From the NCBI GenBank assembly GCA_958295715.1, contig OY282371.1, forward strand, positions 2,031,697 through 2,095,696: a DNA stretch of 64,000 nucleotides. Direction: 5' to 3'. Below are positions 1 to 64,000 of the stretch, piece after piece (position 1 is the stretch's first letter; each line of letters opens with the position of its first letter). This DNA comes from an uncultured Dehalococcoidia bacterium. Lineage in GTDB: Bacteria; Chloroflexota; Dehalococcoidia; Lucifugimonadales; GCA-2712585. Below the pieces are notes generated by a model. That model saw nothing but the letters and a program-made list of their open reading frames with translations, ran no database searches and was not told the DNA's origin. The translations under genes and the position numbers were made by a program.

Positions 1-1319
1 TGCTGCTTCCCACCTACGGCGTCTTCGACGAGGACCGCTACTTCCGCCGCGGCTCCGCCTGCCCCGTCTACGCCATCGGCGGCGTGACGGTTGGGGTGAA
101 CGTCTGCGAGGACGGCTGGTTCGCCGAGGGGCCAATGCGGTATCAAGGCGAGGCCGGCGCCGCCCTGGCCGTCAACCTCAGCGCCTCCCCCTACCACGTG
201 GGAAAGCAGCGGGAACGGGAGGCGGTGATGTCCGCCCGCGCCGTGGAGAACGGCTTCTACGTTGCTTATGTCAACTCCGTGGGGGGACAGGACGAGTTGG
301 TGTTCGACGGCGGCAGCGTCGTCATCGACCAAAAAGGGAGGCTCCTGGCCCGCGGCAAGCAGTTCGAGGAGGACCTGGTCATCGTGGACCTGCCCCTTGA
401 CGGGGCGGCGCCTGACCCCGGGGAACGCCCCGCCCCGCAACCGCCGCCAGTCCACCAACTGCTGGAGGAGGAGGCCGAGGTCTACGGCGCCCTGGTGACC
501 GGCCTCCGCGACTACGTGAGAAAGAGCGGCTTCTCCACGGTGATAGTCGGCCTGTCGGGAGGGATTGACTCGGCCCTGACCGCCTGCATCGGCAGGGACG
601 CCCTGGGGCCGGAGGGCGTTAAGGCCCTGGCCATGCCCTCCCGCTACTCCAGCAGGGGAAGCCTGTCAGACGCCGAGGCCCTGGCTCAGAACCTGGGCGT
701 GGAGCTTTGGACCATTCCCATCGAGGCGGGGCACCGGGCCATGCTGGAGATGCTGGAGGAGACCTTTCGCGGCACCGAGCCAGGCGTGGCCGAGGAGAAC
801 GTGCAGTCGCGCATCCGCGGCAACCTGCTCATGGCCGTCTCCAACAAGTTCGGATGGCTGGTCCTGACCACGGGCAACAAGAGCGAGATGGCCATGGGAT
901 ACGCCACCCTCTACGGCGACATGGCGGGCGGTTTCGCCGTCCTCAAAGACGTTCCCAAGACCTTGGTGTACCGGCTGGCCCGTTGGCGCAACCGGGGAGG
1001 GCATCCTTCCAACGTCATCCCCCAAAGCGTCATGGACAAGCCCCCCAGCGCCGAGCTTAAACCCGGCCAGAAGGATGAGGACACGCTGCCTCCCTACCCG
1101 GTCTTGGACGGGGTGATTAAGGCGTACGTGGAGGAGGCGCGGAGCTACCAGGAGATTGTGGGCCTGGGCTACGACCCGCAGGTGGCCAGGCAGGTCATCG
1201 CCGCCGTGGACAGGAGCGAGCACAAGCGGCGTCAGGCCCCGCCGGGGGTGAAGATCACCCGCAAGGCCTTCGGCAAGGACCGCCGTCTGCCCATCGTCAA
1301 CCGCTACCGCCAGTTTTAA
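1..1319 (+). CDS. nadE: Glutamine-dependent NAD+ synthetase, 5'-truncated by window edge
   Basis: Last step of NAD synthesis: amidation of deamido-NAD with ATP, using ammonia released from glutamine. The reading frame is open from base 3, so the start lies outside the window; the GTG at 84 is internal. The visible N-terminal part is a nitrilase-type glutaminase domain with the nucleophile motif VCEDGW (Cys codon at 104-106). The synthetase domain follows, with the PP-loop motif SGGIDSAL near 554-577 and the TTGNKSE motif downstream. It ends at TAA 1317-1319. Two more NAD genes, nadA and nadC, lie 55 kb away. The family assignment is firm; only the N-terminus is missing. Confidence 0.95.
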   Translation, partial: LLPTYGVFDEDRYFRRGSACPVYAIGGVTVGVNVCEDGWFAEGPMRYQGEAGAALAVNLSASPYHVGKQREREAVMSARAVENGFYVAYVNSVGGQDELVFDGGSVVIDQKGRLLARGKQFEEDLVIVDLPLDGAAPDPGERPAPQPPPVHQLLEEEAEVYGALVTGLRDYVRKSGFSTVIVGLSGGIDSALTACIGRDALGPEGVKALAMPSRYSSRGSLSDAEALAQNLGVELWTIPIEAGHRAMLEMLEETFRGTEPGVAEENVQSRIRGNLLMAVSNKFGWLVLTTGNKSEMAMGYATLYGDMAGGFAVLKDVPKTLVYRLARWRNRGGHPSNVIPQSVMDKPPSAELKPGQKDEDTLPPYPVLDGVIKAYVEEARSYQEIVGLGYDPQVARQVIAAVDRSEHKRRQAPPGVKITRKAFGKDRRLPIVNRYRQF

Positions 1320-1440
1320 GGCCGCCGGCCCCGGACTCCCCGCTTCCGCGGAAACGCCCGGTGGCGCGAATATCTCTGCTTGTTGACTGCGCGGCCTGAT
1401 GGTAACATCCTCATAACAAACAACTGCATGGAGGCGTCTG

Positions 1441-2025
1441 ATGACCGCCGTCAAGTACTCGCTGGAAGAGTTTATTCACGACATGGACGCCCTGATTGAG
1501 GAGAACCCCGGCCATGAGCGCATTTTGGAACGGGGGGCCTCCTGCCTCGAGCGGCTGATACGCAACCCGGAGGCCCTCCCGGAGGAGTACCGCCGGCCAA
1601 CGGGACGCGGCCCACGCCCCAGCCACGGGACCTACGCCCTTCACCAGGGAGACAACGGCCTGTCCGTGTCCTCGGTGGTGTGGGGTCCCGGCGACCACGT
1701 AGACCCCCACGACCATCACACCTGGGGGATGATAGGCGTCATGGAAAACTTCCTGGCGGAGACCCGTTTCCGCCGCCTCGACGACCGGTCTCAAGAGGAC
1801 TACGCCCTCCTCGAAAAGGAGCGCCTGGCCATCTCAAAGCCCGGCCAGGTGTCCCTCCTCGTTCCGGAGGTGGACGAGATACACCAGATCGACAACGAGA
1901 CCGACCGGCCAACAGTGGAGATCCACGTCTACGGCCACCCCCTGGCGGGGTTGAAGCGGTGCAGGTTCGACCTGGCGACGGGAAGGGTGACCGCCTTCAC
2001 CTCCGGCAAGGCCGACAACGAGTAA
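1441..2025 (+). CDS. Cupin protein, cysteine/3-mercaptopropionate dioxygenase-like
   Basis: 194 aa single-domain cupin of the type I thiol dioxygenase group, which oxidises thiols such as cysteine or 3-mercaptopropionate to sulfinic acids with non-haem iron and O2. Likely iron ligands are His90 and His92 in the PHDHHTWG motif and His148 in DEIHQID. The later IHVYGHPL segment (162-169) matches the conserved His/Tyr region of the family. GGAGG lies six bases before the ATG. A four-domain rhodanese follows 16 bp downstream, so the pair probably works on sulfane or sulfinate sulfur. The exact thiol substrate cannot be read from the sequence. Confidence 0.8.
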   Translation: MTAVKYSLEEFIHDMDALIEENPGHERILERGASCLERLIRNPEALPEEYRRPTGRGPRPSHGTYALHQGDNGLSVSSVVWGPGDHVDPHDHHTWGMIGVMENFLAETRFRRLDDRSQEDYALLEKERLAISKPGQVSLLVPEVDEIHQIDNETDRPTVEIHVYGHPLAGLKRCRFDLATGRVTAFTSGKADNE

Positions 2026-2041
2026 GAGACTGAGGGAAGTT

Positions 2042-3625
2042 ATGGCAAGCCTCATCAAGCCCCGTGACCTGCGCGACCTGCTTTCCGGCGGGAAGGCCCT
2101 GGCCCTGCTGGACGTTCGGGACCTGGGCAGCTACAACAGCGCCCACATCCCCGGGGCCAGTTCGCTGCCCCGCCACCGCATTGAGTTCGACCTGCGCCAC
2201 CTCGTCCCCTTCAAGGGCGTCACCCTGGCCCTGTGCGACGACAACGGCTCCCAGGCGGGGATGGCGGCCGTCACCGCGGAGGCCATGGGGTACGAGAACG
2301 TGTATGTCTTGGAGGGCGGCGTCAACCTCTGGGCGGCCTTGGACTATCCAACGGAGTGGGGAACCAACGTTGCCAGCAAGGATTTTGGAGAGCAGGTGGA
2401 GGTGGAGAACGGGGTGCCGGAGATAGACGCCTTGGAGCTGCGCCGCCGCATGGAGTCCAAGGAGAAGCTGGTCATCCTGGACACCCGCACGCCGGAGGAG
2501 TACCGCCGGTTTTGCATTCCCGGGGGCAGAAGCGTGCCCAACGGCGAGCTGGCCTTGCACATTACCGACGTGCTGAGGGAGCATGACGAGGGCGCCACGG
2601 TGATAATCAACTGCGCCGGTCGCACTCGCAGCATCATCGGCGCGCGGATACTCCAGCGAATGGGCGTCCCCAACGCCTACGGCCTCAAGAACGGGACGGC
2701 CGGCTGGGTCCTGGCGGGCTACGAACTGGAGACGGGAGCCGGCCGGGTCGCGCTGCCCGCCGTGTCTGCGGAGGGACTGGCCCGCGCTGAGGAGCACGCC
2801 GCCCAAGCCGCCGCGGAAGACGGCGTTAGGTTCTTGGACGTCCCGGCCCTGAGGGAGGTGATGGGCCGCGGGGACAGCGAGACGGTTTATCTGATAGACG
2901 TCCGCAGGGAGGAGGAGCATCGAGGCGGCCACATACCCGGCTTCCGGTGGTTCCCCGGCGGCCAGGCCGTCCAACGCTCCGACGACGTGGCCCCGGTGCG
3001 CAACGGCGTCATCGTCTTCGCCTGCGACGGCAGGGTGCGGGCGCCCCTGGTCGCCTCCTGGTACAGGCAGATGGGCTTCCCCAACGTCTACGCCGTGGAT
3101 GGGGGCGTCACCGCCTGGGCCGAGCAGGGGCTTCCCCTGGAGGAGGGCACACAGGAAGACCTCCCCTTCGGACTGTCCGAAGCCGCCGGCAAGGCGTCCA
3201 TGATATCGCCCCAAGAGTTGGAGGAGGCCCGGCCGCCGGCCATCATATTCGTGGGCGACAGCGCCGAGTTCGCCCAGGGCCACGTTACCGGTTCCCACTG
3301 GGCGCCCCGGGGCTGGCTGGAGCTTCAGATTGAGGGGTTGGCGCCGTCAAAGGACAAGCCCATAGCCGTCACCTGCGCCAACGGCCTCAACTCAACCCTG
3401 GCCGGCGCCGCCCTCGTGGACATGGGCTACGAAAAGGTGTCGGTCCTGGACAAGGGCATGGCGGCCTGGCGACGGGCGGGCTTGCCGGTGGAACGGGGCC
3501 TGACCAACGTGATGACCCCGCCCAACGACGTGGTGGTCATGGGACCCCACCGCTCCTACGCCGACACCATCCACTACCTGCGGTGGGAAGTGGCCTTGGG
3601 CGAGAAGCGCCAACCGCCGGACTAG
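2042..3625 (+). CDS. Four-domain rhodanese-like sulfurtransferase
   Basis: 527 aa made of four consecutive rhodanese domains (about 1-107, 125-232, 262-370 and 385-490). Each has a cysteine at the active-loop position: Cys65 (CDDNGS), Cys191 (CAGRTR), Cys328 (CDGRVR) and Cys445 (CANGLN). Rhodaneses carry sulfane sulfur as a cysteine persulfide. The second and third loops look most like catalytic loops; the first and fourth are divergent. No signal peptide is seen, so it is probably cytoplasmic. It sits 16 bp after the thiol-dioxygenase-like cupin and is probably cotranscribed, suggesting a sulfur-oxidation or sulfur-relay unit. Confidence 0.9.
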   Translation: MASLIKPRDLRDLLSGGKALALLDVRDLGSYNSAHIPGASSLPRHRIEFDLRHLVPFKGVTLALCDDNGSQAGMAAVTAEAMGYENVYVLEGGVNLWAALDYPTEWGTNVASKDFGEQVEVENGVPEIDALELRRRMESKEKLVILDTRTPEEYRRFCIPGGRSVPNGELALHITDVLREHDEGATVIINCAGRTRSIIGARILQRMGVPNAYGLKNGTAGWVLAGYELETGAGRVALPAVSAEGLARAEEHAAQAAAEDGVRFLDVPALREVMGRGDSETVYLIDVRREEEHRGGHIPGFRWFPGGQAVQRSDDVAPVRNGVIVFACDGRVRAPLVASWYRQMGFPNVYAVDGGVTAWAEQGLPLEEGTQEDLPFGLSEAAGKASMISPQELEEARPPAIIFVGDSAEFAQGHVTGSHWAPRGWLELQIEGLAPSKDKPIAVTCANGLNSTLAGAALVDMGYEKVSVLDKGMAAWRRAGLPVERGLTNVMTPPNDVVVMGPHRSYADTIHYLRWEVALGEKRQPPD

Positions 3626-3812
3626 AAACCGGCCGCCGGCCACGCCCCAAGTCCTCCCGCCCAACCGGTTATGCGGTTGAACTCCTCCGCTCCACCTGCC
3701 ACAGGGTGGGGCGCTTCGAGACGGGTTTTCCTTCCGGCGGCGCAGGCGATGACGGGTCTTGGGCGGAACATCCCCCGCGCCAGTGAGGGGGATTGGCCAT
3801 GCCACTTCCTCC

Positions 3813-3841
3813 TTGTTGGGCGGCGCCTAGCGTGATATCAT
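3813..3841 (+). promoter_or_regulatory. Candidate recA promoter
   Basis: TTGTTG (3813-3818) and TATCAT (3836-3841) are separated by 17 bp, 31 bp before the recA ATG. I saw no GAAC-N4-GTTC-type LexA box in the 245-bp recA upstream region. Confidence 0.5.
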
Positions 3842-3871
3842 GGCCCAAAGCGTCGGGCAGGCGGAGGTGGC

Positions 3872-4906
3872 ATGGACAGCAAGAAGGACAAGGCCTTGGA
3901 GATAGCCCTGGGCCAGATTGAGCGTCATTACGGCCGTGGGGCCATCATGCGCCTGGGTGAGTCGGACGGTCAGAAGGCCGCCGACGTTATCCCCACCGGC
4001 TCTCTGGCCCTGGACATAGCCCTGGGCGTTGGCGGCGTCCCCAAGGGCCGCGTGGCGGAGATCTACGGCGCGGAGTCGGCGGGCAAGTCCACCCTGGCCC
4101 TTCACATCATGGCCCAGAGCCAGAAGAAGGGCGGCACCGCCGCGTACATAGACGTGGAGCACGCCATGGACCCGGTCTACGCCAGGAACTGCGGCCTGCG
4201 GGTTGAAGACCTCCTGATATCGCAGCCCGACAACGCCGAGCAGGCCTTGGAGATAACCGAGTACCTGGTGCGCAGCGGGGCCGTGGACGTGGTCATCGTC
4301 GACAGCGTGGCCGCCCTGGTGCCCCGCTCTGAGATTGAGGGCGACATGGGGGACACTCACGTGGGGCTTCAGGCGCGCCTCATGTCGCAGGCCCTGCGCA
4401 AGCTCACCTCGGCCATCAACCGCTCCAACACGGCGGTCCTCTTCATCAACCAGCTGCGGGAAAAGGTCGGCGTGATGTTCGGCAACCCGGAGGTCACCCC
4501 CGGAGGCCGGGCCTTGAAGTTCTATAGCTCCGTCCGCATAGACCTCCGCCGGGTGGAGGCCATCAAGCAGGGGACCGTCATCGTGGGCAACCGGGTGCGC
4601 GCCCGCGTGGTCAAGAACAAGGTGGCGCCACCCTTCAAGGTTGCCGAGTTCGACATCATGTTCAACAGGGGCATCAGCCGAGAGGCCGACCTGTTGGAGT
4701 TGGGAACCGCCCAAGGCGTCATCAAGAAGGCCGGCGCCTTCTACTCCTACGGGGAGACGCGCCTGGGTCAGGGCCGCGAAAACGCCAAGCAGTTTCTGCA
4801 CGAGCACGAGGACATGGCCCGCGAGATAGAAGCGAAGATCAGGGGGGAGACGCCGCCGGCCCCCAAGCCCAAGGCCAAGGCCGCGGCGGCCCCGGCTGCG
4901 GACTAG
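3872..4906 (+). CDS. recA: Recombinase RecA
   Basis: 344 aa, the normal family length. RecA forms ATP-dependent filaments on single-stranded DNA, drives strand exchange and stimulates LexA-type self-cleavage. The Walker A motif is at 66-73 and reads GAESAGKS, where most RecA proteins have GPESSGKT. The conserved [11 protein letters not shown] segment and the L2-region motif [10 protein letters not shown] are present. The C-terminal tail is a short Pro/Ala/Lys-rich stretch instead of the usual acidic tail. GGAGG precedes the ATG. recX follows after 31 bp, the common arrangement. Confidence 0.97.
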
Positions 4907-4937
4907 GCGCGCTTCCCACCCATCCGGCGGGCCTTCT

Positions 4938-5444
4938 ATGGCCGGGCGCAAAGACCCCCCGAAACCCCTAGACGCCGCCCTCCGCTTTCTCGCCCTCCGG
5001 CCCCGCAGCGAGGCCGAGACGCGCCGCCGCCTGAGCAGGCAGTACCCGCCGGCGTCGGTGGAATCCGTCATCTCCCAACTCAAGGCCAAGGGTCTGCTGG
5101 ACGACCTGGCCTTCGCCAGATTTTGGAGGGACAACCGGGAGCGGCATCGTCCACGCTCAAGATTGATGATGCGCCAGGAGTTATTCCAACGAGGCGTGGA
5201 CCGCGCCGCCATCGACGAAGCCTTGGAGGACATTGACGACGAGGCCGTGGCCATGAGCGCGGGAAGAAGGATGCTGCGCCAGCTGCGGGCGTCGGACGCA
5301 GGGGAGTTCCGCTCGAGGATGGTCGCGCATCTCAGGCGGCGCGGCTTTGGCTACAGCCTGGCGGCCCGCGCCTCAGAACGACTGTGGCAGGAACTACCGG
5401 ACGCGGTTGACGGCGATGTAGACGGCCACGGCCAGGAACATTAA
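4938..5444 (+). CDS. recX: Regulatory protein RecX
   Basis: 168 aa RecX-family protein that modulates RecA filaments. The three-helix repeats are visible: an N-terminal segment with ALRFLALRPRSEAETRRRL, a central LLDDLAFARFWRDNR motif typical of the family, and a C-terminal RRRGFGYSLAARA segment. It lies 31 bp downstream of recA and is likely cotranscribed. Its last 51 bp overlap the 3' end of the convergent minus-strand gene at 5394-5936. Confidence 0.92.
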   Translation: MAGRKDPPKPLDAALRFLALRPRSEAETRRRLSRQYPPASVESVISQLKAKGLLDDLAFARFWRDNRERHRPRSRLMMRQELFQRGVDRAAIDEALEDIDDEAVAMSAGRRMLRQLRASDAGEFRSRMVAHLRRRGFGYSLAARASERLWQELPDAVDGDVDGHGQEH

Positions 5445-5936
5445 GGCAAACACTATGTTGAAGGGTGTGTAGAAGCCCAGGCCCGACCGGCCCAGGGTGA
5501 CGCCCACCACCACCGCGTAGGCCACCAAAACGCCCAGGGCCGCGATGACGGCCAACCCCGTCCCACGCTTACGGTTAACCGAGGCGCTCACCGCCTCGCC
5601 AACAAGGTAACCCACCCCGGCGGCGAGGAGCCACGGCAAAAAGAATATCCACCCTATGGCGGCTAGAAGGACCGCCCACCCCACTCCCGTGACCCCGCCC
5701 ACCAGGACGGACGCGCCCGCCGCCAACGCGTACTGCCTGCCGCTGACGTCGAAGACCGGCGACCTGCGAACCCTGGCGCACGCCCTGCACCGGCCGCCAA
5801 CCGGCGTCTGCACCAGGCAGCGAGGGCATATGAGCCGGCCGCACCTGCCGCAAGACAACCCCGTCTCCACGTTGGTGTGGGTGGCGCAGTAGCGGGGCGG
5901 CCCCTCATGCTCCACGAGTCTATCATCCACGTTCAT
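5394..5936 (-). CDS. Zinc-ribbon/B-box-like membrane protein, function unknown
   Basis: 180 aa. The N-terminal 55 residues carry paired metal ligands C17-x2-H20, C29-x2-C32, C37-x2-C40 and C50-x2-C53, as in B-box or double zinc-ribbon modules. About four hydrophobic segments follow (roughly 70-88, 90-112, 128-147 and 155-175). The ATG lies 4 bp after the plsY stop, so it is the last gene of a minus-strand run ymdB-PHP-plsY. Its 3' end overlaps recX. Similar zinc-finger-plus-helices proteins are generally uncharacterised; a membrane-anchored adaptor is possible. Confidence 0.75.
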   Translation of the reverse strand: MNVDDRLVEHEGPPRYCATHTNVETGLSCGRCGRLICPRCLVQTPVGGRCRACARVRRSPVFDVSGRQYALAAGASVLVGGVTGVGWAVLLAAIGWIFFLPWLLAAGVGYLVGEAVSASVNRKRGTGLAVIAALGVLVAYAVVVGVTLGRSGLGFYTPFNIVFALMFLAVAVYIAVNRVR

Positions 5937-5940
5937 GCCC

Positions 5941-6669
5941 CTAGCCGTCCACCGGCTTGGGCGACCGGTAGACCCAGTCCTCGCGGCTGTCCACGTCCCT
6001 GTCCCTAAGCAGCCTATTCAAGAACACCTTCGCCAGCGACCCGTGTCCGGGGGCGGGCCGTCCGTTGGCCGTCAACCGCTTGAGGACCACCAGCCCCAGA
6101 AGGCCGACACAGTACCAGACTACCACAGGCGACTGTCCCATCAAAAGCGTCCACACCGGCAGCAGCAGCAGCGAGACCAGCACGACGATGGCGGAGCTTT
6201 TGAAGACGCGCCATCCGGTTACGGCTACGGCTATGAATATCCAAAGCTGGTAGAAGGCCATGGCCGACAGCGCCCCCGACGCCGGGGCCAGTCCTCGCCC
6301 GCCCTGGAACTTCAGGAATACGGACCAGTTGTGCCCAACGATGGACAGGAGGCTGGCGACGGCCAAGGCCCCCGAACTCCTGTCGAACCCAAAGACGTAG
6401 TTGATGGCCCAGGGGCCGGCGGGGCCTTGGACGGGCAGTTCCAGCAACAGGATGCCCAACCAGATGGGCGACGCGCCCTTGACGAACAGTTCAAACAGCC
6501 CGTGGGGGACTATCCACCACCTGCCCACGTGGAAGAATACGTTGGTGCCGCCGACGTTGCCGCTGCCGTACTGGCGGATGTCGATGCCCTTGACCCAGCG
6601 GCCAAGGAGGTAGGCGGTGGGGATGGACCCAACCAGGTACGAGTAGAGATATAAGAGGGCAAGCTCCAC
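5941..6669 (-). CDS. plsY: Glycerol-3-phosphate acyltransferase PlsY
   Basis: 242 aa polytopic membrane enzyme that transfers the acyl group of acyl-phosphate to glycerol-3-phosphate, the first step of phospholipid synthesis. Motifs seen are YLVGSIPTAYLLGRW at the N-terminus, GSGNVGGTN (usual form GSGNxGATN) and FQGGRGLA (usual KGGKGVAT form). The C-terminal extension is somewhat longer than in classic ~200 aa PlsY proteins. It starts at GTG 6669, 20 bp after the PHP gene, and is followed 4 bp later by the zinc-ribbon gene. Confidence 0.92.
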   Translation of the reverse strand: MELALLYLYSYLVGSIPTAYLLGRWVKGIDIRQYGSGNVGGTNVFFHVGRWWIVPHGLFELFVKGASPIWLGILLLELPVQGPAGPWAINYVFGFDRSSGALAVASLLSIVGHNWSVFLKFQGGRGLAPASGALSAMAFYQLWIFIAVAVTGWRVFKSSAIVVLVSLLLLPVWTLLMGQSPVVVWYCVGLLGLVVLKRLTANGRPAPGHGSLAKVFLNRLLRDRDVDSREDWVYRSPKPVDG

Positions 6670-6689
6670 AGCCCGGCGCCGCCTTGGTT

Positions 6690-7556
6690 CTAGGGAACCC
6701 CGCCGGGGTGGGCGTTTCCCGCAGACGCCCCGCCGGGGCAGCGGGCGCGGAGCCGCTCCACCGTCTCCTCCGGCGGCCCCATCTCTCCGGGGATGGCTTC
6801 GTCCTCTGCGCCCATGGCGTGGTAGTCGGTGCCGCCGCAGGGTATCAGGTCAAAGCGCTGGGCCAAGTCCGCCAGACGCCCCATAACGCCGGGGGAGTAC
6901 CGCTTATAGTAGACCTCCATCCCCGCCAGGCCCGCCTCCTTCATGGAAACCAGGCGCTCCTCCAGGTCATCAACCCAGGACGGGTGCGCCAGGACCGCCG
7001 CGCCGCCCACCCCTCGAATAATATCAATGGCCCCGGCCGGCGTCAGCTTCCGCCGCTCCGCGTAGGCGGGACCGCCGCGGCCCAAGTAGCGGTTGAAGGC
7101 CTCCGGCACGTCCTTCACGAACCCCTTCTCCACCAGGGCCAAGGCTATGTGGGGCCGGCCCACCGACCCGTCGCCGGCGAAGTGAAGCACCCGTTCCCAC
7201 GCCAGTTCCAGACCCATGCCGGCCAGCCTATCCACCATTTGCCGCGCCCGGCCCACCCGGCCGCGCCGGAAATCGGCCAGCGTCTCCTGAAACGCCTCGT
7301 TCTCCCACTTGAGGAAGTAGCCCAGCACGTGAACCTCGCCTCCCTCGGCGTCGGCGCTCAGTTCAATCCCCGGTATCAGGGTCAAGGATGGATGCGCCTC
7401 GGCGGCTCGCAGGGCCTCGGCCATCCCCTCGGTGGAGTCATGGTCGGTAATGGCGGCGAACCTCAGCTTCCTCTCAGCCAGCAGGTTCACCAAGGCCGTG
7501 GGCGACAGCCTGCCGTCGGAGGCGGTGGTGTGAAGGTGCAGGTCTACGGTGTGCAT
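6690..7556 (-). CDS. PHP-domain metal-dependent phosphoesterase
   Basis: 288 aa PHP protein of the COG0613 type, whose members include 3',5'-nucleotide bisphosphate phosphatase/5'-3' exoribonuclease enzymes. Metal ligands are evident in DLHLHTTASDG (His7, His9, Asp14) and ITDHDST, with later motifs IELSA, VLAHPSW and GGTDYHA. It begins 4 bp after ymdB and is likely translated from the same message. A nucleotide or RNA phosphoesterase role fits its place next to ymdB and RNase Y, but the substrate is inferred. Confidence 0.85.
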   Translation of the reverse strand: MHTVDLHLHTTASDGRLSPTALVNLLAERKLRFAAITDHDSTEGMAEALRAAEAHPSLTLIPGIELSADAEGGEVHVLGYFLKWENEAFQETLADFRRGRVGRARQMVDRLAGMGLELAWERVLHFAGDGSVGRPHIALALVEKGFVKDVPEAFNRYLGRGGPAYAERRKLTPAGAIDIIRGVGGAAVLAHPSWVDDLEERLVSMKEAGLAGMEVYYKRYSPGVMGRLADLAQRFDLIPCGGTDYHAMGAEDEAIPGEMGPPEETVERLRARCPGGASAGNAHPGGVP

Positions 7557-7560
7557 ACCT

Positions 7561-8334
7561 CTATTCTACCACCCTATCGATGCGTTGGATGGATACGGCC
7601 CTGCCGCTGCTTTCGTCAACGTCTATCAGCACGGAGTTGAAGGCCACGGGGCCTTTGGCGACGGTGAAGCGGCGCGGGATCTGGGTGAGGAACTTCTCCA
7701 ACACGGCGTTGGAGTCGACGCCGATGACCGAGTTCATCGGGCCAACCATGCCCAAGTCGGAAACGTAGGCGGCGCCCTCGGGCAGGACCTTGTTGTCGGC
7801 GGTGGGCACGTGGGTATGGGTGCCGACCACCGCGCTGACCCGCCCATCAAGATACCAACCCATGGCCTGCTTCTCCGAGGTCGCCTCCGCGTGGAAGTCC
7901 ACCAGGACCACCTGGGGAGCGTGGAGGCCTCTGACCTCTTCAAGGACCCGGTCGGCCTCTCTAAAGGGGCAGTCCAGCGGCTCCATGAACACGCGGCCCA
8001 TGAGGTTGAGTATCACCACGCTGCCCACGTTCAGGTAGCCCCTGCCGGGCGCGCCCGGGGGGAAGTTGGAGGGCCTGAGTATGGGGAGGTCTTCCTGGAG
8101 GTGGGGGATAACCTCCCGTTTGCTCCACACGTGGTTGCCCGTGGTGATAACGTCCACCCCGGCGTCGAGGAGATCCTGGGCCGTGTCGTGGGTTATGCCG
8201 ATGCCCCCGGCGGCGTTCTCCCCGTTGGCCACCACCAGGTCAAGGCCGTATTCCCTGCGGAGGGACGGCGTCAAGCGCCCCACCGCCCTGCGGCCGGGAC
8301 TGCCAACGACGTCGCCTATCATCAATACGCGCAA
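7561..8334 (-). CDS. ymdB: YmdB-family metallophosphoesterase (2',3'-cyclic nucleotide phosphodiesterase)
   Basis: 257 aa, the usual family length. YmdB proteins are dinuclear-metal phosphodiesterases acting on 2',3'-cyclic nucleotides. Ligand motifs seen are MIGDVVGSPGR (Asp8), NGENAAGG, TTGNHVW, DFHAEATSEK and GTHTHVPTADN. The gene directly follows RNase Y in orientation, the conserved rny-ymdB pairing of Firmicutes-like genomes, although here a 430-bp repeat-containing gap separates them. The PHP gene follows 4 bp downstream. Confidence 0.93.
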   Translation of the reverse strand: MRVLMIGDVVGSPGRRAVGRLTPSLRREYGLDLVVANGENAAGGIGITHDTAQDLLDAGVDVITTGNHVWSKREVIPHLQEDLPILRPSNFPPGAPGRGYLNVGSVVILNLMGRVFMEPLDCPFREADRVLEEVRGLHAPQVVLVDFHAEATSEKQAMGWYLDGRVSAVVGTHTHVPTADNKVLPEGAAYVSDLGMVGPMNSVIGVDSNAVLEKFLTQIPRRFTVAKGPVAFNSVLIDVDESSGRAVSIQRIDRVVE

Positions 8335-8767
8335 GTATGCCTGCTCAACCGTTTCATAGTTCTACGCGTTCCCCTTTTCGTCATTCCCGCGCCCCCACTC
8401 GGCGCTTCCCGCGCAGGCGGGAATCCATCCCCCTTCCAGGGCGCACGCCGGATGCCTTCCGTGGGCCTATTCCCTGACGAGGCCGCTTCTATAATCGTCA
8501 TGCTCGCCGCCTCATCCGTCATGCCCCCATCCCCGCGCCCAATCCGTCATTCCCGCGTTCCCTTCCGTCACGTCCGCATCCGCCTCTCGGCGCTTCCCGC
8601 GCCCGCTCCGTCATTCCCGCGAAGGCGGGAATCCATCTTTCCCAGCCTCCGGGTTGGCGCGCGCCGGGTAGGGCGCATGAACGGCGCACAAGGTCTCAGC
8701 GCCGCGCTGAAGGCGCACGTCTTCCCAGCCTGGGCCGCCTTGGTCTACCCTTGGGCCGGTAACGGGG
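8335..8767. repeat. Intergenic region with dRS3-like palindromic repeats
   Basis: 433 bp between rny and ymdB with no convincing gene. It holds one full ATTCCC-N8-GGGAAT palindrome at 8613-8632, one degenerate copy (CTTCCC left arm) at about 8405-8424, and several half-sites reading GTCATTCCCGC. The same repeat occurs in other large intergenic gaps of the window. Confidence 0.75.
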
Positions 8768-10255
8768 TCAGTGGGCTATCTCCACCTTCCGGGTCTCGCG
8801 CACCACCGTGACCTTTATCTGCCCCGGGTAAACCAGGTCCTCCTCAACCTTCTTGGCCACGTCTCTGGCCAGGGCCGCGGACTGGTAGTCGTCAAGGTCC
8901 TCCGGCTTCACGATGATGCGGACCTCCCGGCCGGCCTGGATGGCGTAGGCCTTCTCAACGCCCTTGAAGCTGGTGGCCACGCCTTCCAGGGCCTCTAGGC
9001 GCTGGATGTACTGCTCCAGGCTCTCCTTCCTGGCCCCGGGGCGGGCGGCGCTGATGGCGTCGGCGGCGGCGACCACCAGGGCCTCTATAGAGCCGCGGTC
9101 GTCCTCGTGGTGCTCGACGATGGCCCTGCGGACCCCCGGGTGGATGCCGTACTTCTTGGCGATGTCATCCCCTATGTCGACGTGGCTCCCCTGCACCTCG
9201 TGGGTCAGGGCCTTGCCGATGTCGTGAAGGAGCCCGCCGGCCTTGGCCACCTCGATGTCGGCGCCTATCTCGGCGGCTATCATACCCGCCAGCAGGGACA
9301 CCTCCACCGAGTGCTGTAGGATGTTCTCCCCGTAGCTGTAGCGGTACTTGAGGCGTCCGAGGAGCTTCTTGAGCTCCGGGTTCAGGCCCTTCACCCCGGC
9401 GTCGAAGGTGGCCTCCTCACCCGACTTGTAGATGGTCTCCTCAACCTCGGTCTGGGACTTGCGGACCATGTCCTCTATGCGGCTGGGGTGGATGCGCCCG
9501 TCCTGGATGAGCTTCTCCAAGGCGATGCGCGCTATCTCGCGGCGAACGGGGTCGAAGCAGGAGATGGTTATCATCTCAGGCGTGTCGTCAATGAGGATGT
9601 CCACGCCGGTGGCCGCCTCCATGGCCCGGATGTTGCGGCCCTCGCGCCCAATCAGGCGGCCCTTCATGTCGTCGCTGGGCAGGGGAACACGGGAGGTGCT
9701 CCTCTCCGACACCACGTCGGATGCCAGGCGTTGGATGGCCAGGGTTATCACCTTCTTGGCCTCCTCGTCCACCTTCTGCCGCATCTGCTGCTCAAGCTCG
9801 TAGTACCGCTTGGCCAGCTCGTGGTTCATGTCCTGCTCCGCCCGGTTGAGTATCACCTCCCGGGCCTCGTCGGCGGTGAGGCCGCCAAGGCTTTCCAGGT
9901 TTCTTACTTGTTGCTCCTTTAACGCCTCCGTTTCAGCTTTAATCTGTTCAATATGGGCTTCCTTGGACAGGGTGGCGGATTCCCGCCGTTCCAAGGCTTC
10001 AGACCTGCGCTCAAAGCCCTCCTCCCTTTGTCTAAGGCGCTTCTCCTGGGACCTCAAGTCCCGTCGTCTCTCTTTGACGTCCTCTTCAGCGCTTGACCGT
10101 AGCTTTAAGGCCGCTTCTCTGCCTTCTAGGGCGAGTTTACGTTTTTGCTCCTCAGCCTCCTCAATGATTTGCTGAGCTTCCAGCCTTGCGGCTTTAATGC
10201 CTTTTCCAGTCAGTACTGAGAGGACGGCGGTGAAGATATTAGGCAAAACAATCAC
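8768..10255 (-). CDS. rny: Ribonuclease Y
   Basis: 495 aa membrane-anchored endoribonuclease that starts mRNA decay. Domain order: a short N-terminal hydrophobic segment (about 4-17), a long charged coiled coil (about 22-180), a KH domain with GRLIGREGRNIRAME, and an HD domain with HSVEVSLLAGM and LLHDIGKA. The N-terminal anchor is shorter and weaker than in Bacillus RNase Y. GTG at 10255 is chosen as start, with AAGGA just upstream. ymdB lies further along the same strand. Confidence 0.95.
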   Translation of the reverse strand: MIVLPNIFTAVLSVLTGKGIKAARLEAQQIIEEAEEQKRKLALEGREAALKLRSSAEEDVKERRRDLRSQEKRLRQREEGFERRSEALERRESATLSKEAHIEQIKAETEALKEQQVRNLESLGGLTADEAREVILNRAEQDMNHELAKRYYELEQQMRQKVDEEAKKVITLAIQRLASDVVSERSTSRVPLPSDDMKGRLIGREGRNIRAMEAATGVDILIDDTPEMITISCFDPVRREIARIALEKLIQDGRIHPSRIEDMVRKSQTEVEETIYKSGEEATFDAGVKGLNPELKKLLGRLKYRYSYGENILQHSVEVSLLAGMIAAEIGADIEVAKAGGLLHDIGKALTHEVQGSHVDIGDDIAKKYGIHPGVRRAIVEHHEDDRGSIEALVVAAADAISAARPGARKESLEQYIQRLEALEGVATSFKGVEKAYAIQAGREVRIIVKPEDLDDYQSAALARDVAKKVEEDLVYPGQIKVTVVRETRKVEIAH

Positions 10256-10848
10256 CGTCCTTCTTAAATAAACTAGACCCTACTATTCAGTTTTAAGTTT
10301 GTGATATGCAGGAATCCAATCGCCCTCATCATAGCCGTTGGAAAAACCCAGTGTCAAGGAGAGAGCCGTCCGGCGGCCGGGGCCAGCCCCGTTCCCCACC
10401 TGGATTTCAGTTTCCCCGGGAATGGGGGATTGGGCGCGGCTTTATTTATCGTCATTCCCGCTCCCCCTCCTGTCATTCCCGCGCAGGCGGGAAGGGCGCG
10501 CGCGCCCACTTTTGTCTTGAAGAGCGTCGGTTCTGCGCCGTGGCCTTTATTTCTCGTCATTCCCGCCCCCCTCTCGTCATTCCCGCGCAGGCGGGAATCC
10601 AGGAAGGCCCCAACCCCAAACGGCCAATGTGTCGCTCTCACGCCTTCGGCCAGCCTGCCGCCTCAACCCGACGGTCTCTCAAAGGAAAACGACGGCGCTA
10701 GAAGAGAATCGGGAAAGATGGATTCCCGCCTGCGCGGGAATGACGGAGGGGAGCGGCGGGCTGGAGACAGCCTCCCATTTGCTTAACTAGACTCCCGCCC
10801 TTACACTAATCCCCAACGCGTCATGTCCACACAAGTTTGCGCCCCTCA
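10256..10848. repeat. Intergenic region with composite palindromic repeats
   Basis: About 590 bp between the divergent rny and MFS genes. The AT-richer 10256-10310 part probably contains the rny promoter. ATTCCC-N8-GGGAAT palindromes lie at 10579-10598 and 10722-10741. A longer composite copy on the minus strand (10475 to about 10540) pairs this palindrome with GGGCGC-N2-GCGCCC and a conserved flank containing GAACCGACGCTC. Short open frames here are only repeat translations. Confidence 0.75.
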
Positions 10849-12153
10849 ATGACCAAGCCGGCCATAGGCAACGGCATGTTCTACGGCTGGCTGGTCGTAG
10901 CCGCCTCCTTCTTCATCTCATTCCTCACCGTGGGGGGGCGCAACGGCTTCGGCCTCTTCGTCATACCCATGAGCGACGAGTTTGGATGGAGCCGCGGGGC
11001 CATCTCATTAGCGGCGTCCATCGGCTTCCTCATCAACGGGGTCAGCCAGCCCTTCATGGGCCGCATCTACGACAGGATTGGCGCCCGGAAGCTCATACTG
11101 GCGAGCCTCGTGGTCATCGGCCTATCCAACCTGCTGCTGGCGGCCACCAACCACATCATCTTCCTGATACTCGTCTTCGGGGTAATCATGTCCGTCGCCC
11201 TGAGCGGCGGCTCCCTGAACACGGCGGTGGCCGTCATCTCCAAGTGGTTCCAGAGGAAACGGGCCACCGCGGTGGCCGTCATAGCCGCCGGCGCCCCCAT
11301 GGGCGGGCTGATACTGGTTCCCCTCTCCTCCTACCTCATAGACCTGTTCGGCTGGCGGACCACCTGGGCCGTCCTGGGGCTGATGGTCCTCTTCCTGGCC
11401 ACACCCGTGGCCTACTTCGTCATGCGAGAACGACCCCAGGAGATGGGCCTCTTGCCCGACGGCGACTCCGAGCCCGCCGGCGGCGGCGCGGGGGGCAGGA
11501 TGCCTCCCTCCAAAGCTCCCCTGGAGTCGGACCGGTGGCTGGCGTCCTTCCGCTCCTTCCCCATGTGGCAGTTGAGCGGGGCCTACTTCGTTTGCGGATT
11601 CACCACGGCCCTAATATCCGCCCACTTCGTCCCCTTCGCCATCGAGGAGGGCTATTCCCAGGCCATGGCCGCCGCCGCCTTCGGGGCCATGAGCGGGCTG
11701 AACGTGGTGGGGGTGCTGCTGGCCGGGGCCTTGGGGGACCGCTTTGGGCGGAAGAACCTGCTGGCCCTGGTCTACTTCATGAGGGGCGGCGGATACCTAA
11801 CCCTGCTACTAATCCCCGGCCTTCTCGGGCTATGGAGCTTTTCCCTGGTGGCCGGGTTCTCCTGGATAGCCACCGTGCCCCTCACCATGGCCCTCACCGC
11901 CGATGTTTACGGCCTGCGAAACATCGGCATCCTCAGCGGCATCGTCTTCACCGCCCACCAGATAGGCGGGGCCATCAGCGTCCAGTTGGCCGGGGTTCTT
12001 AGGGACGTCACCGGCTCCTACGACATATCGTTGATGCTGGCCGCCGCCCTGCTGCTGACGGCCGGCTTCGTGAGCCTGTCCATTCGCGAGAAGCGGTACT
12101 CCATCCGGTACCAGCCCCCGCCGGCAGCGGGAACGGCCCCCCAGAGGGCCTGA
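10849..12153 (+). CDS. Major facilitator superfamily transporter
   Basis: 434 aa from ATG 10849; a TTG at 10837 would add four residues. There are about twelve transmembrane segments in two halves with a polar central loop near residues 205-225. The MFS loop 2-3 signature appears as GRIYDRIGARK in the N-half and GALGDRFGRKN in the C-half. It resembles the monocarboxylate or oxalate:formate antiporter-like group, beginning with FYGWLVVAASFF. The substrate cannot be assigned. A small membrane ORF starts 5 bp after its stop. Confidence 0.88.
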   Translation: MTKPAIGNGMFYGWLVVAASFFISFLTVGGRNGFGLFVIPMSDEFGWSRGAISLAASIGFLINGVSQPFMGRIYDRIGARKLILASLVVIGLSNLLLAATNHIIFLILVFGVIMSVALSGGSLNTAVAVISKWFQRKRATAVAVIAAGAPMGGLILVPLSSYLIDLFGWRTTWAVLGLMVLFLATPVAYFVMRERPQEMGLLPDGDSEPAGGGAGGRMPPSKAPLESDRWLASFRSFPMWQLSGAYFVCGFTTALISAHFVPFAIEEGYSQAMAAAAFGAMSGLNVVGVLLAGALGDRFGRKNLLALVYFMRGGGYLTLLLIPGLLGLWSFSLVAGFSWIATVPLTMALTADVYGLRNIGILSGIVFTAHQIGGAISVQLAGVLRDVTGSYDISLMLAAALLLTAGFVSLSIREKRYSIRYQPPPAAGTAPQRA

Positions 12154-12158
12154 GCGCG

Positions 12159-12356
12159 ATGATCCCCCTTTCGGCGGCCCTGCACCACGGAGAAGCCGGC
12201 GACCCGGAGCTGCTCGGCTGGATAATGCACCGTCTCGACGCCCTCATCAGCCTGGACCCGGCGACCATCGTGGCCCTGCTGGGGCTGGCGGTCGTCGCCA
12301 TGCCCGTCGCCGTGCTGGCCCTCTACGCCCGCCACAAGCGGAAGGCCCTCCGCTAA
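12159..12356 (+). CDS. Small single-span membrane protein (hypothetical)
   Basis: 65 aa with one clear hydrophobic helix (about 36-57, LDPATIVALLGLAVVAMPVA) and a basic C-terminal tail ending RHKRKALR. It starts 5 bp after the MFS stop, and GAGGG lies upstream of the ATG. It may be an accessory to the transporter. I do not recognise a family, and a chance ORF cannot be ruled out in DNA this GC-rich. Confidence 0.45.
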   Translation: MIPLSAALHHGEAGDPELLGWIMHRLDALISLDPATIVALLGLAVVAMPVAVLALYARHKRKALR

Positions 12357-13185
12357 CCCTATCCGTCATTCCCGCCCCTCCTCCTGTCATTCCCGTGAAA
12401 ACGGGAATCCAGGAACCCCACGCCGCAGAACCAGCGCTCCCAAAAACTAAAGTGGGCACACGTGCCCTTCCCGCGTAGGCGGGAATCCATGCCCCGCAGG
12501 CGTTGCGGTAGGCCAACCGCGCCACGGTGAGCGCTGCCTCCGTCCGCAAGGGCCAGTCCCCTTATGGCGATGCCTCTATGACAGGAATGTAAGAAAGATG
12601 GATTCCCGTTTTCGCGGGGATGACGGATGGGAAGGAAATGCTCCCCTCTCACGCCCCGTCGCCCCAAGGTGGCCGGCGCCAGACGCCATCAGAAAAGATG
12701 GATTCCCGTTTTCACGGGAACGACGGGAGGAGAGGGGCGGGAATGACGGATAGGAGGGAGCGGGAAGCCGAAGCCCCCAACGTAGAACCACGATCTTCCA
12801 AACTAGGCGGGCGCACGCGCCCTTCCCGTTTTCGCGGGAATGACGGGCGGGAAGAGCGCGGCCAATGACGAGAAGCAACCTCGCGGCCAAAAACCAATCG
12901 CCCCGTGAACTTATGCTGTATACTGTGGCGGGCCAGCCGAGAGGCGAGGCAGCGAGTGGATATGCCGGAAGCGCTGAGGAATAACCAAGCAAGTCACGCC
13001 CACACAGGCGACACCTCAATTACGTGTTGCACTTCGTTTGTGAGTTTAGCCGGCGCCGTTGGCCCGCCAACGAACGGCGCCCCTAATCTCTGCGAGCTAA
13101 CCGTTCTTATCTCCTGCCGCGACGAGGAGGCTGGCCACCGCCCACCGCGTCGCCGCGACGCGCTCATCGCGACGGTGAGGGTCCC
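12357..13185. repeat. Repeat-rich intergenic region
   Basis: 829 bp with at least five dRS3-like palindromes: 12389-12408, 12467-12486 (CTTCCC left arm), 12602-12621, 12702-12721 and about 12820-12841, some with GTTTTCGC or GTGAAAAC centres. Two carry the composite upstream block with a GGGC-rich inverted repeat (12424-12486 and about 12779-12841). From 12900 to 13185 no repeat or convincing gene is seen; TATACT at 12919-12924 could be a -10 element for the following membrane protein gene. Confidence 0.75.
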
Positions 13186-15936
13186 ATGACGCCCCCGGCC
13201 CTGCGGGTAGATCGGTTCACCCTGATTTTGGCCGCCCTCGGCCTCGCGGGCGCGGCCCTCATCCTCCTGCGCCACTCCGGCTATGGCGTGGGACTGTCCA
13301 TTGACTCCACCTCGTACATAGCCAACGCACGGGCCCTTCTGGAAGGCCGAGGCTTCACCTTCCACGACTACCCACCCATGTTTCCGATGGCCGTCGCCTT
13401 TGCCGGCTTCCTTGGAGTAGACGTGGTGGACGGGGCCGGGTACGTGAACGCCGCCGCCTTTGGACTGACCGTATTCGCGGTTGCCGCGTGGCTGAGGAGC
13501 CGCGTCGAGTCCCGCTTCATCGTCCTCTGGGCGGGCGGCGCCTTGGCCCTGTCTCCCCTCCTGGCCGACATCTTCGCCAAGGCCTGGACTGAGCCGCTGT
13601 TCATCCTGTTCACCGTCCTATCCCTCTTCGCCTTGGACCGCTTCCTGACCACGGACAAACGCCGCTTCCTGCTCATGGCCGCGGCCTGCGCCGCCCTGGC
13701 AGGCCTGACGCGGTGGCTGGGCGTGTCGGTGGTCGCCGCCGCCGTCCTGCTTCTGCTACTGCGAGACGCCGAGCCTATTCAAAACAGGTTGCGGAACGTC
13801 GCTGTCTTCTCCGCCATCGCCCTGGCCCCCCTTGGCGCGTGGATGCTGTGGAACCTTTGGAGTTCGGGGACCTTGACCGGCGAAAAGTATCAGACGGGGT
13901 TCGCCTTCCTGGTGAGCTTCAACGAAGGGACCTCCGCGCTGCTCAAGTGGGTCCTTGGCGACGTGGGCTACCGGTATCTGATAAAGGGCGTTTACTGGAT
14001 AACCCGGGTCAACATCGCTGAGACCGGCGGCATCGCCGGGGCGGCCCTGAAGACCGGCCTTCTGCTGGCCTTGGCCTGGGCCGTTGGCCGCGCCCTTGCG
14101 CGTCTGTGCCAGTGGAGAGGCTGGCAAAGCTGGAGGATCCTGGCCGTTCCGGCGGCCTTCATCGCCTTCTACGCGCTGGCGACCGCCATTCTCCTTCCCC
14201 TCACCAACATCGGCGCCGAGGATAGATACTTCGCCCCGCTCTATGCGCCGGGCTTGGTGGCCGTCGCCCTCATTCTCAACGAGTTTATGCGATGGGCCTC
14301 CGGACGCCGGCCCCTGCAACGGCTCGAAATCCTGTCCCGGTGGGGCATGGACTTGAGAAAAGGGGCGCTGGTGAGCGCGCCGACCCTCATCCTAACGGCC
14401 TGCCTGTCCCTCTGGCTCGTGGGACAGCTGAGCGCCAACTACGGCGACGTTAGGCTGTGGGTGAACAACGGCTTCGGGTATGGGGGGAAGCAGTGGGCCG
14501 AGTCTGAGACCATCGACTACATCAAGTCCAACCCTCCGGAGGGCCGCGTCTTCAGCAACGACCATCGCGCGTTGTGGCTGCAAACCGACATCTCAGGGGT
14601 TCATCCGTTGGAACCACCCCCGCCCAGCAGTCCAAAGCCCCTGACCGACCAGGCCCACGCCGCGGGTCAGGACGCGTATTTCGTCTGGTTCTACACCCCA
14701 ATTTTCCTCGACCTGCGCCTCCTTACGGAGCTTTTGGCCCTGCCGGGGATGGAACTGACGGCGGCCCTGAAGGACGGGGTCATCCTCAAAGCCGCCAGGG
14801 ATTCCACCTACGTGGGGCCGCCTCCCGACCAGGAAGCCATCGTCAACGCCATCCTGAAGGACACCGACCACATCATCAACTCAGACTTTGAAGTGCACCT
14901 GGACGAGGACGCCAATAGGCTGGTTTACCTGAAGCGCTATTGCGCCCCGGGGCACACGGAGGCCAAGTTCTTCCTTCACCTCTACCCGGAGAAGGACGCC
15001 GACAGTCCAAGTCATCGCCAGCCCTACGGCTTCGACAACCTGGACTTCTCCTTTGAAGACGGGCACGGGTTCCGGGTGGCGGGACAGTGCGTCGCGGCGC
15101 GCCAACTGCCCGGCTATCCCATCGAAAGTCTCAGGACCGGCCAGTACTCATCCGAAAGAGGCCAACTCTGGGCGAGCGACACTATCTCCGGGTCATACAT
15201 CGAAAGGCTATGGTCAAGTTATGAGACCGCGGTGGCCGGGGAACCCGTTATCCGCTCCACCTTTGACGTGTACCTTAGGGAAAACGTCCTGACCTATGCA
15301 AAGGAGCCGTGCGAACGTTCCGAAGCGGTCGCTACATTCTTCTTGCACCTCACCCCGGAGAACGTGGAAGACCTCCCCGAAATCAGACGGCAGTACGGCT
15401 TTGACAACTTGGACTTCAGATTCAGCGGAAGCGGCGCCGTCTTTGACGATAAGTGCGTGGCCACCATTACCCTCCCCGACTACCCCATCGCCGGCATCCG
15501 CACCGGCCAGTACATCCCCAGCGGGGACCGGCTCTGGCAGGGCGCCATAGTCGCGTCCATTGAAGGCTCCGAGGAGATGCGGGCCGAGTACCGGTCGGTG
15601 ACAGCCGGCGAACCCGCCGTCCGCTCCACCTTTGACGTGTACCTCAGGGAAAACGCCCTGACCTACGTCAAGGAGCCGTGCGCGCCTTCAGACGCCTCCG
15701 CCACCTTCTTCCTGCACGTCACCCCGGCGAACTTGGAAGACATCCCCGAAGGTAGACGGCAGTCGGGCTTTGATAACTTTGACTTCAGATTCGGAGAACG
15801 GGGCGTCATCTTTGAGGATAAGTGCATGGTCACCATGCCTCTTCCCGGCTACCCCATCGCCGGCGTCCGCACCGGCCAGTACATCCCCGACGCGGGCCAA
15901 CTCTGGAAGGTAGAGTTCCCCTACCCGGCGCCCTAA
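13186..15936 (+). CDS. GT-C-like polytopic membrane protein with three C-terminal repeats
   Basis: 916 aa. Residues 1-430 contain about ten transmembrane segments and look like a GT39/GT-C glycosyltransferase (lipid-linked sugar donor), with an early acidic loop after SIDSTSYIANARALLEG. Residues 430-560 are soluble and include FSNDHRALWL. Three related units follow, starting near 565, 689 and 812, each with an FDVYLRENxLTY-like strand, a paired Cys, FFLH, the phrase YGFDNLDF or a variant, and PIAGIRTGQY. These look like extracytoplasmic beta-rich modules, possibly disulfide-bonded. Family and substrate are inferred; the repeats are seen directly. Confidence 0.75.
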   Translation: MTPPALRVDRFTLILAALGLAGAALILLRHSGYGVGLSIDSTSYIANARALLEGRGFTFHDYPPMFPMAVAFAGFLGVDVVDGAGYVNAAAFGLTVFAVAAWLRSRVESRFIVLWAGGALALSPLLADIFAKAWTEPLFILFTVLSLFALDRFLTTDKRRFLLMAAACAALAGLTRWLGVSVVAAAVLLLLLRDAEPIQNRLRNVAVFSAIALAPLGAWMLWNLWSSGTLTGEKYQTGFAFLVSFNEGTSALLKWVLGDVGYRYLIKGVYWITRVNIAETGGIAGAALKTGLLLALAWAVGRALARLCQWRGWQSWRILAVPAAFIAFYALATAILLPLTNIGAEDRYFAPLYAPGLVAVALILNEFMRWASGRRPLQRLEILSRWGMDLRKGALVSAPTLILTACLSLWLVGQLSANYGDVRLWVNNGFGYGGKQWAESETIDYIKSNPPEGRVFSNDHRALWLQTDISGVHPLEPPPPSSPKPLTDQAHAAGQDAYFVWFYTPIFLDLRLLTELLALPGMELTAALKDGVILKAARDSTYVGPPPDQEAIVNAILKDTDHIINSDFEVHLDEDANRLVYLKRYCAPGHTEAKFFLHLYPEKDADSPSHRQPYGFDNLDFSFEDGHGFRVAGQCVAARQLPGYPIESLRTGQYSSERGQLWASDTISGSYIERLWSSYETAVAGEPVIRSTFDVYLRENVLTYAKEPCERSEAVATFFLHLTPENVEDLPEIRRQYGFDNLDFRFSGSGAVFDDKCVATITLPDYPIAGIRTGQYIPSGDRLWQGAIVASIEGSEEMRAEYRSVTAGEPAVRSTFDVYLRENALTYVKEPCAPSDASATFFLHVTPANLEDIPEGRRQSGFDNFDFRFGERGVIFEDKCMVTMPLPGYPIAGVRTGQYIPDAGQLWKVEFPYPAP

Positions 15937-15989
15937 CCCCCTTTCCTTGTCCCTTCACACGCCCCGCCGCGCCAAGGGAAGAAAAAACC

Positions 15990-16745
15990 TTAGAGCATAC
16001 TCCAAACCTCCCGGCCCAGGACGCTTAGGCTGGTGGCCAGGAGGACGGCCAGGACTAGCCGCCGGAAGAGGGTCTCGTCGACGCGGCCAGCCAGCCGCGA
16101 GGCCGCCAGGCTCCCGGCGATGAGGGCCGGAACGAAGAGGGCGGCGGTCTGGAGTTCCACCCGTCCAAGGAGTCCGGTGGCGGCGTGGGACGCGAGAATC
16201 GCCATCCCCGTCACCAGAAAGAAGACCGACATGGTGGCGCGGGCCTGGTCCTTGTTCCATCGCTGCTTCAGGGCAAACACGGCCACCATCGGCCCGCCCA
16301 GGGCCAGCCCCGCGTTTATAAACGTGAACACCCCACCCACCACAACCCCCGCGGCCCTCTCCCTGCGGAAGCGGGGGAACCGGTTCAGCATGGCCAGAAG
16401 CGCCGTTACAATCACCACCCCGTTCATGGTCAGGCTCAGGATCCCGCCCGTTAGGGAGCCGGTGTACAAGACGCCAAAGGGAATGCCAACGGCGCCGCCA
16501 ATCAGCAGGGCGACCAGCGTCCCCGCGTTGACGTTCCTCCAAGTATTCAGGGCCACCGCCCCAAAGAGGACCGCCGTAAGGACCAGGTTCACCTCCACCA
16601 CCAGCCGCGGCTCGAGGAATATGAGGAGGAAGGGCGTCATGGCCATGGCGAAGCCGAAGGCCACAACCCCGGTGGCCGCGCTCACCACCAGGACCAGGAC
16701 CTGCAACGCCGCCATCTGAAGGAGGCTCAACTCGGGCGTCATCAA
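15990..16745 (-). CDS. TauE/SafE-family permease
   Basis: 251 aa with about eight hydrophobic segments arranged as two related halves, as in the TauE/SafE (DUF81) family that exports sulfite or organosulfonates. Family-like features are a small-residue-rich first helix (SAATGVVAFGFAMAMTPFLL), the central loop and a second half with GGPMVAVFALKQRW. It converges with the GT-C-like gene, 53 bp apart. The substrate is unknown; a sulfur link with the rhodanese gene 12 kb away would be speculative. Confidence 0.85.
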   Translation of the reverse strand: MMTPELSLLQMAALQVLVLVVSAATGVVAFGFAMAMTPFLLIFLEPRLVVEVNLVLTAVLFGAVALNTWRNVNAGTLVALLIGGAVGIPFGVLYTGSLTGGILSLTMNGVVIVTALLAMLNRFPRFRRERAAGVVVGGVFTFINAGLALGGPMVAVFALKQRWNKDQARATMSVFFLVTGMAILASHAATGLLGRVELQTAALFVPALIAGSLAASRLAGRVDETLFRRLVLAVLLATSLSVLGREVWSML

Positions 16746-16852
16746 AACTCCTTTCGAGACCTGCGTTAGGTTATCAGGCTTGGGGACGAGTCTCCAGGGC
16801 TGAGAACCGGTCTAGGCAGCCGTCCAAACTCGGCCAAAAGGCCCCAGACGCC

Positions 16853-16882
16853 TTGACGATTCCCGAAGGAATCTTCTAAAAT
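16853..16882 (+). promoter_or_regulatory. Promoter of the ilvBNC transcript
   Basis: TTGACG (16853-16858) and TAAAAT (16877-16882) are separated by 18 bp, placing transcription start near 16889, at the beginning of the T-box leader. Confidence 0.65.
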
Positions 16883-16888
16883 TGGTCT

Positions 16889-17117
16889 GAAAACATTCTT
16901 TAACGCAGTGAAGGGGACAACGCGGTTTCCGCCGCCACAGAGTGGGGACAGGGTGGAAGCCCCGCGCTAAGAGAGCCGCCCGGGAGCGGCCGGCCTGGAT
17001 TCAAGCAGGGCCGGACGGGACGCCCGTTGTAGCGCGTAGAGAGGCCCAAGGCCTTGGGCGGGAAGGGTGGCGCCACGGGGTAAGTCCGCCCCTTCAGTGG
17101 GGTGGGCTGTTTTTGTG
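16889..17117 (+). promoter_or_regulatory. T-box riboswitch leader upstream of ilvB
   Basis: Uncharged-tRNA-sensing leader. The stem I start resembles the GA/K-turn motif (GTGAAGGGGACAA), with an AGAG-type apical motif and GGGTGGAAGCCCC further on. The T-box sequence lies at 17063-17079: AAGGG, bulge beginning TGGC, then CACGG. It forms the antiterminator by pairing AAGGG with CCCTT (17090-17094) and CGG with CCG (17086-17088). These same bases are used by the terminator, giving the two exclusive folds. The specifier codon is not resolved by eye; Ile, Leu or Val is expected from the downstream genes. Confidence 0.85.
17083..17117 (+). terminator. Rho-independent terminator of the T-box leader
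   Basis: A 10-bp stem (17083-17092 with 17099-17108, including three G-U pairs) with loop TTCAGT, followed by GTTTTTGTG. It overlaps the 3' arm of the antiterminator, so charged tRNA should favour termination ahead of ilvB. Confidence 0.85.
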
Positions 17118-17165
17118 TAGGATTCCCCCATATCGGGAGGCGGTTAAAACCAGGAGGAGTTTAGA

Positions 17166-18842
17166 GTGAAGCTCACCGGCGGCCAGATAGTCTGCGAGTC
17201 CCTCATCAAGGAAGGGGTGGAGGTCATCTTCGGCATCCCCGGCGGCGCCATCCTGCCCCTGTACCAGGACCTGCCCCGGTATCCGCAGTTGCGCCACATC
17301 CTCATGCGCCACGAGCAGGGCGCCGCCCACGCCGCCGACGGGTACGCCCGGACGACGGGAAAGGTGGGCGTGGCCTTCGGCACCTCCGGCCCCGGGGCCA
17401 CCAACCTGGTGACGGGCATCGCGGCGGCGCAGATGGACTCGGTTCCCACCGTGTTCATCACCGGCCAGGTGGCCCGCGCCGCCATCGGCAAAGACGCCTT
17501 CCAGGAGACCGACGTCACGGGCATAACCCTGCCCATCACCAAGCACAACTACCTGGTGATGAACGCCTCAGAGGTTGCCGAAACCATCAAAGAGGCCTTC
17601 TACATCGCCAGCACCGGGCGACCCGGCCCCGTGCTGGTGGACATTCCCAAGGACGTGTTTACGGAGGAGGCGGAGTTCAGCTACCCGGAGTCCGTCAACC
17701 TCCCCAGCTACCACCTGCCCCAGGAAGCCGACCCCCGGGAGATACAGGCGGCGGCGCGCCTCATCAAGGAGGCCCGGAAGCCCCTGATACTGGCCGGCCA
17801 CGGCGTGGTCATATCCAGGGCCTTCGAAGAGCTGATGCAGTTGGCGGAGAAGGCCCAGATACCCGTGATAACCACCCTCTTGGGCATAAGCTCCTTCCCT
17901 GAGGACCACCCCCTCAGCGTCGGGATGCCCGGTATGCACGGCATGGCCCACGCCAGTCTGGCCATAGATGAAGCGGACCTGCTGCTGGGCCTGGGCATGA
18001 GGTTCGACGACCGCATCACGGGAGACCTGAACTCCTTCGCGCCCAACGCCAAGATCATTCACGCCGAGGTGGACCCCTCAGAGGTGCACAAGAACGTGCG
18101 GGCCACTGCCCCCCTAATAGGCGACCTGAAGAAGACGCTTAGGAAGCTCATCCCCGTCGTGGAACCCAAGTCCCACGAGGAGTGGTCGCAGCGCATAGCG
18201 GAACTGCGAATGGAGCACCCCCTCATGCGCCCCAGGACGGGCGGCGCCCTGCTGCCTCAGTACGTGATGCAGGCCCTGTCTAAGGCGACCAACGGGAACG
18301 CCGTCATAGTAACGGGGGTGGGTCAGCACCAGATGTGGGCCGCTCAGCACTACACCTTCACCCAGCAAAACAGTTGGGTAACCTCAGGCGGGCTGGGGGC
18401 CATGGGCTTCGAGGTCCCCGCCGCTCTAGGCGCGCAGGTGGGCCGCCCCGGCTCCGTGGTATGGTCCGTGGCGGGGGACGGCGGCTTCCAGATGACCATG
18501 TCGGAACTGGCGACCTTGGCCGAGAACAACATCCCCGTTAAGTTCGCCATAATGAACAACGGCTATCTGGGAATGGTGCGCCAGTGGCAGGACATCTTCT
18601 ACGAAAAGTCCTACGTGGCCACCCACTACACCCATAATCCGGACTTCGTGAAGCTGGCCCACGCCTTCGGCATCCACGGCGACCGGGTCACCAAGGAGGA
18701 GGAGGCCCTGCCGGCCATCAGGGCCGCGATGGAGCACCCGGGGCCGGCCCTTATCGACTTCGTGGTCGCCGAGGAGGAGAACGTCTACCCGATGATACCC
18801 GCCGGGGGGGCCGTCGCCGAGCTTATGGAAGAGCCCGTCTGA
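17166..18842 (+). CDS. ilvB: Acetolactate synthase large subunit
   Basis: 558 aa thiamine-diphosphate enzyme making acetolactate or acetohydroxybutyrate, the first shared step of Val, Leu and Ile synthesis. The catalytic Glu50 sits in RHEQGAAHAADGYAR. The ThDP motif runs from GDGGF (about 437) to NN (about 464). The FAD-region motif GMHGM is present. The GTG start is preceded by AGGAGG. Its TGA shares one base with the ilvN ATG, so the subunits are translationally coupled. It is controlled by the upstream T-box. Confidence 0.96.
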   Translation: MKLTGGQIVCESLIKEGVEVIFGIPGGAILPLYQDLPRYPQLRHILMRHEQGAAHAADGYARTTGKVGVAFGTSGPGATNLVTGIAAAQMDSVPTVFITGQVARAAIGKDAFQETDVTGITLPITKHNYLVMNASEVAETIKEAFYIASTGRPGPVLVDIPKDVFTEEAEFSYPESVNLPSYHLPQEADPREIQAAARLIKEARKPLILAGHGVVISRAFEELMQLAEKAQIPVITTLLGISSFPEDHPLSVGMPGMHGMAHASLAIDEADLLLGLGMRFDDRITGDLNSFAPNAKIIHAEVDPSEVHKNVRATAPLIGDLKKTLRKLIPVVEPKSHEEWSQRIAELRMEHPLMRPRTGGALLPQYVMQALSKATNGNAVIVTGVGQHQMWAAQHYTFTQQNSWVTSGGLGAMGFEVPAALGAQVGRPGSVVWSVAGDGGFQMTMSELATLAENNIPVKFAIMNNGYLGMVRQWQDIFYEKSYVATHYTHNPDFVKLAHAFGIHGDRVTKEEEALPAIRAAMEHPGPALIDFVVAEEENVYPMIPAGGAVAELMEEPV

Positions 18843-19375
18843 TGCCCCTCAACGAGTCGACCATAGTGGCCATGGTGCGGGACCGGCCGGGGGTGCTCAA
18901 CCGCATCTCCAGCATGTTCCGGCGCCGCAACTTCAACATCGTCAGCCTGGCCGTGGGGCAGTCGGAACAGCCCGGCATGTCGCGGATGGCCTTCGTGGTC
19001 AACGGCGACGACGCCACCGTGGAGCAGGTCATCAAGCAGCTGCGTAAGCTCATCGACGTCGCCTCAGTCTCCCTCATCCAAGAGGATACGATGATATCTC
19101 GCGAGTTGGCCCTCATACGGGTCAACGGGACGGCGTCCACCCGCGGCGAAATCTCCCAGATAGTGGACATCTATAGGGCCCACATCGTCGACATCGCCCC
19201 CGACTCGCTCATCGTTGAGGTCACGGGGGACGAGGACAAGGTCCAGTCCCTCAAGAACCTCCTCAACACCTTCGGCATAACCGAGATGATACGCACCGGG
19301 AGGGTGGCCATGGTCAGGGGGATGGCCCACGTCCATTCCAACAACTCCGGAAACCCAGCTAACCGGGCCGCCTAG
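18842..19375 (+). CDS. ilvN: Acetolactate synthase small (regulatory) subunit
   Basis: 177 aa with an N-terminal ACT domain (about 6-80) beginning [20 protein letters not shown] and a C-terminal IlvH-type domain. It activates IlvB and confers feedback control by valine. The length and two-domain form match IlvH/IlvN proteins. It overlaps ilvB by one base and is followed by ilvC after 37 bp. Confidence 0.95.
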
Positions 19376-19412
19376 CCCCGCGGGGCCGCCACCACAGAAG
19401 GAGAAGACCCTC

Positions 19413-20411
19413 ATGGCCATAATGTACTACGAGAAGGACGCGGACCTATCCCTGCTAGACGACAAGACCGTTGGAATCATCGGGTTCGGGAGCCAGGGCC
19501 ACGCCCACGCCCTGAATCTGAAGGACAGCGGCGCCCGGGTGATAGTCGGCCTCTACGAGGGCAGTTCCAGCTGGCCCAAGGCCGAAGAAGCGGGTCTTGA
19601 GGTGGCCACCGCCGCGGAGGCCGCCGAAAGGTCCGACATCATCACCATGCTGATACCCGACACCACCCAACCCCGGGTGTACCGGGAGTCCATCCTGCCC
19701 CACCTGGGCGAGGGCAAGACCCTAATGTTCGCCCACGGGTTCAACATCCACTTCAAGACCGTGGCGCCGCCGCCCAACGTAGACGTGTCCATGGTGGCGC
19801 CCAAGGCCCCGGGTCACCGTATGCGGGAGGTGTTCACCAAAGGCTCCGGCGTGCCCGGGCTGCTGGCCATACACCAGGACGTGTCGGGAACCGCGAGGGA
19901 AACTGGTCTGGCCTACGCCAAGGGTATCGGCTGCACCAGGGCCGGGGTGCTGGACACCACCTTCAAGGAGGAGACGGAAACGGACCTCTTCGGCGAACAG
20001 GCCGTCCTCTGCGGCGGCGTCACCTCCCTGGTGAAGGCGGGATTTGAGACACTGGTCGAAGCCGGCTACCAACCTGAGTCCGCCTATTTTGAGGTCCTTC
20101 ACGAACTCAAGCTCATCGTCGACCTGATGTACCAGGGCGGCATGGACTATATGCGCTACTCGGTGAGCGACACGGCGGAGTACGGCGACTACTCCCGCGG
20201 CCCTCAGGTGGTGGACGCGAGCGTTAAGGAGAACATGAAGCGGGTGCTGGCCGATATCCAGAGCGGGGCCTTCGCCAAGGAGTGGATTACGGAGAACGAC
20301 GAGGGCCGCCCCAGGTTCTACCGGATGCGCCAAACCGACGCCGAACACCCCTTGGAGAAGGTGGGCGCGGAGCTGCGCGCCATGATGCCTTGGCTGAAGG
20401 AGCAGGTGTAG
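19413..20411 (+). CDS. ilvC: Ketol-acid reductoisomerase (class I)
   Basis: 332 aa, class I length. It isomerises and reduces acetolactate to dihydroxyisovalerate with Mg2+ and a nicotinamide cofactor. The Rossmann motif [17 protein letters not shown] is at 24-40. The cofactor-specificity loop reads YEGSSS (48-53), lacking the Arg usual at the first position. The metal and substrate part includes VAPKAPGH, where PKGPGH is more common, and later [10 protein letters not shown]. It is the third gene of the T-box-controlled operon. Confidence 0.96.
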
Positions 20412-20435
20412 CGACTTCACGCGGCGGTTCTCTGG

Positions 20436-20441
20436 TATAAT
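20436..20441 (+). promoter_or_regulatory. Extended -10 promoter, copy 1
   Basis: TGGTATAAT (TATAAT at 20436-20441), with no clear -35. It is part of a promoter-plus-gene unit duplicated in tandem; the matching copy is at 20727-20732. Confidence 0.6.
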
Positions 20442-20470
20442 GGCCCCATAAGGGCTAGGGGGGAGGAATC

Positions 20471-20699
20471 ATGGCAACCGTAGAGCAGCGCGTGAGCCGG
20501 CTTGAGGGGGTCTGAGCGTCTAGTGACCAAAGCTGATCTGGCAGACGTCAAGGCCGAGTTGAAGGCCGACATCGCTAACTTAAGGGTCGAAATCGCCAAC
20601 CTGAAGGCCGACCTCATCAAGTGGATGGTTGGGATGATGTTCGGCACTGTGGCGGCGACATCCTCCATAGTCCTTCTCGTTGAGCGAGTCATTGGCTGA
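20471..20699 (+). pseudogene. Small coiled-coil/TM protein, copy 1, frameshifted
   Basis: The first of two tandem copies. The frame from ATG 20471 (MATVEQRVSRLEG) hits TGA at 20513-20515. Compared with the intact copy at 20761-20958, one base is missing just after the GGGG near 20507-20510. The rest continues in another frame as a heptad-like segment (ADLADVKAELKADIANL) and a C-terminal hydrophobic helix ending VERVIG. Without frameshifting it yields only a 14-residue peptide. The promoter and ribosome site remain intact. Confidence 0.75.
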
Positions 20700-20726
20700 G
20701 GGCACGGCGCGGCGGCGGTTCTCTGG

Positions 20727-20732
20727 TATAAT
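20727..20732 (+). promoter_or_regulatory. Extended -10 promoter, copy 2
   Basis: TGGTATAAT (TATAAT at 20727-20732) with the same flanks as copy 1, 29 bp before the intact small ORF. Confidence 0.6.
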
Positions 20733-20760
20733 GGCCGCATAAGGGCTAGGGAGAGGAACT

Positions 20761-20958
20761 ATGGCAACCGTAGAGGAGCGCGTGAGCCGGCTTGAAGGGG
20801 CCTACGAACATCTGGCGACCAAGGCTGATGTGGCAGACGTCAAGACCGAAATCGCTAACTTGAAGGCTGACCTCATCAAGTGGATGGTTGGGGCGATATT
20901 CGGCTCTGTGGCGGCGTCGTCCTCCATAGCCCTTCTCGTTCAGCGACTCGCTGGCTGA
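20761..20958 (+). CDS. Small coiled-coil protein with C-terminal TM helix
   Basis: 65 aa. Residues 1-40 are charged and heptad-like (VEERVSRLEGAYEHLATKAD and VKTEIANLKADL). Residues about 42-62 form one hydrophobic helix (WMVGAIFGSVAASSSIALLV). GAGAGGA precedes the ATG. It resembles short DUF1640-like or hemolysin-XhlA-like tail-anchored coiled coils, but I cannot assign a function. It is the intact second copy of a tandem duplication that includes the promoter. Confidence 0.7.
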   Translation: MATVEERVSRLEGAYEHLATKADVADVKTEIANLKADLIKWMVGAIFGSVAASSSIALLVQRLAG

Positions 20959-21088
20959 GGGCACGGCGGGCCGCAAAGGCCCGCGACTGAACGCGAAGAA
21001 CCCGGCCACTGCCGCCAACGGACCCGTTCCGAACCGCCGCCTCTGTGCCAGCCGCGGCGCGTTGCCTTTTCAGGGGAGCGAGGCGTCT

Positions 21089-21116
21089 TTGACGGCGGCA
21101 TCAACGCGGTTATGGT
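21089..21116 (+). promoter_or_regulatory. Candidate promoter for the cyclase gene
   Basis: TTGACG (21089-21094), 16-bp spacer, TATGGT (21111-21116). A perfect 7-bp inverted repeat GAGAACC/GGTTCTC (21118-21137) lies at the expected start of transcription. Its role is unknown. Confidence 0.45.
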
Positions 21117-21193
21117 CGAGAACCCCAAGCGGTTCTCAGTCCCAAGCGGTCTTTGACCGGACGGGCCGGTAAACCCACAAAGGAGGGGAAAGG

Positions 21194-22108
21194 ATGACCG
21201 ACCGACGCATTCCAACCAGGGCAGAGGTGGACTCCTATCTGAGGGACCGCCGCAACTGGAACCGGTGGGGGGAGCGGGGCAGCGCCGGCGCCCTGAACCT
21301 GATAACCGACGAAAAGCGGCTCTCAGCGACGCGGCTGGTGAAGAAGGGCCGCGCCGTGTCGCTGAGCAGGCCCTTCCCGGTGGAGCCATCCATTGAGAAC
21401 CCACGGCCCGCCCTCCACTACCTCTTCACCGTGGACCGGGACGAGGGCTGGGGCTCGGCCCAAGACTTCTACGGCGTCTCCTACCACGGCACGTCGACCA
21501 CCCACATCGACGCCCTCTGCCACGTTTGGACGGGGGATGGGATGTGGGACGGGCGCGACCCAGCCAAGGAGCTCACCTTCACCGGCGCGCGGTACGGCTC
21601 TGTGGACGCGTGGAGCCAGGGGATCCTCACCCGCGGCGTCCTCTTAGACGTTCCCAAACACCGCGGCAAGCCCTTCGTCACCCTGGAGGAACCCATCCAC
21701 GGCTGGGAGTTGGAGGACATCCTGAAGGAGACGGGCCTCACCCTGGAGCCGGGCGACGCCGTGGCCGTATACGGCGGCCGCGAGGCCTACGCCGGCAGCC
21801 ACGGCAGTTGGGCCGGCGGCCCCGCCCGCGCCGGTCTCCACGCCTCCTGCCTCCCCTTCATCCGCGACCACGACGTCGCTATTCTGGTGTGGGACATGAT
21901 GGACGCGGCCCCCAACGAATACGGGCTGTCCCACACCGTCCACGCGGCCATTCCCGCCTATGGCGTCGCCCTGCTGGACAACGCCCTCCTCCAACCTCTG
22001 GCGGAGGTCTGCGCCGAGGAGGGGAGATACGAGTTCATGCTCACCATCAACCCCCTGGTGGTGGTGGGCGGCACCGGGTCCCCCGTCAACCCCATCGCCG
22101 TCTTCTAG
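21194..22108 (+). CDS. Cyclase family protein (kynurenine formamidase-like)
   Basis: 304 aa member of the metal-dependent cyclase/arylformamidase family. The signature HGTSTTHIDALCH supplies the metal ligands, and a later segment has HASCLPFI and a conserved C-terminal TINPL. Members hydrolyse N-formylkynurenine, isatin or polyketide-type substrates; the ~300 aa form here is typical of uncharacterised environmental relatives. AGGAGG precedes the ATG. No tryptophan-degradation genes lie nearby, so the substrate is open. Confidence 0.85.
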   Translation: MTDRRIPTRAEVDSYLRDRRNWNRWGERGSAGALNLITDEKRLSATRLVKKGRAVSLSRPFPVEPSIENPRPALHYLFTVDRDEGWGSAQDFYGVSYHGTSTTHIDALCHVWTGDGMWDGRDPAKELTFTGARYGSVDAWSQGILTRGVLLDVPKHRGKPFVTLEEPIHGWELEDILKETGLTLEPGDAVAVYGGREAYAGSHGSWAGGPARAGLHASCLPFIRDHDVAILVWDMMDAAPNEYGLSHTVHAAIPAYGVALLDNALLQPLAEVCAEEGRYEFMLTINPLVVVGGTGSPVNPIAVF

Positions 22109-22207
22109 TCCCCCCGTTAGGCGAATTCGTTTTGGAGGGAACCCAGAACCCTCCGGCCCGGCCTTCGAGTCGCGCCCAAGAAGGCGCGGCGCGGTTCCAT
22201 CCTCCCC

Positions 22208-22243
22208 TTGACACCGGATCCCCATGTAATAGAATATAAGTTC
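22208..22243 (+). promoter_or_regulatory. Promoter with SOS-box-like palindrome upstream of the radical SAM gene
   Basis: TTGACA (22208-22213), 16-bp spacer, TAGAAT (22230-22235). The -10 overlaps GAATATAAGTTC (22232-22243), within the inverted repeat ATAGAA-N6-TTCTAT. This differs by one base from the GAAC-N4-GTTC LexA box known from Firmicutes. SOS control is an inference. Confidence 0.5.
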
Positions 22244-22265
22244 TATAATAACAAGGGGGCCTTCC

Positions 22266-23564
22266 ATGCTTATCAAACACGTGCCCGACACCTTCGAAAA
22301 GCTGAGCATCCTCGGCGGGATGGCCGGCGACGACATCCTTTCCCACCCCGGCTCCCCCCGTCCCGCGCCCTACTCGGCCCGCAAGAAGAACCCACTGCCC
22401 GGGGTCTACAGGGCCGCCATGCCCAACGGTAAGTACATAAACCTCATGCGGGTTATGTTCACCGACTTTTGCAAGATGGACTGCGCCTTCTGCCCCAACA
22501 GCCACTGGGTGCCCCGGAGGCGTCACGCCTTTAAGGTGGATGAGTTGGCCAACGCCTTTATGGAACTTCACCGGCGTCACACCGTAGACGGCCTGTTCCT
22601 CAGCTCAGGCGTCGCCGGGACCGGGTCCAAGACCACGGAACGGCTGGTGAAGGTGGTGGAGATTATACGCAAGAAGCACGGCTTCAAGGGCTACGTCCAT
22701 ATGAAGGTGATGCCGGGGACGGAGCGGCAGTACGTGGAGGCGGCCTACCGCCTGGGAACCAGGTTGTCGGTGAACCTCGAGACGCCGACCCCTGAGATGA
22801 TGCGGAAGCTCAGCGCCATGAAGGACTTGGAGCGGGACATCCTGGCCCCCATGCAGTGGATCGATTCCTTGACCCGCGCCGGCGCCAACGGGGCCGTGGG
22901 ACAGGCTACGCAGCTGGTGGTGGGGGCCGCCGACGAGTCCGACGCCGACATCCTGACGCGGGTGGACCAGCTTTACGACCAGTGGAACCTGAAGCGCGTC
23001 TACTACTCCCCCTTCCGGCCCGTTCGCCACACGCCTTTGGAGGAGCATCCGGCCACCCCGGCCATGCGGGGGCACCGGTTGTACCAGATGGACTGGCTGC
23101 GGCGCGTCTACGGGTTCCCCGTCAACGAACTGAAGCTGGCCTTTGACGACGGCGGCTACCTTCCCCTGCGGCACGACCCCAAGACGACCATCGCTTTGGA
23201 GAACATGGACGCCTTCCCGGTAGACGTGAACACGGCCCGGCGGGAAAGGCTGCTGCGGGTCCCCGGCATTGGCCCCGTATCCGCCCAACGCATCATGCAA
23301 AACCGGCGGCGTCACGCCCTGGACTCCTGGCGCGACCTCCAGGCCATGGGGGTGGTGAGGGCCTGGGCGTGGCCCTTCCTGGCTTTCCCCGGGCACCGGC
23401 CGCCCAGGGCCAAGCAGATGAAGCTCCGGCTCTCGGAGGAGCGGGCCGCGCCAGCCCTCGCGCCGGCCGTCGGGCCAACCCTTGGCCAGACCACGGCCCC
23501 CTGCGGCCTCGCCGCGTCCTGCGCCGGCTGCTCCATGCGCGGCGCCCCGGGGCATCCCGGCTAG
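22266..23564 (+). CDS. Putative DNA modification/repair radical SAM protein
   Basis: 432 aa. The radical SAM cluster motif is C-x3-C-x2-C in DFCKMDCAFCPNSHW. A C-terminal helix-hairpin-helix motif (RVPGIGPVSAQRIMQ) suggests DNA binding. The length and architecture match the family described as putative DNA modification/repair radical SAM proteins (TIGR03916 type). Its usual partner (TIGR03915/DUF4130 type) is not seen nearby. The extreme C-terminus has an extra Cys cluster (CGLAASCAGC). The last 70 bp of the gene region are duplicated downstream of the antitoxin gene. Confidence 0.85.
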   Translation: MLIKHVPDTFEKLSILGGMAGDDILSHPGSPRPAPYSARKKNPLPGVYRAAMPNGKYINLMRVMFTDFCKMDCAFCPNSHWVPRRRHAFKVDELANAFMELHRRHTVDGLFLSSGVAGTGSKTTERLVKVVEIIRKKHGFKGYVHMKVMPGTERQYVEAAYRLGTRLSVNLETPTPEMMRKLSAMKDLERDILAPMQWIDSLTRAGANGAVGQATQLVVGAADESDADILTRVDQLYDQWNLKRVYYSPFRPVRHTPLEEHPATPAMRGHRLYQMDWLRRVYGFPVNELKLAFDDGGYLPLRHDPKTTIALENMDAFPVDVNTARRERLLRVPGIGPVSAQRIMQNRRRHALDSWRDLQAMGVVRAWAWPFLAFPGHRPPRAKQMKLRLSEERAAPALAPAVGPTLGQTTAPCGLAASCAGCSMRGAPGHPG

Positions 23565-23568
23565 GGTC
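23499..23568 (+). repeat. 70-bp direct repeat, left copy
   Basis: Covers the 3' end and stop codon of the radical SAM gene. It matches 24026-24095 at 63 of 70 positions without gaps, and the two copies flank the orphan antitoxin gene. Confidence 0.85.
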
Positions 23569-23683
23569 GACTCCTTGCCGGAACTTGCGCCAACCCTGCC
23601 TCCCGGCCACACGACTCCTAGCCAGCGCCTGAAACGGACAGCGCTATCATCGGAAAGGGGGCACGCGGGATGCGCTGGGCAGG

Positions 23684-23689
23684 TATAAT
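23684..23689 (+). promoter_or_regulatory. Leaderless -10 promoter of the antitoxin gene
   Basis: A perfect TATAAT ends 6 bp before the ATG at 23696, so transcription should start at or next to the A of the start codon. There is no Shine-Dalgarno sequence, as expected for a leaderless mRNA. Confidence 0.6.
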
Positions 23690-23695
23690 AGGGCT

Positions 23696-24025
23696 ATGAG
23701 AGAGACTTTTACCGCGTTCGACGCCGCAGACTTCATAAAAACCGGTGAAGACGCGCGCCTCTACCTGGAAGCGTGCATTGAAGACGGCGACGGACGCCTT
23801 ATCATGTCTGCCTTGGGCAGTATCGCGAAGGCGCGAAGGGTCAACATGAGCCAACTGGCCCGTGAGGTGGACATGTCTAGAAGCGCCCTGTACAAGGCGT
23901 TGGCGGGTGAAGCCGCGCCCGGCTTTTCGACTGTGCACAGGATAGCCCGGTCGCTGGGGTTCGACCTCGCCGTTAGGCTCAGGTGTAAAACGCCCGCGTC
24001 TGCCGGGGAGCCGACCTCAGCTTAG
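23696..24025 (+). CDS. HigA/addiction-module-type antidote protein (orphan)
   Basis: 109 aa DNA-binding protein of the putative addiction module antidote family (TIGR02684 type). A short N-terminal region (FDAADFIKTGEDARLYLEAC) is followed by an HTH with SQLAREVDMSRSALYKAL. Relatives usually sit directly after a RelE/ParE-like toxin gene; here the upstream 130 bp hold no toxin frame, so it appears to be an orphan. The gene is bracketed by 70-bp direct repeats derived from its left neighbour. Confidence 0.85.
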   Translation: MRETFTAFDAADFIKTGEDARLYLEACIEDGDGRLIMSALGSIAKARRVNMSQLAREVDMSRSALYKALAGEAAPGFSTVHRIARSLGFDLAVRLRCKTPASAGEPTSA

Positions 24026-24095
24026 CCCTGCGGCCTGGCCGCGCCCTGCGACGGCTGCTCAATACGCGGAGCGCCGGGGCATCCCGGCTAGGGTC
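24026..24095 (+). repeat. 70-bp direct repeat, right copy
   Basis: Second copy of 23499-23568. Its last two bases overlap the stop codon of the minus-strand VOC gene. Confidence 0.85.
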
Positions 24096-24474
24096 AGACG
24101 TGCTGGTCCACCAGGATGGGGTTCCCGTCCGGGTCAATGGCCACGAAACTGGCCGGGCCTGAGCCTTCCTCGTCCGCCTCGTTCTCCAGGCGCACCCCGC
24201 TGGCCTTCAACCGCCTCTGCAACTCCCGCGCGTCCGTAAAGGATTCAAGGGGTTCGGCCTGGTCATTCCAGCCCGGGTTGAAGGTCAGGATGTTCCTATC
24301 GAACATCCCTTGGAAGATGCCAATGGTGTGCCGGCCGTTCCTGAGAATCTGCCAGTTCTCTGAAGGGTCGCCGCCCACCACCTCGAACCCAAACTTCTCG
24401 TAGAAGACCCTGGAAGCCTCCAGGTCCGCTACGGCCAAGCTAACGGAAAAGGCGCCAAGTTCCATGCCGCTCAC
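24094..24474 (-). CDS. VOC family (glyoxalase/dioxygenase-fold) protein
   Basis: 126 aa single VOC domain: N-terminal [19 protein letters not shown] and a C-terminal strand with [12 protein letters not shown]. Members include glyoxalases, fosfomycin-resistance-type enzymes and dioxygenases; the metal ligands are not clear enough to choose. The start is 1 bp after the stop of the molybdopterin subunit gene, so the two are translationally coupled. Confidence 0.85.
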
Positions 24475-24475
24475 C

Positions 24476-26773
24476 TCAGCCCTCCCCGTTGCCCCACCGG
24501 GCCTCCAGAATCGCGCCCGGGTTCATTGGCAGTTGGTTCATCCTCACCCCGGCCGCATGGTAGATGGCGTTGGCCAAGGCCGCCGGCGGCGGGATAATCG
24601 ACGCCTCGCCCACGCCTCGCACCCCGTAGGGATGGCCGGGGTTCGCCACCTCCACGATAACCGTGTCTATCATGGGCAGGTCCAACGAGGTGGGTATCCG
24701 GTAGTCGAGGAACGTCCCGTTGGTCATCTCGCCGGAGTCGTTGTAGAAGTACTCCTCATTTAGGCCCCAGCCGATGCCCTGGACGGTGCCGCCCTGCATC
24801 TGCCCCTCCACGTAGCTGGGATGGACGGCCTTGCCCGCGTCCTGGAATGACGTCACCCTCAGCACGTCAACCTTGTTGGTCTCCGGGTCCACCGACACGT
24901 CGACGATGCACCCGGCGGCAGAGCCGCCCACGCCCTTGGGGTCGATGGTCGCGCGGCCCATTATAGGCCCGCCCGTCTCGTTCAGCCTGGCGGCCAGGTC
25001 TTTGAAGTCAATGCTCAACTCAGGGTCAACGGATGACGCGAACTTCCCGTCCTTCAGGTCCACGGTCTCCGGGTCCACGTCCCAAATCTCGGCGGCCCTG
25101 CCTATCATCTGCCGCTTCACGTCCTGAGCCGCTTCGTAGGCCGCCCAGCCCGTGGCGAAGGTCGTGCGGCTTCCCGCCGTCAGCGCCGTGAAGCCTATCA
25201 GGTCCGTATCCACCACCGTGGGGTTCACGTCCTCGGCCCTCAGCCCCAGGACCTCGGCGGCCTGCATGGCGATGGAGGCCCTGGTTCCCCCGATGTCGGG
25301 GTTCCCCTCCACCAGGTTCACGCGCCCGTCCTTGGTGACGCTGATGGTGCAGCTGGAGGGAAGGCCAATGTTGAACCAGAACCCCACGGCGGCCCCTCTG
25401 CCCTGGTTGGGCGACTCCAAGGGGGCATTCCAATGAGGATGCTCCATCATCGCCTCCATCACCTCGACCATGCCCATGCTGCGATGGGCCGGCCCGTCGG
25501 CGCGGCGGCTCCCTTCCCTGGCCGCGTTCTTCAGGCGGAACTCCATGGAGCCCATCCCCAATCTCTCCGCCAGTTCGTCTATGATAGTCTCCGCCGCAAA
25601 GGCCGCGTTGGTGGCTCCGGGGGCGCGATAGGCCGCCGTCTTGGGCTTGTTCACCACCACGTCGGTTCCCTCGATATCCACGTTGGGGATGTCGTAGCAG
25701 GCGAAGAGGCACTGGGCGCCGGCGTCCACGGGGGAGCCGGGATAGGCCCCCGCCTCATAGTCCAGACGCGCCTCCCCGGCGACTATCTTCCCCTCCTTGG
25801 TCGCCCCCATCTTCAGCCTAATGTAGGAACCCGGGGTCGGCCCCGTGCCCTCAAACACCTCTTTGCGTGTCATCACCAGCTTCACCGGCGCGCCGGTCTT
25901 GCGCGACAGCAGGGCGGCCAGGGGCTCCAGGTACACCGGTATCTTCCCGCCGAACCCGCCGCCTATCTCCATGGGAACGACCCTAATCTGCGACACCGGC
26001 GTCTTCAGCATCTCCGACACCGTGTCCCTAACCACGAATGTCCCCTGGGTGCTGCACCAGATGGTGAGCCGGCCGTCCTGGTTCCAGAAGGCGACGGCGG
26101 CGTGAGGCTCAATATAGCCCTGGTGGACCGTTTTGGTGTAGAACTCCCGCTCAATCACCACGTCCGCGGCGGCGAACCCCTCCTCAACGTCCCCCCGGCT
26201 GTGCCTAAACCGCTTTGACACGTTGCTGACCCGGCCGTCTCGCTTTCCCAACTCCTCCGTCTTCAGGGCGTCGTGGAGCAGCGACGCGCCGGGTTCCGAG
26301 GCCTCAGGGGCCGTCAACACGGCGGGAAGGGCCTCGTACTCCACCTCAATCAGGGACACGGCCTCCTCTGCGGCGCTGAGGCTGGCCGCGGCCACGGCGG
26401 CAACGGCGTGCCCCTTGTAGAGGGCCTTGTCGCTGGCCAGGACGTTGTCCCTCAGAAACTTCAGGCTTGCCGTGCTCTCCCCCAGGTCCACCCGCGAATC
26501 CAGGGCGTCGGCGTTGGGGGTAAAGTCCTTGGCGGTGACCACGGCCCGCACGCCCTCCAGGGCCTCCGCGGCGGCGGTGTCGATGCGCAGGATCCGGGCG
26601 TGGGCGTGGGGACTCCTCAGCACGCTGCCGTGGAGGAGCCGGGCCGGGTTGAAGTCGGCCCCGTACTTGGCCGCCCCGGTCACCTTATCGGCGCCGTCGT
26701 GCCTGATTGGACGCGTGCCGACCACGTTGAAGCTCTTGGTCGCCAACACCAGGTTGGGTTCGTACTCTTTCAC
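24476..26773 (-). CDS. Xanthine dehydrogenase-family molybdopterin-binding subunit
   Basis: 765 aa large catalytic subunit of the molybdenum hydroxylase family (xanthine, CO, nicotinate or aldehyde oxidases). Motifs seen are IGGGFGGK (cofactor region), [15 protein letters not shown] and the C-terminal GVGEAS with the catalytic Glu. The CO-dehydrogenase active loop (VAYRCSFR type) is absent. The FAD and 2Fe-2S subunit genes that normally accompany it are not adjacent; only a VOC gene follows. The substrate is unknown. Confidence 0.9.
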
Positions 26774-26842
26774 GGCTCCACCTCCCTACGTGCCTGTCTA
26801 AACCGGCGGCGCAGGATTGCGGGAACGGGCCGGCTTGCTGTC

Positions 26843-26848
26843 ATTATA
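26843..26848 (-). promoter_or_regulatory. Candidate -10 of the molybdopterin-subunit gene
   Basis: TATAAT on the minus strand (26848-26843), about 70 bp before the start codon, with no clear -35. Confidence 0.4.
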
Positions 26849-26996
26849 CTACACGACAAAAGCCGCCTCACCCCCGCCGCGGAGGATGGAATGACTATTG
26901 AACATACGGACGGTTGCGACAGAATTACCAAGACTATAGAATGTCGATGGAGAAGTTGAGCTCAACAAGTGGGGCGCAACGCATAAAGAGGAACTC

Positions 26997-28091
26997 ATGA
27001 CGACACAGACAAACGAGCAGTTCGAAAACAACATTGAAGGATTGGGAGACGAGGATCTGTCCTGGGGAGAGTACCCCATCGACACGATGCTGATACGGCA
27101 GGAAACACGCACTATTTATGAGGTATTGCGCCGAATCGACCAGGGGTCGTACGTCATGGATCCCGACTTTCAACGCGATTTCATTTGGGACGAGACAAAG
27201 CAGAGCAAGCTCATTGAGTCCGTTATGATGAGAATACCCCTCCCCGTCTTCTACCTTGCAGAGGATGAACAGGGACGCATGTTGGTTGTTGATGGATTGC
27301 AGCGACTCTCTACCTTTCACCGCTTTTTGAACGGCGGCCACCAGTTGCGACTTCAAAATAGGCCTGTTCTACACGGTAAGAAGTTTCATGATCTAACAGC
27401 CAAACTTCAAAACCGCATTGAGGATTGCAACCTCATTCTCTACATCATAGACGCTAAAGCCCCTGATCAAGCCCGGCTGGATATCTTCGATCGCGTTAAC
27501 AGCGGAGTGCCGTTGAGCCGCCAACAGGCTCGTAACGCCTTGTACTTGGGCGATGCCACGCGATTTCTGAGGGATGAATCCAAAACCGACCTCTTCTTGG
27601 AAGCAACGGGCCGTAGTCTTAATACCTCTATCATGCGGGACCGCGAATTCGTTAACCGGTTCTGCGCATTCCAGATACTCGACCTAAACGAATACAGGGA
27701 CATGGACGATTTTCTTGGAAGGGCTTTGAAAAAGATGAACGCCGAGCCGGAGACGCTTCCAACATTGTCTCATAAGCTCAAGACCACTCTTAAAAGCAAC
27801 TTTCATCTGTTCGGCAAGCACGCTTTCCGTAAACATGAGTCGGGGCAGGAATACCGCAACGTCCTCAATGCTTCTCTTTGGGACGTCATGTCCACCGGGA
27901 TGTCCGGATGGCCGATGCCCTTGATAGAGGAACGCTCAACCGCTCTGAGAGAGGGGTTTCACCAGTTGCTTGAAGACGATGATTTCGTATACTCAATTTC
28001 CTACAGCACAAACAGCGTAAAACAGGTAACATGTCGTTTCAAAAAGGCGAAGGAAATGTTTGAGGATGTGTTAGGTGCTTACCCGAATTGA
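26997..28091 (+). CDS. DUF262 (ParB/GmrS-like) protein, first gene of candidate defence cassette
   Basis: 364 aa. The DUF262 signature is clear: DPDFQRDFIWDETKQSKLIE (55-74), IPLPVFYL and DGLQRLST (99-106), the counterpart of the DGQQR motif in GmrS and ParB-like nucleotide-hydrolysing nucleases. There is no C-terminal DUF1524/HNH nuclease domain, so it is a GmrS-type protein without GmrD. The last 17 bp overlap the next gene. Codon use is more AT-rich than in neighbours (by eye), consistent with transfer. A weak promoter candidate is TTGCGA (26914-26919) with TATAGA (26935-26940). A DNA-targeting defence role is inferred. Confidence 0.88.
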   Translation: MTTQTNEQFENNIEGLGDEDLSWGEYPIDTMLIRQETRTIYEVLRRIDQGSYVMDPDFQRDFIWDETKQSKLIESVMMRIPLPVFYLAEDEQGRMLVVDGLQRLSTFHRFLNGGHQLRLQNRPVLHGKKFHDLTAKLQNRIEDCNLILYIIDAKAPDQARLDIFDRVNSGVPLSRQQARNALYLGDATRFLRDESKTDLFLEATGRSLNTSIMRDREFVNRFCAFQILDLNEYRDMDDFLGRALKKMNAEPETLPTLSHKLKTTLKSNFHLFGKHAFRKHESGQEYRNVLNASLWDVMSTGMSGWPMPLIEERSTALREGFHQLLEDDDFVYSISYSTNSVKQVTCRFKKAKEMFEDVLGAYPN

Positions 28092-29223
28092 ACTGCGCTC
28101 CTTCAAGTGCTTCCGTATCCTCCAGCTTCCCCTAGCGCCGCTAACACTGCTCACGGGCCTCAACGCATCCGGAAAGTCGTCGGTGTTGCAAGCCCTCGTG
28201 TTGTTGCACCAGACCATGCGTGAGCACGAGTGGTGGACCCGAGTAGCCCTTAACGGCGACAGCATTCGCTTGGGATCTATGCCGGACGTAGTTGACGAGT
28301 TGTATGGCAGAGACAGTTTTAATATAGCCTTGGATGACGATGAGAACGATTGCGAATGGACCTTCCAAGGAGAGCGTCACGACATGTCGATGGAGGTCCG
28401 GCGTGTCTCAGTCAACGGGCTAATCACCGAACGACCACAGACTTTGCGATATCTGTTGCCTCCGGATGCGAACGATTCCGTCCCGTCGCTGGCCCGCAAC
28501 CTGCGCGACTTAACTTACATCACCGCAGAGCGTATTGCTCCCCAGTCAACCTATGCCTTAGAAGACCCTCATATCGTTAGCTCAGTGGGTCCCCGGGGTG
28601 AACACGCGGCGAGTGTCTTGCATTGGGGGCGAGATGAACGCGTGCTGGAGGATCTCGCCCTGCCGGGAACGCCCGCCATCCGCCTGAGACAGGTGGAGCA
28701 ACACATGAGAACGCTCTTCCCAGGTTGCAGATTGGATCTGCAAAAGGCGCCTCGCACAAACGCGGTAACGCTGGGATTGCGCACGTCAGACGCCACTGGA
28801 TTCCACAGCCCAATCCACACGGGGTTTGGACTCACCCAGGTATTACCCATCGTCGTGGCGGCCCTCTCCGTTTCTAAAGCCGACATCATCCTAATAGAGA
28901 ACCCGGAGGTGCATCTCCACCCTGCCGGCCAGTCGCTGATGGGACAGTTTATGGCCGACGTGGCGCGTGCAGGGATACAGGTAATTGTGGAAACCCACAG
29001 CGATCACGTGCTAAACGGCGTCCGGCGCGCAGTTAAGAAGGGGCGGCTTGACGCTGACCAGGTTGCCATCCACTTCTTCCGGCCTCGATCGGAAGAAGTG
29101 ACTCAGGTCCTAAGTCCCGTGTTGGACAATACCGGTAATATAGACGACTGGCCCCAAGGATTTTTTGACCAGTTTGACAGGGATGCGAACTATTTCGCAG
29201 GATGGGGAGAAGACTTGAACTGA
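28075..29223 (+). CDS. AAA/SMC-like ATPase with DUF3696, second cassette gene
   Basis: 382 aa OLD/RecF-type ATPase. Walker A GLNASGKSS is at 28-36. The Walker B region is IILIENPEVHLHP (about 271-283), followed by VIVETHSDHVLNG with the switch His. The C-terminal tail with WPQGFFDQFDRD is typical of DUF3696 ATPases. The GTG start lies inside the DUF262 gene (17-bp overlap), so translation is coupled. Such ATPases act as sensors or motors alongside nucleases in several defence systems. There is no TOPRIM domain, so it is not a complete OLD nuclease. Confidence 0.9.
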   Translation: MLTRIELRSFKCFRILQLPLAPLTLLTGLNASGKSSVLQALVLLHQTMREHEWWTRVALNGDSIRLGSMPDVVDELYGRDSFNIALDDDENDCEWTFQGERHDMSMEVRRVSVNGLITERPQTLRYLLPPDANDSVPSLARNLRDLTYITAERIAPQSTYALEDPHIVSSVGPRGEHAASVLHWGRDERVLEDLALPGTPAIRLRQVEQHMRTLFPGCRLDLQKAPRTNAVTLGLRTSDATGFHSPIHTGFGLTQVLPIVVAALSVSKADIILIENPEVHLHPAGQSLMGQFMADVARAGIQVIVETHSDHVLNGVRRAVKKGRLDADQVAIHFFRPRSEEVTQVLSPVLDNTGNIDDWPQGFFDQFDRDANYFAGWGEDLN

Positions 29224-29224
29224 A

Positions 29225-30175
29225 GTGGATCTCCTTTTCAACGATCTCTCCATCCATGGACAATTTCCCGACGTAGCGTCCTTCCGAGACGCCATCGGGC
29301 GTGTGATGGCTATGAGCAAAGCAGCGCGGCGATTTGGAAAAACGGTGCGCTGCCATAGGAATGTCCTCAACGCACAAGTAACTCATAACGCGCCTATGCG
29401 AGCGGTAGTTAACCGCTTGAAAAGAGACGAAAAGAGTGCACTGCTACAGTGGCTTACACGACAGGATTCCTTCCAGCAAGACGTTCAACAGCCCCTTGAA
29501 GACGAATCGCTGGAATACAACGGCGAGGTAGTCACCGACAACGCAATAGGAGAGGCCGCCTACTCCCTTTTCTATGGAATAGACCGCAGACTCGTGAGCA
29601 TGAACCCCTCGTCCTGGCTTACATCTCCCCTACCTGTGGATTACCGAGAGAACGGACGTGTTCGGGGAGTGCAGGTCCTCAACTATTGGGATATCGACTG
29701 TCTAAAGTCTGCCCTTACCGACGCTCCCGTTTCACTCGAATCCTGGGAAGACTTAGAGGCGGTCGTAAAGACTCGCTGCACCAATCTGACATTCTCGCGG
29801 GACAGCTTCGAACCCCTCCAAGGAAATCCCTTTGGCAAAGGAGCCGCAGAACGTCTGCTGGCTCTCTTGTCCGTCTTGCATAACCTCAAGACCTGCTTTG
29901 ATGAACGTGGGTCCCTTACACCCGAGGGACGCAAACTACTACAGGACCACTTCACCGGCAAAAAGTCATGGTTTTCCGACTCCTCCGATACGGAGAAACG
30001 AACCTTCAAAAATGAACTAACTTTCCCTCACCCGACGCTGCAGGGCCAATATCTGTTCTGCGCCTGGCACGGCAAGGTTAAGACGCCCCAGTTTCGAATT
30101 CATTTCTCGTGGCCGATACGCGCCCAAGAGCCTCTATACATCGTATACGTCGGACCCAAGCTCACCAAGCGGTAG
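29225..30175 (+). CDS. Uncharacterised third protein of the DUF262-ATPase cassette
   Basis: 316 aa; no family recognised with certainty. The GTG start comes 1 bp after the ATPase stop, so it belongs to the same translational unit. Visible features are a basic N-terminal segment (KAARRFGKTVRCHRNVLNAQ), acidic middle parts and a C-terminal half with DSSDTEKRTFKNELTFPHP, WHGKVKTPQFRIHF and YIVYVGPKLTKR. There are no membrane segments, signal peptide or obvious Walker motif. The dense conserved-looking His, Asp, Glu and Lys residues suggest an enzyme, possibly an effector or nucleic-acid-binding subunit; this is inference. Confidence 0.8.
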   Translation: MDLLFNDLSIHGQFPDVASFRDAIGRVMAMSKAARRFGKTVRCHRNVLNAQVTHNAPMRAVVNRLKRDEKSALLQWLTRQDSFQQDVQQPLEDESLEYNGEVVTDNAIGEAAYSLFYGIDRRLVSMNPSSWLTSPLPVDYRENGRVRGVQVLNYWDIDCLKSALTDAPVSLESWEDLEAVVKTRCTNLTFSRDSFEPLQGNPFGKGAAERLLALLSVLHNLKTCFDERGSLTPEGRKLLQDHFTGKKSWFSDSSDTEKRTFKNELTFPHPTLQGQYLFCAWHGKVKTPQFRIHFSWPIRAQEPLYIVYVGPKLTKR

Positions 30176-30233
30176 CAAACAGACGGCAGCCATGACCCGC
30201 CCACAACCCCCGCCCCACGCCGACCAGGGGTCG

Positions 30234-30929
30234 TTAGTCGGCGGTGGGGCGCCAGGCCGGCTCCATGCCGTGAGACGCCGAGGCGTCCTCCGAGAAGCCT
30301 TCGCCCTCCTCTATCTTAACGCTGACGGACAGGGCTATCGAGTCGCTGAAGCGCTCCTCCTCCACCTGAACCGAGCCGGCGTCTATGGACAGGTAGCCGC
30401 TCACAACCTCCAAAAGCTCCCTCTTCAGGGCCGCCGCCCTCCTGGGCGAGAGGAGGCGCTTAGGCTCCTCGTCAAGCTCCTCCGCCGGGTCGCTGACTAC
30501 GTTCACCCGGACGTTGGCTATCAGCATCAGGTCCTCGCCGCACTGGCGCACGTCCATCTCCATGGAGTCGCGGTCCGCTATCACGTACTCCGACATCACC
30601 AGCCGGAGGTCGTGTCGCAGGGCTCCCAACCCCTCGGCGCTCAGTGAGGAGCGGTCTTGGAGAAGGACCGCCTGGAGGCGGTTGTGGGCCGCGTACTTGC
30701 TGGCCTCCTCCTTCTCAAAGGCCCTCTTCACCAACCCGCCGATGGTCTCCAAGGCGTGGGGCCGGTTCATCCTCTTGCCGAGTTCCGACAGGGAGGGCGC
30801 CCGCTTCACAATCTCCTTCAGGTTTTCAGCGACGGCAGGACGCTTCACCAACTCCCTCAGACTGTCAAGCGTTGGCGCGAACTGTTCCCTTGAAACCCAC
30901 CATCTTCTTAAACCACGTGAAGATTCCAT
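30234..30929 (-). CDS. minE: MinE-like protein with two MinE domains
   Basis: 231 aa, far longer than the ~90 aa of classic MinE. The N-terminal 75 residues are helical and repetitive (ELVKRPAVAENLKEIVKR). A MinE topological-specificity domain follows at about 78-145 (RLQAVLLQDRSSLSAEGL, then MSEYVIADRDSMEM). A second, divergent copy lies at about 155-207 (LKRELLEVVSGYLSIDAGSV). The ATG is preceded by GGAGG, so the 65-bp overlap with the end of minD is probably real. It should regulate MinD oscillation or placement of the division site. Confidence 0.85.
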   Translation of the reverse strand: MESSRGLRRWWVSREQFAPTLDSLRELVKRPAVAENLKEIVKRAPSLSELGKRMNRPHALETIGGLVKRAFEKEEASKYAAHNRLQAVLLQDRSSLSAEGLGALRHDLRLVMSEYVIADRDSMEMDVRQCGEDLMLIANVRVNVVSDPAEELDEEPKRLLSPRRAAALKRELLEVVSGYLSIDAGSVQVEEERFSDSIALSVSVKIEEGEGFSEDASASHGMEPAWRPTAD

Positions 30930-31683
30930 CGCGTACCTCCATTCTCATCATTGGAACGTCCTCGCCCTCGACCCGCGCCGCTATGCGCCTGAACGACTCG
31001 CCGGAGCGGCAGTTCATGTCGTGCACCGCGGGCACTCCCTTGTTGGTGGACACCACGATCTTCTCGTCCTCGGGAACTATGCCCAACAGGGAAACGGACA
31101 GGAGGTCCAATATGTCCTCTGTAGTCATCATGTCGCCGCGCCGGACCATGCCCGGCCTAACGCGGTTCAGTATCAACTCCGGCTTCGAAAGCCCGGCCGC
31201 CTCAATGAACCCAATCACCCGGTCGGCGTCCCTTATGGCGGCCACGTCGGGCGTGGTCACCACAATGGCCTTGTCCGCCGCCGCCATGGCGTTCTTGAAG
31301 CCCTGCTCGATGCCGGCGGGGGAGTCGATGATGATGTAGTCGAAGTCCTGCTTCAACTCGTCGCAGAGCTTCTTCACCTGCTCCCCGGTCACCGCCGACT
31401 TGTCCCGGGTCTGGGCCGCGGGAATCACGTACAGGTTCTCGGTGAGCCTGTCCCGCATCATGGCCTGCTGGGGCTGGCAGACCCCCTCAATGACCTGGAC
31501 GATGTCGTAGACTATGCGGTTTTCCAACCCCATCACCACGTCAAGGTTTCTCAGGCCGATGTCGGCGTCTATCAGCAGCACCCTGTGCCCCCGCATAGAC
31601 AGGGCCGAACCCACGTTGGCGGTGGCCGTGGTCTTGCCAACGCCGCCCTTGCCTGAGTTGATAACGTATACCTCGCCTTCCAT
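30865..31683 (-). CDS. minD: Septum site-determining protein MinD
   Basis: 272 aa ParA/MinD ATPase. The deviant Walker A motif GKGGVGKTTA is at 12-21. SRP-like switch motifs (DADIGLRNLD and DSPAGIEQG) follow. A C-terminal amphipathic membrane-targeting helix reads FTWFKKMVGFKG. It binds the membrane as an ATP dimer to position the division apparatus, here with the overlapping minE. GGAGAGG precedes the ATG. No minC is seen in the window. Confidence 0.96.
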   Translation of the reverse strand: MEGEVYVINSGKGGVGKTTATANVGSALSMRGHRVLLIDADIGLRNLDVVMGLENRIVYDIVQVIEGVCQPQQAMMRDRLTENLYVIPAAQTRDKSAVTGEQVKKLCDELKQDFDYIIIDSPAGIEQGFKNAMAAADKAIVVTTPDVAAIRDADRVIGFIEAAGLSKPELILNRVRPGMVRRGDMMTTEDILDLLSVSLLGIVPEDEKIVVSTNKGVPAVHDMNCRSGESFRRIAARVEGEDVPMMRMEVRDGIFTWFKKMVGFKGTVRANA

Positions 31684-32104
31684 TGCTCCTCTCCTTACCT
31701 AGCGCTCAAAAATGGCCGCTAAAGGCGGCGCGTGGGCGGCCTCGCGTCGGAGGTACTAACGCGGGAACCCAAACCCACCGTCACCGGGGAGAGGCGTATC
31801 AGTTGGCGTCACTGCTAAGAAAACGACTATTGCTAAAAACCGGCCCTTCACCCATCCAATCCCCTCAGCCCCTCGGGTCCCGTAACGCCTACTCCTCTGA
31901 ACGCGGCTCTCCGTAACCCCCCAAACCCGCTCTCAGTCCTCCGTATCCATGGAGGCCCGACACATCCGCCTTGCGTTAGATTCGGCGTCAATTATGGCAA
32001 TTTTGGCCCTATTCCTGTCAATGAAATTGGACGCGGCTTATGACAAAAATCTAAAACCTTTTCGGGAATTTCGTTGGACTCGCGCCCAAGCCGCTCCCCC
32101 GCCG
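31684..32104. other. 421-bp intergenic region, no gene seen
   Basis: Between minD and the inositol-monophosphatase gene, both on the minus strand. It presumably contains the minD promoter. It lacks the dRS3-like repeats, is AT-richer at 31960-32080, and shows no tRNA, riboswitch or convincing ORF to me. Confidence 0.5.
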
Positions 32105-33007
32105 CTAAAGCCGGCGCGCGGCCCAACGCTGGAGCGTCAACCGGAGGCGGGAGCGCGGTCTGAGACGGCTGGTCACGAAGCGCGTCATCTCGGCCCCGCC
32201 AAAAATCCAGGAGGGCCGCCACTCCTTCAACCCCTCCGCGTTGAGACCCTTGCCCTGGGAGTCGGTGAAGCCGGCGAAAGTCTCCCACGCGTCCCCGCCC
32301 TGCCTCCTCAACAGAACGCCGCCCTGGGCCTCGGTGACCAGGGTTATCCCCGCGGCCACGTCCCACACCCAGGGACTGCCAAAGATGGCGTACTGAATCA
32401 CCCCGCCGGCCGTCAAGGCCAGCTCGTAGGCCACGCTCCCCGGGCTGCGCAGCTCCCCAACCCCGCCCCTCAGCCCCTTGTTGAGGCGAAACCGCCCGGC
32501 GAAGGCGGCGGGGAACACGCTTATCCGACCTCTTTGGGGCCTCGAGTCCTGGGTGACCCGTATGGCCTCCTGGTCGCGAAAGGCCCCACCGCCGCGGCGC
32601 GCGTGGTACACGCTGCCATCGCTCCGGCGCGGCGACGGGATGAAGACGCACCCCACCACCGGCTCGCCCCGGCGCAAGACCCCCACCGAGACGCCGAAGA
32701 TGGGGAGGCCGTTGATGAAGTTGACGGTGCCATCCAACGGGTCTATGACCCACATGTACTCGGAGGCCGAGGAGTCCACCTGGGAACCCTCCTCGGCGAG
32801 TATCCCGTGGCCGGGGTTCTCCTTGAGGATGGCCTCCTTCAGGAACTCCTCGCTGCGCTTGTCGGCGTCGGTCACCGGGTTCGTGCCGTCCTCCGACTTG
32901 TACTCAATGGTCAGGGGCTTCTGAAACTGCTCCAAGAGGATAGCCCCCGCCTGCCGGGTGATTCCCACGGCGAAGCGTTCCATCTCCCTCAACTCCCGGT
33001 CACTCAC
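32105..33007 (-). CDS. Inositol monophosphatase family protein
   Basis: 300 aa from GTG 33007, which overlaps the metF stop as GTGAGTGA; the frame extends upstream but inside metF. Mg2+-dependent phosphatase motifs are present: LAEEGS and WVIDPLDGTVNFINGLP, then the C-terminal GSPWVWDVAAGITLVTEAQGG. It could act on inositol-1-phosphate, fructose-1,6-bisphosphate or 3'-phosphoadenosine phosphates. The C-terminus has an unusually basic extension rich in Arg. Likely cotranscribed with metF. Confidence 0.9.
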   Translation of the reverse strand: MSDRELREMERFAVGITRQAGAILLEQFQKPLTIEYKSEDGTNPVTDADKRSEEFLKEAILKENPGHGILAEEGSQVDSSASEYMWVIDPLDGTVNFINGLPIFGVSVGVLRRGEPVVGCVFIPSPRRSDGSVYHARRGGGAFRDQEAIRVTQDSRPQRGRISVFPAAFAGRFRLNKGLRGGVGELRSPGSVAYELALTAGGVIQYAIFGSPWVWDVAAGITLVTEAQGGVLLRRQGGDAWETFAGFTDSQGKGLNAEGLKEWRPSWIFGGAEMTRFVTSRLRPRSRLRLTLQRWAARRL

Positions 33008-33926
33008 CGGGCGCGGCCCCACGGTCTTGAACCCGGCCGCCGCCGAGGTTAGACAGGATTTTGGATATGGAGTAGCTCCGGTTAAGGGCGTAGAAGTGCA
33101 CCCCATCCACGCCGCCGTCCAAAAGCTCCCTCACCTGAAGGGTGGCCGTCTCAATGCCCAACTCCCTAACGGCGTCGCGGTCATCCCCCAACGCCTCAAG
33201 CCGGGCGTCCAGAGCCGGGGGGATGGTGGCCCCGCAGAGGGCCGCGAACCTGCGAATCTGCTCCCGGTTCAGGATGGGAAGGATCCCGGCCAGGATGGGC
33301 GCGCGTATCCCGGCCCGCCGGGCCCTGTCCAGGAAGGAGTAGAAGTAATCGTTGTCGTAGAACAGTTGGGTAATGAGGAACTCCGCGCCCATCTCCAGCT
33401 TCAGCTTGGTGTGCTCGATGTCCGCGTCCAGGTCGCGGGACTCGGTGTGTCCCTCGGGATAACAGGCCGCGGCTATGCTGAAGCCGAAGTTGGCCCGAAT
33501 GTACCCGATAAGCTCCGTGGCGTGGCTGAAGCCCCCCGGGGCCGGCGCGAACTCGGCCTGGCCGCGGGGCGGGTCGCCTCGCAGGGCTATCACGTTCTCG
33601 ACGCCTGCCCCCTCCAGCCGCTCCAAGACCCCGCGAATCTCCTCCCTGGTCTGGCCCACGCAGGTCAGATGCGCCATGGGCAGCAGGTCCGTCTCCCTCT
33701 CTATCGAGGTCACAATCTCCTCGGTGAACCGCTGGGTGGCGCCCCCCGCGCCGTAGGTCACGGAGACGAAGTCCGGTTTGAAGCCCTTCAGCCTGTGAAT
33801 GGACCTAAAAACGGCGGGCAGCCCCTCCCGTGTCCGCGGAGGATAGAACTCAAAGGAGAGGGTGCGCTTCCTCTTCAGTACGTCCGGTATCTTTATCTCA
33901 GGGGCCTCGCTACGAGGTGACGCCAA
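33000..33926 (-). CDS. metF: Methylenetetrahydrofolate reductase
   Basis: 308 aa FAD enzyme reducing 5,10-methylene-THF to 5-methyl-THF for methionine synthesis. Family motifs are SFEFYPPRTREG with the conserved Glu, VTYGAGG, LTCVGQTREE, ALRGDPP and FLITQLFYDND. TTG 33926 is the only usable start, with AGGAG 9-10 bp upstream. It overlaps the phosphatase gene by 8 bp. Confidence 0.95.
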   Translation of the reverse strand: MASPRSEAPEIKIPDVLKRKRTLSFEFYPPRTREGLPAVFRSIHRLKGFKPDFVSVTYGAGGATQRFTEEIVTSIERETDLLPMAHLTCVGQTREEIRGVLERLEGAGVENVIALRGDPPRGQAEFAPAPGGFSHATELIGYIRANFGFSIAAACYPEGHTESRDLDADIEHTKLKLEMGAEFLITQLFYDNDYFYSFLDRARRAGIRAPILAGILPILNREQIRRFAALCGATIPPALDARLEALGDDRDAVRELGIETATLQVRELLDGGVDGVHFYALNRSYSISKILSNLGGGRVQDRGAAPGE

Positions 33927-34811
33927 CGGGCTAAGCTCCTATCTTAACACTTCCCCCGCGTTGAGTTCCCCAATCTGGGCGGCGCGGCTTCCGGATTCCC
34001 GCTTACACGGGAAGGGCGCGTCCGCCAGCCGCCTTCCCCCTTTCGCCTCTCCTCCCGTCATTCCCGCTTCCCCCTTCCGTCATTCCCGCGCAGGCGGGAA
34101 TCCATCTTCTCCCCTCTGTTACGCCAAGGGAACCGCATAACGGCGCGCAGCGCCGGTAAGAGCTAGTCCCGGTATGGCCAGGCGCCTGAAGCCCCCGCTC
34201 GCCAGAGAGAAAGGACAGGTGGCGCCCACCAGAAACGCCCCTGCCGGTGGCCGCCCTCCCTTTCCGTCATTCCCGCGCAGGCGGGAATCCAGGAAGGCCC
34301 AACCCAAAACGGCCAATGTGTCGCTCTCACGCCCCCGGCCCAATCCAGAGTTCTGTCAAAGGAGGACGATGGCGTTAGAAGAGAACCGGAGAAGATGGAT
34401 TCCCGCCTGCGCGGGAATGACGGCGGCTGGCGGGCCGGAATCGGGAAGCGCCCAATGCAGAACCAACGCTCCGCAAAACAAAATGGGCGCACGCGCCCTT
34501 CCCGCCTGCGCGGGAATGACGAATAAGAGGGGGAGGCGGTGAGTGTCGCGGGACGGCGGCTGGCGGGCCGGAATCGGGAAGCGCCCAATGCAGAACCAAC
34601 GCTCCGCAAAACAAAAATGGGCGCGCGCGCCCTTCCCGCCTACGCGGGAATGACGGCGGCTGGCGGGCCGGAATGACGGCGCGGTGGGTGTCGCGGAACG
34701 GATGGCGGCGCGGGCCATCAAGGCCGCCCCCCATCCCGCCGGCGCTGGCATTAGGAGATAGCCTATGTCATAATCACAACGCCCAATCCCTTCCAACCAG
34801 GAGACCAGCCA
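33927..34811. repeat. Large repeat-rich intergenic region with duplicated composite repeat
   Basis: 885 bp without a convincing gene. dRS3-like palindromes lie at 34082-34101, 34269-34288, 34399-34418 and inside two composite copies at about 34450-34518 and 34583-34652. Those two copies belong to a roughly 100-bp direct repeat (from about 34422 and 34556) that also includes the phrase GGCGGGCCGGAATCGGGAAG. At the right end TGTCATAAT (CATAAT at 34769-34774) is a candidate extended -10 for the ggt gene. Confidence 0.75.
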
Positions 34812-36407
34812 GTGCTGTTCAACTCCCGCCGCTCCCCGGCCCTCGCGCGCCGTGGGATGGTAGCCACCAGCCAGCCCTTGGCTGCCGTGGCCGGCCTTCA
34901 AACCCTGATGAAGGGCGGCAACGCCGTGGACGCCGCCGTCTGCGCCGCCGCGACGCTGAACGTGGTGGAACCCGCCTCCACCGGCATAGGCGGCGACCTG
35001 TTCGCCCTGGTCTGGGATGCCAAAACCAAGCAGGTCCGCGCCCTCAACGCCAGCGGCCGCGCCCCCGCCGCGGCATCGGTAGACGAACTCGCCGCCCAGG
35101 GCCTCACCCATATACCCGACACCTCTCCCTACGCCGTCACCGTGCCGGGGACCGTGGACGGCTGGCAAACCCTGCTGGACGCCTGCGGCTCGACGTCGCT
35201 TTCGGAGGCCCTGGCCCCCGCCATCCGGTACGCCGAGGAGGGCTATCCGGTCTCCCCCGTAATCGCCGCCGGATTCGCCGCCGGTCTCCCCAAGCTGACG
35301 CGGTTCCCTTCAGGAAAAGAGCTGCTTCTCAACGGAGAGGCCCCCAGAACCGGGCAGATAATGCGCGCGCCCGAGCTGGCCCGTTCCCTCCGCGACGTCG
35401 CCGAGGGCGGGCGGGAAGCCTTCTACCACGGCCCCCTGGCGCAAAGGATATCCGACTACGTTCAGGAACGGGGCGGCTGGCTCACGACCCAGGACTTTGC
35501 GAGCCACGCCTCCACCTGGGACACCCCCATAAGCGCCCGGTACAGGGGCGTGACCTGTTGGGAGTGCCCGCCCAACGGCCAAGGCATCAACGCGCTGATG
35601 GCCCTCAACATAGCCGAGGGGTTCGACCTCAACTCTATGGGCTTTCAGACCACCGCCACCTACCACCACCTCATCGAGTCGATGCGCCTGGCATTCGCCG
35701 ACGGCTTCCGTTGGGTGAACGACCCTTCCCATATCCCCGTGCCCGTGGAGCGGCTGCTGTCCAAGTCCCACGCCGACGAGCGGCGTTCCCTCATCTCCCC
35801 CCACCAGGCCATGACGCAAGCGACCTCCGATCCCATCCCGGCCCACTCCGACACGGTGTACGTCACCTGCATAGACGGCGAGGGCAACGCCTGCTCTCTC
35901 ATAAACAGCCTATTCCACGGCTTCGGGACCGGGTTGGTGGTTCCCAAAACCGGGATAGCCCTGCACAACCGCGGCTCCAACTTCTCCATGGACCCCAACC
36001 ATCCCAACGTCCTGGCCCCGGGCAAGCGGCCCTTCCACACCATCATTCCGGGCCTTGCCACGAGGGATGGCGAGTTGTGGCTGAGCTACGGCGTCATGGG
36101 CGGTTTCCAGCAGGCCCAAGGGCATCTCCAAGTCATGGTCAACATGGTGGACTTCGGCCTGGACCCCCAGGCGGCCCTCGACGCGCGGCGCTTCAACGTG
36201 AATCTCGACGAGACCACCAGCCTTGAGCAGGACGTTCCTATGGAAGTTATTGAGGGACTGCGAAGCCTCGGCCATTCTATAACCCCGGACAGCGGACGGC
36301 CCGGCCTCCTCTTTGGCGGCGGGCAGATAATCCAGCGAGACCCCGCCACCGGAGCGCTGACGGCGGGTTCGGACCCCAGAAAAGACGGGTGCGCCGTGGG
36401 CTGGTAG
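34812..36407 (+). CDS. ggt: Gamma-glutamyltransferase family protein
   Basis: 531 aa Ntn-hydrolase made as a precursor that self-cleaves before a Thr. The predicted nucleophile is in HSDTVYVTCID (about residue 346). Upstream motifs are GGNAVDAAVCAAATLNVVEP and STGIGGDLF; downstream is NRGSNF and a family-like C-terminal GGGQIIQ. No signal peptide is obvious, so a cytoplasmic acylase-like role is possible. GTG is the start, with AGGAG upstream. The SDR gene follows after 36 bp. Confidence 0.92.
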   Translation: MLFNSRRSPALARRGMVATSQPLAAVAGLQTLMKGGNAVDAAVCAAATLNVVEPASTGIGGDLFALVWDAKTKQVRALNASGRAPAAASVDELAAQGLTHIPDTSPYAVTVPGTVDGWQTLLDACGSTSLSEALAPAIRYAEEGYPVSPVIAAGFAAGLPKLTRFPSGKELLLNGEAPRTGQIMRAPELARSLRDVAEGGREAFYHGPLAQRISDYVQERGGWLTTQDFASHASTWDTPISARYRGVTCWECPPNGQGINALMALNIAEGFDLNSMGFQTTATYHHLIESMRLAFADGFRWVNDPSHIPVPVERLLSKSHADERRSLISPHQAMTQATSDPIPAHSDTVYVTCIDGEGNACSLINSLFHGFGTGLVVPKTGIALHNRGSNFSMDPNHPNVLAPGKRPFHTIIPGLATRDGELWLSYGVMGGFQQAQGHLQVMVNMVDFGLDPQAALDARRFNVNLDETTSLEQDVPMEVIEGLRSLGHSITPDSGRPGLLFGGGQIIQRDPATGALTAGSDPRKDGCAVGW

Positions 36408-36443
36408 CTTGCGCCCACGGACAGCAACAGCAAAGGAGGAGTC

Positions 36444-37100
36444 ATGTCCCTTAAAGGCAAGGTAGCCCTCATAACCGGAGCGAGCCAGCTTCCCGGCAGC
36501 GCCGTGGCCGTCGCCCTGGCCAGGGAGGGGGTCAAGGTGGCCGTGGAAGGCGCCGCCGGCGTTCAGGAGCGCGTTCTCAGAACCGTTGAGACCTTTGGCG
36601 GCGACGCCCTCCCGGTGCGAGGCGACGTGGTCAACGAGTCCGACATAAATCACATCCTGTCCAACGTGGAAGCCATCCTCGGCCCCGTGGACATCCTGGT
36701 CAACGCATCCGGCGCGCCCCTCAGCAAACCCGTTGAGGACACCTCTGCCGAGGAGTGGGACAAGACGGTCAACAGCCGGGCGAGGGCCGCCTTCCTCTGC
36801 GCCAGGGCCGTCGTTCCGGGCATGAAGGAGCGAAAGGACGGCCGCGTTATCTCCATAGGCTCCGCTCAGACCCTCGCCGGAGCGTCAAACCGAACGGCCC
36901 TCTCAGCCTCCGAACACGCCCTGGGGGGATTCAGCCACGCCTTGGCCCAAGAGCTCACCGGCTCCGGTGTGCGGGTGTCGATGCTCATCCCCGTTGGCCC
37001 GGTGGACGAGGCCGGCGGCATTCATCCCGACCAGGTGGCTGATGGCGTGGTCCACCTCGCCGGGCAGACGACCTCCGCCGTCCTCGTGCTCATGCCCTAA
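36444..37100 (+). CDS. SDR family protein lacking catalytic residues
   Basis: 218 aa Rossmann-fold short-chain dehydrogenase-like protein. The N-terminal motif is TGASQLPGS instead of TGxxxGIG. The conserved NASG motif (VNASGAP) and ISIGS with the catalytic-type Ser remain. The YxxxK motif is replaced by LSASEH, so both the active Tyr and Lys are missing. It is probably not an active oxidoreductase, or uses different chemistry. AGGAGG precedes the ATG, and it follows ggt closely. Confidence 0.85.
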   Translation: MSLKGKVALITGASQLPGSAVAVALAREGVKVAVEGAAGVQERVLRTVETFGGDALPVRGDVVNESDINHILSNVEAILGPVDILVNASGAPLSKPVEDTSAEEWDKTVNSRARAAFLCARAVVPGMKERKDGRVISIGSAQTLAGASNRTALSASEHALGGFSHALAQELTGSGVRVSMLIPVGPVDEAGGIHPDQVADGVVHLAGQTTSAVLVLMP

Positions 37101-37247
37101 CCGGAAACCCTTGGCGGCTGGCAGGCGGGGCGGCGGCCGTTGATGCTCCGGCCGTGGACGGCGCTTGCACTCCGCCACGCAAAGGTGTAGATTGCTGCCG
37201 GAGCGACGCGCGATTCGACAAGAGCATTGCGTGTCGAGGGGTGAGCC

Positions 37248-37937
37248 GTGGACGGGAAGGCGCATTTCAGCAGCGAGTTCTTCGGGTTCCTCGCGGAACT
37301 GAAACTCAACAATAACCGGGAGTGGTTTCAGACCAACAGGGACAGGCACCGGGACCTCGTGCTGGATCCCCTGGTGGACTTCGTAGCCGACTTCCGGGAC
37401 TGCCTGCGGGAGATCAACCCTCACTTCGTGGCCGACCCCAAGCCCACCGGCGGGTCTATATTCCGCATATACCGGGACGTTCGCTTCTCCAAAGACAAGA
37501 GCCCGTACAAGACCCAGGCCGGCATCCACTTCCGGCACGAGATGGGGCGCGAGGTTCACGGGCCCGGCTACTACCTGCACCTCGCGCCCGGAGAGGTGTT
37601 CGCGGGAGTGGGGCTATGGCGCCCAGGCTCCGAGTCGCTGGCAAAGATACGGGACGCCATCGCAACCAACCCGGAGCGGTGGAAACGGGCGGTATCGAGG
37701 GGCGAATTCGCCGCCGCCTACAACATGGAGGGCGACTCACTCAAGCGGGCGCCCAAGGGCTACGACCCGGAGCATCCCATGATCGAGGACCTGAAGCGGA
37801 AGGACTTCGTCGCCGCGGTCCAGTTCACCGAGGAGGACGCCTGCGCGGCGGACTTCATCAACGCTTACGCGGACTCGTGCCGCAGGGCCGCGCCGTTCAT
37901 GGAGTTTCTGACCACCGCCGTGGGCCTGAGTTGGTAG
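37248..37937 (+). CDS. DUF2461 (TIGR02453) family protein
   Basis: 229 aa. The family pattern is clear: FFGFLAELKLNNNREWFQTN at the N-terminus, IFRIYRDVRFSKDKSPYKTQ in the middle, then GPGYYLHLAPGEVFAGVGLW. Function is unknown across bacteria and fungi; no cofactor motif is evident. GTG 37248 follows GAGGGG. It stands alone, convergent with the lipoprotein gene. Confidence 0.9.
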   Translation: MDGKAHFSSEFFGFLAELKLNNNREWFQTNRDRHRDLVLDPLVDFVADFRDCLREINPHFVADPKPTGGSIFRIYRDVRFSKDKSPYKTQAGIHFRHEMGREVHGPGYYLHLAPGEVFAGVGLWRPGSESLAKIRDAIATNPERWKRAVSRGEFAAAYNMEGDSLKRAPKGYDPEHPMIEDLKRKDFVAAVQFTEEDACAADFINAYADSCRRAAPFMEFLTTAVGLSW

Positions 37938-37969
37938 GAATCAGCCGCCCCCCTCGAACCCCCTCCCAC

Positions 37970-38050
37970 GCCAGCCCATGCGAGTTGCGGATGCCGGTGG
38001 CCACTACCTCCGATTCCCCGTTCCGATTTCAACGGGGACGATCTTGGTTA
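37970..38050 (-). pseudogene. Duplicated fragment of the neighbouring sugar-dehydrogenase-like gene
   Basis: About 80 bp closely matching the inside of the adjacent gene (about 38586-38670), covering the [18 protein letters not shown]-coding part on the minus strand. One G is missing relative to the intact copy, and no full frame remains. It is either a remnant of a tandem paralogue or a partial duplication. Confidence 0.7.
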
Positions 38051-38059
38051 TGCGCCGGG

Positions 38060-39589
38060 CTAGGGGGGCGGGGCGGCGGCCTCGCAATTGACCGAGTAGA
38101 GGTTGCGGCTGTTCCGGGATTCCTCGTCGCAGTACTTCGTGGAACGGCTCAAGAAGTAGACCCCGCTCGTGTCGCTCAGCAGGGCTATGCGACCGTCGGG
38201 CATAAGCGTTAGGTCTCGGACGCGGTAGCCGAGTCCTATCCTCTCGACATACTGCACGTCCGTCCCGTGACGACGGACTCGGAGGAGAGATTGACCGGCC
38301 AGGGAGCCGATAAGCAGGTCGTCTTTCCACATGGGGAACAGCCCCTCGTCGTTGATGGCGATGGCGGTCACGGCCGTAGTTGCGATCCAGGCGAAGGCCG
38401 GCCGCTCAAAGCCATCGTGCCGGCCTATGTCTTCGTCATCGACCCGCAGGAGAGGCACAAAGCGGGAGCGAACGCCGTAGGACGCGTAGGGCCAGCCGTA
38501 ATCGGCTCCCTCCCGCAATAGGTTGATTTCGTCGCCGCCTTTCGGCCCGTGGTCCGTCGCCCACAAATTGCCCTCCGCGTCCCGCGCCAGCCCCTGTGAG
38601 TTGCGGATGCCGGTGGCCACTACCTCCGATTCCCCCGTTTCGATGTCAATACGAAGGAGCTTGCCTATGTGCAGGTCAGGAGGTATGGCGCGTTGTCCCC
38701 ACGTATGGTTGCCGATAGTCACGAGGAGCCGCCCTTCTCCATCCGCGAGCATCTTCCCGCCGGCGTTCTGCCATCCGTCAGCTCGTTCCAAACATGGCTC
38801 CGCATCGAATATCGTTCTCCAATCCGGCAGGACCCTCAACCCCTCTTCTTCTCTAACCAGCGTCGTGGAGGACAGCCTGAACCGGACGCATTCGCCAGTG
38901 AAATAGTGATGGGTGACGAATAGCGTATACCCTTCCGCGGTCTCTTCCAGCAGGATATCGGCGACGCGAAATGGGAACGGGTCGAAATCGGGACTCTCGC
39001 TGACTGGGCTTGATAGAAACCTCTCGTAATTCATAAGGACCTGACCGTCGAGATATTCCACGCTCCCGTCCCGGAAGACCAGGGCGAACCGTCCCTTCGG
39101 CGTAACGACGAGCAGGTCATCCCCCACGCTTTCAATGGCTCCCCCTTGCCCGTCGAAACTTTCGAGTTCCACGCGCTCGCTCTCGAGGGCGTACAGATGC
39201 GTGTAGAGAAGGGGGTCCGGCTCCGGGGTGGCCGTGGGGGTGGGGGTGGAAGTTAGCGTTGGCGTGGGGGTAGCCGTGGGGGTGGAAGTTAGCGTCGGCG
39301 TGGGGGTGGCCGTGGGGGTGGAAGTTAGCGTCGGCGTGGGAGTGGCTGTGGGGGTGGAAGTTAGCGTCGGCGTGGGGGTGGCCGTGGGAGTGGAAGTTAG
39401 CGTTGGCGTGGGGGTGGCCGTGGGGGTGGAAGTTAGCGTCGGCGTGGGGGTGGCTGTGGGGGTGGAAGTTAGCGTTGGCGTGGGAATTGGCGGAGGCGTC
39501 GACGTAGGAGCGTTAGAGCAGGCGGCCGCAAGGGCCCCAAGAACGACTAGGGCAATGAGCCACCATGCGGGGGACGGACGCGCGACAAT
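38060..39589 (-). CDS. Sugar-dehydrogenase-like (GSDH beta-propeller) lipoprotein with Pro/Thr repeat linker; start unclear
   Basis: The C-terminal 370 aa resemble soluble aldose/glucose-sorbosone dehydrogenases: [35 protein letters not shown] and [17 protein letters not shown]. The same frame continues upstream of GTG 39172 through a linker of repeated [12 protein letters not shown] units to a lipoprotein signal, [18 protein letters not shown], with lipobox Cys at 39518-39520. It should therefore be membrane-anchored outside the cytoplasm. No ATG, GTG or TTG lies in frame between this signal and the stop at 39632-39634. ATT 39587-39589 is the placeholder start; a frameshift at the C-run near 39620-39628 is the alternative. 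Confidence 0.75.
39228..39490 (-). repeat. 36-bp minisatellite encoding a Pro/Thr linker
   Basis: About seven near-identical 36-bp units. On the minus strand each encodes [12 protein letters not shown] in frame with the lipoprotein. Copy number probably varies between strains, changing linker length. Confidence 0.85.
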
Positions 39590-39791
39590 GAAACGCGGCG
39601 CGCGTTCAAGGGGCCTGTACCCCCCCCCGTACCTATGTTCTTATCGCGCGCAATCAGGACGCGCCAGAGGTTGCCGAGGGTAGAGGAGCCGTGATATCGC
39701 GTCATGCCCTACGTTTCGGTCTGCTGGCGTCCATGCTGCTGTGCGCTGCCCTCCTCGCGGCCCGGCGGCGGCGGCCGTATGCCCTTCCTGG

Positions 39792-39877
39792 TGGTGGGGA
39801 AGGGGAGACTCGAACTCCCACGCCTTTGGGGCACATGATCCTAAGTCATGCTCGTCTACCAGTTCCGACACTTCCCC
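39792..39877 (-). tRNA. tRNA-Leu (anticodon TAG)
   Basis: 86 nt with CCA encoded. The acceptor GGGGAAG pairs with CTTCCCC. The anticodon stem CATGA/TCATG encloses loop CTTAGGA, anticodon TAG. A long variable arm typical of tRNA-Leu and a TTCGAGT T-loop are present. Confidence 0.95.
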
Positions 39878-40078
39878 GCCGTGAAAGCCTGGGCCAACCC
39901 ACTCCGCGGCCCCGCGCGTGGCGTACTACTGTACCATGGCCACAAGAAGCTTGTCTAAGCGGGAGGACGGCCACGCCATCCAGCCAAGTCCCCCGCTATT
40001 GACATTGCGAAGGCCGCCGCATACGCTTCAGACGCGGCCTGCCCCATAGCCGCGCCACCCACACAAGGGAGGGACACG

Positions 40079-41503
40079 ATGGACGACAGACAACTGGCCT
40101 TTACCCCCGCCTGGAAGCAGCGGGACATGATAGCCGCGGGGGAGATATCGCCGGTGGAGTTGACGGAACTCTACCTGCGCCGCATCGACTCCCTGAACCC
40201 CAAGCTCAACGCCTACCTCACCGTTGTTGGCGACATGGCCATGGCCGACGCCAAGGAGGCCGAGGCCGCCGCGCAGAGAGGCGATTCCCTGGCCCCCCTC
40301 CACGGAGTCCCCATATCCGTGAAAGACCTCAACGCCACCAAGGGCATCCGCACCACCAACGGCTCCCTCATATCCAAGGACTGGGTGCCCGACGAAGACG
40401 ACATCGTAACGGAGCGCATCAGAAGGTCCGGCGCGATAATACTGGGCAAGACCAACACCCCTGAGTTCGGGCACAAAGGCTCTACGGAGAACCGCCTGGG
40501 CGAGCCGTGCCGCAACCCGTGGGACCTCACCCGGACCCCGGGCGGCTCCAGCGGCGGCGCGGCGGCCGGGCAGGTGGCCGGCCTCTCCGCCCTGTCCCAG
40601 GGCAGCGACGGCGGCGGCTCCATACGCATCCCGGCCTCCTTCTGCGGCCTCTACGGGATAAAGTCCAGCCAGGGCAGGGTTCCCGCCATCGCGACTCTCC
40701 CCGGCGGCTGGGGCCAGTTGGGGCAAAACGGCCCCATCACGGCCAACGTCAAAGACTCGGCCATCCTCCTACAGGCCCTATCGGGGCCCGACGACCGGGA
40801 CCCGTCGTGCATCCGCAGCCAGCCGCCGGACTTCTCAGCCGGCCTGGGCCTCGGCGTTAAGGGACTGCGCATCGGGTGGACGCCGGACTTCGGCTCAATC
40901 GCCGTGGACCACGAGGTCCGCGACGCCTGCGAAGCGGCTGCCATGTCCTTCCAAGACCTGGGGGCCCACGTTGAGGCCGCCGACGTGCATATCGACATCG
41001 ACGACGCCATCAACCTTATGGAAACCATCTTCTGGTCCGACCGCACGGCCAACTCCGGGCACCTCCTCCCCGACCACGCCGACGACATGACCCCAACCTT
41101 CCGGGGGCCACTGGAGAAGGCCATGGACTGGAACGTTCAAAGGCTGGCCTTCGCCCTGCGGCGGCTGGAGTGGCACCGGTTCCGCATGGCCCGGATCTTC
41201 GACAAGTACGACCTGCTGCTGAGCCCGACCATGTCGGTGCCGGCCTTCACCATCGGGCAGCTTCCGGAGGTCATCGGCGGGAAGAAGGTCAACAACGTCA
41301 TATGGGGCTTCAACCCCTTCAACTTCCTCATCAACATGAGCCGCCAAACGGCGGCCAGCATCCCCTGCGGCTTCACCCGGAACGGCCTCCCCATCGGTCT
41401 GCACATGATCGGGGCCTTTGGGCAGGAATCCCTGGTCCTGCAAGCCTCGGCGGCCTACGAAGAGGCCCACCCCTGGGCAGAGAAGCATCCCCCCGTCTCC
41501 TAG
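40079..41503 (+). CDS. Amidase (amidase signature family)
   Basis: 474 aa Ser-cisSer-Lys amidohydrolase. The catalytic Lys is in PISVKDLNATKG. The Gly/Ser-rich signature TPGGSSGGAAAGQVAGL is followed by QGSDGGGSIRIPASFCGLYG, which carries the catalytic serines. GatA relatives share this fold, but no gatB or gatC is present, and the C-terminal half differs, so a catabolic amidase is likelier. GGGAGGG precedes the ATG. The GMC oxidoreductase follows after 18 bp. Confidence 0.92.
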   Translation: MDDRQLAFTPAWKQRDMIAAGEISPVELTELYLRRIDSLNPKLNAYLTVVGDMAMADAKEAEAAAQRGDSLAPLHGVPISVKDLNATKGIRTTNGSLISKDWVPDEDDIVTERIRRSGAIILGKTNTPEFGHKGSTENRLGEPCRNPWDLTRTPGGSSGGAAAGQVAGLSALSQGSDGGGSIRIPASFCGLYGIKSSQGRVPAIATLPGGWGQLGQNGPITANVKDSAILLQALSGPDDRDPSCIRSQPPDFSAGLGLGVKGLRIGWTPDFGSIAVDHEVRDACEAAAMSFQDLGAHVEAADVHIDIDDAINLMETIFWSDRTANSGHLLPDHADDMTPTFRGPLEKAMDWNVQRLAFALRRLEWHRFRMARIFDKYDLLLSPTMSVPAFTIGQLPEVIGGKKVNNVIWGFNPFNFLINMSRQTAASIPCGFTRNGLPIGLHMIGAFGQESLVLQASAAYEEAHPWAEKHPPVS

Positions 41504-41521
41504 AGGCCCGGAGCGTCGCCA

Positions 41522-43060
41522 ATGACTGACACCAACCACCGCTACGACGTAATCATAGTTGGCGCGGGGTCAGCGGGCGCGCCTTTGGCCACCCGACTCT
41601 CCGCCGACCCCGGCCTGTCGGTCCTTCTGCTGGAGGAAGGCCCCGACTACCCAACCCTGCGCCTCACCCCCGAGGAGGTGCAGAGGCATCAGACGCGAGG
41701 GACGCCGGAGATATCCAGCCGCCACCGGCGGGACTTCCCCGTCCGCATCAACGGCCACCAGGAACGAGACAAGCTGATGCACCGGGGCCACGTGGTGGGA
41801 GGCACCAGCGCCATCAACGGGGCATTCTTCCTCCGCGGCCTCCCCGAGGACTTCGATGAGTGGGCGGCCTTGGGCAACGACCAGTGGTCCTACGTCAACG
41901 TGCTGCCCTACTTCCTGAAGATGGAGACCGACGCCGACTATGGCGGTGACTTCCACGGCAGCGCCGGCCCCCTTCCCATCCAACGGGCGCCCCTCGACTC
42001 CCTGCTGCCCAGCGCCAGGGCCTTTCACGCGGCGTGCGTGGACAACGGGTATCCCTACAACCCCGACATGAACCACCCCGAGGCCGCGGGGGTGGGCCTC
42101 CTCTCCCTGAACAGGCGGGACGGCGTGCGGATCAACACGGCTATCTCCTACCTCAACCCCGTCAGGGGCCGGCTGAACCTCACCGTGAGGGGCGGCGCCA
42201 CCGTCCGGCGCGTTCTCTTTGAAGGACGGCGCGCCGTGGGCGTGGAGGTGGAAAGCGGCGGCGAGGTCTTTACCCTGCGGGGCCGCCGGATAGTCCTGTG
42301 CGCCGGGGCCATCGGCTCGCCATTCCTGCTCATGCACTCCGGCGTAGGCCCCGCCGGCCATCTTGAGGAACTGGGAATCCCCCTGGTCCACCACCTGCCC
42401 GGGGTCGGCCAAAACCTGAGGAACCACCCCTCCGTCAACGTCCTCTACCGGGAGGCTGAGGGACTGGAGCGGGACTACCTCACAAACCCCATCTTCCTGC
42501 GCTACACCGCCGCCAACTCGCCCACGTCGCGAGACATGACCATCGCCGCGGACTTCCGGCCGACGGTGGACTCCGTTCCCCACACCTCCCTCAACGTTCA
42601 CGTGGAGCTGCCGGAGAGCAGGGGCGCGCTGACCCTCGCGTCGGCGGACCGGGACGTCCCGCCGAATCTCGACTACGAAATCTCCCACCCCTGGGACTTG
42701 GAGCGCTTCAGGGAGGGCGTGCGGCTGGCCGTGAGGCTGGCGGAACATCCAGCCTTTGACGGCATGTTTCAAGAACGAACGGCCCCCACGGACGCGGACC
42801 TGGCCTCCGACGAGGCCTTGGATCGGTGGCTGCTCCTGAACATGGGCGCGGCCCAGCACTCCACCGGCACGTGCAAGATGGGGCCTGGGTCGGACGCGAT
42901 GGCCGTGGTGGACCAGGGCTGCAACGTCCACGGGCTGGAGGGGCTGTCGGTGGCGGACGCGTCAATAATGCCCAACGTGGTGAGGGCCAACCCCAACGCC
43001 ACCTGCATTATGATAGGGGAACGGGTGGCCCCGTTGCTGCGGCGCGAACTGGCCGCGTGA
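41522..43060 (+). CDS. GMC family FAD-dependent oxidoreductase
   Basis: 512 aa choline-dehydrogenase-like flavoenzyme oxidising alcohols. The FAD dinucleotide motif is VIIVGAGSAGAPLATRL, and GMC signature 1 appears around RGHVVGGTSAINGAFFLRG. GAIGSPFLLMHSGVGP is signature 2. The C-terminal active-site region has QHSTGTCKMG and NPNATCIMIGER. It is likely cotranscribed with the amidase; together they might convert an amide-bearing alcohol, but that is inference. Confidence 0.93.
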   Translation: MTDTNHRYDVIIVGAGSAGAPLATRLSADPGLSVLLLEEGPDYPTLRLTPEEVQRHQTRGTPEISSRHRRDFPVRINGHQERDKLMHRGHVVGGTSAINGAFFLRGLPEDFDEWAALGNDQWSYVNVLPYFLKMETDADYGGDFHGSAGPLPIQRAPLDSLLPSARAFHAACVDNGYPYNPDMNHPEAAGVGLLSLNRRDGVRINTAISYLNPVRGRLNLTVRGGATVRRVLFEGRRAVGVEVESGGEVFTLRGRRIVLCAGAIGSPFLLMHSGVGPAGHLEELGIPLVHHLPGVGQNLRNHPSVNVLYREAEGLERDYLTNPIFLRYTAANSPTSRDMTIAADFRPTVDSVPHTSLNVHVELPESRGALTLASADRDVPPNLDYEISHPWDLERFREGVRLAVRLAEHPAFDGMFQERTAPTDADLASDEALDRWLLLNMGAAQHSTGTCKMGPGSDAMAVVDQGCNVHGLEGLSVADASIMPNVVRANPNATCIMIGERVAPLLRRELAA

Positions 43061-43087
43061 ACCGCCTCCCGCCGGTGAGGGGGAGAG

Positions 43088-43161
<74 letters not shown>

Positions 43162-43189
43162 GCGCCTAGCATTATAACACAACCGCGGC

Positions 43190-43921
43190 TCATCTCCCGT
43201 GGCTCAGCCGCCAAATAAGATGCTCCGGAAGCCCGGCGCGGCGCATCCTCTCCTGGGTAACCGGCACGTTATAGGCCGCCCGGTGACGGGTAACCGCGCC
43301 CTCGTCGCTGTCGTAAAGGGCGTAGCTAGCCCTGGCGTCACCGTCGCGGGGCTGCCCCACGCTGCCGGGGTTGATAATCATCCTGGACGCGCCCAGACTC
43401 ACGGATTCGTTCTCGGCAAAGGGGGCGAACTCCGCCACGCCGTCCCTCTCCCGGCAAAGGAAGGGCAGGTGGGAGTGTCCCACAAGGCAGTAGGGCGTAG
43501 TGAGCCGGCTGAATGTGTTCAGGGCCGAGTCACGGTTGACCAGATACTCCCAGACCGGGTCCCGCAAGCTGCCGTGGGCCAGGGTAAAGTCGCCCTGCCT
43601 CTCCACCAAGGCCAGACCGGCCAGGAACCGGACGTGGTCCCGCTTCAGCCGCGCCGCCGTCCACAGGGCCGCCTGAGCGGCGCGGTCGTTGAACTGCTCC
43701 ACGCCAATTCTGCCCACGGCGGCCCAGTCGTGGTTGCCCGCGACGCAGACCAACTCCTGCCGGCTGAGAAGGTCGATGCAGCCCTCCGGGTCGGGGCCGT
43801 ACCCCACCACGTCTCCAAGGCACCACACCGCGTCGAAGCCGCCCCGCGCGGCGGCGTCATCCATGACACGTTGGAGGGCCTCCAGGTTGGAGTGAACGTC
43901 GGAAATTATAAGCGCGCGCAT
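43190..43921 (-). CDS. Calcineurin-like metallophosphoesterase
   Basis: 243 aa. Metal motifs are ISDVHSNLEAL, LGDVVGYGPDPEGC, AGNHDWA, HGSLRDPVW and VGHSHLPF, as in the YfcE/MJ0936-like group with an inserted helical part. It is probably a phosphodiesterase or phosphatase of unknown substrate. It starts at ATG 43921. Confidence 0.88.
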   Translation of the reverse strand: MRALIISDVHSNLEALQRVMDDAAARGGFDAVWCLGDVVGYGPDPEGCIDLLSRQELVCVAGNHDWAAVGRIGVEQFNDRAAQAALWTAARLKRDHVRFLAGLALVERQGDFTLAHGSLRDPVWEYLVNRDSALNTFSRLTTPYCLVGHSHLPFLCRERDGVAEFAPFAENESVSLGASRMIINPGSVGQPRDGDARASYALYDSDEGAVTRHRAAYNVPVTQERMRRAGLPEHLIWRLSHGR

Positions 43922-44510
43922 CCCTCGTCTCCCAAATCCTCCCTTAGTTATGACACCTTGGCGTAACCGTCATTCCCGCCTCATCATCATTCCCGTCTCC
44001 CCCTCGCCCGCCTCCCCATCCGTCATTCCCGCTCCCCCTCACCGTCATTCCCGCGAAGGCGGGAATCCAGGAACCTCACAACAGAGAACCAACGCCCTTC
44101 AAAACAAAATGGGCGCACGCGCCCTTCCCGCCTCCCCTTTCCGTCATTCCCGTGAAAACGGGAATCCATCCCCCCTGTCGGCGACCGCCATGCATCCAAG
44201 GCCCCTACCTGCCTGGAAAAGCCTCTCCCTTTCCGTCATTCCCGTGAAAACGGGAATCCAGGAACCTCACAACAGAGAACCAACGCCCTTCAAAACAATG
44301 TGGGCGCACGCGCCCTTCCCGCGCAGGCGGGAATCCATCCCCCCGGCGGCGACCGCCACGCGCCCAAGGCCCCGACCTGTCTGGAAAGCCTTCCCATTCC
44401 CCGTCATTCCCGTGAAAACGGGAATCCATCCCCCCGGCGGCGACTGCCACGCGCCCAAGGCCCCGACCTGCCTGGAAAGCCTTCCAACGCCTCTTATTAT
44501 ACCCGAAGGG

Positions 44511-44756
44511 GCGCGCAAGCCTTGAGCGGATTCGCGCCCTTGTGCGCCCTTATGCAATCGTACCAGCGTACCAAAGATTGGAAGATGGATTCCCGCCTTC
44601 GCGGGAATGACGGAAGGGGGGCGCGCAAGCCTTGAGCGAATTCGCGCCCTTGTGCGCCCTTATGCAATCGTACCAAAGATTGGAAGATGGATTCCCGCCT
44701 GCGCGGGAATGACGGAAGGGAGGCGCGCAAGCCTTGAGTGGATTCGCGCCCAGCGT
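44511..44756 (+). repeat. Tandem ~105-bp repeat reaching the thiL promoter
   Basis: Units start at 44511, 44621 and 44723 with GCGCGCAAGCCTTGAG. The first two each contain a dRS3-like palindrome. The third stops after about 30 bp, where its TTGAGT becomes the -35 of the thiL promoter. Confidence 0.85.
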
Positions 44757-44763
44757 CTATAAT
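44734..44763 (+). promoter_or_regulatory. thiL promoter, near-leaderless
   Basis: TTGAGT (44734-44739), 18-bp spacer, perfect TATAAT (44758-44763). The ATG at 44773 is only 9 bp beyond the -10, so the 5' leader is about 0-3 nt. Confidence 0.7.
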
Positions 44764-44772
44764 TCCCCTACC

Positions 44773-45774
44773 ATGAAAGTTGCCGACCTGGGCGAATTCG
44801 GCGTTATCGACCGCCTCGCCAACCTCATCCGCAGCCGACGCAAGAAGGACGCCGACGCCTTCGGCTTCAGGCTGCTCGTGGACGCCGGGGATGACGCCGC
44901 GGCTTGGCTCGGCCCCAACGCCACTCACCTATTCACCACCGACACCATGGTGGATGGCGTCCACTTCACCACCGCTCACAGTGGTTGGCGCGACGTGGGT
45001 TGGAAGGCCATGGCCGCCAACGTTAGCGACGTCGCCGCCATGGGCGGTCTGCCCCTCTACGCCCTCGTCACCCTGGGCCTCCCCAAGGACTTCGGCACGC
45101 GCGCCATCGACAGCCTCTACGCCGGGATGCTGGACCTGGCCGAGGAATGCAGGTTCAGCCTTATCGGCGGAGACCTCGTCCGCTCACCCGTCATATTCAT
45201 CACCGTTGCCCTGGTGGGGGCCACCGGCGAGACCCCGCTGCGTCGCGACGAGGCCGTCCCCGGCGACCATGTGGCCGTGACCGGCTGCCTGGGTTCGCCG
45301 GCCGCCGGGCTGGAACTCCTGCGGCGCGGCGCGGAGGCCGCCGGCCCCGATGCAGCGACCCTTGTCCAGGCCCACCGCAGACCCAGCCCTCACCTGAGCC
45401 AGGGGAGGGCGCTGGCCGGCGCCGGGATCAAGGCGGCCATGGACGTGAGCGACGGTCTCACCGACGACCTGTCCAAGCTGTGCCGGGCCAGCGGCGTCTC
45501 TGCCCGCGTCGACGCCCACCGCGTCCCCGTAGACCCGGCCCTTAAGAGAGCGTTTCCCCACTCGTGGCGGGACCTGGCCCTGACGGGCGGCGAGGACTAC
45601 GTCCTGCTGTTCACCGCCCACCCCAAGGTCATGGAGGGCGTCCTCCCCCAACTCCCCCACCCCGCGGCGGTGATAGGCGAGATCCGCGATGGGGAGCCGG
45701 GCCGGGTTTCCGTCTGCGACGCTGAGGGAAACGAACTGCCCTCCGCCGGCGGCGGCTGGGACCACTACAGGTAG
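44773..45774 (+). CDS. thiL: Thiamine-monophosphate kinase
   Basis: 333 aa from ATG 44773, chosen because the -10 lies just before it; the upstream in-frame start at 44734 would fall inside the promoter. ThiL phosphorylates thiamine monophosphate to the active diphosphate. Motifs are VDAGDDAAAW, TTDTMVDGVHF, ANVSDVAAMGG, LIGGDLVRSP, AMDVSDGLTDDLSKL and GGEDYVLLF. tsaE begins directly after its stop, so they form an operon. Confidence 0.93.
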   Translation: MKVADLGEFGVIDRLANLIRSRRKKDADAFGFRLLVDAGDDAAAWLGPNATHLFTTDTMVDGVHFTTAHSGWRDVGWKAMAANVSDVAAMGGLPLYALVTLGLPKDFGTRAIDSLYAGMLDLAEECRFSLIGGDLVRSPVIFITVALVGATGETPLRRDEAVPGDHVAVTGCLGSPAAGLELLRRGAEAAGPDAATLVQAHRRPSPHLSQGRALAGAGIKAAMDVSDGLTDDLSKLCRASGVSARVDAHRVPVDPALKRAFPHSWRDLALTGGEDYVLLFTAHPKVMEGVLPQLPHPAAVIGEIRDGEPGRVSVCDAEGNELPSAGGGWDHYR

Positions 45775-46257
45775 ATGACCGCCTCCCTGGAAATCGTCAG
45801 CCGCAGCCCCGAGGAGACCCAGGATATCGGCCGGCTGCTGGGAGCGTCCGCCGCGCCGGGCGACGTCTTCCTGCTGACCGGTCCCCTTGGCGCCGGCAAG
45901 ACCTGCCTAACCCAGGGCATCGCCTGGGGCTTGGGCGTCAAAGAGCACGCCCGGAGTCCCACCTTCGTCCTCATAGCCCGCTACAGTGGGCGGCTGACCA
46001 TCCATCACGTAGACCTGTTTCGCATTGAAGACGCCGCCCAAGCCCTGGACCTGGGGCTGGAAGACTGCCTTAACGATGAGGACGTGTGCATAGTGGAATG
46101 GGCCGACCGGGCGACGGAGGCCTTCCCCCGCCAGTCCCTGCGTATAGATATGGAGCACGGCCAAGAGGGTCAGACGCGGCGGATGAAGCTGTCCGCCGGG
46201 GGCGGCCGCCACGCGCGCCTCCTCTCCGACCTGGCCGCTCGGCGAAAGGGCGCGTAA
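45775..46257 (+). CDS. tsaE: tRNA t6A threonylcarbamoylation ATPase TsaE
   Basis: 160 aa P-loop ATPase needed with TsaB, TsaC and TsaD for N6-threonylcarbamoyladenosine at position 37 of ANN-decoding tRNAs. Walker A is GPLGAGKTCLTQG, and RSPTFVLIARY and HHVDLFRIED follow as in the family. The ATG immediately follows the thiL TAG, with no gap. tsaB starts 1 bp after its stop. Confidence 0.93.
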   Translation: MTASLEIVSRSPEETQDIGRLLGASAAPGDVFLLTGPLGAGKTCLTQGIAWGLGVKEHARSPTFVLIARYSGRLTIHHVDLFRIEDAAQALDLGLEDCLNDEDVCIVEWADRATEAFPRQSLRIDMEHGQEGQTRRMKLSAGGGRHARLLSDLAARRKGA

Positions 46258-46258
46258 G

Positions 46259-46954
46259 ATGCTCCTGGCCATAGACACCTCAACCCAGTTCACCGGGGTC
46301 CTCCTCTGGAAGAACGGCGCGCCGGAGCGGTCCCTCTGCTGGCGTTCGGGCCGGAACGCCACGGCATCCCTCATCCCCGCCGTCCAACGCCTGCTCCAAG
46401 AAGCCGGGGGCAGGGCCTCAGACCTCCACGGGGTCGCCGTGGCCCTGGGACCCGGCGGCTTCAGCGCCCTGCGGGTGGGCATGAGCGCGGCCAAAGGCTT
46501 TGCCCTGGCCCTGAACATCCCCATCGTGGGGGTGTCCACCCTGGAGGCCGAGGCCTACCCCTACGCCAACTTGGGAACGCCCATCTGCCCCCTGATAGGC
46601 GTCGGCAGGCGGGAGGTGGCCTGGGCCTGCTACCAGGGCGGCGTCGACGGATGGCGGCAGACCGGGCCGGAGGAGATAACAACTCCCGACAGCCTCCCCG
46701 AACTCATCCCCCCCGGGTCCCTGCTGTGCGGCGAGGGGCTGGCGGCCAACGAGTCGCTGCTCAGGGAGGCCCTTGGAACCAGGGCCATCCTCATGGAATA
46801 CCCTGGGCCGTACCAACGCCTGTGGGCCTTGGCGCGCCTGGCCTCCGAGCGGATGGAGGGCGGCCTCGCCGGCGACCCGGCCGCCCTTCAACCCCTGTAC
46901 CTTCGCCGCCCCAGCATCACCCCGCCCAATCCCCCCAGGAAGATTAAACCCTAG
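46259..46954 (+). CDS. tsaB: tRNA t6A biosynthesis protein TsaB
   Basis: 231 aa ASKHA-fold partner of TsaD. The N-terminal LAIDTSTQFTGVLLW and the VALGPGGFSALRVGMSAAKG segment are characteristic. The rest (LIGVGRREVAWACYQG) matches the family more loosely. It lies within thiL-tsaE-tsaB-ndk. No tsaD is seen in the window. Confidence 0.92.
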   Translation: MLLAIDTSTQFTGVLLWKNGAPERSLCWRSGRNATASLIPAVQRLLQEAGGRASDLHGVAVALGPGGFSALRVGMSAAKGFALALNIPIVGVSTLEAEAYPYANLGTPICPLIGVGRREVAWACYQGGVDGWRQTGPEEITTPDSLPELIPPGSLLCGEGLAANESLLREALGTRAILMEYPGPYQRLWALARLASERMEGGLAGDPAALQPLYLRRPSITPPNPPRKIKP

Positions 46955-46974
46955 CCGAGATTTCAGGAGGAAGC

Positions 46975-47439
46975 GTGAGCGCAGACACTCAACAAACCCT
47001 GGTACTCATAAAACCCGACGCCGTGCAAAGGGGGCTAATAGGCCCCATCATCACCAGGCTGGAGGCCCGCGGGCTCAAGATAGCGGCCATGAAGACCCTG
47101 CGAATGGACGGGGAGATGGCCGCCCGGCATTACGGAGCGCACAAAGAGCGTCCCTTCTTTCAAGGGCTGGTGGAGTTCATAACCTCCGGCCCCATCGTCG
47201 CCATGACGCTGGAGGGTCCCAACGCCGTGGACGTGACGCGTAGGACCATGGGATCCACCAACCCGGCCGAGGCCGCGCCGGGAACCATCAGGGGCGACCT
47301 GGCCGTGGACGTGCTGCACAACCTCATCCACGGCTCCGACTCGCCGGAAACGGCGGCCAAGGAGACGGCCTTCTTCTTCAACCCCGGCGAGATACTCGAC
47401 TACACCCGGAGCATAGAGCCGTGGATCACTGAATCCTGA
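46975..47439 (+). CDS. ndk: Nucleoside diphosphate kinase
   Basis: 154 aa enzyme equilibrating nucleoside di- and triphosphates through phosphohistidine. Motifs are TLVLIKPDAVQRGLIG, HYGAHKERPFF, MGSTNPAEAAPGTIRGD and NLIHGSDSPE, the last containing the active-site His. The GTG start is preceded by AGGAGG. Its last 14 bp overlap the end of the convergent rsfS gene. Confidence 0.96.
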   Translation: MSADTQQTLVLIKPDAVQRGLIGPIITRLEARGLKIAAMKTLRMDGEMAARHYGAHKERPFFQGLVEFITSGPIVAMTLEGPNAVDVTRRTMGSTNPAEAAPGTIRGDLAVDVLHNLIHGSDSPETAAKETAFFFNPGEILDYTRSIEPWITES

Positions 47440-47770
47440 CCACCTGCGGGGCCTTGCCCCAAAGCTCCTCCAACCGGTAGAACTCCCGCTGCTCGGGGCC
47501 GAATATGTGGACTATCACGTCTCCGAAGTCCAGGAGGGACCAGCCCGAAGTGTGGGCGCCCTCGGCATGGTGCAGAACCACGCCCATGGCCTTGAGGCGC
47601 TTCACCATGTCGTCCCTCAACGCCCGCGCCTGCCGGTCGGTCCCGGCGGTGAGAACGACGAAGTAGTCGGCGAAGGACGCCAGCCCTCTTATGTCCAGCA
47701 AAACTATATCCTCCGCCTGTAGGTCTAGGGCGATGTCAACCAGCCTATGGGCCGCTTCCGTGGGATTCAG
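47426..47770 (-). CDS. rsfS: Ribosomal silencing factor RsfS, CTG start
   Basis: 114 aa. RsfS binds ribosomal protein L14 and blocks subunit joining in starvation. Conserved parts are EDIVLLDIRG, ADYFVVLTAGTDRQARAL, EGAHTSGWSLLDFGDVIVHIF and EQREFYRLEELW. There is no ATG, GTG or TTG upstream of the conserved N-terminus. CTG 47770 is placed exactly 6 bp after a perfect AGGAGG (47777-47782) and gives the normal family length, so CTG is the likely start. A TTG at 47701 would delete the conserved first helix. Confidence 0.88.
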   Translation of the reverse strand: MNPTEAAHRLVDIALDLQAEDIVLLDIRGLASFADYFVVLTAGTDRQARALRDDMVKRLKAMGVVLHHAEGAHTSGWSLLDFGDVIVHIFGPEQREFYRLEELWGKAPQVVRIQ

Positions 47771-47808
47771 CCTAACCCTCCTAAACGCCTTTGTGGGACT
47801 ATAGGCGG

Positions 47809-47814
47809 ATTATA
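47809..47814 (-). promoter_or_regulatory. rsfS -10 element
   Basis: TATAAT on the minus strand (47814-47809), about 39 bp before the CTG start codon. Confidence 0.5.
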
Positions 47815-47853
47815 GGCCCATGAGCGCGAGCAAACAACACCGGGCGGCGGCGG

Positions 47854-47882
47854 TTGTAACGGATGTCGGAATGGAGTAGACT
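47854..47882 (+). promoter_or_regulatory. Candidate promoter of the amidohydrolase gene
   Basis: TTGTAA (47854-47859), 17-bp spacer, TAGACT (47877-47882), 41 bp before the ATG and divergent from rsfS. Confidence 0.45.
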
Positions 47883-47923
47883 GTTGCCACGCCCCAACCA
47901 CCACGAATAAGGAGAATTGCAGC

Positions 47924-49003
47924 ATGAAAATGCCCTTTGGCGTTATCGACTCCGACGGCCACATAAACGAACCCGAGGATGAGCTTCGAGGCTACCTTGA
48001 GGGGCCTTACGGAGAGATAAAGAACCGCATTCACCGCTACATCCCCAACGCCGACGGCGCCATAGGCGGCGGCATTCTGGTCACCCATAGCTCCTTCGAC
48101 ACCACCCTTGGGGGCAGGCTGGGGGCCAACGGCCCCGAAGGGTTCCCCACCCCCGACGACTGGCTCCGCGTGGCCGACGAGGGCAGCATGTCGACCATAT
48201 GCCTGTTCCCCACCACCCTGCTCGCCTACTCGGTCATCACCGACAACGACTACCTGGTGGCCCTGACCCGCGCCTACAACAACTACATCGCGGAGAAGTG
48301 GCTGAAGCACAGCCCCCGCTTCAAGGCCGTGGCCCTGATGCCCTTCCCCGAGGTGGAGGAGTCCATCAAAGAGATGCGCCGCTGCGTCACCGAGTTGGGC
48401 TTCTCCGGCGTCTTCATCGCCGCCGTGGGCTTCGGGCTGCTGGGCGAGAAGAAGTACCACCGCTTTTACGCCGAGGCCGAAAAGTTGGGAACCGCCGTGG
48501 CCGTTCACGGGGGCCACGCCACCGCCGAGTCCCAGCGCTACACCAAGTTCATCCAGCGCCACACCATCGGCTTCCCCGTGTCCAACATGATGCAGATGAT
48601 GCACATGACCTACGAGGGCGTTTACGAGAAGTTCCCCAACCTCAAGGTCGGCTACCTGGAGGCGGGATGCACCTGGGTGCCCTACATGCTTGACCGCATG
48701 GATGAGGAGTGGGAGAAGCGCGGCTGGTTCGAGACCCCCAACTGCGTCAAGAAGCCCAGCGAATACATCAAGAGCGGCAACGTGTACGTCCACGTCGAAC
48801 CCGGCGAGAAGCTCATCCCCGAGGTTATCCGGGAGATGGGCTCCAACCGCCTCATGTACGCCTCCGACTGGCCCCACTGGGACCACGAGTACCCGGACAG
48901 CGTCTTCAGCATCTGGCAGCGAAACGACCTGACCGAGGAGCAGAAGAAGGGCATTCTGCGGGACAACGCCTTGGAGTTCTACGGCCTCGACAACGGCTCC
49001 TAG
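47924..49003 (+). CDS. Amidohydrolase family protein (ACMSD-like TIM barrel)
   Basis: 359 aa. It resembles metal-dependent amidohydrolase_2 decarboxylases/hydrolases related to ACMSD. The N-terminal metal motif is DSDGHINEP, an Asp variant of HxH. Further ligands are probably in AVHGGHA and ASDWPHWDHEYP. FPNLKVGYLEAGCTWVPYML is a common family segment. AAGGAG precedes the ATG. A decarboxylase of an aromatic-ring product is one possibility; the substrate is not inferable. Confidence 0.87.
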   Translation: MKMPFGVIDSDGHINEPEDELRGYLEGPYGEIKNRIHRYIPNADGAIGGGILVTHSSFDTTLGGRLGANGPEGFPTPDDWLRVADEGSMSTICLFPTTLLAYSVITDNDYLVALTRAYNNYIAEKWLKHSPRFKAVALMPFPEVEESIKEMRRCVTELGFSGVFIAAVGFGLLGEKKYHRFYAEAEKLGTAVAVHGGHATAESQRYTKFIQRHTIGFPVSNMMQMMHMTYEGVYEKFPNLKVGYLEAGCTWVPYMLDRMDEEWEKRGWFETPNCVKKPSEYIKSGNVYVHVEPGEKLIPEVIREMGSNRLMYASDWPHWDHEYPDSVFSIWQRNDLTEEQKKGILRDNALEFYGLDNGS

Positions 49004-49073
49004 ACCCCGCCCTCCAAACCCCGCCAACGCGCCTGGGGTCGCGTCTGAGACGCGGCCCCAGGTCATTTATGGC

Positions 49074-49541
49074 TTGGAACCGCCGGACTTCGGCCCCGGC
49101 AAGGTCCCAGGGGCCTACGCGCTGCTCATCAAGCTAGACTCCCCCCTGACCGCAGCCGTCGGGAAGCTGGGCCTCATCCACTTCAAGCCCGGGGGATACT
49201 GCTACGTGGGGTCGGCCATGAACGGATTAAAGGGCCGGGTGGCGCGGCATCTGAGGCCCAACAAGAGACCGTGGTGGCACGTCGACTACCTGCTGCTGCG
49301 CTCCCCCGTCACCGCCGTGGTGTGGAGCCCGTCGGCCCAACGGTTGGAATGCCGGGTCGCCGAGGCCCTTCGCGGCTCCGGGCTGCCGTCGACGCGGGGA
49401 TTCGGGGCCAGCGACTGCTCCTGCCCATCCCACCTCTTCCATCTCCCGGCCTACGACTCCCTGGGCGACCGCGTCATGGCGGCATTTCGGAGCGTCGCCG
49501 GAGCCTCCCGGACCCATCACGCCTCCCGACTGCGCCCCTGA
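49074..49541 (+). CDS. GIY-YIG-type DUF123 nuclease-like protein
   Basis: 155 aa related to the Uri/DUF123 group. The degenerate GIY part is PGAYALLIKL and the YIG part is GYCYVGSAMNGLKGRVARHL, followed by WWHVDYLL and a C-terminal Cys/His segment with FGASDCSCPSHLF. TTG 49074 is the likely start, with some uncertainty. Its last bases and stop codon lie at the edge of the downstream tandem-repeat array. Confidence 0.85.
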   Translation: MEPPDFGPGKVPGAYALLIKLDSPLTAAVGKLGLIHFKPGGYCYVGSAMNGLKGRVARHLRPNKRPWWHVDYLLLRSPVTAVVWSPSAQRLECRVAEALRGSGLPSTRGFGASDCSCPSHLFHLPAYDSLGDRVMAAFRSVAGASRTHHASRLRP

Positions 49542-50160
49542 CCCGGCCTCAAGGGACGCCCGCCGCGTCATCCTGAGCCACCCCCCAACAACTGACGCCT
49601 TTACAAGCCCTCCAAGCGCGCCAACGCTCCGGGCGCATACCGCCTATGGCCACCCCCGGAATCGTGGCCTATGGCTTCCCGCCGGCGCCCCTGACCCGAC
49701 CTGAAGGGACGCCCGCCGCGTCATCCTGAGCCTTCCCCCAACAACTGACGCCTTAGCATGACGCCTTAGCAAGTCATCCAAGGGAACCAAAGCTCCGGGC
49801 GCATATCGCCTATGGCCAACCCATGAATCGCGGCCTATGGGTTCCCGGCTGCGTCCCTGACCCAGCCTGAGGGGGAGGCCCCTGCGTCATACGGAGCCGC
49901 CCCCAACGAATGACGCCTTTACAACCCCTCCAAGCGCGCCAAGGCTCCGGGCGCATATCGTCTATGGCCAACCCATGAATCGCGGCCTATGGCTTCCCGC
50001 GGGCATCCCTGACCCGGCCTGAAGGGACGCCCGCCGCGTCATCCTGAGCCTCCTCCCAAGGCTGGCGCCTTTACAACCCCTCCAAGCGCGCCAACGCCCG
50101 GGCGCATATCGCCTATGGCCAACCCCGGAATCGCGGCCCATGGACTCCCGCCGGCGCGGG
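49540..50160. repeat. Four tandem ~150-166-bp repeats
   Basis: Units begin at about 49540, 49693, 49859 and 50011 with GACCCGRCCTGAAGGGACGC or variants. Shared inner phrases are GCGTCATCCTGAGCC, CCTCCAAGCGCGCC and GGGCGCATATCGCCTATGG. The units are imperfect and contain no long ORF. The array fills most of the 748-bp gap after the GIY-YIG gene. Confidence 0.85.
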
Positions 50161-50289
50161 GCCGCCGGCTGTCCGGATGCCGGGGCTAGGGCGGGGCCTC
50201 TGACGCTTGCGGCGGTTCCGACTCTAATACGGGATTATAGAACATATAATTTTATATTAGTTTCAAACATTTCCGCATTATTGGGTTGC

Positions 50290-50691
50290 TTATGCGGCCC
50301 CCGGCGTCCCGTAGCTCTTCAACTCAATCACGTTTCCGTCCGGGTCCCTGACGTAGAAGGAGGTCCCCCAGCCGTGAGCGCCCCAGCGTGTCCCCGGCTC
50401 GCCTTCTATCTCAACCCCCTTGGCCCTCAGCTCCTGAGCCAACCCCTCCATCTCCTCGGCCTCAATGACAAGGCAGAAATGGTCCACGTTCTCGGCTCCC
50501 TCAGTCTTGGGCTTCCGTACCAGGTCTATGAGGGCGTCCGGAGACAGGCGCACCGAGGGAAAGGGGGCCTCCCCGCGCCGGAACTCCTCAACGCGCAGTG
50601 CCTCCAGCCCCAAGGCCTCTTGGTAGAACCGCAGGGCCGCGTCCACGTCGCCAACCCGCAGGACCAGGTGATCAAATCCAACTATCTTCAT
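50290..50691 (-). CDS. VOC family protein (glyoxalase-like)
   Basis: 133 aa VOC domain: N-terminal GFDHLVLRVGDVDAALRFYQ, internal HFCLVIEAEEMEGLAQEL and C-terminal FYVRDPDGNVIELKSYG. His8 in the first strand and Glu in VIELK are plausible metal ligands. It stands alone, bounded on both sides by AT-rich DNA (50220-50289 and 50692-50780). Confidence 0.88.
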   Translation of the reverse strand: MKIVGFDHLVLRVGDVDAALRFYQEALGLEALRVEEFRRGEAPFPSVRLSPDALIDLVRKPKTEGAENVDHFCLVIEAEEMEGLAQELRAKGVEIEGEPGTRWGAHGWGTSFYVRDPDGNVIELKSYGTPGAA

Positions 50692-51085
50692 AATGCCCCT
50701 CGCAATACGATACTTATCTTAAATTAGTTTTATGTTTTTCTTGTATTTAGCTTGACAAAACGCCGATTTTATGGTTAGGTTATCGGGTTCCCCCAGTCTA
50801 TCAGATAAATTGGCTTAGTACAGTTTCGGCTAGGCCATTTGGCAGCCCGGCTACCACGGCCTTTGCGGTTCTCGCCTTGCTGACCGGTTGCGTCTTGGGA
50901 AGTAAACTTTTCTGCTGCGAGCCTGGGATTATGTTGTTGAGGAGGTGCGGATGGAACCATCATTTACAAGCGGGGGGAGAGACCAGACTCGCGGCGACCC
51001 CACAACGCCCGGTCCGGTTTAGCCCTCCGATTTTTCACGGACTACACCCCGGGACCAAACATTATTTGGAGGTGAGGATGCAATC
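50692..51085. other. 394-bp AT-richer intergenic region
   Basis: Between divergent VOC and MBL genes. TTGACA at 50752-50757 is a good -35 on the plus strand, but the matching -10 is weak (TTAGGT/TAGGTT near 50775). An open frame around 50850-51089 has a short hydrophobic part and LLTGC but no good start, and I do not call it a gene. No riboswitch is recognised. Confidence 0.45.
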
Positions 51086-51916
51086 ATGATGAGCACTTCG
51101 ATCAAACTGCTTTCAGACGGAACCATCAAGCGAGATGGCGGCTGCATGTTTGGGCACCTGCCCAAGACTAAGTGGGAGCGCCGCATATCGACGGACAGAA
51201 AGAACCGCATGACCTTGAGCCTGAACTGCCTTCTCATTCAGTTGGCGGGCAAGAACATCATCGTAGACACGGGGGTTGGTTCCAAGGAGATGGACGGCCT
51301 CCGCGAGGAGTACGGCCTCGGCCCCAGCAGGCTGACCAAGAGCCTGAAGAGCCTGGGCGTGCTTCCCAACCAGATAGACATCGTAATACTTTCCCATCTT
51401 CATTTTGACCACTGCGGCGGCTGCACCAAGCTGGACCGCACCGGCGCCCTGATTCCCACCTTCCCCAAGGCCACCCACTTCGTTCAGAGGGAGTGTTGGG
51501 AGGAAGCCACCCACCCCAGCGAACGGTTCCGCAACGTCTACTTCGAGAACGACTTCCGCCCCATTGAGGAGTGGGGCCAACTGGAGCTTATTGACGGTGA
51601 CTACGAGTTGCTGCCCGGCCTATCCGTGACCAAGACCGACGGGCCGGCCCGCGGGCATCAGATAGTCACCCTAAACCACGGCGGCGAACGGCTGGCCTTC
51701 ATGGGGGACCTGGTCCCCACCGCCCACCACCTGGACCTGGCCTCCATTCCCGCCTTCGACCAGTACCCCGAGGAGACCCTGGAGATGAAACGGGAGACGC
51801 TGAGCCGCGCCCAGCGGGAGGGCTGGCTCCTGATCTTCTCCCACGGCACCGACAAGAAGGCCGGGTATCTGGAGGACTACAACGGCAGGACCCATCTCAG
51901 GCCCATAGAACTCTAA
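51086..51916 (+). CDS. MBL-fold metallo-hydrolase
   Basis: 276 aa metallo-beta-lactamase-fold enzyme. Zinc motif SHLHFDHCGG, an Asp/Gly-rich strand IIVDTGVGS, GHQIVTL, FMGDLVPTAHH and a C-terminal FSHGTD. It resembles the lactonase/quinolone-signal-hydrolase-like group. GGAGG lies upstream of the adjacent ATGATG. The substrate is unknown. Confidence 0.9.
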   Translation: MMSTSIKLLSDGTIKRDGGCMFGHLPKTKWERRISTDRKNRMTLSLNCLLIQLAGKNIIVDTGVGSKEMDGLREEYGLGPSRLTKSLKSLGVLPNQIDIVILSHLHFDHCGGCTKLDRTGALIPTFPKATHFVQRECWEEATHPSERFRNVYFENDFRPIEEWGQLELIDGDYELLPGLSVTKTDGPARGHQIVTLNHGGERLAFMGDLVPTAHHLDLASIPAFDQYPEETLEMKRETLSRAQREGWLLIFSHGTDKKAGYLEDYNGRTHLRPIEL

Positions 51917-52003
51917 CCCTCCCCGACGGCCAGGACGACAACGGTCTAGGGGGCGACGCGGCGTCGCCCCCTAGACCCCATAACCCACCCTTAGCAGCCG
52001 GCC

Positions 52004-53290
52004 CTAGACCGGCTCCGCCAGGACGACCCCGTCGCGCTCCGCAACCAGCCGCGCCTCCGTTATCTCGTTGACCAGCGGCGTGGAGGAGTTGGCCGTGACC
52101 TTCAGATAGTTGTCGGTTAGCCCCGCATAGACGCCGGGCCTCAACTCCCGCTCCCACAGGACGGGCCGTACGCATCCCAGCGAGCGGCGCCGGAAATCGG
52201 CGGCCTTCTGCCCGGCGAGGGCCAGCATCTCATCCATGCGCTCCCGCTTCACCCCCGGCTCAACCCGCGACTCCATGCGCGCCGCGCCGGTGCCCGGCCG
52301 CGCCGAGTAGGGGAAGACGTGAAGCCCCGCAAACCTCAGTTCCCGGCATAGGCCGAGGCTCTCGCGATGCTCCGGCCCCGACTCTCCGGGGAACCCCACC
52401 AGAACGTCGGCGGTCACGGCGGCGTGGGGGATGGCGGCGTGAATCCGTTCCACCGTTTCCCGGTACCGGCCGGCGGTGTACCGACGCCGCATACGCTTCA
52501 ACGTCGCGTCGCTCCCGCTCTGGAGGGGCATGTGGAAGTGGGGACAGAGCCGCGGGTCCTTCCAAAGCTCCAACAGGCCGGGCGAAATCTCCTGGGGCTG
52601 TAACGACGAGACCCGCAGCCGCTCAACGCCGCTTTCATCCAACAAGAGCCGGATGAGGGACGCCAGGTCCCCGTGGGGCAGGTCGAAGCCGTAAGACCCC
52701 AACTGGGTCCCCGTGAGAACAACCTCGCGATATCCGTCCTCGACACGCTCCCCTATCTGCCGCAGCAACTCCTCGGGGGGAAGGCTGCGCTCCCGGCCCC
52801 GCACCTTGGGCACGATGCAGTAGGCGCATACCTGGTTGCAACCCTCCTGAATCTTTATCATCGCCCTGGCGCGCCCCAACGTCTCCCGGCGCGCGACCGA
52901 TTCCTTCCCCTCGCCGCAGGACACTTGGGACACGCCGCGGGCTTGCAGGACGGCCTCCACCAGCCGGGGCTTGTCGCGGTTGCCGATGACCAGGTCCACG
53001 CCCTCGACCCGTCCCACCTGCTCCGGGGCGCGCTGGGCGTAGCAGCCGGTGGCCACCACCGTGAGGCCGGGATTCCTCCGGCGGGCCGCGCGCAGGGCCT
53101 GACGCGCCTTGGCGTCGGCAACGTGGGTCACGGTGCAGGAGTTGAGCACGTAGACGTCCGGCCCGGCGCTCAAGGGCGTCAGGCGGTAGCCGGCCTTCAT
53201 GAACTGCCGGGCGATGGCCTCGCTGTCGGCCTGGTTCAGCTTGCAGCCGTGGGTCTCGATGGCCACGGAGCCAGTGATTGACGCGGTCAT
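52004..53290 (-). CDS. mtaB: tRNA t6A37 methylthiotransferase MtaB
   Basis: 428 aa radical SAM methylthiotransferase adding a methylthio group to t6A37 of tRNA. The N-terminal UPF0004 domain carries the first cluster cysteines (HGCKLNQAD, LNSCTVTHVAD and ATGCYAQ). The radical SAM motif C-x3-C-x2-C is in GCNQVCAYCIVP. A TRAM-like C-terminal domain follows. HGCKLNQ and CTVT favour MtaB over MiaB or RimO. It complements the t6A genes tsaE and tsaB in this window. Confidence 0.93.
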   Translation of the reverse strand: MTASITGSVAIETHGCKLNQADSEAIARQFMKAGYRLTPLSAGPDVYVLNSCTVTHVADAKARQALRAARRRNPGLTVVATGCYAQRAPEQVGRVEGVDLVIGNRDKPRLVEAVLQARGVSQVSCGEGKESVARRETLGRARAMIKIQEGCNQVCAYCIVPKVRGRERSLPPEELLRQIGERVEDGYREVVLTGTQLGSYGFDLPHGDLASLIRLLLDESGVERLRVSSLQPQEISPGLLELWKDPRLCPHFHMPLQSGSDATLKRMRRRYTAGRYRETVERIHAAIPHAAVTADVLVGFPGESGPEHRESLGLCRELRFAGLHVFPYSARPGTGAARMESRVEPGVKRERMDEMLALAGQKAADFRRRSLGCVRPVLWERELRPGVYAGLTDNYLKVTANSSTPLVNEITEARLVAERDGVVLAEPV

Positions 53291-53896
53291 TGGCCAGCCT
53301 TTCTTGAATTCGGCGGCGCGCGCCGGCTGCGGGACATGGCGCGGCGCCGCTTAAATGATATCAGCCGCCGCCCCTTTCCGTCATTCCCGCCCTTCTTATC
53401 CGTCATTCCCGCGTAGGCGGGAAGGGCGCGTGCGCCCGCTTTGTTTTTAAGAGGGTTGGTCGCCTCCCATCCGTCATTCCCGCGTAGGCGGGAATCCATC
53501 CCCTCTTGACCTTGCGCCGGGACAACCGCTCCACGGCGCGCGCTCCCATCCGTATGAGCGTCCCGGATTGGCGCCTTCCGGCTCTCGCCCACAGTTATTA
53601 TCCGTAATGGTTGGATGGTCTGTTAATCTGATGATAGGAGGGAAGATGGATTCCCGCCTTCGCGGGAATGACGAGAGTGGGGGGCGGGAATGACGGACAG
53701 GGGCGGGGAATCCGAAGCCCTCAACGCAAAACCAGCGCTCTTCAAAACTTAAGTGGGCGCGCGCGCCCTTCCCGCCTGCGCGGATAATGACGGACAGGGG
53801 CGGGGAATCCGAAGCCCCCAACGCAAAACCAGCGCTCTTCAAAGCAAAGTGGGCGCCTGCGCCCTTCCCGCCTGCGCGGGAATGACGGAACGCGGG
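53291..53896. repeat. Repeat-rich intergenic region
   Basis: 606 bp without a gene. dRS3-like palindromes lie at 53405-53424, 53476-53495 and 53650-53669. Composite copies lie at about 53405-53460 (minus), 53716-53790 and 53820-53885; the last two form a direct repeat of about 104 bp containing GAATCCGAAGCCC. The final copy runs up to the stop codon of the Lrp-type gene and might serve as its terminator hairpin. Confidence 0.75.
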
Positions 53897-54337
53897 CTAG
53901 AGGTCCAGGTCGTAGGTGAGCTTCTTGATGGTGAGGTTCACAAAGGTCTCGGTCCTGGTTATCCCGGGTATGGAGCCTATCTTGGTCCGGAGGAAGACCC
54001 CAAGGTCCTCGGTGGATTCCATGCCCAGCCAGGCGAAGACGTCGAAGGCCCCGGTGGTGATGGCCACGTAGTGGACGCGCTCCATGGCGGTGATGGCGTC
54101 GGCCACGGTGTCCAGGTGACCCGGGGCCGTTTGCAGTCCGATGAGGGCCACGGTGGAGTAGCCCATCTTGTCGAGGTTGGGAACGGCGACGATGTTGATG
54201 ACGTCTTCGTCAACGAGTCTCCGCAGCCGCCGGCGAACGGTCCCTTCGCTGACGCTTACGTCCCTGGCTATCCGGGCGTTGGAGGCCCGCCCATCCTCCA
54301 TCAGTATCTTTACAATCGCCCGATCTTTCTCATCCAT
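53897..54337 (-). CDS. Lrp/AsnC family transcriptional regulator
   Basis: 146 aa: N-terminal HTH (RIARDVSVSEGTVRRRLRRL) and a C-terminal RAM/ligand-binding domain with AVPNLDKMGYSTVALIGLQ and GAFDVFAWLGMES. These proteins respond to amino acids and often act locally. It is transcribed away from tRNA-Ser-miaB, with a strong promoter upstream. Confidence 0.92.
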   Translation of the reverse strand: MDEKDRAIVKILMEDGRASNARIARDVSVSEGTVRRRLRRLVDEDVINIVAVPNLDKMGYSTVALIGLQTAPGHLDTVADAITAMERVHYVAITTGAFDVFAWLGMESTEDLGVFLRTKIGSIPGITRTETFVNLTIKKLTYDLDL

Positions 54338-54381
54338 TTAATCCCTGTCAACCTCGCGCCCAAGAGTTTCGAAGCTGTGGT

Positions 54382-54410
54382 ATAATAGGCTAAAATACGA
54401 ATCCTGTCAA
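54382..54410 (-). promoter_or_regulatory. Promoter of the Lrp-type gene
   Basis: On the minus strand TTGACA (54410-54405), 17-bp spacer, TATTAT (54387-54382), about 45 bp before the start codon. A TATAAT also reads on the plus strand at 54381-54386, so the site may be bidirectional. Confidence 0.7.
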
Positions 54411-54588
54411 TAGCCCTGTGTCTATAAACGATAGCGTTAGTTTACAGGCCTCTGACGATGGAAATGCAGAAGCGGCCCAAGGTTCCAACGCCGTCGCGCC
54501 GGCCTGAGGCCACCAATTCACGGCCTAAAACTCGTGGCTTTAGATTAGCGCTCTCTCTAAAGGTTTGATATAGTTTTTAGGGCATGAG

Positions 54589-54680
54589 GGAGGGATCGCA
54601 TAGTGGTCTAGTGCGGGCGCCTGCTAAGCGCCTTGGCCGAGAAATCGGCCTCGTGGGTTCGAATCCCACTCCCTCCGCCA
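54589..54680 (+). tRNA. tRNA-Ser (anticodon GCT)
   Basis: 92 nt with CCA encoded. Acceptor GGAGGGA/TCCCTCC; anticodon stem GGCGC/GCGCC with loop CTGCTAA (anticodon GCT); a long variable arm pairing GGCCGA with TCGGCC; T-loop TTCGAAT. A weak -10 (TATAGT, 54569-54574) precedes it. The miaB ATG is 18 bp downstream, so cotranscription and processing are likely. Confidence 0.95.
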
Positions 54681-54697
54681 GGAGCTTGACTTAGGCT

Positions 54698-56008
54698 ATG
54701 AACAGTTTCTATATCTGGACCATCGGTTGTCAGATGAACAAGGCCGATTCCGAGCGGCTGGAAACGGCCTTGGAACAGGCCGGCCTCCACGCCGCCGCCC
54801 GGCCCGCGGAGGCCGACGTGGTGGTCCTGAACTCCTGCGTCGTGCGCCAGAGCGCCGAGGACAAGGTCGTGGGGGCCTTGGGGATGATGAAGGCGGTCAA
54901 GGGAAGGCGTCCCGGCCAGGCCCTTGCCCTGATGGGCTGCATGGTGCCCCCCAACGCCAAGGGGCTGAAGGAGCGGTTCCCCCACGTGGACGTTTTCATG
55001 CAGCCCCAACGGTTCGCCCCGCTGCTGGACCTGCTGGGAGAGCGGTTCGGGGTGGACGTGGAGGGCTGCCTGTCGTCCCTGGCCCCCAACAGGCCGGCCG
55101 TCAGCAGCTACGTGCCGGTGATTCACGGCTGCGACCTGATGTGCTCCTTCTGCATCATACCCTTCCGCCGCGGCCGGCAGGTGAGCCGTCCCATGGAGGA
55201 GATCACCCGCGAGGTGGGTCTGATGGCTGAGCGGGGAATGAAGGAGGTCACCCTTCTGGGCCAGACGGTGGACGCCTACGGCCACGACCTGCCGGAGCCC
55301 CGCGACCTGGCCGACCTGCTGGAGGCCACGAGCCGCGTGGAGGGGCTGAAGCGCCTCCGGTTCCTCACCTCCCATCCCATCTTCATGTCAGACCGGATAA
55401 TCCGCGCGGTGGGAGAGATCGACAAGGTGTGCGAGCACGTGAACCTTCCCGTCCAGTCGGGGGATGACGCGGTGCTTGCGAATATGCGACGCCGCTACGA
55501 CGAGAGGGACTACCGGCGGCTTATCGACCGCATCCGAGCCGCGGCGCCGGGCGTCTCCATCAGCACCGACATAATCGTGGGGTTCCCCGGCGAGACCGAT
55601 GAGCAGTTTGAGAGCACCCTGAATCTGGTGAAGGACACGGGCTTCGACAAGGCGCACCTGGCGGCCTACTCCCCCCGGCCCGGCACCTACGCCTACCGCA
55701 GGCTGCCGGACGACGTTCCCAAAGAGAAGAAGGTTGAGCGGCTGAAGACCCTTGAGGAGACTCAGAAGGCCATTCAGGAGCGGCGCAACCGGCGCTTCCT
55801 TGGCGAGACGGTGGAGGTCCTGGTGGACGAGCGCAAGAAGGGCAAGTGGCAGGGCAGGACCCGGGGCGATAGGCTGGTGTTCTTTGAAGACGCCGCGGAC
55901 CTGCTGGGAGAGCTTGTCGACGTGCGAATAGAGTCAACGGGCCCCTGGTCGCTGCAAGGGACGCCCGCGGCGGCCATCGGAGTCCGGAAACGGGAGGCGA
56001 CGGCATGA
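54698..56008 (+). CDS. miaB: tRNA i6A37 methylthiotransferase MiaB
   Basis: 436 aa radical SAM enzyme methylthiolating isopentenyladenosine-37. First-cluster cysteines are in TIGCQMNKADSE, LNSCVVRQSAEDK and LMGCMVPPNAK; the radical SAM motif is HGCDLMCSFCIIPFRRG. The C-terminal TRAM domain (about 365-430) contains TVEVLVDERKKGKWQGRT. GCQMNKADS and CxVR are MiaB-like. It directly follows tRNA-Ser and overlaps nadA by 4 bp. Confidence 0.93.
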   Translation: MNSFYIWTIGCQMNKADSERLETALEQAGLHAAARPAEADVVVLNSCVVRQSAEDKVVGALGMMKAVKGRRPGQALALMGCMVPPNAKGLKERFPHVDVFMQPQRFAPLLDLLGERFGVDVEGCLSSLAPNRPAVSSYVPVIHGCDLMCSFCIIPFRRGRQVSRPMEEITREVGLMAERGMKEVTLLGQTVDAYGHDLPEPRDLADLLEATSRVEGLKRLRFLTSHPIFMSDRIIRAVGEIDKVCEHVNLPVQSGDDAVLANMRRRYDERDYRRLIDRIRAAAPGVSISTDIIVGFPGETDEQFESTLNLVKDTGFDKAHLAAYSPRPGTYAYRRLPDDVPKEKKVERLKTLEETQKAIQERRNRRFLGETVEVLVDERKKGKWQGRTRGDRLVFFEDAADLLGELVDVRIESTGPWSLQGTPAAAIGVRKREATA

Positions 56009-57231
56009 CCATCAACGTCAGACAGTTCGGCGGGTTGAGCAGGGACCCCGTGCTTCCCATCACGGAGATTGAGCACTCGGCCTTCTGCAAGAGCGAGAGC
56101 GACCTGCCCGCAAAGCCCCTCCTCGACGAGATAAAGGTTAACGTCAGGTGGCAGAAGATACCCGTGAAGTACCTGCACCTGACGGCCGAGGAGCTTGACG
56201 TCCGCATTCACGAGGCCCGCGAGAAGCTGGGAAACCGGGTTGTGATACTGGGGCACCACTACCAGCGCGAGGAGGTCATCCACTACGCCGACTTCCAAGG
56301 CGACTCCTTCCTGCTGTCGCGGCAGGCGGCCAACCAGACCGAGGCCGAGCACATCATATTCTGCGGCGTCCACTTCATGGCCGAGACGGCCCGGATACTC
56401 TGCTCGCCCCAACAGCGGGTTATCCTTCCCAACATGGCGGCGGGCTGCTCCATGGCCGACATGGCCCCCACGGGCGACGCGATGGACGCCTGGGACGACC
56501 TGGAGGCGTTGCTGGGCAAAGGCGGCGTCGTTCCCATCACCTATATGAACTCCACGGCTGAGATAAAGGCCCTGTGCGGGCGCAACGGCGGGATAGTGTG
56601 CACCTCATCCAACGCCGTCCGCGTCTTCCAGTGGGCCTTCGAGCGCGGGGAACGGGTCCTGTTCCTCCCGGACCAGCACTTGGGCAGGAACACCGCCCTC
56701 AAGCTGGGCATAGACCTCGACGAGATGATAGTTTGGAGTCCCTTCAAGGCCCTCGGCGGCCACACGCCGGAACGGGTGCGATCGTCCAAGGTCATCCTGT
56801 GGCAGGGGCACTGCTCCGTCCACACGCGGTTCACCGTCAGGCAGATAAAGGCCGCCCGCGAGCGTTACCCCGGCATCAACGTAATCGTTCATCCCGAATG
56901 CACCATGGAAACGGTGCAGGCCGCCGACGTGAGCGGCTCAACGGAGGTCATCCGCAAGGCCGTCAACGAGTCGCCGCCCGGCAGCAAGTGGGCCATCGGC
57001 ACCGAGATAAGCCTGGTGAACCGCCTGGCCAAGAGCAACCCCGACAAGGTGGTTTTCTGCCTGGATCCCATCGTCTGCCCCTGCTCAACCATGTACCGCA
57101 TTCACCCCGCCTACCTCTCATGGGTCCTCGACGCCCTGGCCGCGGGGGAGTTGGTGAACGAGATACGGGTGGAAGACGAGACCATGGGCCACGCGCGAAC
57201 CGCCCTGGAGCGTATGCTCCTTGTGGGATAG
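56005..57231 (+). CDS. nadA: Quinolinate synthase
   Basis: 408 aa, with an N-terminal extension compared with the shortest NadA forms. It condenses iminoaspartate with dihydroxyacetone phosphate using a 4Fe-4S cluster. Likely cluster cysteines lie in IKALCGRNGGIVCTSSNA, HPECTMETV and DPIVCPCSTMYRIHP. GHHYQREEVI and VHFMAETARIL are typical substrate-binding segments. ATGA overlap with miaB and an 11-bp overlap with nadC show tight coupling. No nadB is adjacent. Confidence 0.95.
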   Translation: MTINVRQFGGLSRDPVLPITEIEHSAFCKSESDLPAKPLLDEIKVNVRWQKIPVKYLHLTAEELDVRIHEAREKLGNRVVILGHHYQREEVIHYADFQGDSFLLSRQAANQTEAEHIIFCGVHFMAETARILCSPQQRVILPNMAAGCSMADMAPTGDAMDAWDDLEALLGKGGVVPITYMNSTAEIKALCGRNGGIVCTSSNAVRVFQWAFERGERVLFLPDQHLGRNTALKLGIDLDEMIVWSPFKALGGHTPERVRSSKVILWQGHCSVHTRFTVRQIKAARERYPGINVIVHPECTMETVQAADVSGSTEVIRKAVNESPPGSKWAIGTEISLVNRLAKSNPDKVVFCLDPIVCPCSTMYRIHPAYLSWVLDALAAGELVNEIRVEDETMGHARTALERMLLVG

Positions 57232-58093
57232 ATGGGCCGGCGTCATCGAGGACAGGCCGGAAGTCCTGCGCCTGATTGACCTGGCCCTCGCCGAGGACCG
57301 GGCCTTTGACGACGTTACCGCCGATGCCCTCTTAGCCCGCGACGTCAGCGGAAGAGGGACCATCCGCGCCAAGGACCACGGGATCTTGGCGGGGATGCGG
57401 GTGGCCCTGAAGGTCTTTCACCGGGTCGGGGGCGTCGTCCGGACGGAGGTCCTGATGACGGACGGCCAACCCTTGAAGCCGGGCGACGCCATAATCAAGT
57501 TGTCGGGGAGCGCGTCCTCCATACTGCGGGGCGAGCGCACGGCCTTGAACTTCCTCCAGCGCATGAGCGGCATAGCCACCGAGACCTCCCGCCTGGTGGA
57601 GGCCGTGGCGGGCTATAAGGCGCGCATCGTGGACACCCGCAAGACGGCCCCCGGGCTGCGGCGGCTGGACAAGCACGCCGTGCGCGTGGGCGGCGGGTTC
57701 AACCACCGCATGGGCCTGGCCGACGGCGTCCTCATCAAGGACAACCACATCAGCGTAATGCGGCGAAAGGGAAAGAGTCTGGCGGCTATTATCAGGATGG
57801 CCGCGGCGAATGCGCCCCACACGCTGAAAATCGAGGTGGAGGTCGACTCCCTAGCCCAGGTGGAGGAGGCCTTGTCGGGAGGCGCCCACATCATCATGCT
57901 GGACGACATGTCGACGGATGAGATGCGGGAGGCCGTTGAGCTAGTGGGCGGCCGCGCCTTGGTGGAGGCCTCCGGCGGCGTCACCTACGAGAGCGTCGCG
58001 GCAGTGGCGGCCACGGGCGTCGACCTGATATCCGTTGGGGCGTTGACCCACTCCGTCAAGGCCCTGGACATTAACTTGGACCTGGTGACTTAG
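57221..58093 (+). CDS. nadC: Nicotinate-nucleotide pyrophosphorylase (carboxylating)
   Basis: 290 aa enzyme making nicotinate mononucleotide from quinolinate and PRPP. Motifs are ALAEDRAFDDVTADAL, RTALNFLQRMSGIAT, DTRKTAPGLRRLDKHAVR, GGGFNHRMGL, IEVEVDSLAQVEEAL and SVGALTHSVKALDINLD. The TTG start lies within the nadA end, with GGAG 10 bp upstream; no later in-frame ATG fits. It completes the miaB-nadA-nadC unit and converges with the aldolase gene (4-bp overlap). Confidence 0.95.
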   Translation: MWDRWAGVIEDRPEVLRLIDLALAEDRAFDDVTADALLARDVSGRGTIRAKDHGILAGMRVALKVFHRVGGVVRTEVLMTDGQPLKPGDAIIKLSGSASSILRGERTALNFLQRMSGIATETSRLVEAVAGYKARIVDTRKTAPGLRRLDKHAVRVGGGFNHRMGLADGVLIKDNHISVMRRKGKSLAAIIRMAAANAPHTLKIEVEVDSLAQVEEALSGGAHIIMLDDMSTDEMREAVELVGGRALVEASGGVTYESVAAVAATGVDLISVGALTHSVKALDINLDLVT

Positions 58094-59133
58094 GCCGGGG
58101 CCGTCTGCTCCATCTCCGGCGCGTAGGCCCCCCGCCGCGCGGCGGACGTCTGCATGGCCCTCTGTAAGAAGACGCGCTGGGCCCTCTCCACGTTCTCCGG
58201 TCTGCCGCCCCAAGCCCTCAGGGCCGCCGACTGGAGGCTGCGCCCAAAGGAGAAGCTGAGCTGCCAGGGCGCCCCCGACGCGGCGGCAAGGCGGTTTATG
58301 GCGTCCAGGTTGACCGACGCCTCCACGTCCCCCTGACCGCCGGATAGGAAGACTATGCCGGGAACCGCGGCCGGCACCGTCTCCATGAAGCAGCTCAGGG
58401 TCTTTTCCGCCACCTCCTGCGGTGACGCGCGTCCGGCGGCTGAAGCCCCGGAGACGACCATGTTCGGCTTTAGAAGCATCCCCTCCGTGGCCACCCGGTG
58501 ACGTCCCAACTGGTAGAAGACCTCCCGCAGGGTGGCGAGGGTGACCTCAAGGCACCGGTCAATGGAGTGGCCGCCATCCATGAGGACTTCAGGCTCCACG
58601 ATGGGGACAAGATTCGCCTCCTGGCTGAGGGCCGCGAACCGGGCCAGGGCGTGGGCGTTGGCGTCGATGCAGTAGGGCGTGGGGATACCCAGCCCGATGG
58701 TGATTACGGCGCGCCACTTGGTGAACCGCGCGCCAAGCTGGGCGTACTCCGCCAAGCGTTCACGGAGGCCGTCCAGCCCCTCGGTGACCATCTCGCCGGG
58801 CGCCCCGGCCAGGGGCTTGCCCCCCGCGTCCACCTTTATCCCCGGCATGATGCCCTGCCGGGTGAGGAGGTCCACCACCGGCGCGCCGTCGGAGGCCCGT
58901 TGGCGCAGGGTCTCGTCGAACAGGATTACGCCGCTTATGTAGTCGGAGGCGGGAACGCGAAAGAGCGTCTCTCTGTAGTCACGCCGGCTCTCCTCCGTGC
59001 TCTCCACGCCAATGGACTGGAACCGCCGTTGGATGGTGCCGGAGCTTTCGTCGGCGGCCAGTATCCCCTTGGCCGGCGGGACAAGGGCTTGGGCGGTCTC
59101 GGATAGCGTCTTAATGTCCTTGGGTTGCGTCAT
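58090..59133 (-). CDS. Fructose-bisphosphate aldolase, class I
   Basis: 347 aa Schiff-base aldolase of the classical (eukaryote-type) class I family. Seen are GILAADESSGTIQRRFQSIG near the N-terminus, ARFTKWRAVITIG, PIVEPEVLMDG and LLKPNMVVSG with the Schiff-base Lys, and FLSGGQGDVEASVNLDAIN. The C-terminus lacks the terminal Tyr tail of animal aldolases. It starts at ATG 59133. The neighbouring genes do not otherwise suggest glycolysis. Confidence 0.95.
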   Translation of the reverse strand: MTQPKDIKTLSETAQALVPPAKGILAADESSGTIQRRFQSIGVESTEESRRDYRETLFRVPASDYISGVILFDETLRQRASDGAPVVDLLTRQGIMPGIKVDAGGKPLAGAPGEMVTEGLDGLRERLAEYAQLGARFTKWRAVITIGLGIPTPYCIDANAHALARFAALSQEANLVPIVEPEVLMDGGHSIDRCLEVTLATLREVFYQLGRHRVATEGMLLKPNMVVSGASAAGRASPQEVAEKTLSCFMETVPAAVPGIVFLSGGQGDVEASVNLDAINRLAAASGAPWQLSFSFGRSLQSAALRAWGGRPENVERAQRVFLQRAMQTSAARRGAYAPEMEQTAPA

Positions 59134-59175
59134 TTTGAAACTCGCTAGTTGAACTGTGGGAATTCCCTCGCCGGG

Positions 59176-60060
59176 TCAGGGCCGCCGTGGATTACGGGCC
59201 GCGAAGTCGTCGGCCATCTCTAAGAAGGTGCAGAACCGGACTCCGGGATGGCTCGCAATGTAGGAGGTCAGGCGTTCCAGCATCAGAAGCACCTGGGGTC
59301 TGCCCGCCACGTCGGGGTGGATGGTGATGGGGAACACCGCGTCGTCGTATTCGCGGTACACCCAGTCGAACTGGTCCCGCCACATCTCCTCAATGTCCCG
59401 CGGGTTCACGAAGCCATGGCTGTTGGGCGAATTCTTGATGAACATCATGGGGGGCAGGTCGTCCAGATACCAACTGGCGGGTATCTCGATGAGGTCCGTC
59501 TCCCGGCCCCGCTCCAGGCGGGACATCCACGCGGAGGCGGGCTTGGAGAAGTCTATCTTGGTCCACCGGTCGCCGGCGCGGACGTAGTAGCATTCGAAGT
59601 CACGGTGCATGAGGCTGTTGTCGTACCTGATGCCGTGCTTCAACAGCAGCTCCGCGGTGACGTGGCTGAACTCCCACCAAGGGGCCACGTAGCCGGCGGG
59701 CGGACGCCCCCACACCTGGGTTATCAGGTCTATGCACCGGGTGAGGACGGCCTCTTCCTGCTCAGGGGTCATGGCGATGGGGTTCTCGTGGCAGTAGCCG
59801 TGGATGCCTATCTCGTGGCCGGCGTCGGCTATCATCCGCGTCTCTTTGGGAAAGGACTCAATGGAGTGGCCCGGGATGAACCACGAGGTCTTGATTCCCA
59901 GGCGGTCGAAGAGCTTCAAGAGGCGGGGCGTCCCGACTTCACCCGCGAAGACGCCTCTGGATATGTCGCTGGGCGAGTCCTCGCCGCCGTAGGACCCCAG
60001 CCAACCCGCCACGGCGTCGACGTGGACTCCGTAGCCGCATAATATCCGCTTCTCGGACAT
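59176..60060 (-). CDS. Polysaccharide deacetylase family protein
   Basis: 294 aa NodB-fold protein of the PuuE/allantoinase-like or peptidoglycan-deacetylase group. Asp in [11 protein letters not shown], His residues in [11 protein letters not shown] and a proline-rich strand YVAPWWEFS are consistent with the metal site. The absence of a signal peptide and the [15 protein letters not shown] segment favour a cytoplasmic C-N hydrolase over a cell-wall enzyme. The substrate is not known. Confidence 0.88.
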
Positions 60061-60163
60061 GGCCGCCTCCTTAGACGCTGAGCTAGGGGTAGAATAGCGC
60101 CCGCAGCGGGCGTGGACAACCGGGGCGGCGTCCGTTTTCCCCGGTTTAGCGAGGGGTCGGTTC

Positions 60164-60193
60164 TTGACACCCGCGCCGGCCGCCGCCTACAAT
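60164..60193 (+). promoter_or_regulatory. tetR-mqn promoter
   Basis: TTGACA (60164-60169), 18-bp spacer, TACAAT (60188-60193), giving a start near 60200 at the operator. Confidence 0.65.
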
Positions 60194-60200
60194 GGCGCAT

Positions 60201-60214
60201 ACCGACTGGTCGGT
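60201..60214 (+). promoter_or_regulatory. TetR-type operator
   Basis: Perfect inverted repeat ACCGAC-TG-GTCGGT at the predicted transcription start, followed by another CGGT. Palindromes of this type are typical TetR-family sites, and the position would allow autorepression. Confidence 0.6.
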
Positions 60215-60310
60215 CGGTTATGATGAGAGAGCGGCCTATGATAACAAAATCCACCATCCGCCGGTTGCCCCGGCCCCAACGAGCCGGTCGCCGCCAGGCG
60301 TAAACGCGCT

Positions 60311-60432
60311 ATGTTAACCAAGACCAACGCCCGCGACCCGCGATAGGATACGGAAACGGACCATGGTAACCAAGACCAACGCCCGCGACCCGCGATAGGA
60401 TACGCAAACGGACCATGTTAACCAAGACCAAC
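60311..60432 (+). repeat. 52-bp tandem repeat of the tetR start region
   Basis: Two full 52-bp units (60311-60362 and 60363-60414) and a partial third at 60415 that is the start of the real gene. The unit is not a multiple of three, and each upstream copy has a stop after 11 codons. Confidence 0.85.
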
Positions 60433-61026
60433 GCTCGCAATAGAATAATGGAGGCCGCCCAGACGGTCTTTGCCGAGCGGGGTTATCACGACGCCGCCAT
60501 GGACGAGATTGTGCGCGGCGCCGACGTGTCCAAGGGCGGGCTGTACTTCCACTTTCCCAGCAAGGAGAAGCTGTTCTTCGCCGTCATGGACCACCTGGGC
60601 GCGCGGCTGGTGGAGCGCATCCGGTCTGCCATCGCCAAGGAATCCGACCCGGTGGCGCGGCTGGAAATCGCCCTTGAGACCGTACTGACCACCCTGGGCA
60701 AGCGGCGCCGGCTGGCCAAGCTGCTGCTGGTCCAGGGCTACAGCATGGGCAACGCCTTCGAAAAGAAGCGCGTGGCCATCTACTCCCAATTCGCCTCCCT
60801 CATCAAGGACAACCTCGACCTGGCGGTGAAAGACGGGGCCGCGGCTCCCATGAACACCGAGGTCGTTTCCCACCTATGGGTGGGGGCCGTCAACGAGACG
60901 CTGATTCGCTGGCTCTACACCGGCGCGCCGGCCCCCGTCGCCGAGGCCCTGCCGGAGATAAAGCGGCTCCTGCTGAGGGGCATCGGAGCCGAGCCTAAAG
61001 GTTTAGAATGGAGAAAAGCGCCATGA
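60415..61026 (+). CDS. TetR/AcrR family transcriptional regulator
   Basis: 203 aa. The N-terminal HTH is RIMEAAQTVFAERGYHDAAM and VSKGGLYFHFPSKEKLF; the C-terminal ligand domain is TetR_C-like. The gene overlaps mqnE by 19 bp, so it is the first gene of the menaquinone transcript. A palindromic operator at its own promoter suggests autoregulation and control of mqnE-mqnA-mqnC by an unknown ligand. Confidence 0.92.
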   Translation: MLTKTNARNRIMEAAQTVFAERGYHDAAMDEIVRGADVSKGGLYFHFPSKEKLFFAVMDHLGARLVERIRSAIAKESDPVARLEIALETVLTTLGKRRRLAKLLLVQGYSMGNAFEKKRVAIYSQFASLIKDNLDLAVKDGAAAPMNTEVVSHLWVGAVNETLIRWLYTGAPAPVAEALPEIKRLLLRGIGAEPKGLEWRKAP

Positions 61027-62129
61027 GTTACGCGGAAACCCGCGACGGCATAGCCTTCGCAGACAGGTCACTAATCCCCCTTTGGGAAAAGGTGCAGGCC
61101 GGCGAGCGGCTGTCCTTTGACGACGGCGTGCGCGTCTTCCAAACAGAGGACTTCGCGGCGGTGGGCCGCATGGCCGACTTCGTGAAGAGCCGGCTGTGGG
61201 GAGACAGGGCCTTTTTCGTGCTGAACCGCCACATCAACCCCACCAACCTCTGCGTCCTCTCCTGCGGCTTCTGCGACTTCGCCAAGAAGAGGGGCGACAA
61301 GGGGGCCTACGAGATGAGCATGGACGACATTCTGGGCCTTCTTGATGAGGAGATACGGGAGGCCCACATGGTGGGCGGGCATCATCCCGACTGGACCTTC
61401 GAGCATTACGAAAACATCGTTAGGGAGATGAGCCGCCGGTTTCCCACCTGCCAGATAAAGGCCTTCACCGCATCGGAGATCGACTACTTCTGGCGCCGGT
61501 GGAAGATACCCCCCGAGGAGTCCCTGGCGCGGTTGAAGGCGGCGGGACTACAGTCCATGCCGGGCGGCGGCGCCGAGGTCTTCTCCAGCCGCCTGCACAA
61601 ACTGCTCTACCCCGGCAAGGCGACGCCGGAGCGGTGGCTGGAGATTCACCGCATCGCCCACAAGATGGGCATCCCCTCCAACGCCACCCTCCTGTACGGC
61701 CACGTTGAAACGGTGGAGGAGCGGGTGCGTCATCTGGAACTGCTGCGGGAGCTCCAGGACGACACCGGCGGGTTCCTGGCCTTCATCCCCATCGAGTACC
61801 AGACGGGAGACACGCGGCTGGTGGCGCGCCAGGCCTCCCCCTTCGACGACCTGAAGACCATCGCCGCGGCCCGCCTCATGCTGGACAACTTCCCCCACGT
61901 GAAGGCCTACTGGATAACCATCTACGAGGCCACGGCGTCCATCGCCCTGAACTTTGGGGCCGACGACACCGACGGGACCATAGGCCGCGAGCGGATATCC
62001 CACGCCGCCAAGGCCGCCAGCCCCATCGGCCTGACGCGGGAGCGGATGGTTAACCTGATAACCGACGCCGGTAAGACGCCGGTGGAGCGGGACGCCCTCT
62101 ATAACGTGATTCGCGTCTATGAAAACTGA
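61008..62129 (+). CDS. mqnE: Aminofutalosine synthase MqnE
   Basis: 373 aa radical SAM enzyme joining the MqnA product to S-adenosylmethionine to give aminofutalosine (futalosine menaquinone pathway). The radical SAM motif is CVLSCGFCDFAKK. Family motifs VGGHHPDW, MPGGGAEVFSSRLHKLLYP and YGHVETVEERV are seen. It may start at ATG 61008 or at the internal ATG 61023. It overlaps tetR and mqnA. Confidence 0.95.
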   Translation: MEKSAMSYAETRDGIAFADRSLIPLWEKVQAGERLSFDDGVRVFQTEDFAAVGRMADFVKSRLWGDRAFFVLNRHINPTNLCVLSCGFCDFAKKRGDKGAYEMSMDDILGLLDEEIREAHMVGGHHPDWTFEHYENIVREMSRRFPTCQIKAFTASEIDYFWRRWKIPPEESLARLKAAGLQSMPGGGAEVFSSRLHKLLYPGKATPERWLEIHRIAHKMGIPSNATLLYGHVETVEERVRHLELLRELQDDTGGFLAFIPIEYQTGDTRLVARQASPFDDLKTIAAARLMLDNFPHVKAYWITIYEATASIALNFGADDTDGTIGRERISHAAKAASPIGLTRERMVNLITDAGKTPVERDALYNVIRVYEN

Positions 62130-62976
62130 GGCCGCCACGGGCGGCGAGCCCCACGTCCAAGCGCGGCCCGCACGGTCAACGACGCCCGTGAAGACCAGGG
62201 TGGGAAGGATCCCTTACCTCAACTCCGAGGTGTTCTACTCAGGGATGGCCGCCGAGGGGATTGAGCTGGTGTCTCTCGTGCCCAGCGCCCTATCCGCCGC
62301 CGCCCGGGAGGGCCGGGTGGACGCCGGCCCGGTGCCCCTGGTGACCTGCTTCGAACTGGAGGACCGGTTTGAGCCTCTCGGCGACTACTGCATCGCCACG
62401 GTGGAGCGGGCGCGCAGCATCATCCTGTTCTGCAAGCGGCCCATAGAGCGGCTGGATGACGCGGTGGTGGGGGTCACCGGCGAAACGTCGACCTCCGTCC
62501 GCCTTCTCAAGACGCTGCTGACCCACCGGTTCAAGGTCGCGCCCCGGCGATACGTCCCGGTGTCGGAGGACAGCGACGCCTTCCTCCTCATTGGAGACGA
62601 GGCCCTCCGGAACCGCGGCGGCGTTCCTTCATACCCGCATCTGTACGACCTGGGGGAGGAGTGGCGCCGTTGGACGGGGCTGCCCTTCGTGTTCGCCCGG
62701 TGGATGGCGCGGCGGGACGCGTCCCCCGAAGCCGTCGCCCGTCTGGACCGCCTGCTGTCGGAATCGGTGAAGCGGGGGCTGGCCGGGGCGGAGACCATCG
62801 CCGGAAAGCGGCGGGACCTGTCCATGAGCCGCGCTGAGGTCGTCGAATACGTGCGCAGCTTCCACTACCGCCTCGGCGCCGCCGAGTTGGAGGCCATCGC
62901 CAGGTTCCGAGACCTCTTGGACGGGGATACGGCCGCCGCCCGTCTCATCCCTTCAAAGGAGATAACCAATGCTTGA
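62119..62976 (+). CDS. mqnA: Chorismate dehydratase MqnA
   Basis: 285 aa. It removes water from chorismate to give 3-enolpyruvylbenzoate, the first futalosine step. Conserved signals are VGRIPYLNSEVFY, PSALSAAAREGRVDAGPVPL and VFARWMARRDAS. The N-terminal ~27 residues are an unusual extension, so a start inside the gene cannot be excluded. It overlaps mqnE by 11 bp and mqnC by 8 bp. Confidence 0.93.
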   Translation: MKTEAATGGEPHVQARPARSTTPVKTRVGRIPYLNSEVFYSGMAAEGIELVSLVPSALSAAAREGRVDAGPVPLVTCFELEDRFEPLGDYCIATVERARSIILFCKRPIERLDDAVVGVTGETSTSVRLLKTLLTHRFKVAPRRYVPVSEDSDAFLLIGDEALRNRGGVPSYPHLYDLGEEWRRWTGLPFVFARWMARRDASPEAVARLDRLLSESVKRGLAGAETIAGKRRDLSMSRAEVVEYVRSFHYRLGAAELEAIARFRDLLDGDTAAARLIPSKEITNA

Positions 62977-64000
62977 AGCCATCAGGGAGAAGCTGGCCGC
63001 CGGGGAGCGGCTCGACAGGGAGGACGGCCTTTTCCTTCTCCAAAAGGCCAATCTGCTGGACCTGGCGCCCATGGCCCAGGAGGTCCGCTACCGCCACAAC
63101 CCGGAGCGGGTGGTGACCTTTGTGGTGGACACCAACCTCAACTATACCAACGTGTGCGACGCCTACTGCACCTTCTGCGCCTTCTACCGCACGGAGCGGG
63201 ACAATGACGCCTACACCTACTCGGTGGATGAGGTGATGGGGATGATAGGGACGGCGACGGAGAAGGGGATAACCACCGTCCTGATGCAGGGCGGCTTGAA
63301 CCCCAGCCTTCCCCTAGACTACTACACCCGGCTGGTCCGGGAGACCCGACGCCGGTATCCACAAGTTCACCCCCACTTCTTCTCGGCCCCGGAGATTATG
63401 AAAATGAGCCAGGTGTCGGGGCTTCCCATCTCCGAGGTCTTGGGGGAACTGCGGGAGGCCGGCCTGGAGAGCATCCCCGGCGGCGGCTCCGAGGTGCTTT
63501 CCAACCGGGTCAAGCACAAGATAAGCCGGCTCTTCCCCAAGGGCCGGGTGGACGACTGGACCCTGGTGCACCGGGAGGCCCACAAGCTGGGATACCGCAC
63601 CACGGCCACCATGATGTACGGCCACTTGGAGGAGGACGAGGACGTTATTGAGCACCTGGAGCACGTCCGCTCGTTGCAGGACGAGACGGGCGGGTTTACG
63701 GCCTTCATCCCGTGGAGCTTCAAGAAGACCAACACGGCCCTCGACAAGCGGGTTGGAGCGGAGGCCGGGCCCAACCGCTACCTGCGCGTCATAGCCCTGT
63801 CGCGGCTGTATCTGGACAACGTGCCGCATATTCAAGCCTCCTGGTTCTCCGAGGGCAAGAAAACGGGGCAGGTGGCCCTGCACTTCGGCGGCGACGACTT
63901 CGGCGGCACCCTCTTTGACGAGAACGTGATGCAGGAGGCGGGGTTCTACAACCGCACCACCATTGAAGAGGTGAAGACCCTCATCCGGGAGGCGGGGTTC
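62969..64000 (+). CDS. mqnC: Dehypoxanthine futalosine cyclase MqnC, 3'-truncated
   Basis: 344 codons visible from ATG 62969, open to the window end. MqnC is the radical SAM cyclase making cyclic dehypoxanthine futalosine. The radical SAM motif is CDAYCTFCAFYR. Further family segments are VLMQGGLNPSLPLDYY, IPGGGSEVLSNRVKHKIS, YGHLEEDEDVIEHLEHVR and AFIPWSFKKTNTAL. It overlaps mqnA by 8 bp. mqnB and mqnD are not in the window. Confidence 0.95.
   Translation, partial: MLEAIREKLAAGERLDREDGLFLLQKANLLDLAPMAQEVRYRHNPERVVTFVVDTNLNYTNVCDAYCTFCAFYRTERDNDAYTYSVDEVMGMIGTATEKGITTVLMQGGLNPSLPLDYYTRLVRETRRRYPQVHPHFFSAPEIMKMSQVSGLPISEVLGELREAGLESIPGGGSEVLSNRVKHKISRLFPKGRVDDWTLVHREAHKLGYRTTATMMYGHLEEDEDVIEHLEHVRSLQDETGGFTAFIPWSFKKTNTALDKRVGAEAGPNRYLRVIALSRLYLDNVPHIQASWFSEGKKTGQVALHFGGDDFGGTLFDENVMQEAGFYNRTTIEEVKTLIREAGF

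Follow-up and report, generated by a model that had tools for sequence, protein, structure and literature searches.

Identification of the leader

The region upstream of ilvBNC in an uncultured Dehalococcoidia bacterium raises the question of which tRNA, if any, is sensed by a leader whose acceptor-pairing bulge reads TGGC. The leader (16889-17117) was found in a stretch of 64,000 nucleotides, here called the window, from a genome of 2.40 Mb in two contigs. It sits between a promoter-like site and ilvB, the first gene of the ilvBNC operon. The features of the locus are as follows:

16853..16882, + strand: sigma-70-like promoter TTGACG-18-TAAAAT, retained (sequence scan)
16899..17096, + strand: degenerate T-box leader, RF00230 match over the full model length, below the gathering score (48.2 bits, E=1.4e-9)
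17166..18842, + strand: ilvB, acetolactate synthase large subunit, 558 aa, GTG start, intact (TIGR00118, 768 bits, cut-off 538)
18842..19375, + strand: ilvN, acetolactate synthase small subunit (TIGR00119)
19413..20411, + strand: ilvC, ketol-acid reductoisomerase (TIGR00465)

The promoter-like site, of which shuffled sequences gave a mean of 0.0 in 50 shuffles, has the same spacing as TTGACC-18-TAAAAT, seen by eye in L006 and L007, the leaders at the same position in two other genomes of the genus. The ilvB product is the only close IlvB in the genome (nine other matches are 27-35% identical), and its best 11 named relatives are all labelled Chloroflexi, Dehalococcoidia, Dehalococcoidales or SAR202.

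A preliminary description, made from the sequence alone, had called the region a T-box leader on ilvBNC and proposed a covariance search for its specifier codon. In an Rfam scan of the window at the gathering threshold, three tRNAs were the only matches and the T-box was not reported; it was recovered when an E-value threshold was used instead. The alignment with RF00230 runs from end to end, at a score well under the gathering score of 93, and ilvB, ilvN and ilvC do follow downstream, so the first claim stands as far as descent is concerned; an Ile, Leu or Val specifier was not found in the leader. L006 and L007 scored 115.2 and 112.2 bits. Since the folding energy of the whole leader was no better than chance (z = 0.01 against shuffles), the evidence for a T-box comes from the covariance model and the orthologues and not from folding energy. 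At E <= 10 the whole genome contains two T-box matches, the ilvB leader and a Trp T-box. Judged by alignment and orthology, the leader descends from a T-box, but on its sequence it fails in features needed for sensing.

Comparison with other ilvB leaders

An IlvB match was obtained in 180 of 197 genomes. For the survey, 80 ilvB upstream regions of up to 484 bases each were collected from 79 genomes, mostly at the best-ranked IlvB matches with many skipped; the large family f41 was thinly sampled, and the counts hold for the 80. A T-box was found at E <= 0.001 in 72 of these regions. Together with L006 and L007 they gave 74 T-boxes for comparison, or 75 with the leader under study, whose Rfam score is the lowest of all; the next is 66.8 bits (L194) and the others, like the 72 surveyed, range from 66.8 to 133.7 bits. 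The eight regions without a T-box match held no convincing T-box remnant, and the bulge-like strings in three of them (L203, L212 and L216) were judged to be chance.

A specifier was assigned in all 74 of the other T-boxes (73 by pattern, with L007 added separately): Leu CTC in 64, Val in seven (GTA 4, GTC 2, GTG 1) and Ile ATC in three. The comparison supports the view that these relatives would act as tRNA-sensing attenuators of ilvB. One extra base lies between GAA and the codon in six of the seven Val forms and in one Ile form (L209), the reading frame there being our own assignment.

The specifier region

The leader under study differs from these relatives in Stem I, where two features were recorded:

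16905..16987, + strand: Stem I remnant, with the lower helix shortened and the specifier loop collapsed (alignment, free fold)
16975..16981, + strand: junction of an 8-nt gap at the place where L006 and L007 have their ATC specifier, its exact position ambiguous among GCC repeats (alignment)

At this place L006 and L007 read GCCACATCGCCCTGGAGC and GCTACATCACCCTGGAGC, which contain the Ile ATC specifier, and the aligned leader reads GAGAGCCG, the 8-nt gap and then CCCGGGAGC. Patterns for Leu, Val and Ile codons, the branched-chain codons being the only ones covered, gave no match at the specifier place of the leader. The GCC repeats beside the gap suggest that it arose by a slippage deletion. 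When Stem I was folded freely, its GC/GC base stayed unclosed in the leader and was closed in the five relatives folded (L006, L007, L143, L157 and L209). If the upper helix is formed as in the relatives, no 3' strand of the specifier loop would be left.

We therefore consider it probable that this leader is a T-box in decay which has become blind to tRNA, a reading drawn from sequence comparison and carried by the specifier gap together with the particular sites that were hit elsewhere. The gap could also be an error of sequencing or assembly, with an intact Ile T-box in the true genome, but we give this only a small chance. The leader is known from a single assembly, and one genome of the species does not separate a fixed deletion from an assembly error. 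Furthermore, short GCC repeats flank the gap, which falls within a GC-rich hairpin, and the base substitutions could then be composition drift in a leader that still works. However, such an error accounts for the gap only; the altered bulge and Stem II S-turn described below would need another cause, and it leaves unexplained an excess of changes (33:9, see below) that was counted on gap-free columns. In addition, ilvB, ilvN and ilvC are free of frameshifts, and inner stops are absent from nine of the ten IlvB-like matches and from leuA of this genome.

Stem I has other peculiarities. Its S-turn reads ACAA in the leader (16917-16920), L006 and L007, where most other ilvB T-boxes have AGTA, and in the intact L006 and L007 the specifier is preceded by CAC or TAC instead of GAA. 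Since ACAA is found in all three genomes of the genus and GAA is replaced in the intact leaders, the Stem I S-turn was evidently unusual before the gap arose. In the apical part, GGTTTCCGCC (16924-16933) can pair over ten positions with GGTGGAAGCC (16952-16961). This pairing is also possible in L006 and partly in L143, and would compete with the platform for the tRNA elbow.

The acceptor-pairing bulge and the tRNA genes

The reading of TGGC in the bulge, the feature that had first drawn attention to this leader, proved correct, with C at the position N that faces the discriminator base of the tRNA:

17068..17074, + strand: T-box bulge TGGCGCC (TGGTACC in 68 of the 74 other ilvB T-boxes; alignment)

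The 68 occurrences of TGGTACC comprise 65 found by pattern and three by eye (L192, L206 and L214). The remaining bulges are TGGTAAC and TGGCACC, twice each, and TGGTGCC and TGGTATC, once each; TGGCGCC was found in none of the 74. The base after TGGC is thus G in this leader, and A in most others.

The genome was found to have 47 tRNA genes, whose discriminators were tabulated. All nine branched-chain tRNAs found, namely Ile(gat), Leu(caa, cag, gag, taa, tag) and Val(cac, gac, tac), have discriminator A, in agreement with the earlier remark that this is usual for them; the comparison with the tRNA genes that had been proposed alongside the covariance search hence gave no Ile, Leu or Val tRNA with discriminator G. 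That base is carried by the Asn, Asp, Gln, Ser and Trp tRNAs, by four of the five Arg tRNAs and by one Thr tRNA for which the assignment of the end was not clean. While UGG is kept, the C at N mismatches the discriminator of every branched-chain tRNA found. Two of the 74 other leaders (L172 and L218) also have N = C, each with a Leu CTC specifier. Of the two genomes concerned, G146 has a tRNA-Leu(gag) with discriminator A, and G007 yielded two Leu tRNAs, both with A, but no gag tRNA. Because N = C occurs in two leaders that bear a specifier, it is by itself no proof of loss.

For the mismatch, the preliminary description had offered a shifted bulge, relaxed pairing or an unexpected tRNA. Relaxed pairing does occur elsewhere, in the two leaders just mentioned, but none of the three explanations fits best, since the leader lacks its specifier and shows changes in further T-box modules, which points to decay. 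One form of the third, a T-box retuned to another tRNA, would have tRNA-Ser(GCU) as its best candidate, read by AGC at 16974-16976, one base off the usual register. The tRNA-Ser(gct) has discriminator G, so that an AGC specifier and a TGGC bulge would agree, and the rule of TBDB, as it is described in PMC7778990, also considers specifiers in shifted frames and favours those whose tRNA agrees at the discriminator. Nevertheless, we regard retuning as very improbable. The segment containing this triplet, GAGAGCCGC, is identical in L006 and L007, in which it is able to build the helix above the specifier loop, and is most simply an inherited helix rather than a codon newly gained. Read in the usual register, the triplet would be GCC, for Ala, whose discriminator A again mismatches, and the 3' side of the loop is gone if the upper helix forms. 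We know of no link between serine and the control of ilvBNC, which was also counted against this reading. Annotation that chooses a specifier by its discriminator match should be treated with caution, since it could label this leader a serine T-box.

Stem II and the expression platform

The modules downstream of Stem I were located as follows:

16988..17019, + strand: Stem II, with its S-turn (GAA / AGTA) changed on both sides, to GGA (16997-16999) and AGCA (17004-17007) (alignment, by eye)
17044..17059, + strand: Stem III hairpin (sequence, RF00230 alignment)
17062..17095, + strand: antiterminator region, with helix A1 (GAAGGG/CCCTTC) and helix A2, which has an A-C mismatch (17075, 17089) at its base (sequence, folding)
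17083..17117, + strand: intrinsic terminator of 10 pairs with a T-run, retained (scan, -20.5 kcal/mol)

The Stem II S-turn, which has been reported to stabilise the specifier-anticodon duplex (PMC7583486), retains GAA and AGTA in L006 and L007. In the antiterminator region, GAAGGG (17062-17067) can still pair with CCCTTC (17090-17095) as helix A1. The fold in which the region pairs with itself (-14.7 kcal/mol) is nevertheless preferred to the open-bulge form (-10.6 kcal/mol), which is the one that takes the tRNA end and is the minimum in the three others folded (L006, L007 and L143).

The terminator hairpin (17083-17108, 10 pairs) is followed by GTTTTT. Terminator-like sites are no rarer in shuffled sequence, with one found against a mean of 0.6 in shuffles. 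The string CCGCCCC, which the preliminary description had seen in both folds, indeed lies in the 5' arm of the terminator (17086-17092) and in the antiterminator fold, and in the folding models the two structures are mutually exclusive through the shared arm 17086-17095. The equilibrium probability of the terminator is 0.88 for this leader; it is lower in 27 of the 75 leaders and equal in two (at least one by failed terminator detection). Furthermore, it is 0.88-0.91 with 0 or 5 extra bases at the 5' end and 0.14-0.16 with 10 or 15. As this probability neither separates the leader from the others nor is stable to the choice of 5' end, it was not used as proof.

The same instability belongs to a variant of the decay reading which ends in constitutive expression, and its confidence overlaps with that of decay itself. 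Here TGAAGGGG (16909-16916), which is the 5' side of Stem I and has been left without a partner, would pair with the terminator arm CCCCTTCA (17089-17096) as an antiterminator that does not depend on tRNA. In a transcript cut before the 3' arm of the terminator, the pair probabilities are 0.82-0.94. The low terminator probability (0.33-0.36 when calculated by pair) is obtained with 5' ends near the predicted start, and L006, L007 and L143 stay at 0.91 or above with the same added bases. A leuA leader that lacks a T-box would be uncoupled as well. On the other hand, the prediction flips back with 0 or 5 of these bases, a switch that works during transcription is poorly predicted by equilibrium folding, and 13 other specifier-bearing leaders of the 75 also fall below 0.25 (at least one of them, L210, because the script found no terminator). 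We hold this variant possible but doubtful. The further proposal that loss of the specifier freed the Stem I 5' strand to serve as a built-in antiterminator, so that the riboswitch would have gone through a definite intermediate state, with its sensor lost and its expression platform rewired, unlike the outright loss at leuA, appears rather unlikely.

Under the decay reading in general, the leader RNA would be unable to read the anticodon or to clamp the acceptor end, ilvBNC would be uncoupled from tRNA charging, and its expression would depend on a fixed proportion between terminated and read-through transcripts. The end-to-end covariance alignment argues against decay, as do the promoter, the terminator and helix A1, which remain as in a working attenuator. 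From the sequence comparison, it is most likely that the response of this leader to tRNA has been lost.

Divergence of the leader and of ilvB

In an alignment of the 75 leaders, the leader under study departs at 16 of the 69 columns for which at least 90% of the others agree (two of the 16 fall in the specifier region, where the count varies with how the gap is placed). The mean number of departures elsewhere is 2.5 and the next highest is 11. Among the changed sites are the Stem II S-turn (GAA to GGA and AGTA to AGCA), a GTTA that reads GTTG (17029) and two positions of the bulge. L006 and L007, with 7 and 8 departures, are already above the average, and some of the divergence must therefore be older than the loss.

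To see where changes accumulated, the window's genome (G000) was compared with G003 on gap-free columns, with G004 of the same genus as reference; the ilvB identities among the three genomes (0.806, 0.798 and 0.795) do not resolve their branch order. In the leader, G000 has 33 changes of its own and G003 has 9. The corresponding counts are 107 and 111 in the first 1428 bases of ilvB (Fisher p=6e-4 against the leader) and 56 and 88 at its third codon positions (p=7e-6). At codon positions 1 and 2, however, they are 51 and 23, which does not differ from the leader (p=0.29), and the leader is thus not alone in its excess. Counts in the sequence flanking the leader upstream were 41:35 (p=0.0098 when compared with the leader), a weak control because only 288 of about 580 columns were aligned. 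The counts at codon positions 1 and 2 made decay slightly less probable in our judgement, and raised a little the small chance of a sequencing error and, by still less, that of retuning to tRNA-Ser.

Composition is also involved. The ilvB GC3 is 0.88 in the window's genome, 0.74 in G003 and 0.82 in part of that of G004, and changes from A/T to G/C make up 21 of the 33 changes in the leader and 13 of the 16 at conserved columns. The higher G+C content and the direction of the changes indicate that composition drift contributes. The rate evidence thus supports a weakened constraint without showing that the leader alone is affected, and constrained sites may be changing faster in this genome generally. 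The excess at codon positions 1 and 2 of ilvB (51:23), with none at third positions (56:88), looks as if the constraint on the protein were weaker here too.

Relation to described T-boxes

The leader resembles the ilv-leu operon T-box leaders of RF00230 in gene context, module order, the arm shared by antiterminator and terminator, the promoter and the terminator, and its position is orthologous to that of the Ile T-boxes L006 and L007. It differs from that family in its missing specifier, its altered Stem II S-turn, its bulge TGGCGCC and its score below the gathering threshold. The ilv-leu T-box of Bacillus subtilis has a CUC specifier, and T-boxes are known to duplicate and to change specificity (PMC2494555).

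Degenerated T-boxes were mentioned in passing by Wels et al. (2008; PMC2494555). Shared with the present leader is a T-box that can still be recognised, though damaged, before a gene that would be its expected target. Unlike it, those cases precede MFS transporters and are marked only by an asterisk in a figure legend, whereas here the missing part was identified against orthologues of the same genus. Degenerated T-boxes as such had thus been noted before, and what is added is the comparison with intact leaders of the genus. A literature search, judged by titles and the beginnings of abstracts, found no paper on a T-box without a specifier, and for degenerated T-boxes it gave the mention by Wels et al. 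only. Within one order there is a series, with Leu, Val and Ile specifiers, eight of 80 ilvB regions without a T-box match, and one leader apparently in between.

The leuA and Trp leaders

The state of T-box control was also followed at leuA. A Leu T-box of 114.4 bits precedes leuA in G003. The window's genome also possesses leuA (88% identical), but the Rfam search found no T-box upstream of it. For G004, the family search gave the ilvB and Trp T-boxes only, and no T-box bulge was seen in its printed leuA upstream sequence. On sequence evidence, T-box control of the branched-chain genes thus looks intact in G003. At leuA it appears to be lacking in both G004 and the window's genome, and in the latter the ilvB copy looks damaged too.

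Despite the missing T-box, the segment adjoining leuA is conserved in G000 (L142) and G004 (L224). A lone string AACTCGCCCC upstream of leuA in G004 is a possible remnant. Upstream of leuA, a small conserved ORF overlaps a hairpin in G000 (L142/L226, G000:C1:11085-11172), G003 (L227), G004 (L228) and G009 (L230, G009:C1:299125-299188), the last belonging to another family of the order. The peptides contain AVCVPLT (G000), AICVPLT (G004), AVCVLLM (G003) and ADCVPLT (G009), and the hairpins AGATCGCC/GGCGGTCT in G000 and AGTTCGCC/GGCGGACT in G009 show, by eye, a compensatory change. The element has no Rfam match of its own. By DNA it was matched in five of the 197 genomes, one of which (G095) is unrelated by context. 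A CVPLT-like peptide pattern, which cannot match the diverged CVLLM of G003, was found among 30 leuA upstream regions (G009 lies outside these) in G000, G004 and one unrelated match (G040). The element is a candidate leader peptide or attenuator, and may replace T-box control.

The Trp T-box of the window's genome (L001, G000:C1:1373991-1374231) likewise scores below the gathering threshold (59.6 bits), as do its apparent counterparts in the genus, L010 and L011 (72.4 and 87.7 bits). Its bulge is also TGGC. Unlike the ilvB leader, it has a specifier, TGG, seen by eye in GAA-TGG-ACC, and since the tRNA-Trp has discriminator G, both of its contacts agree.
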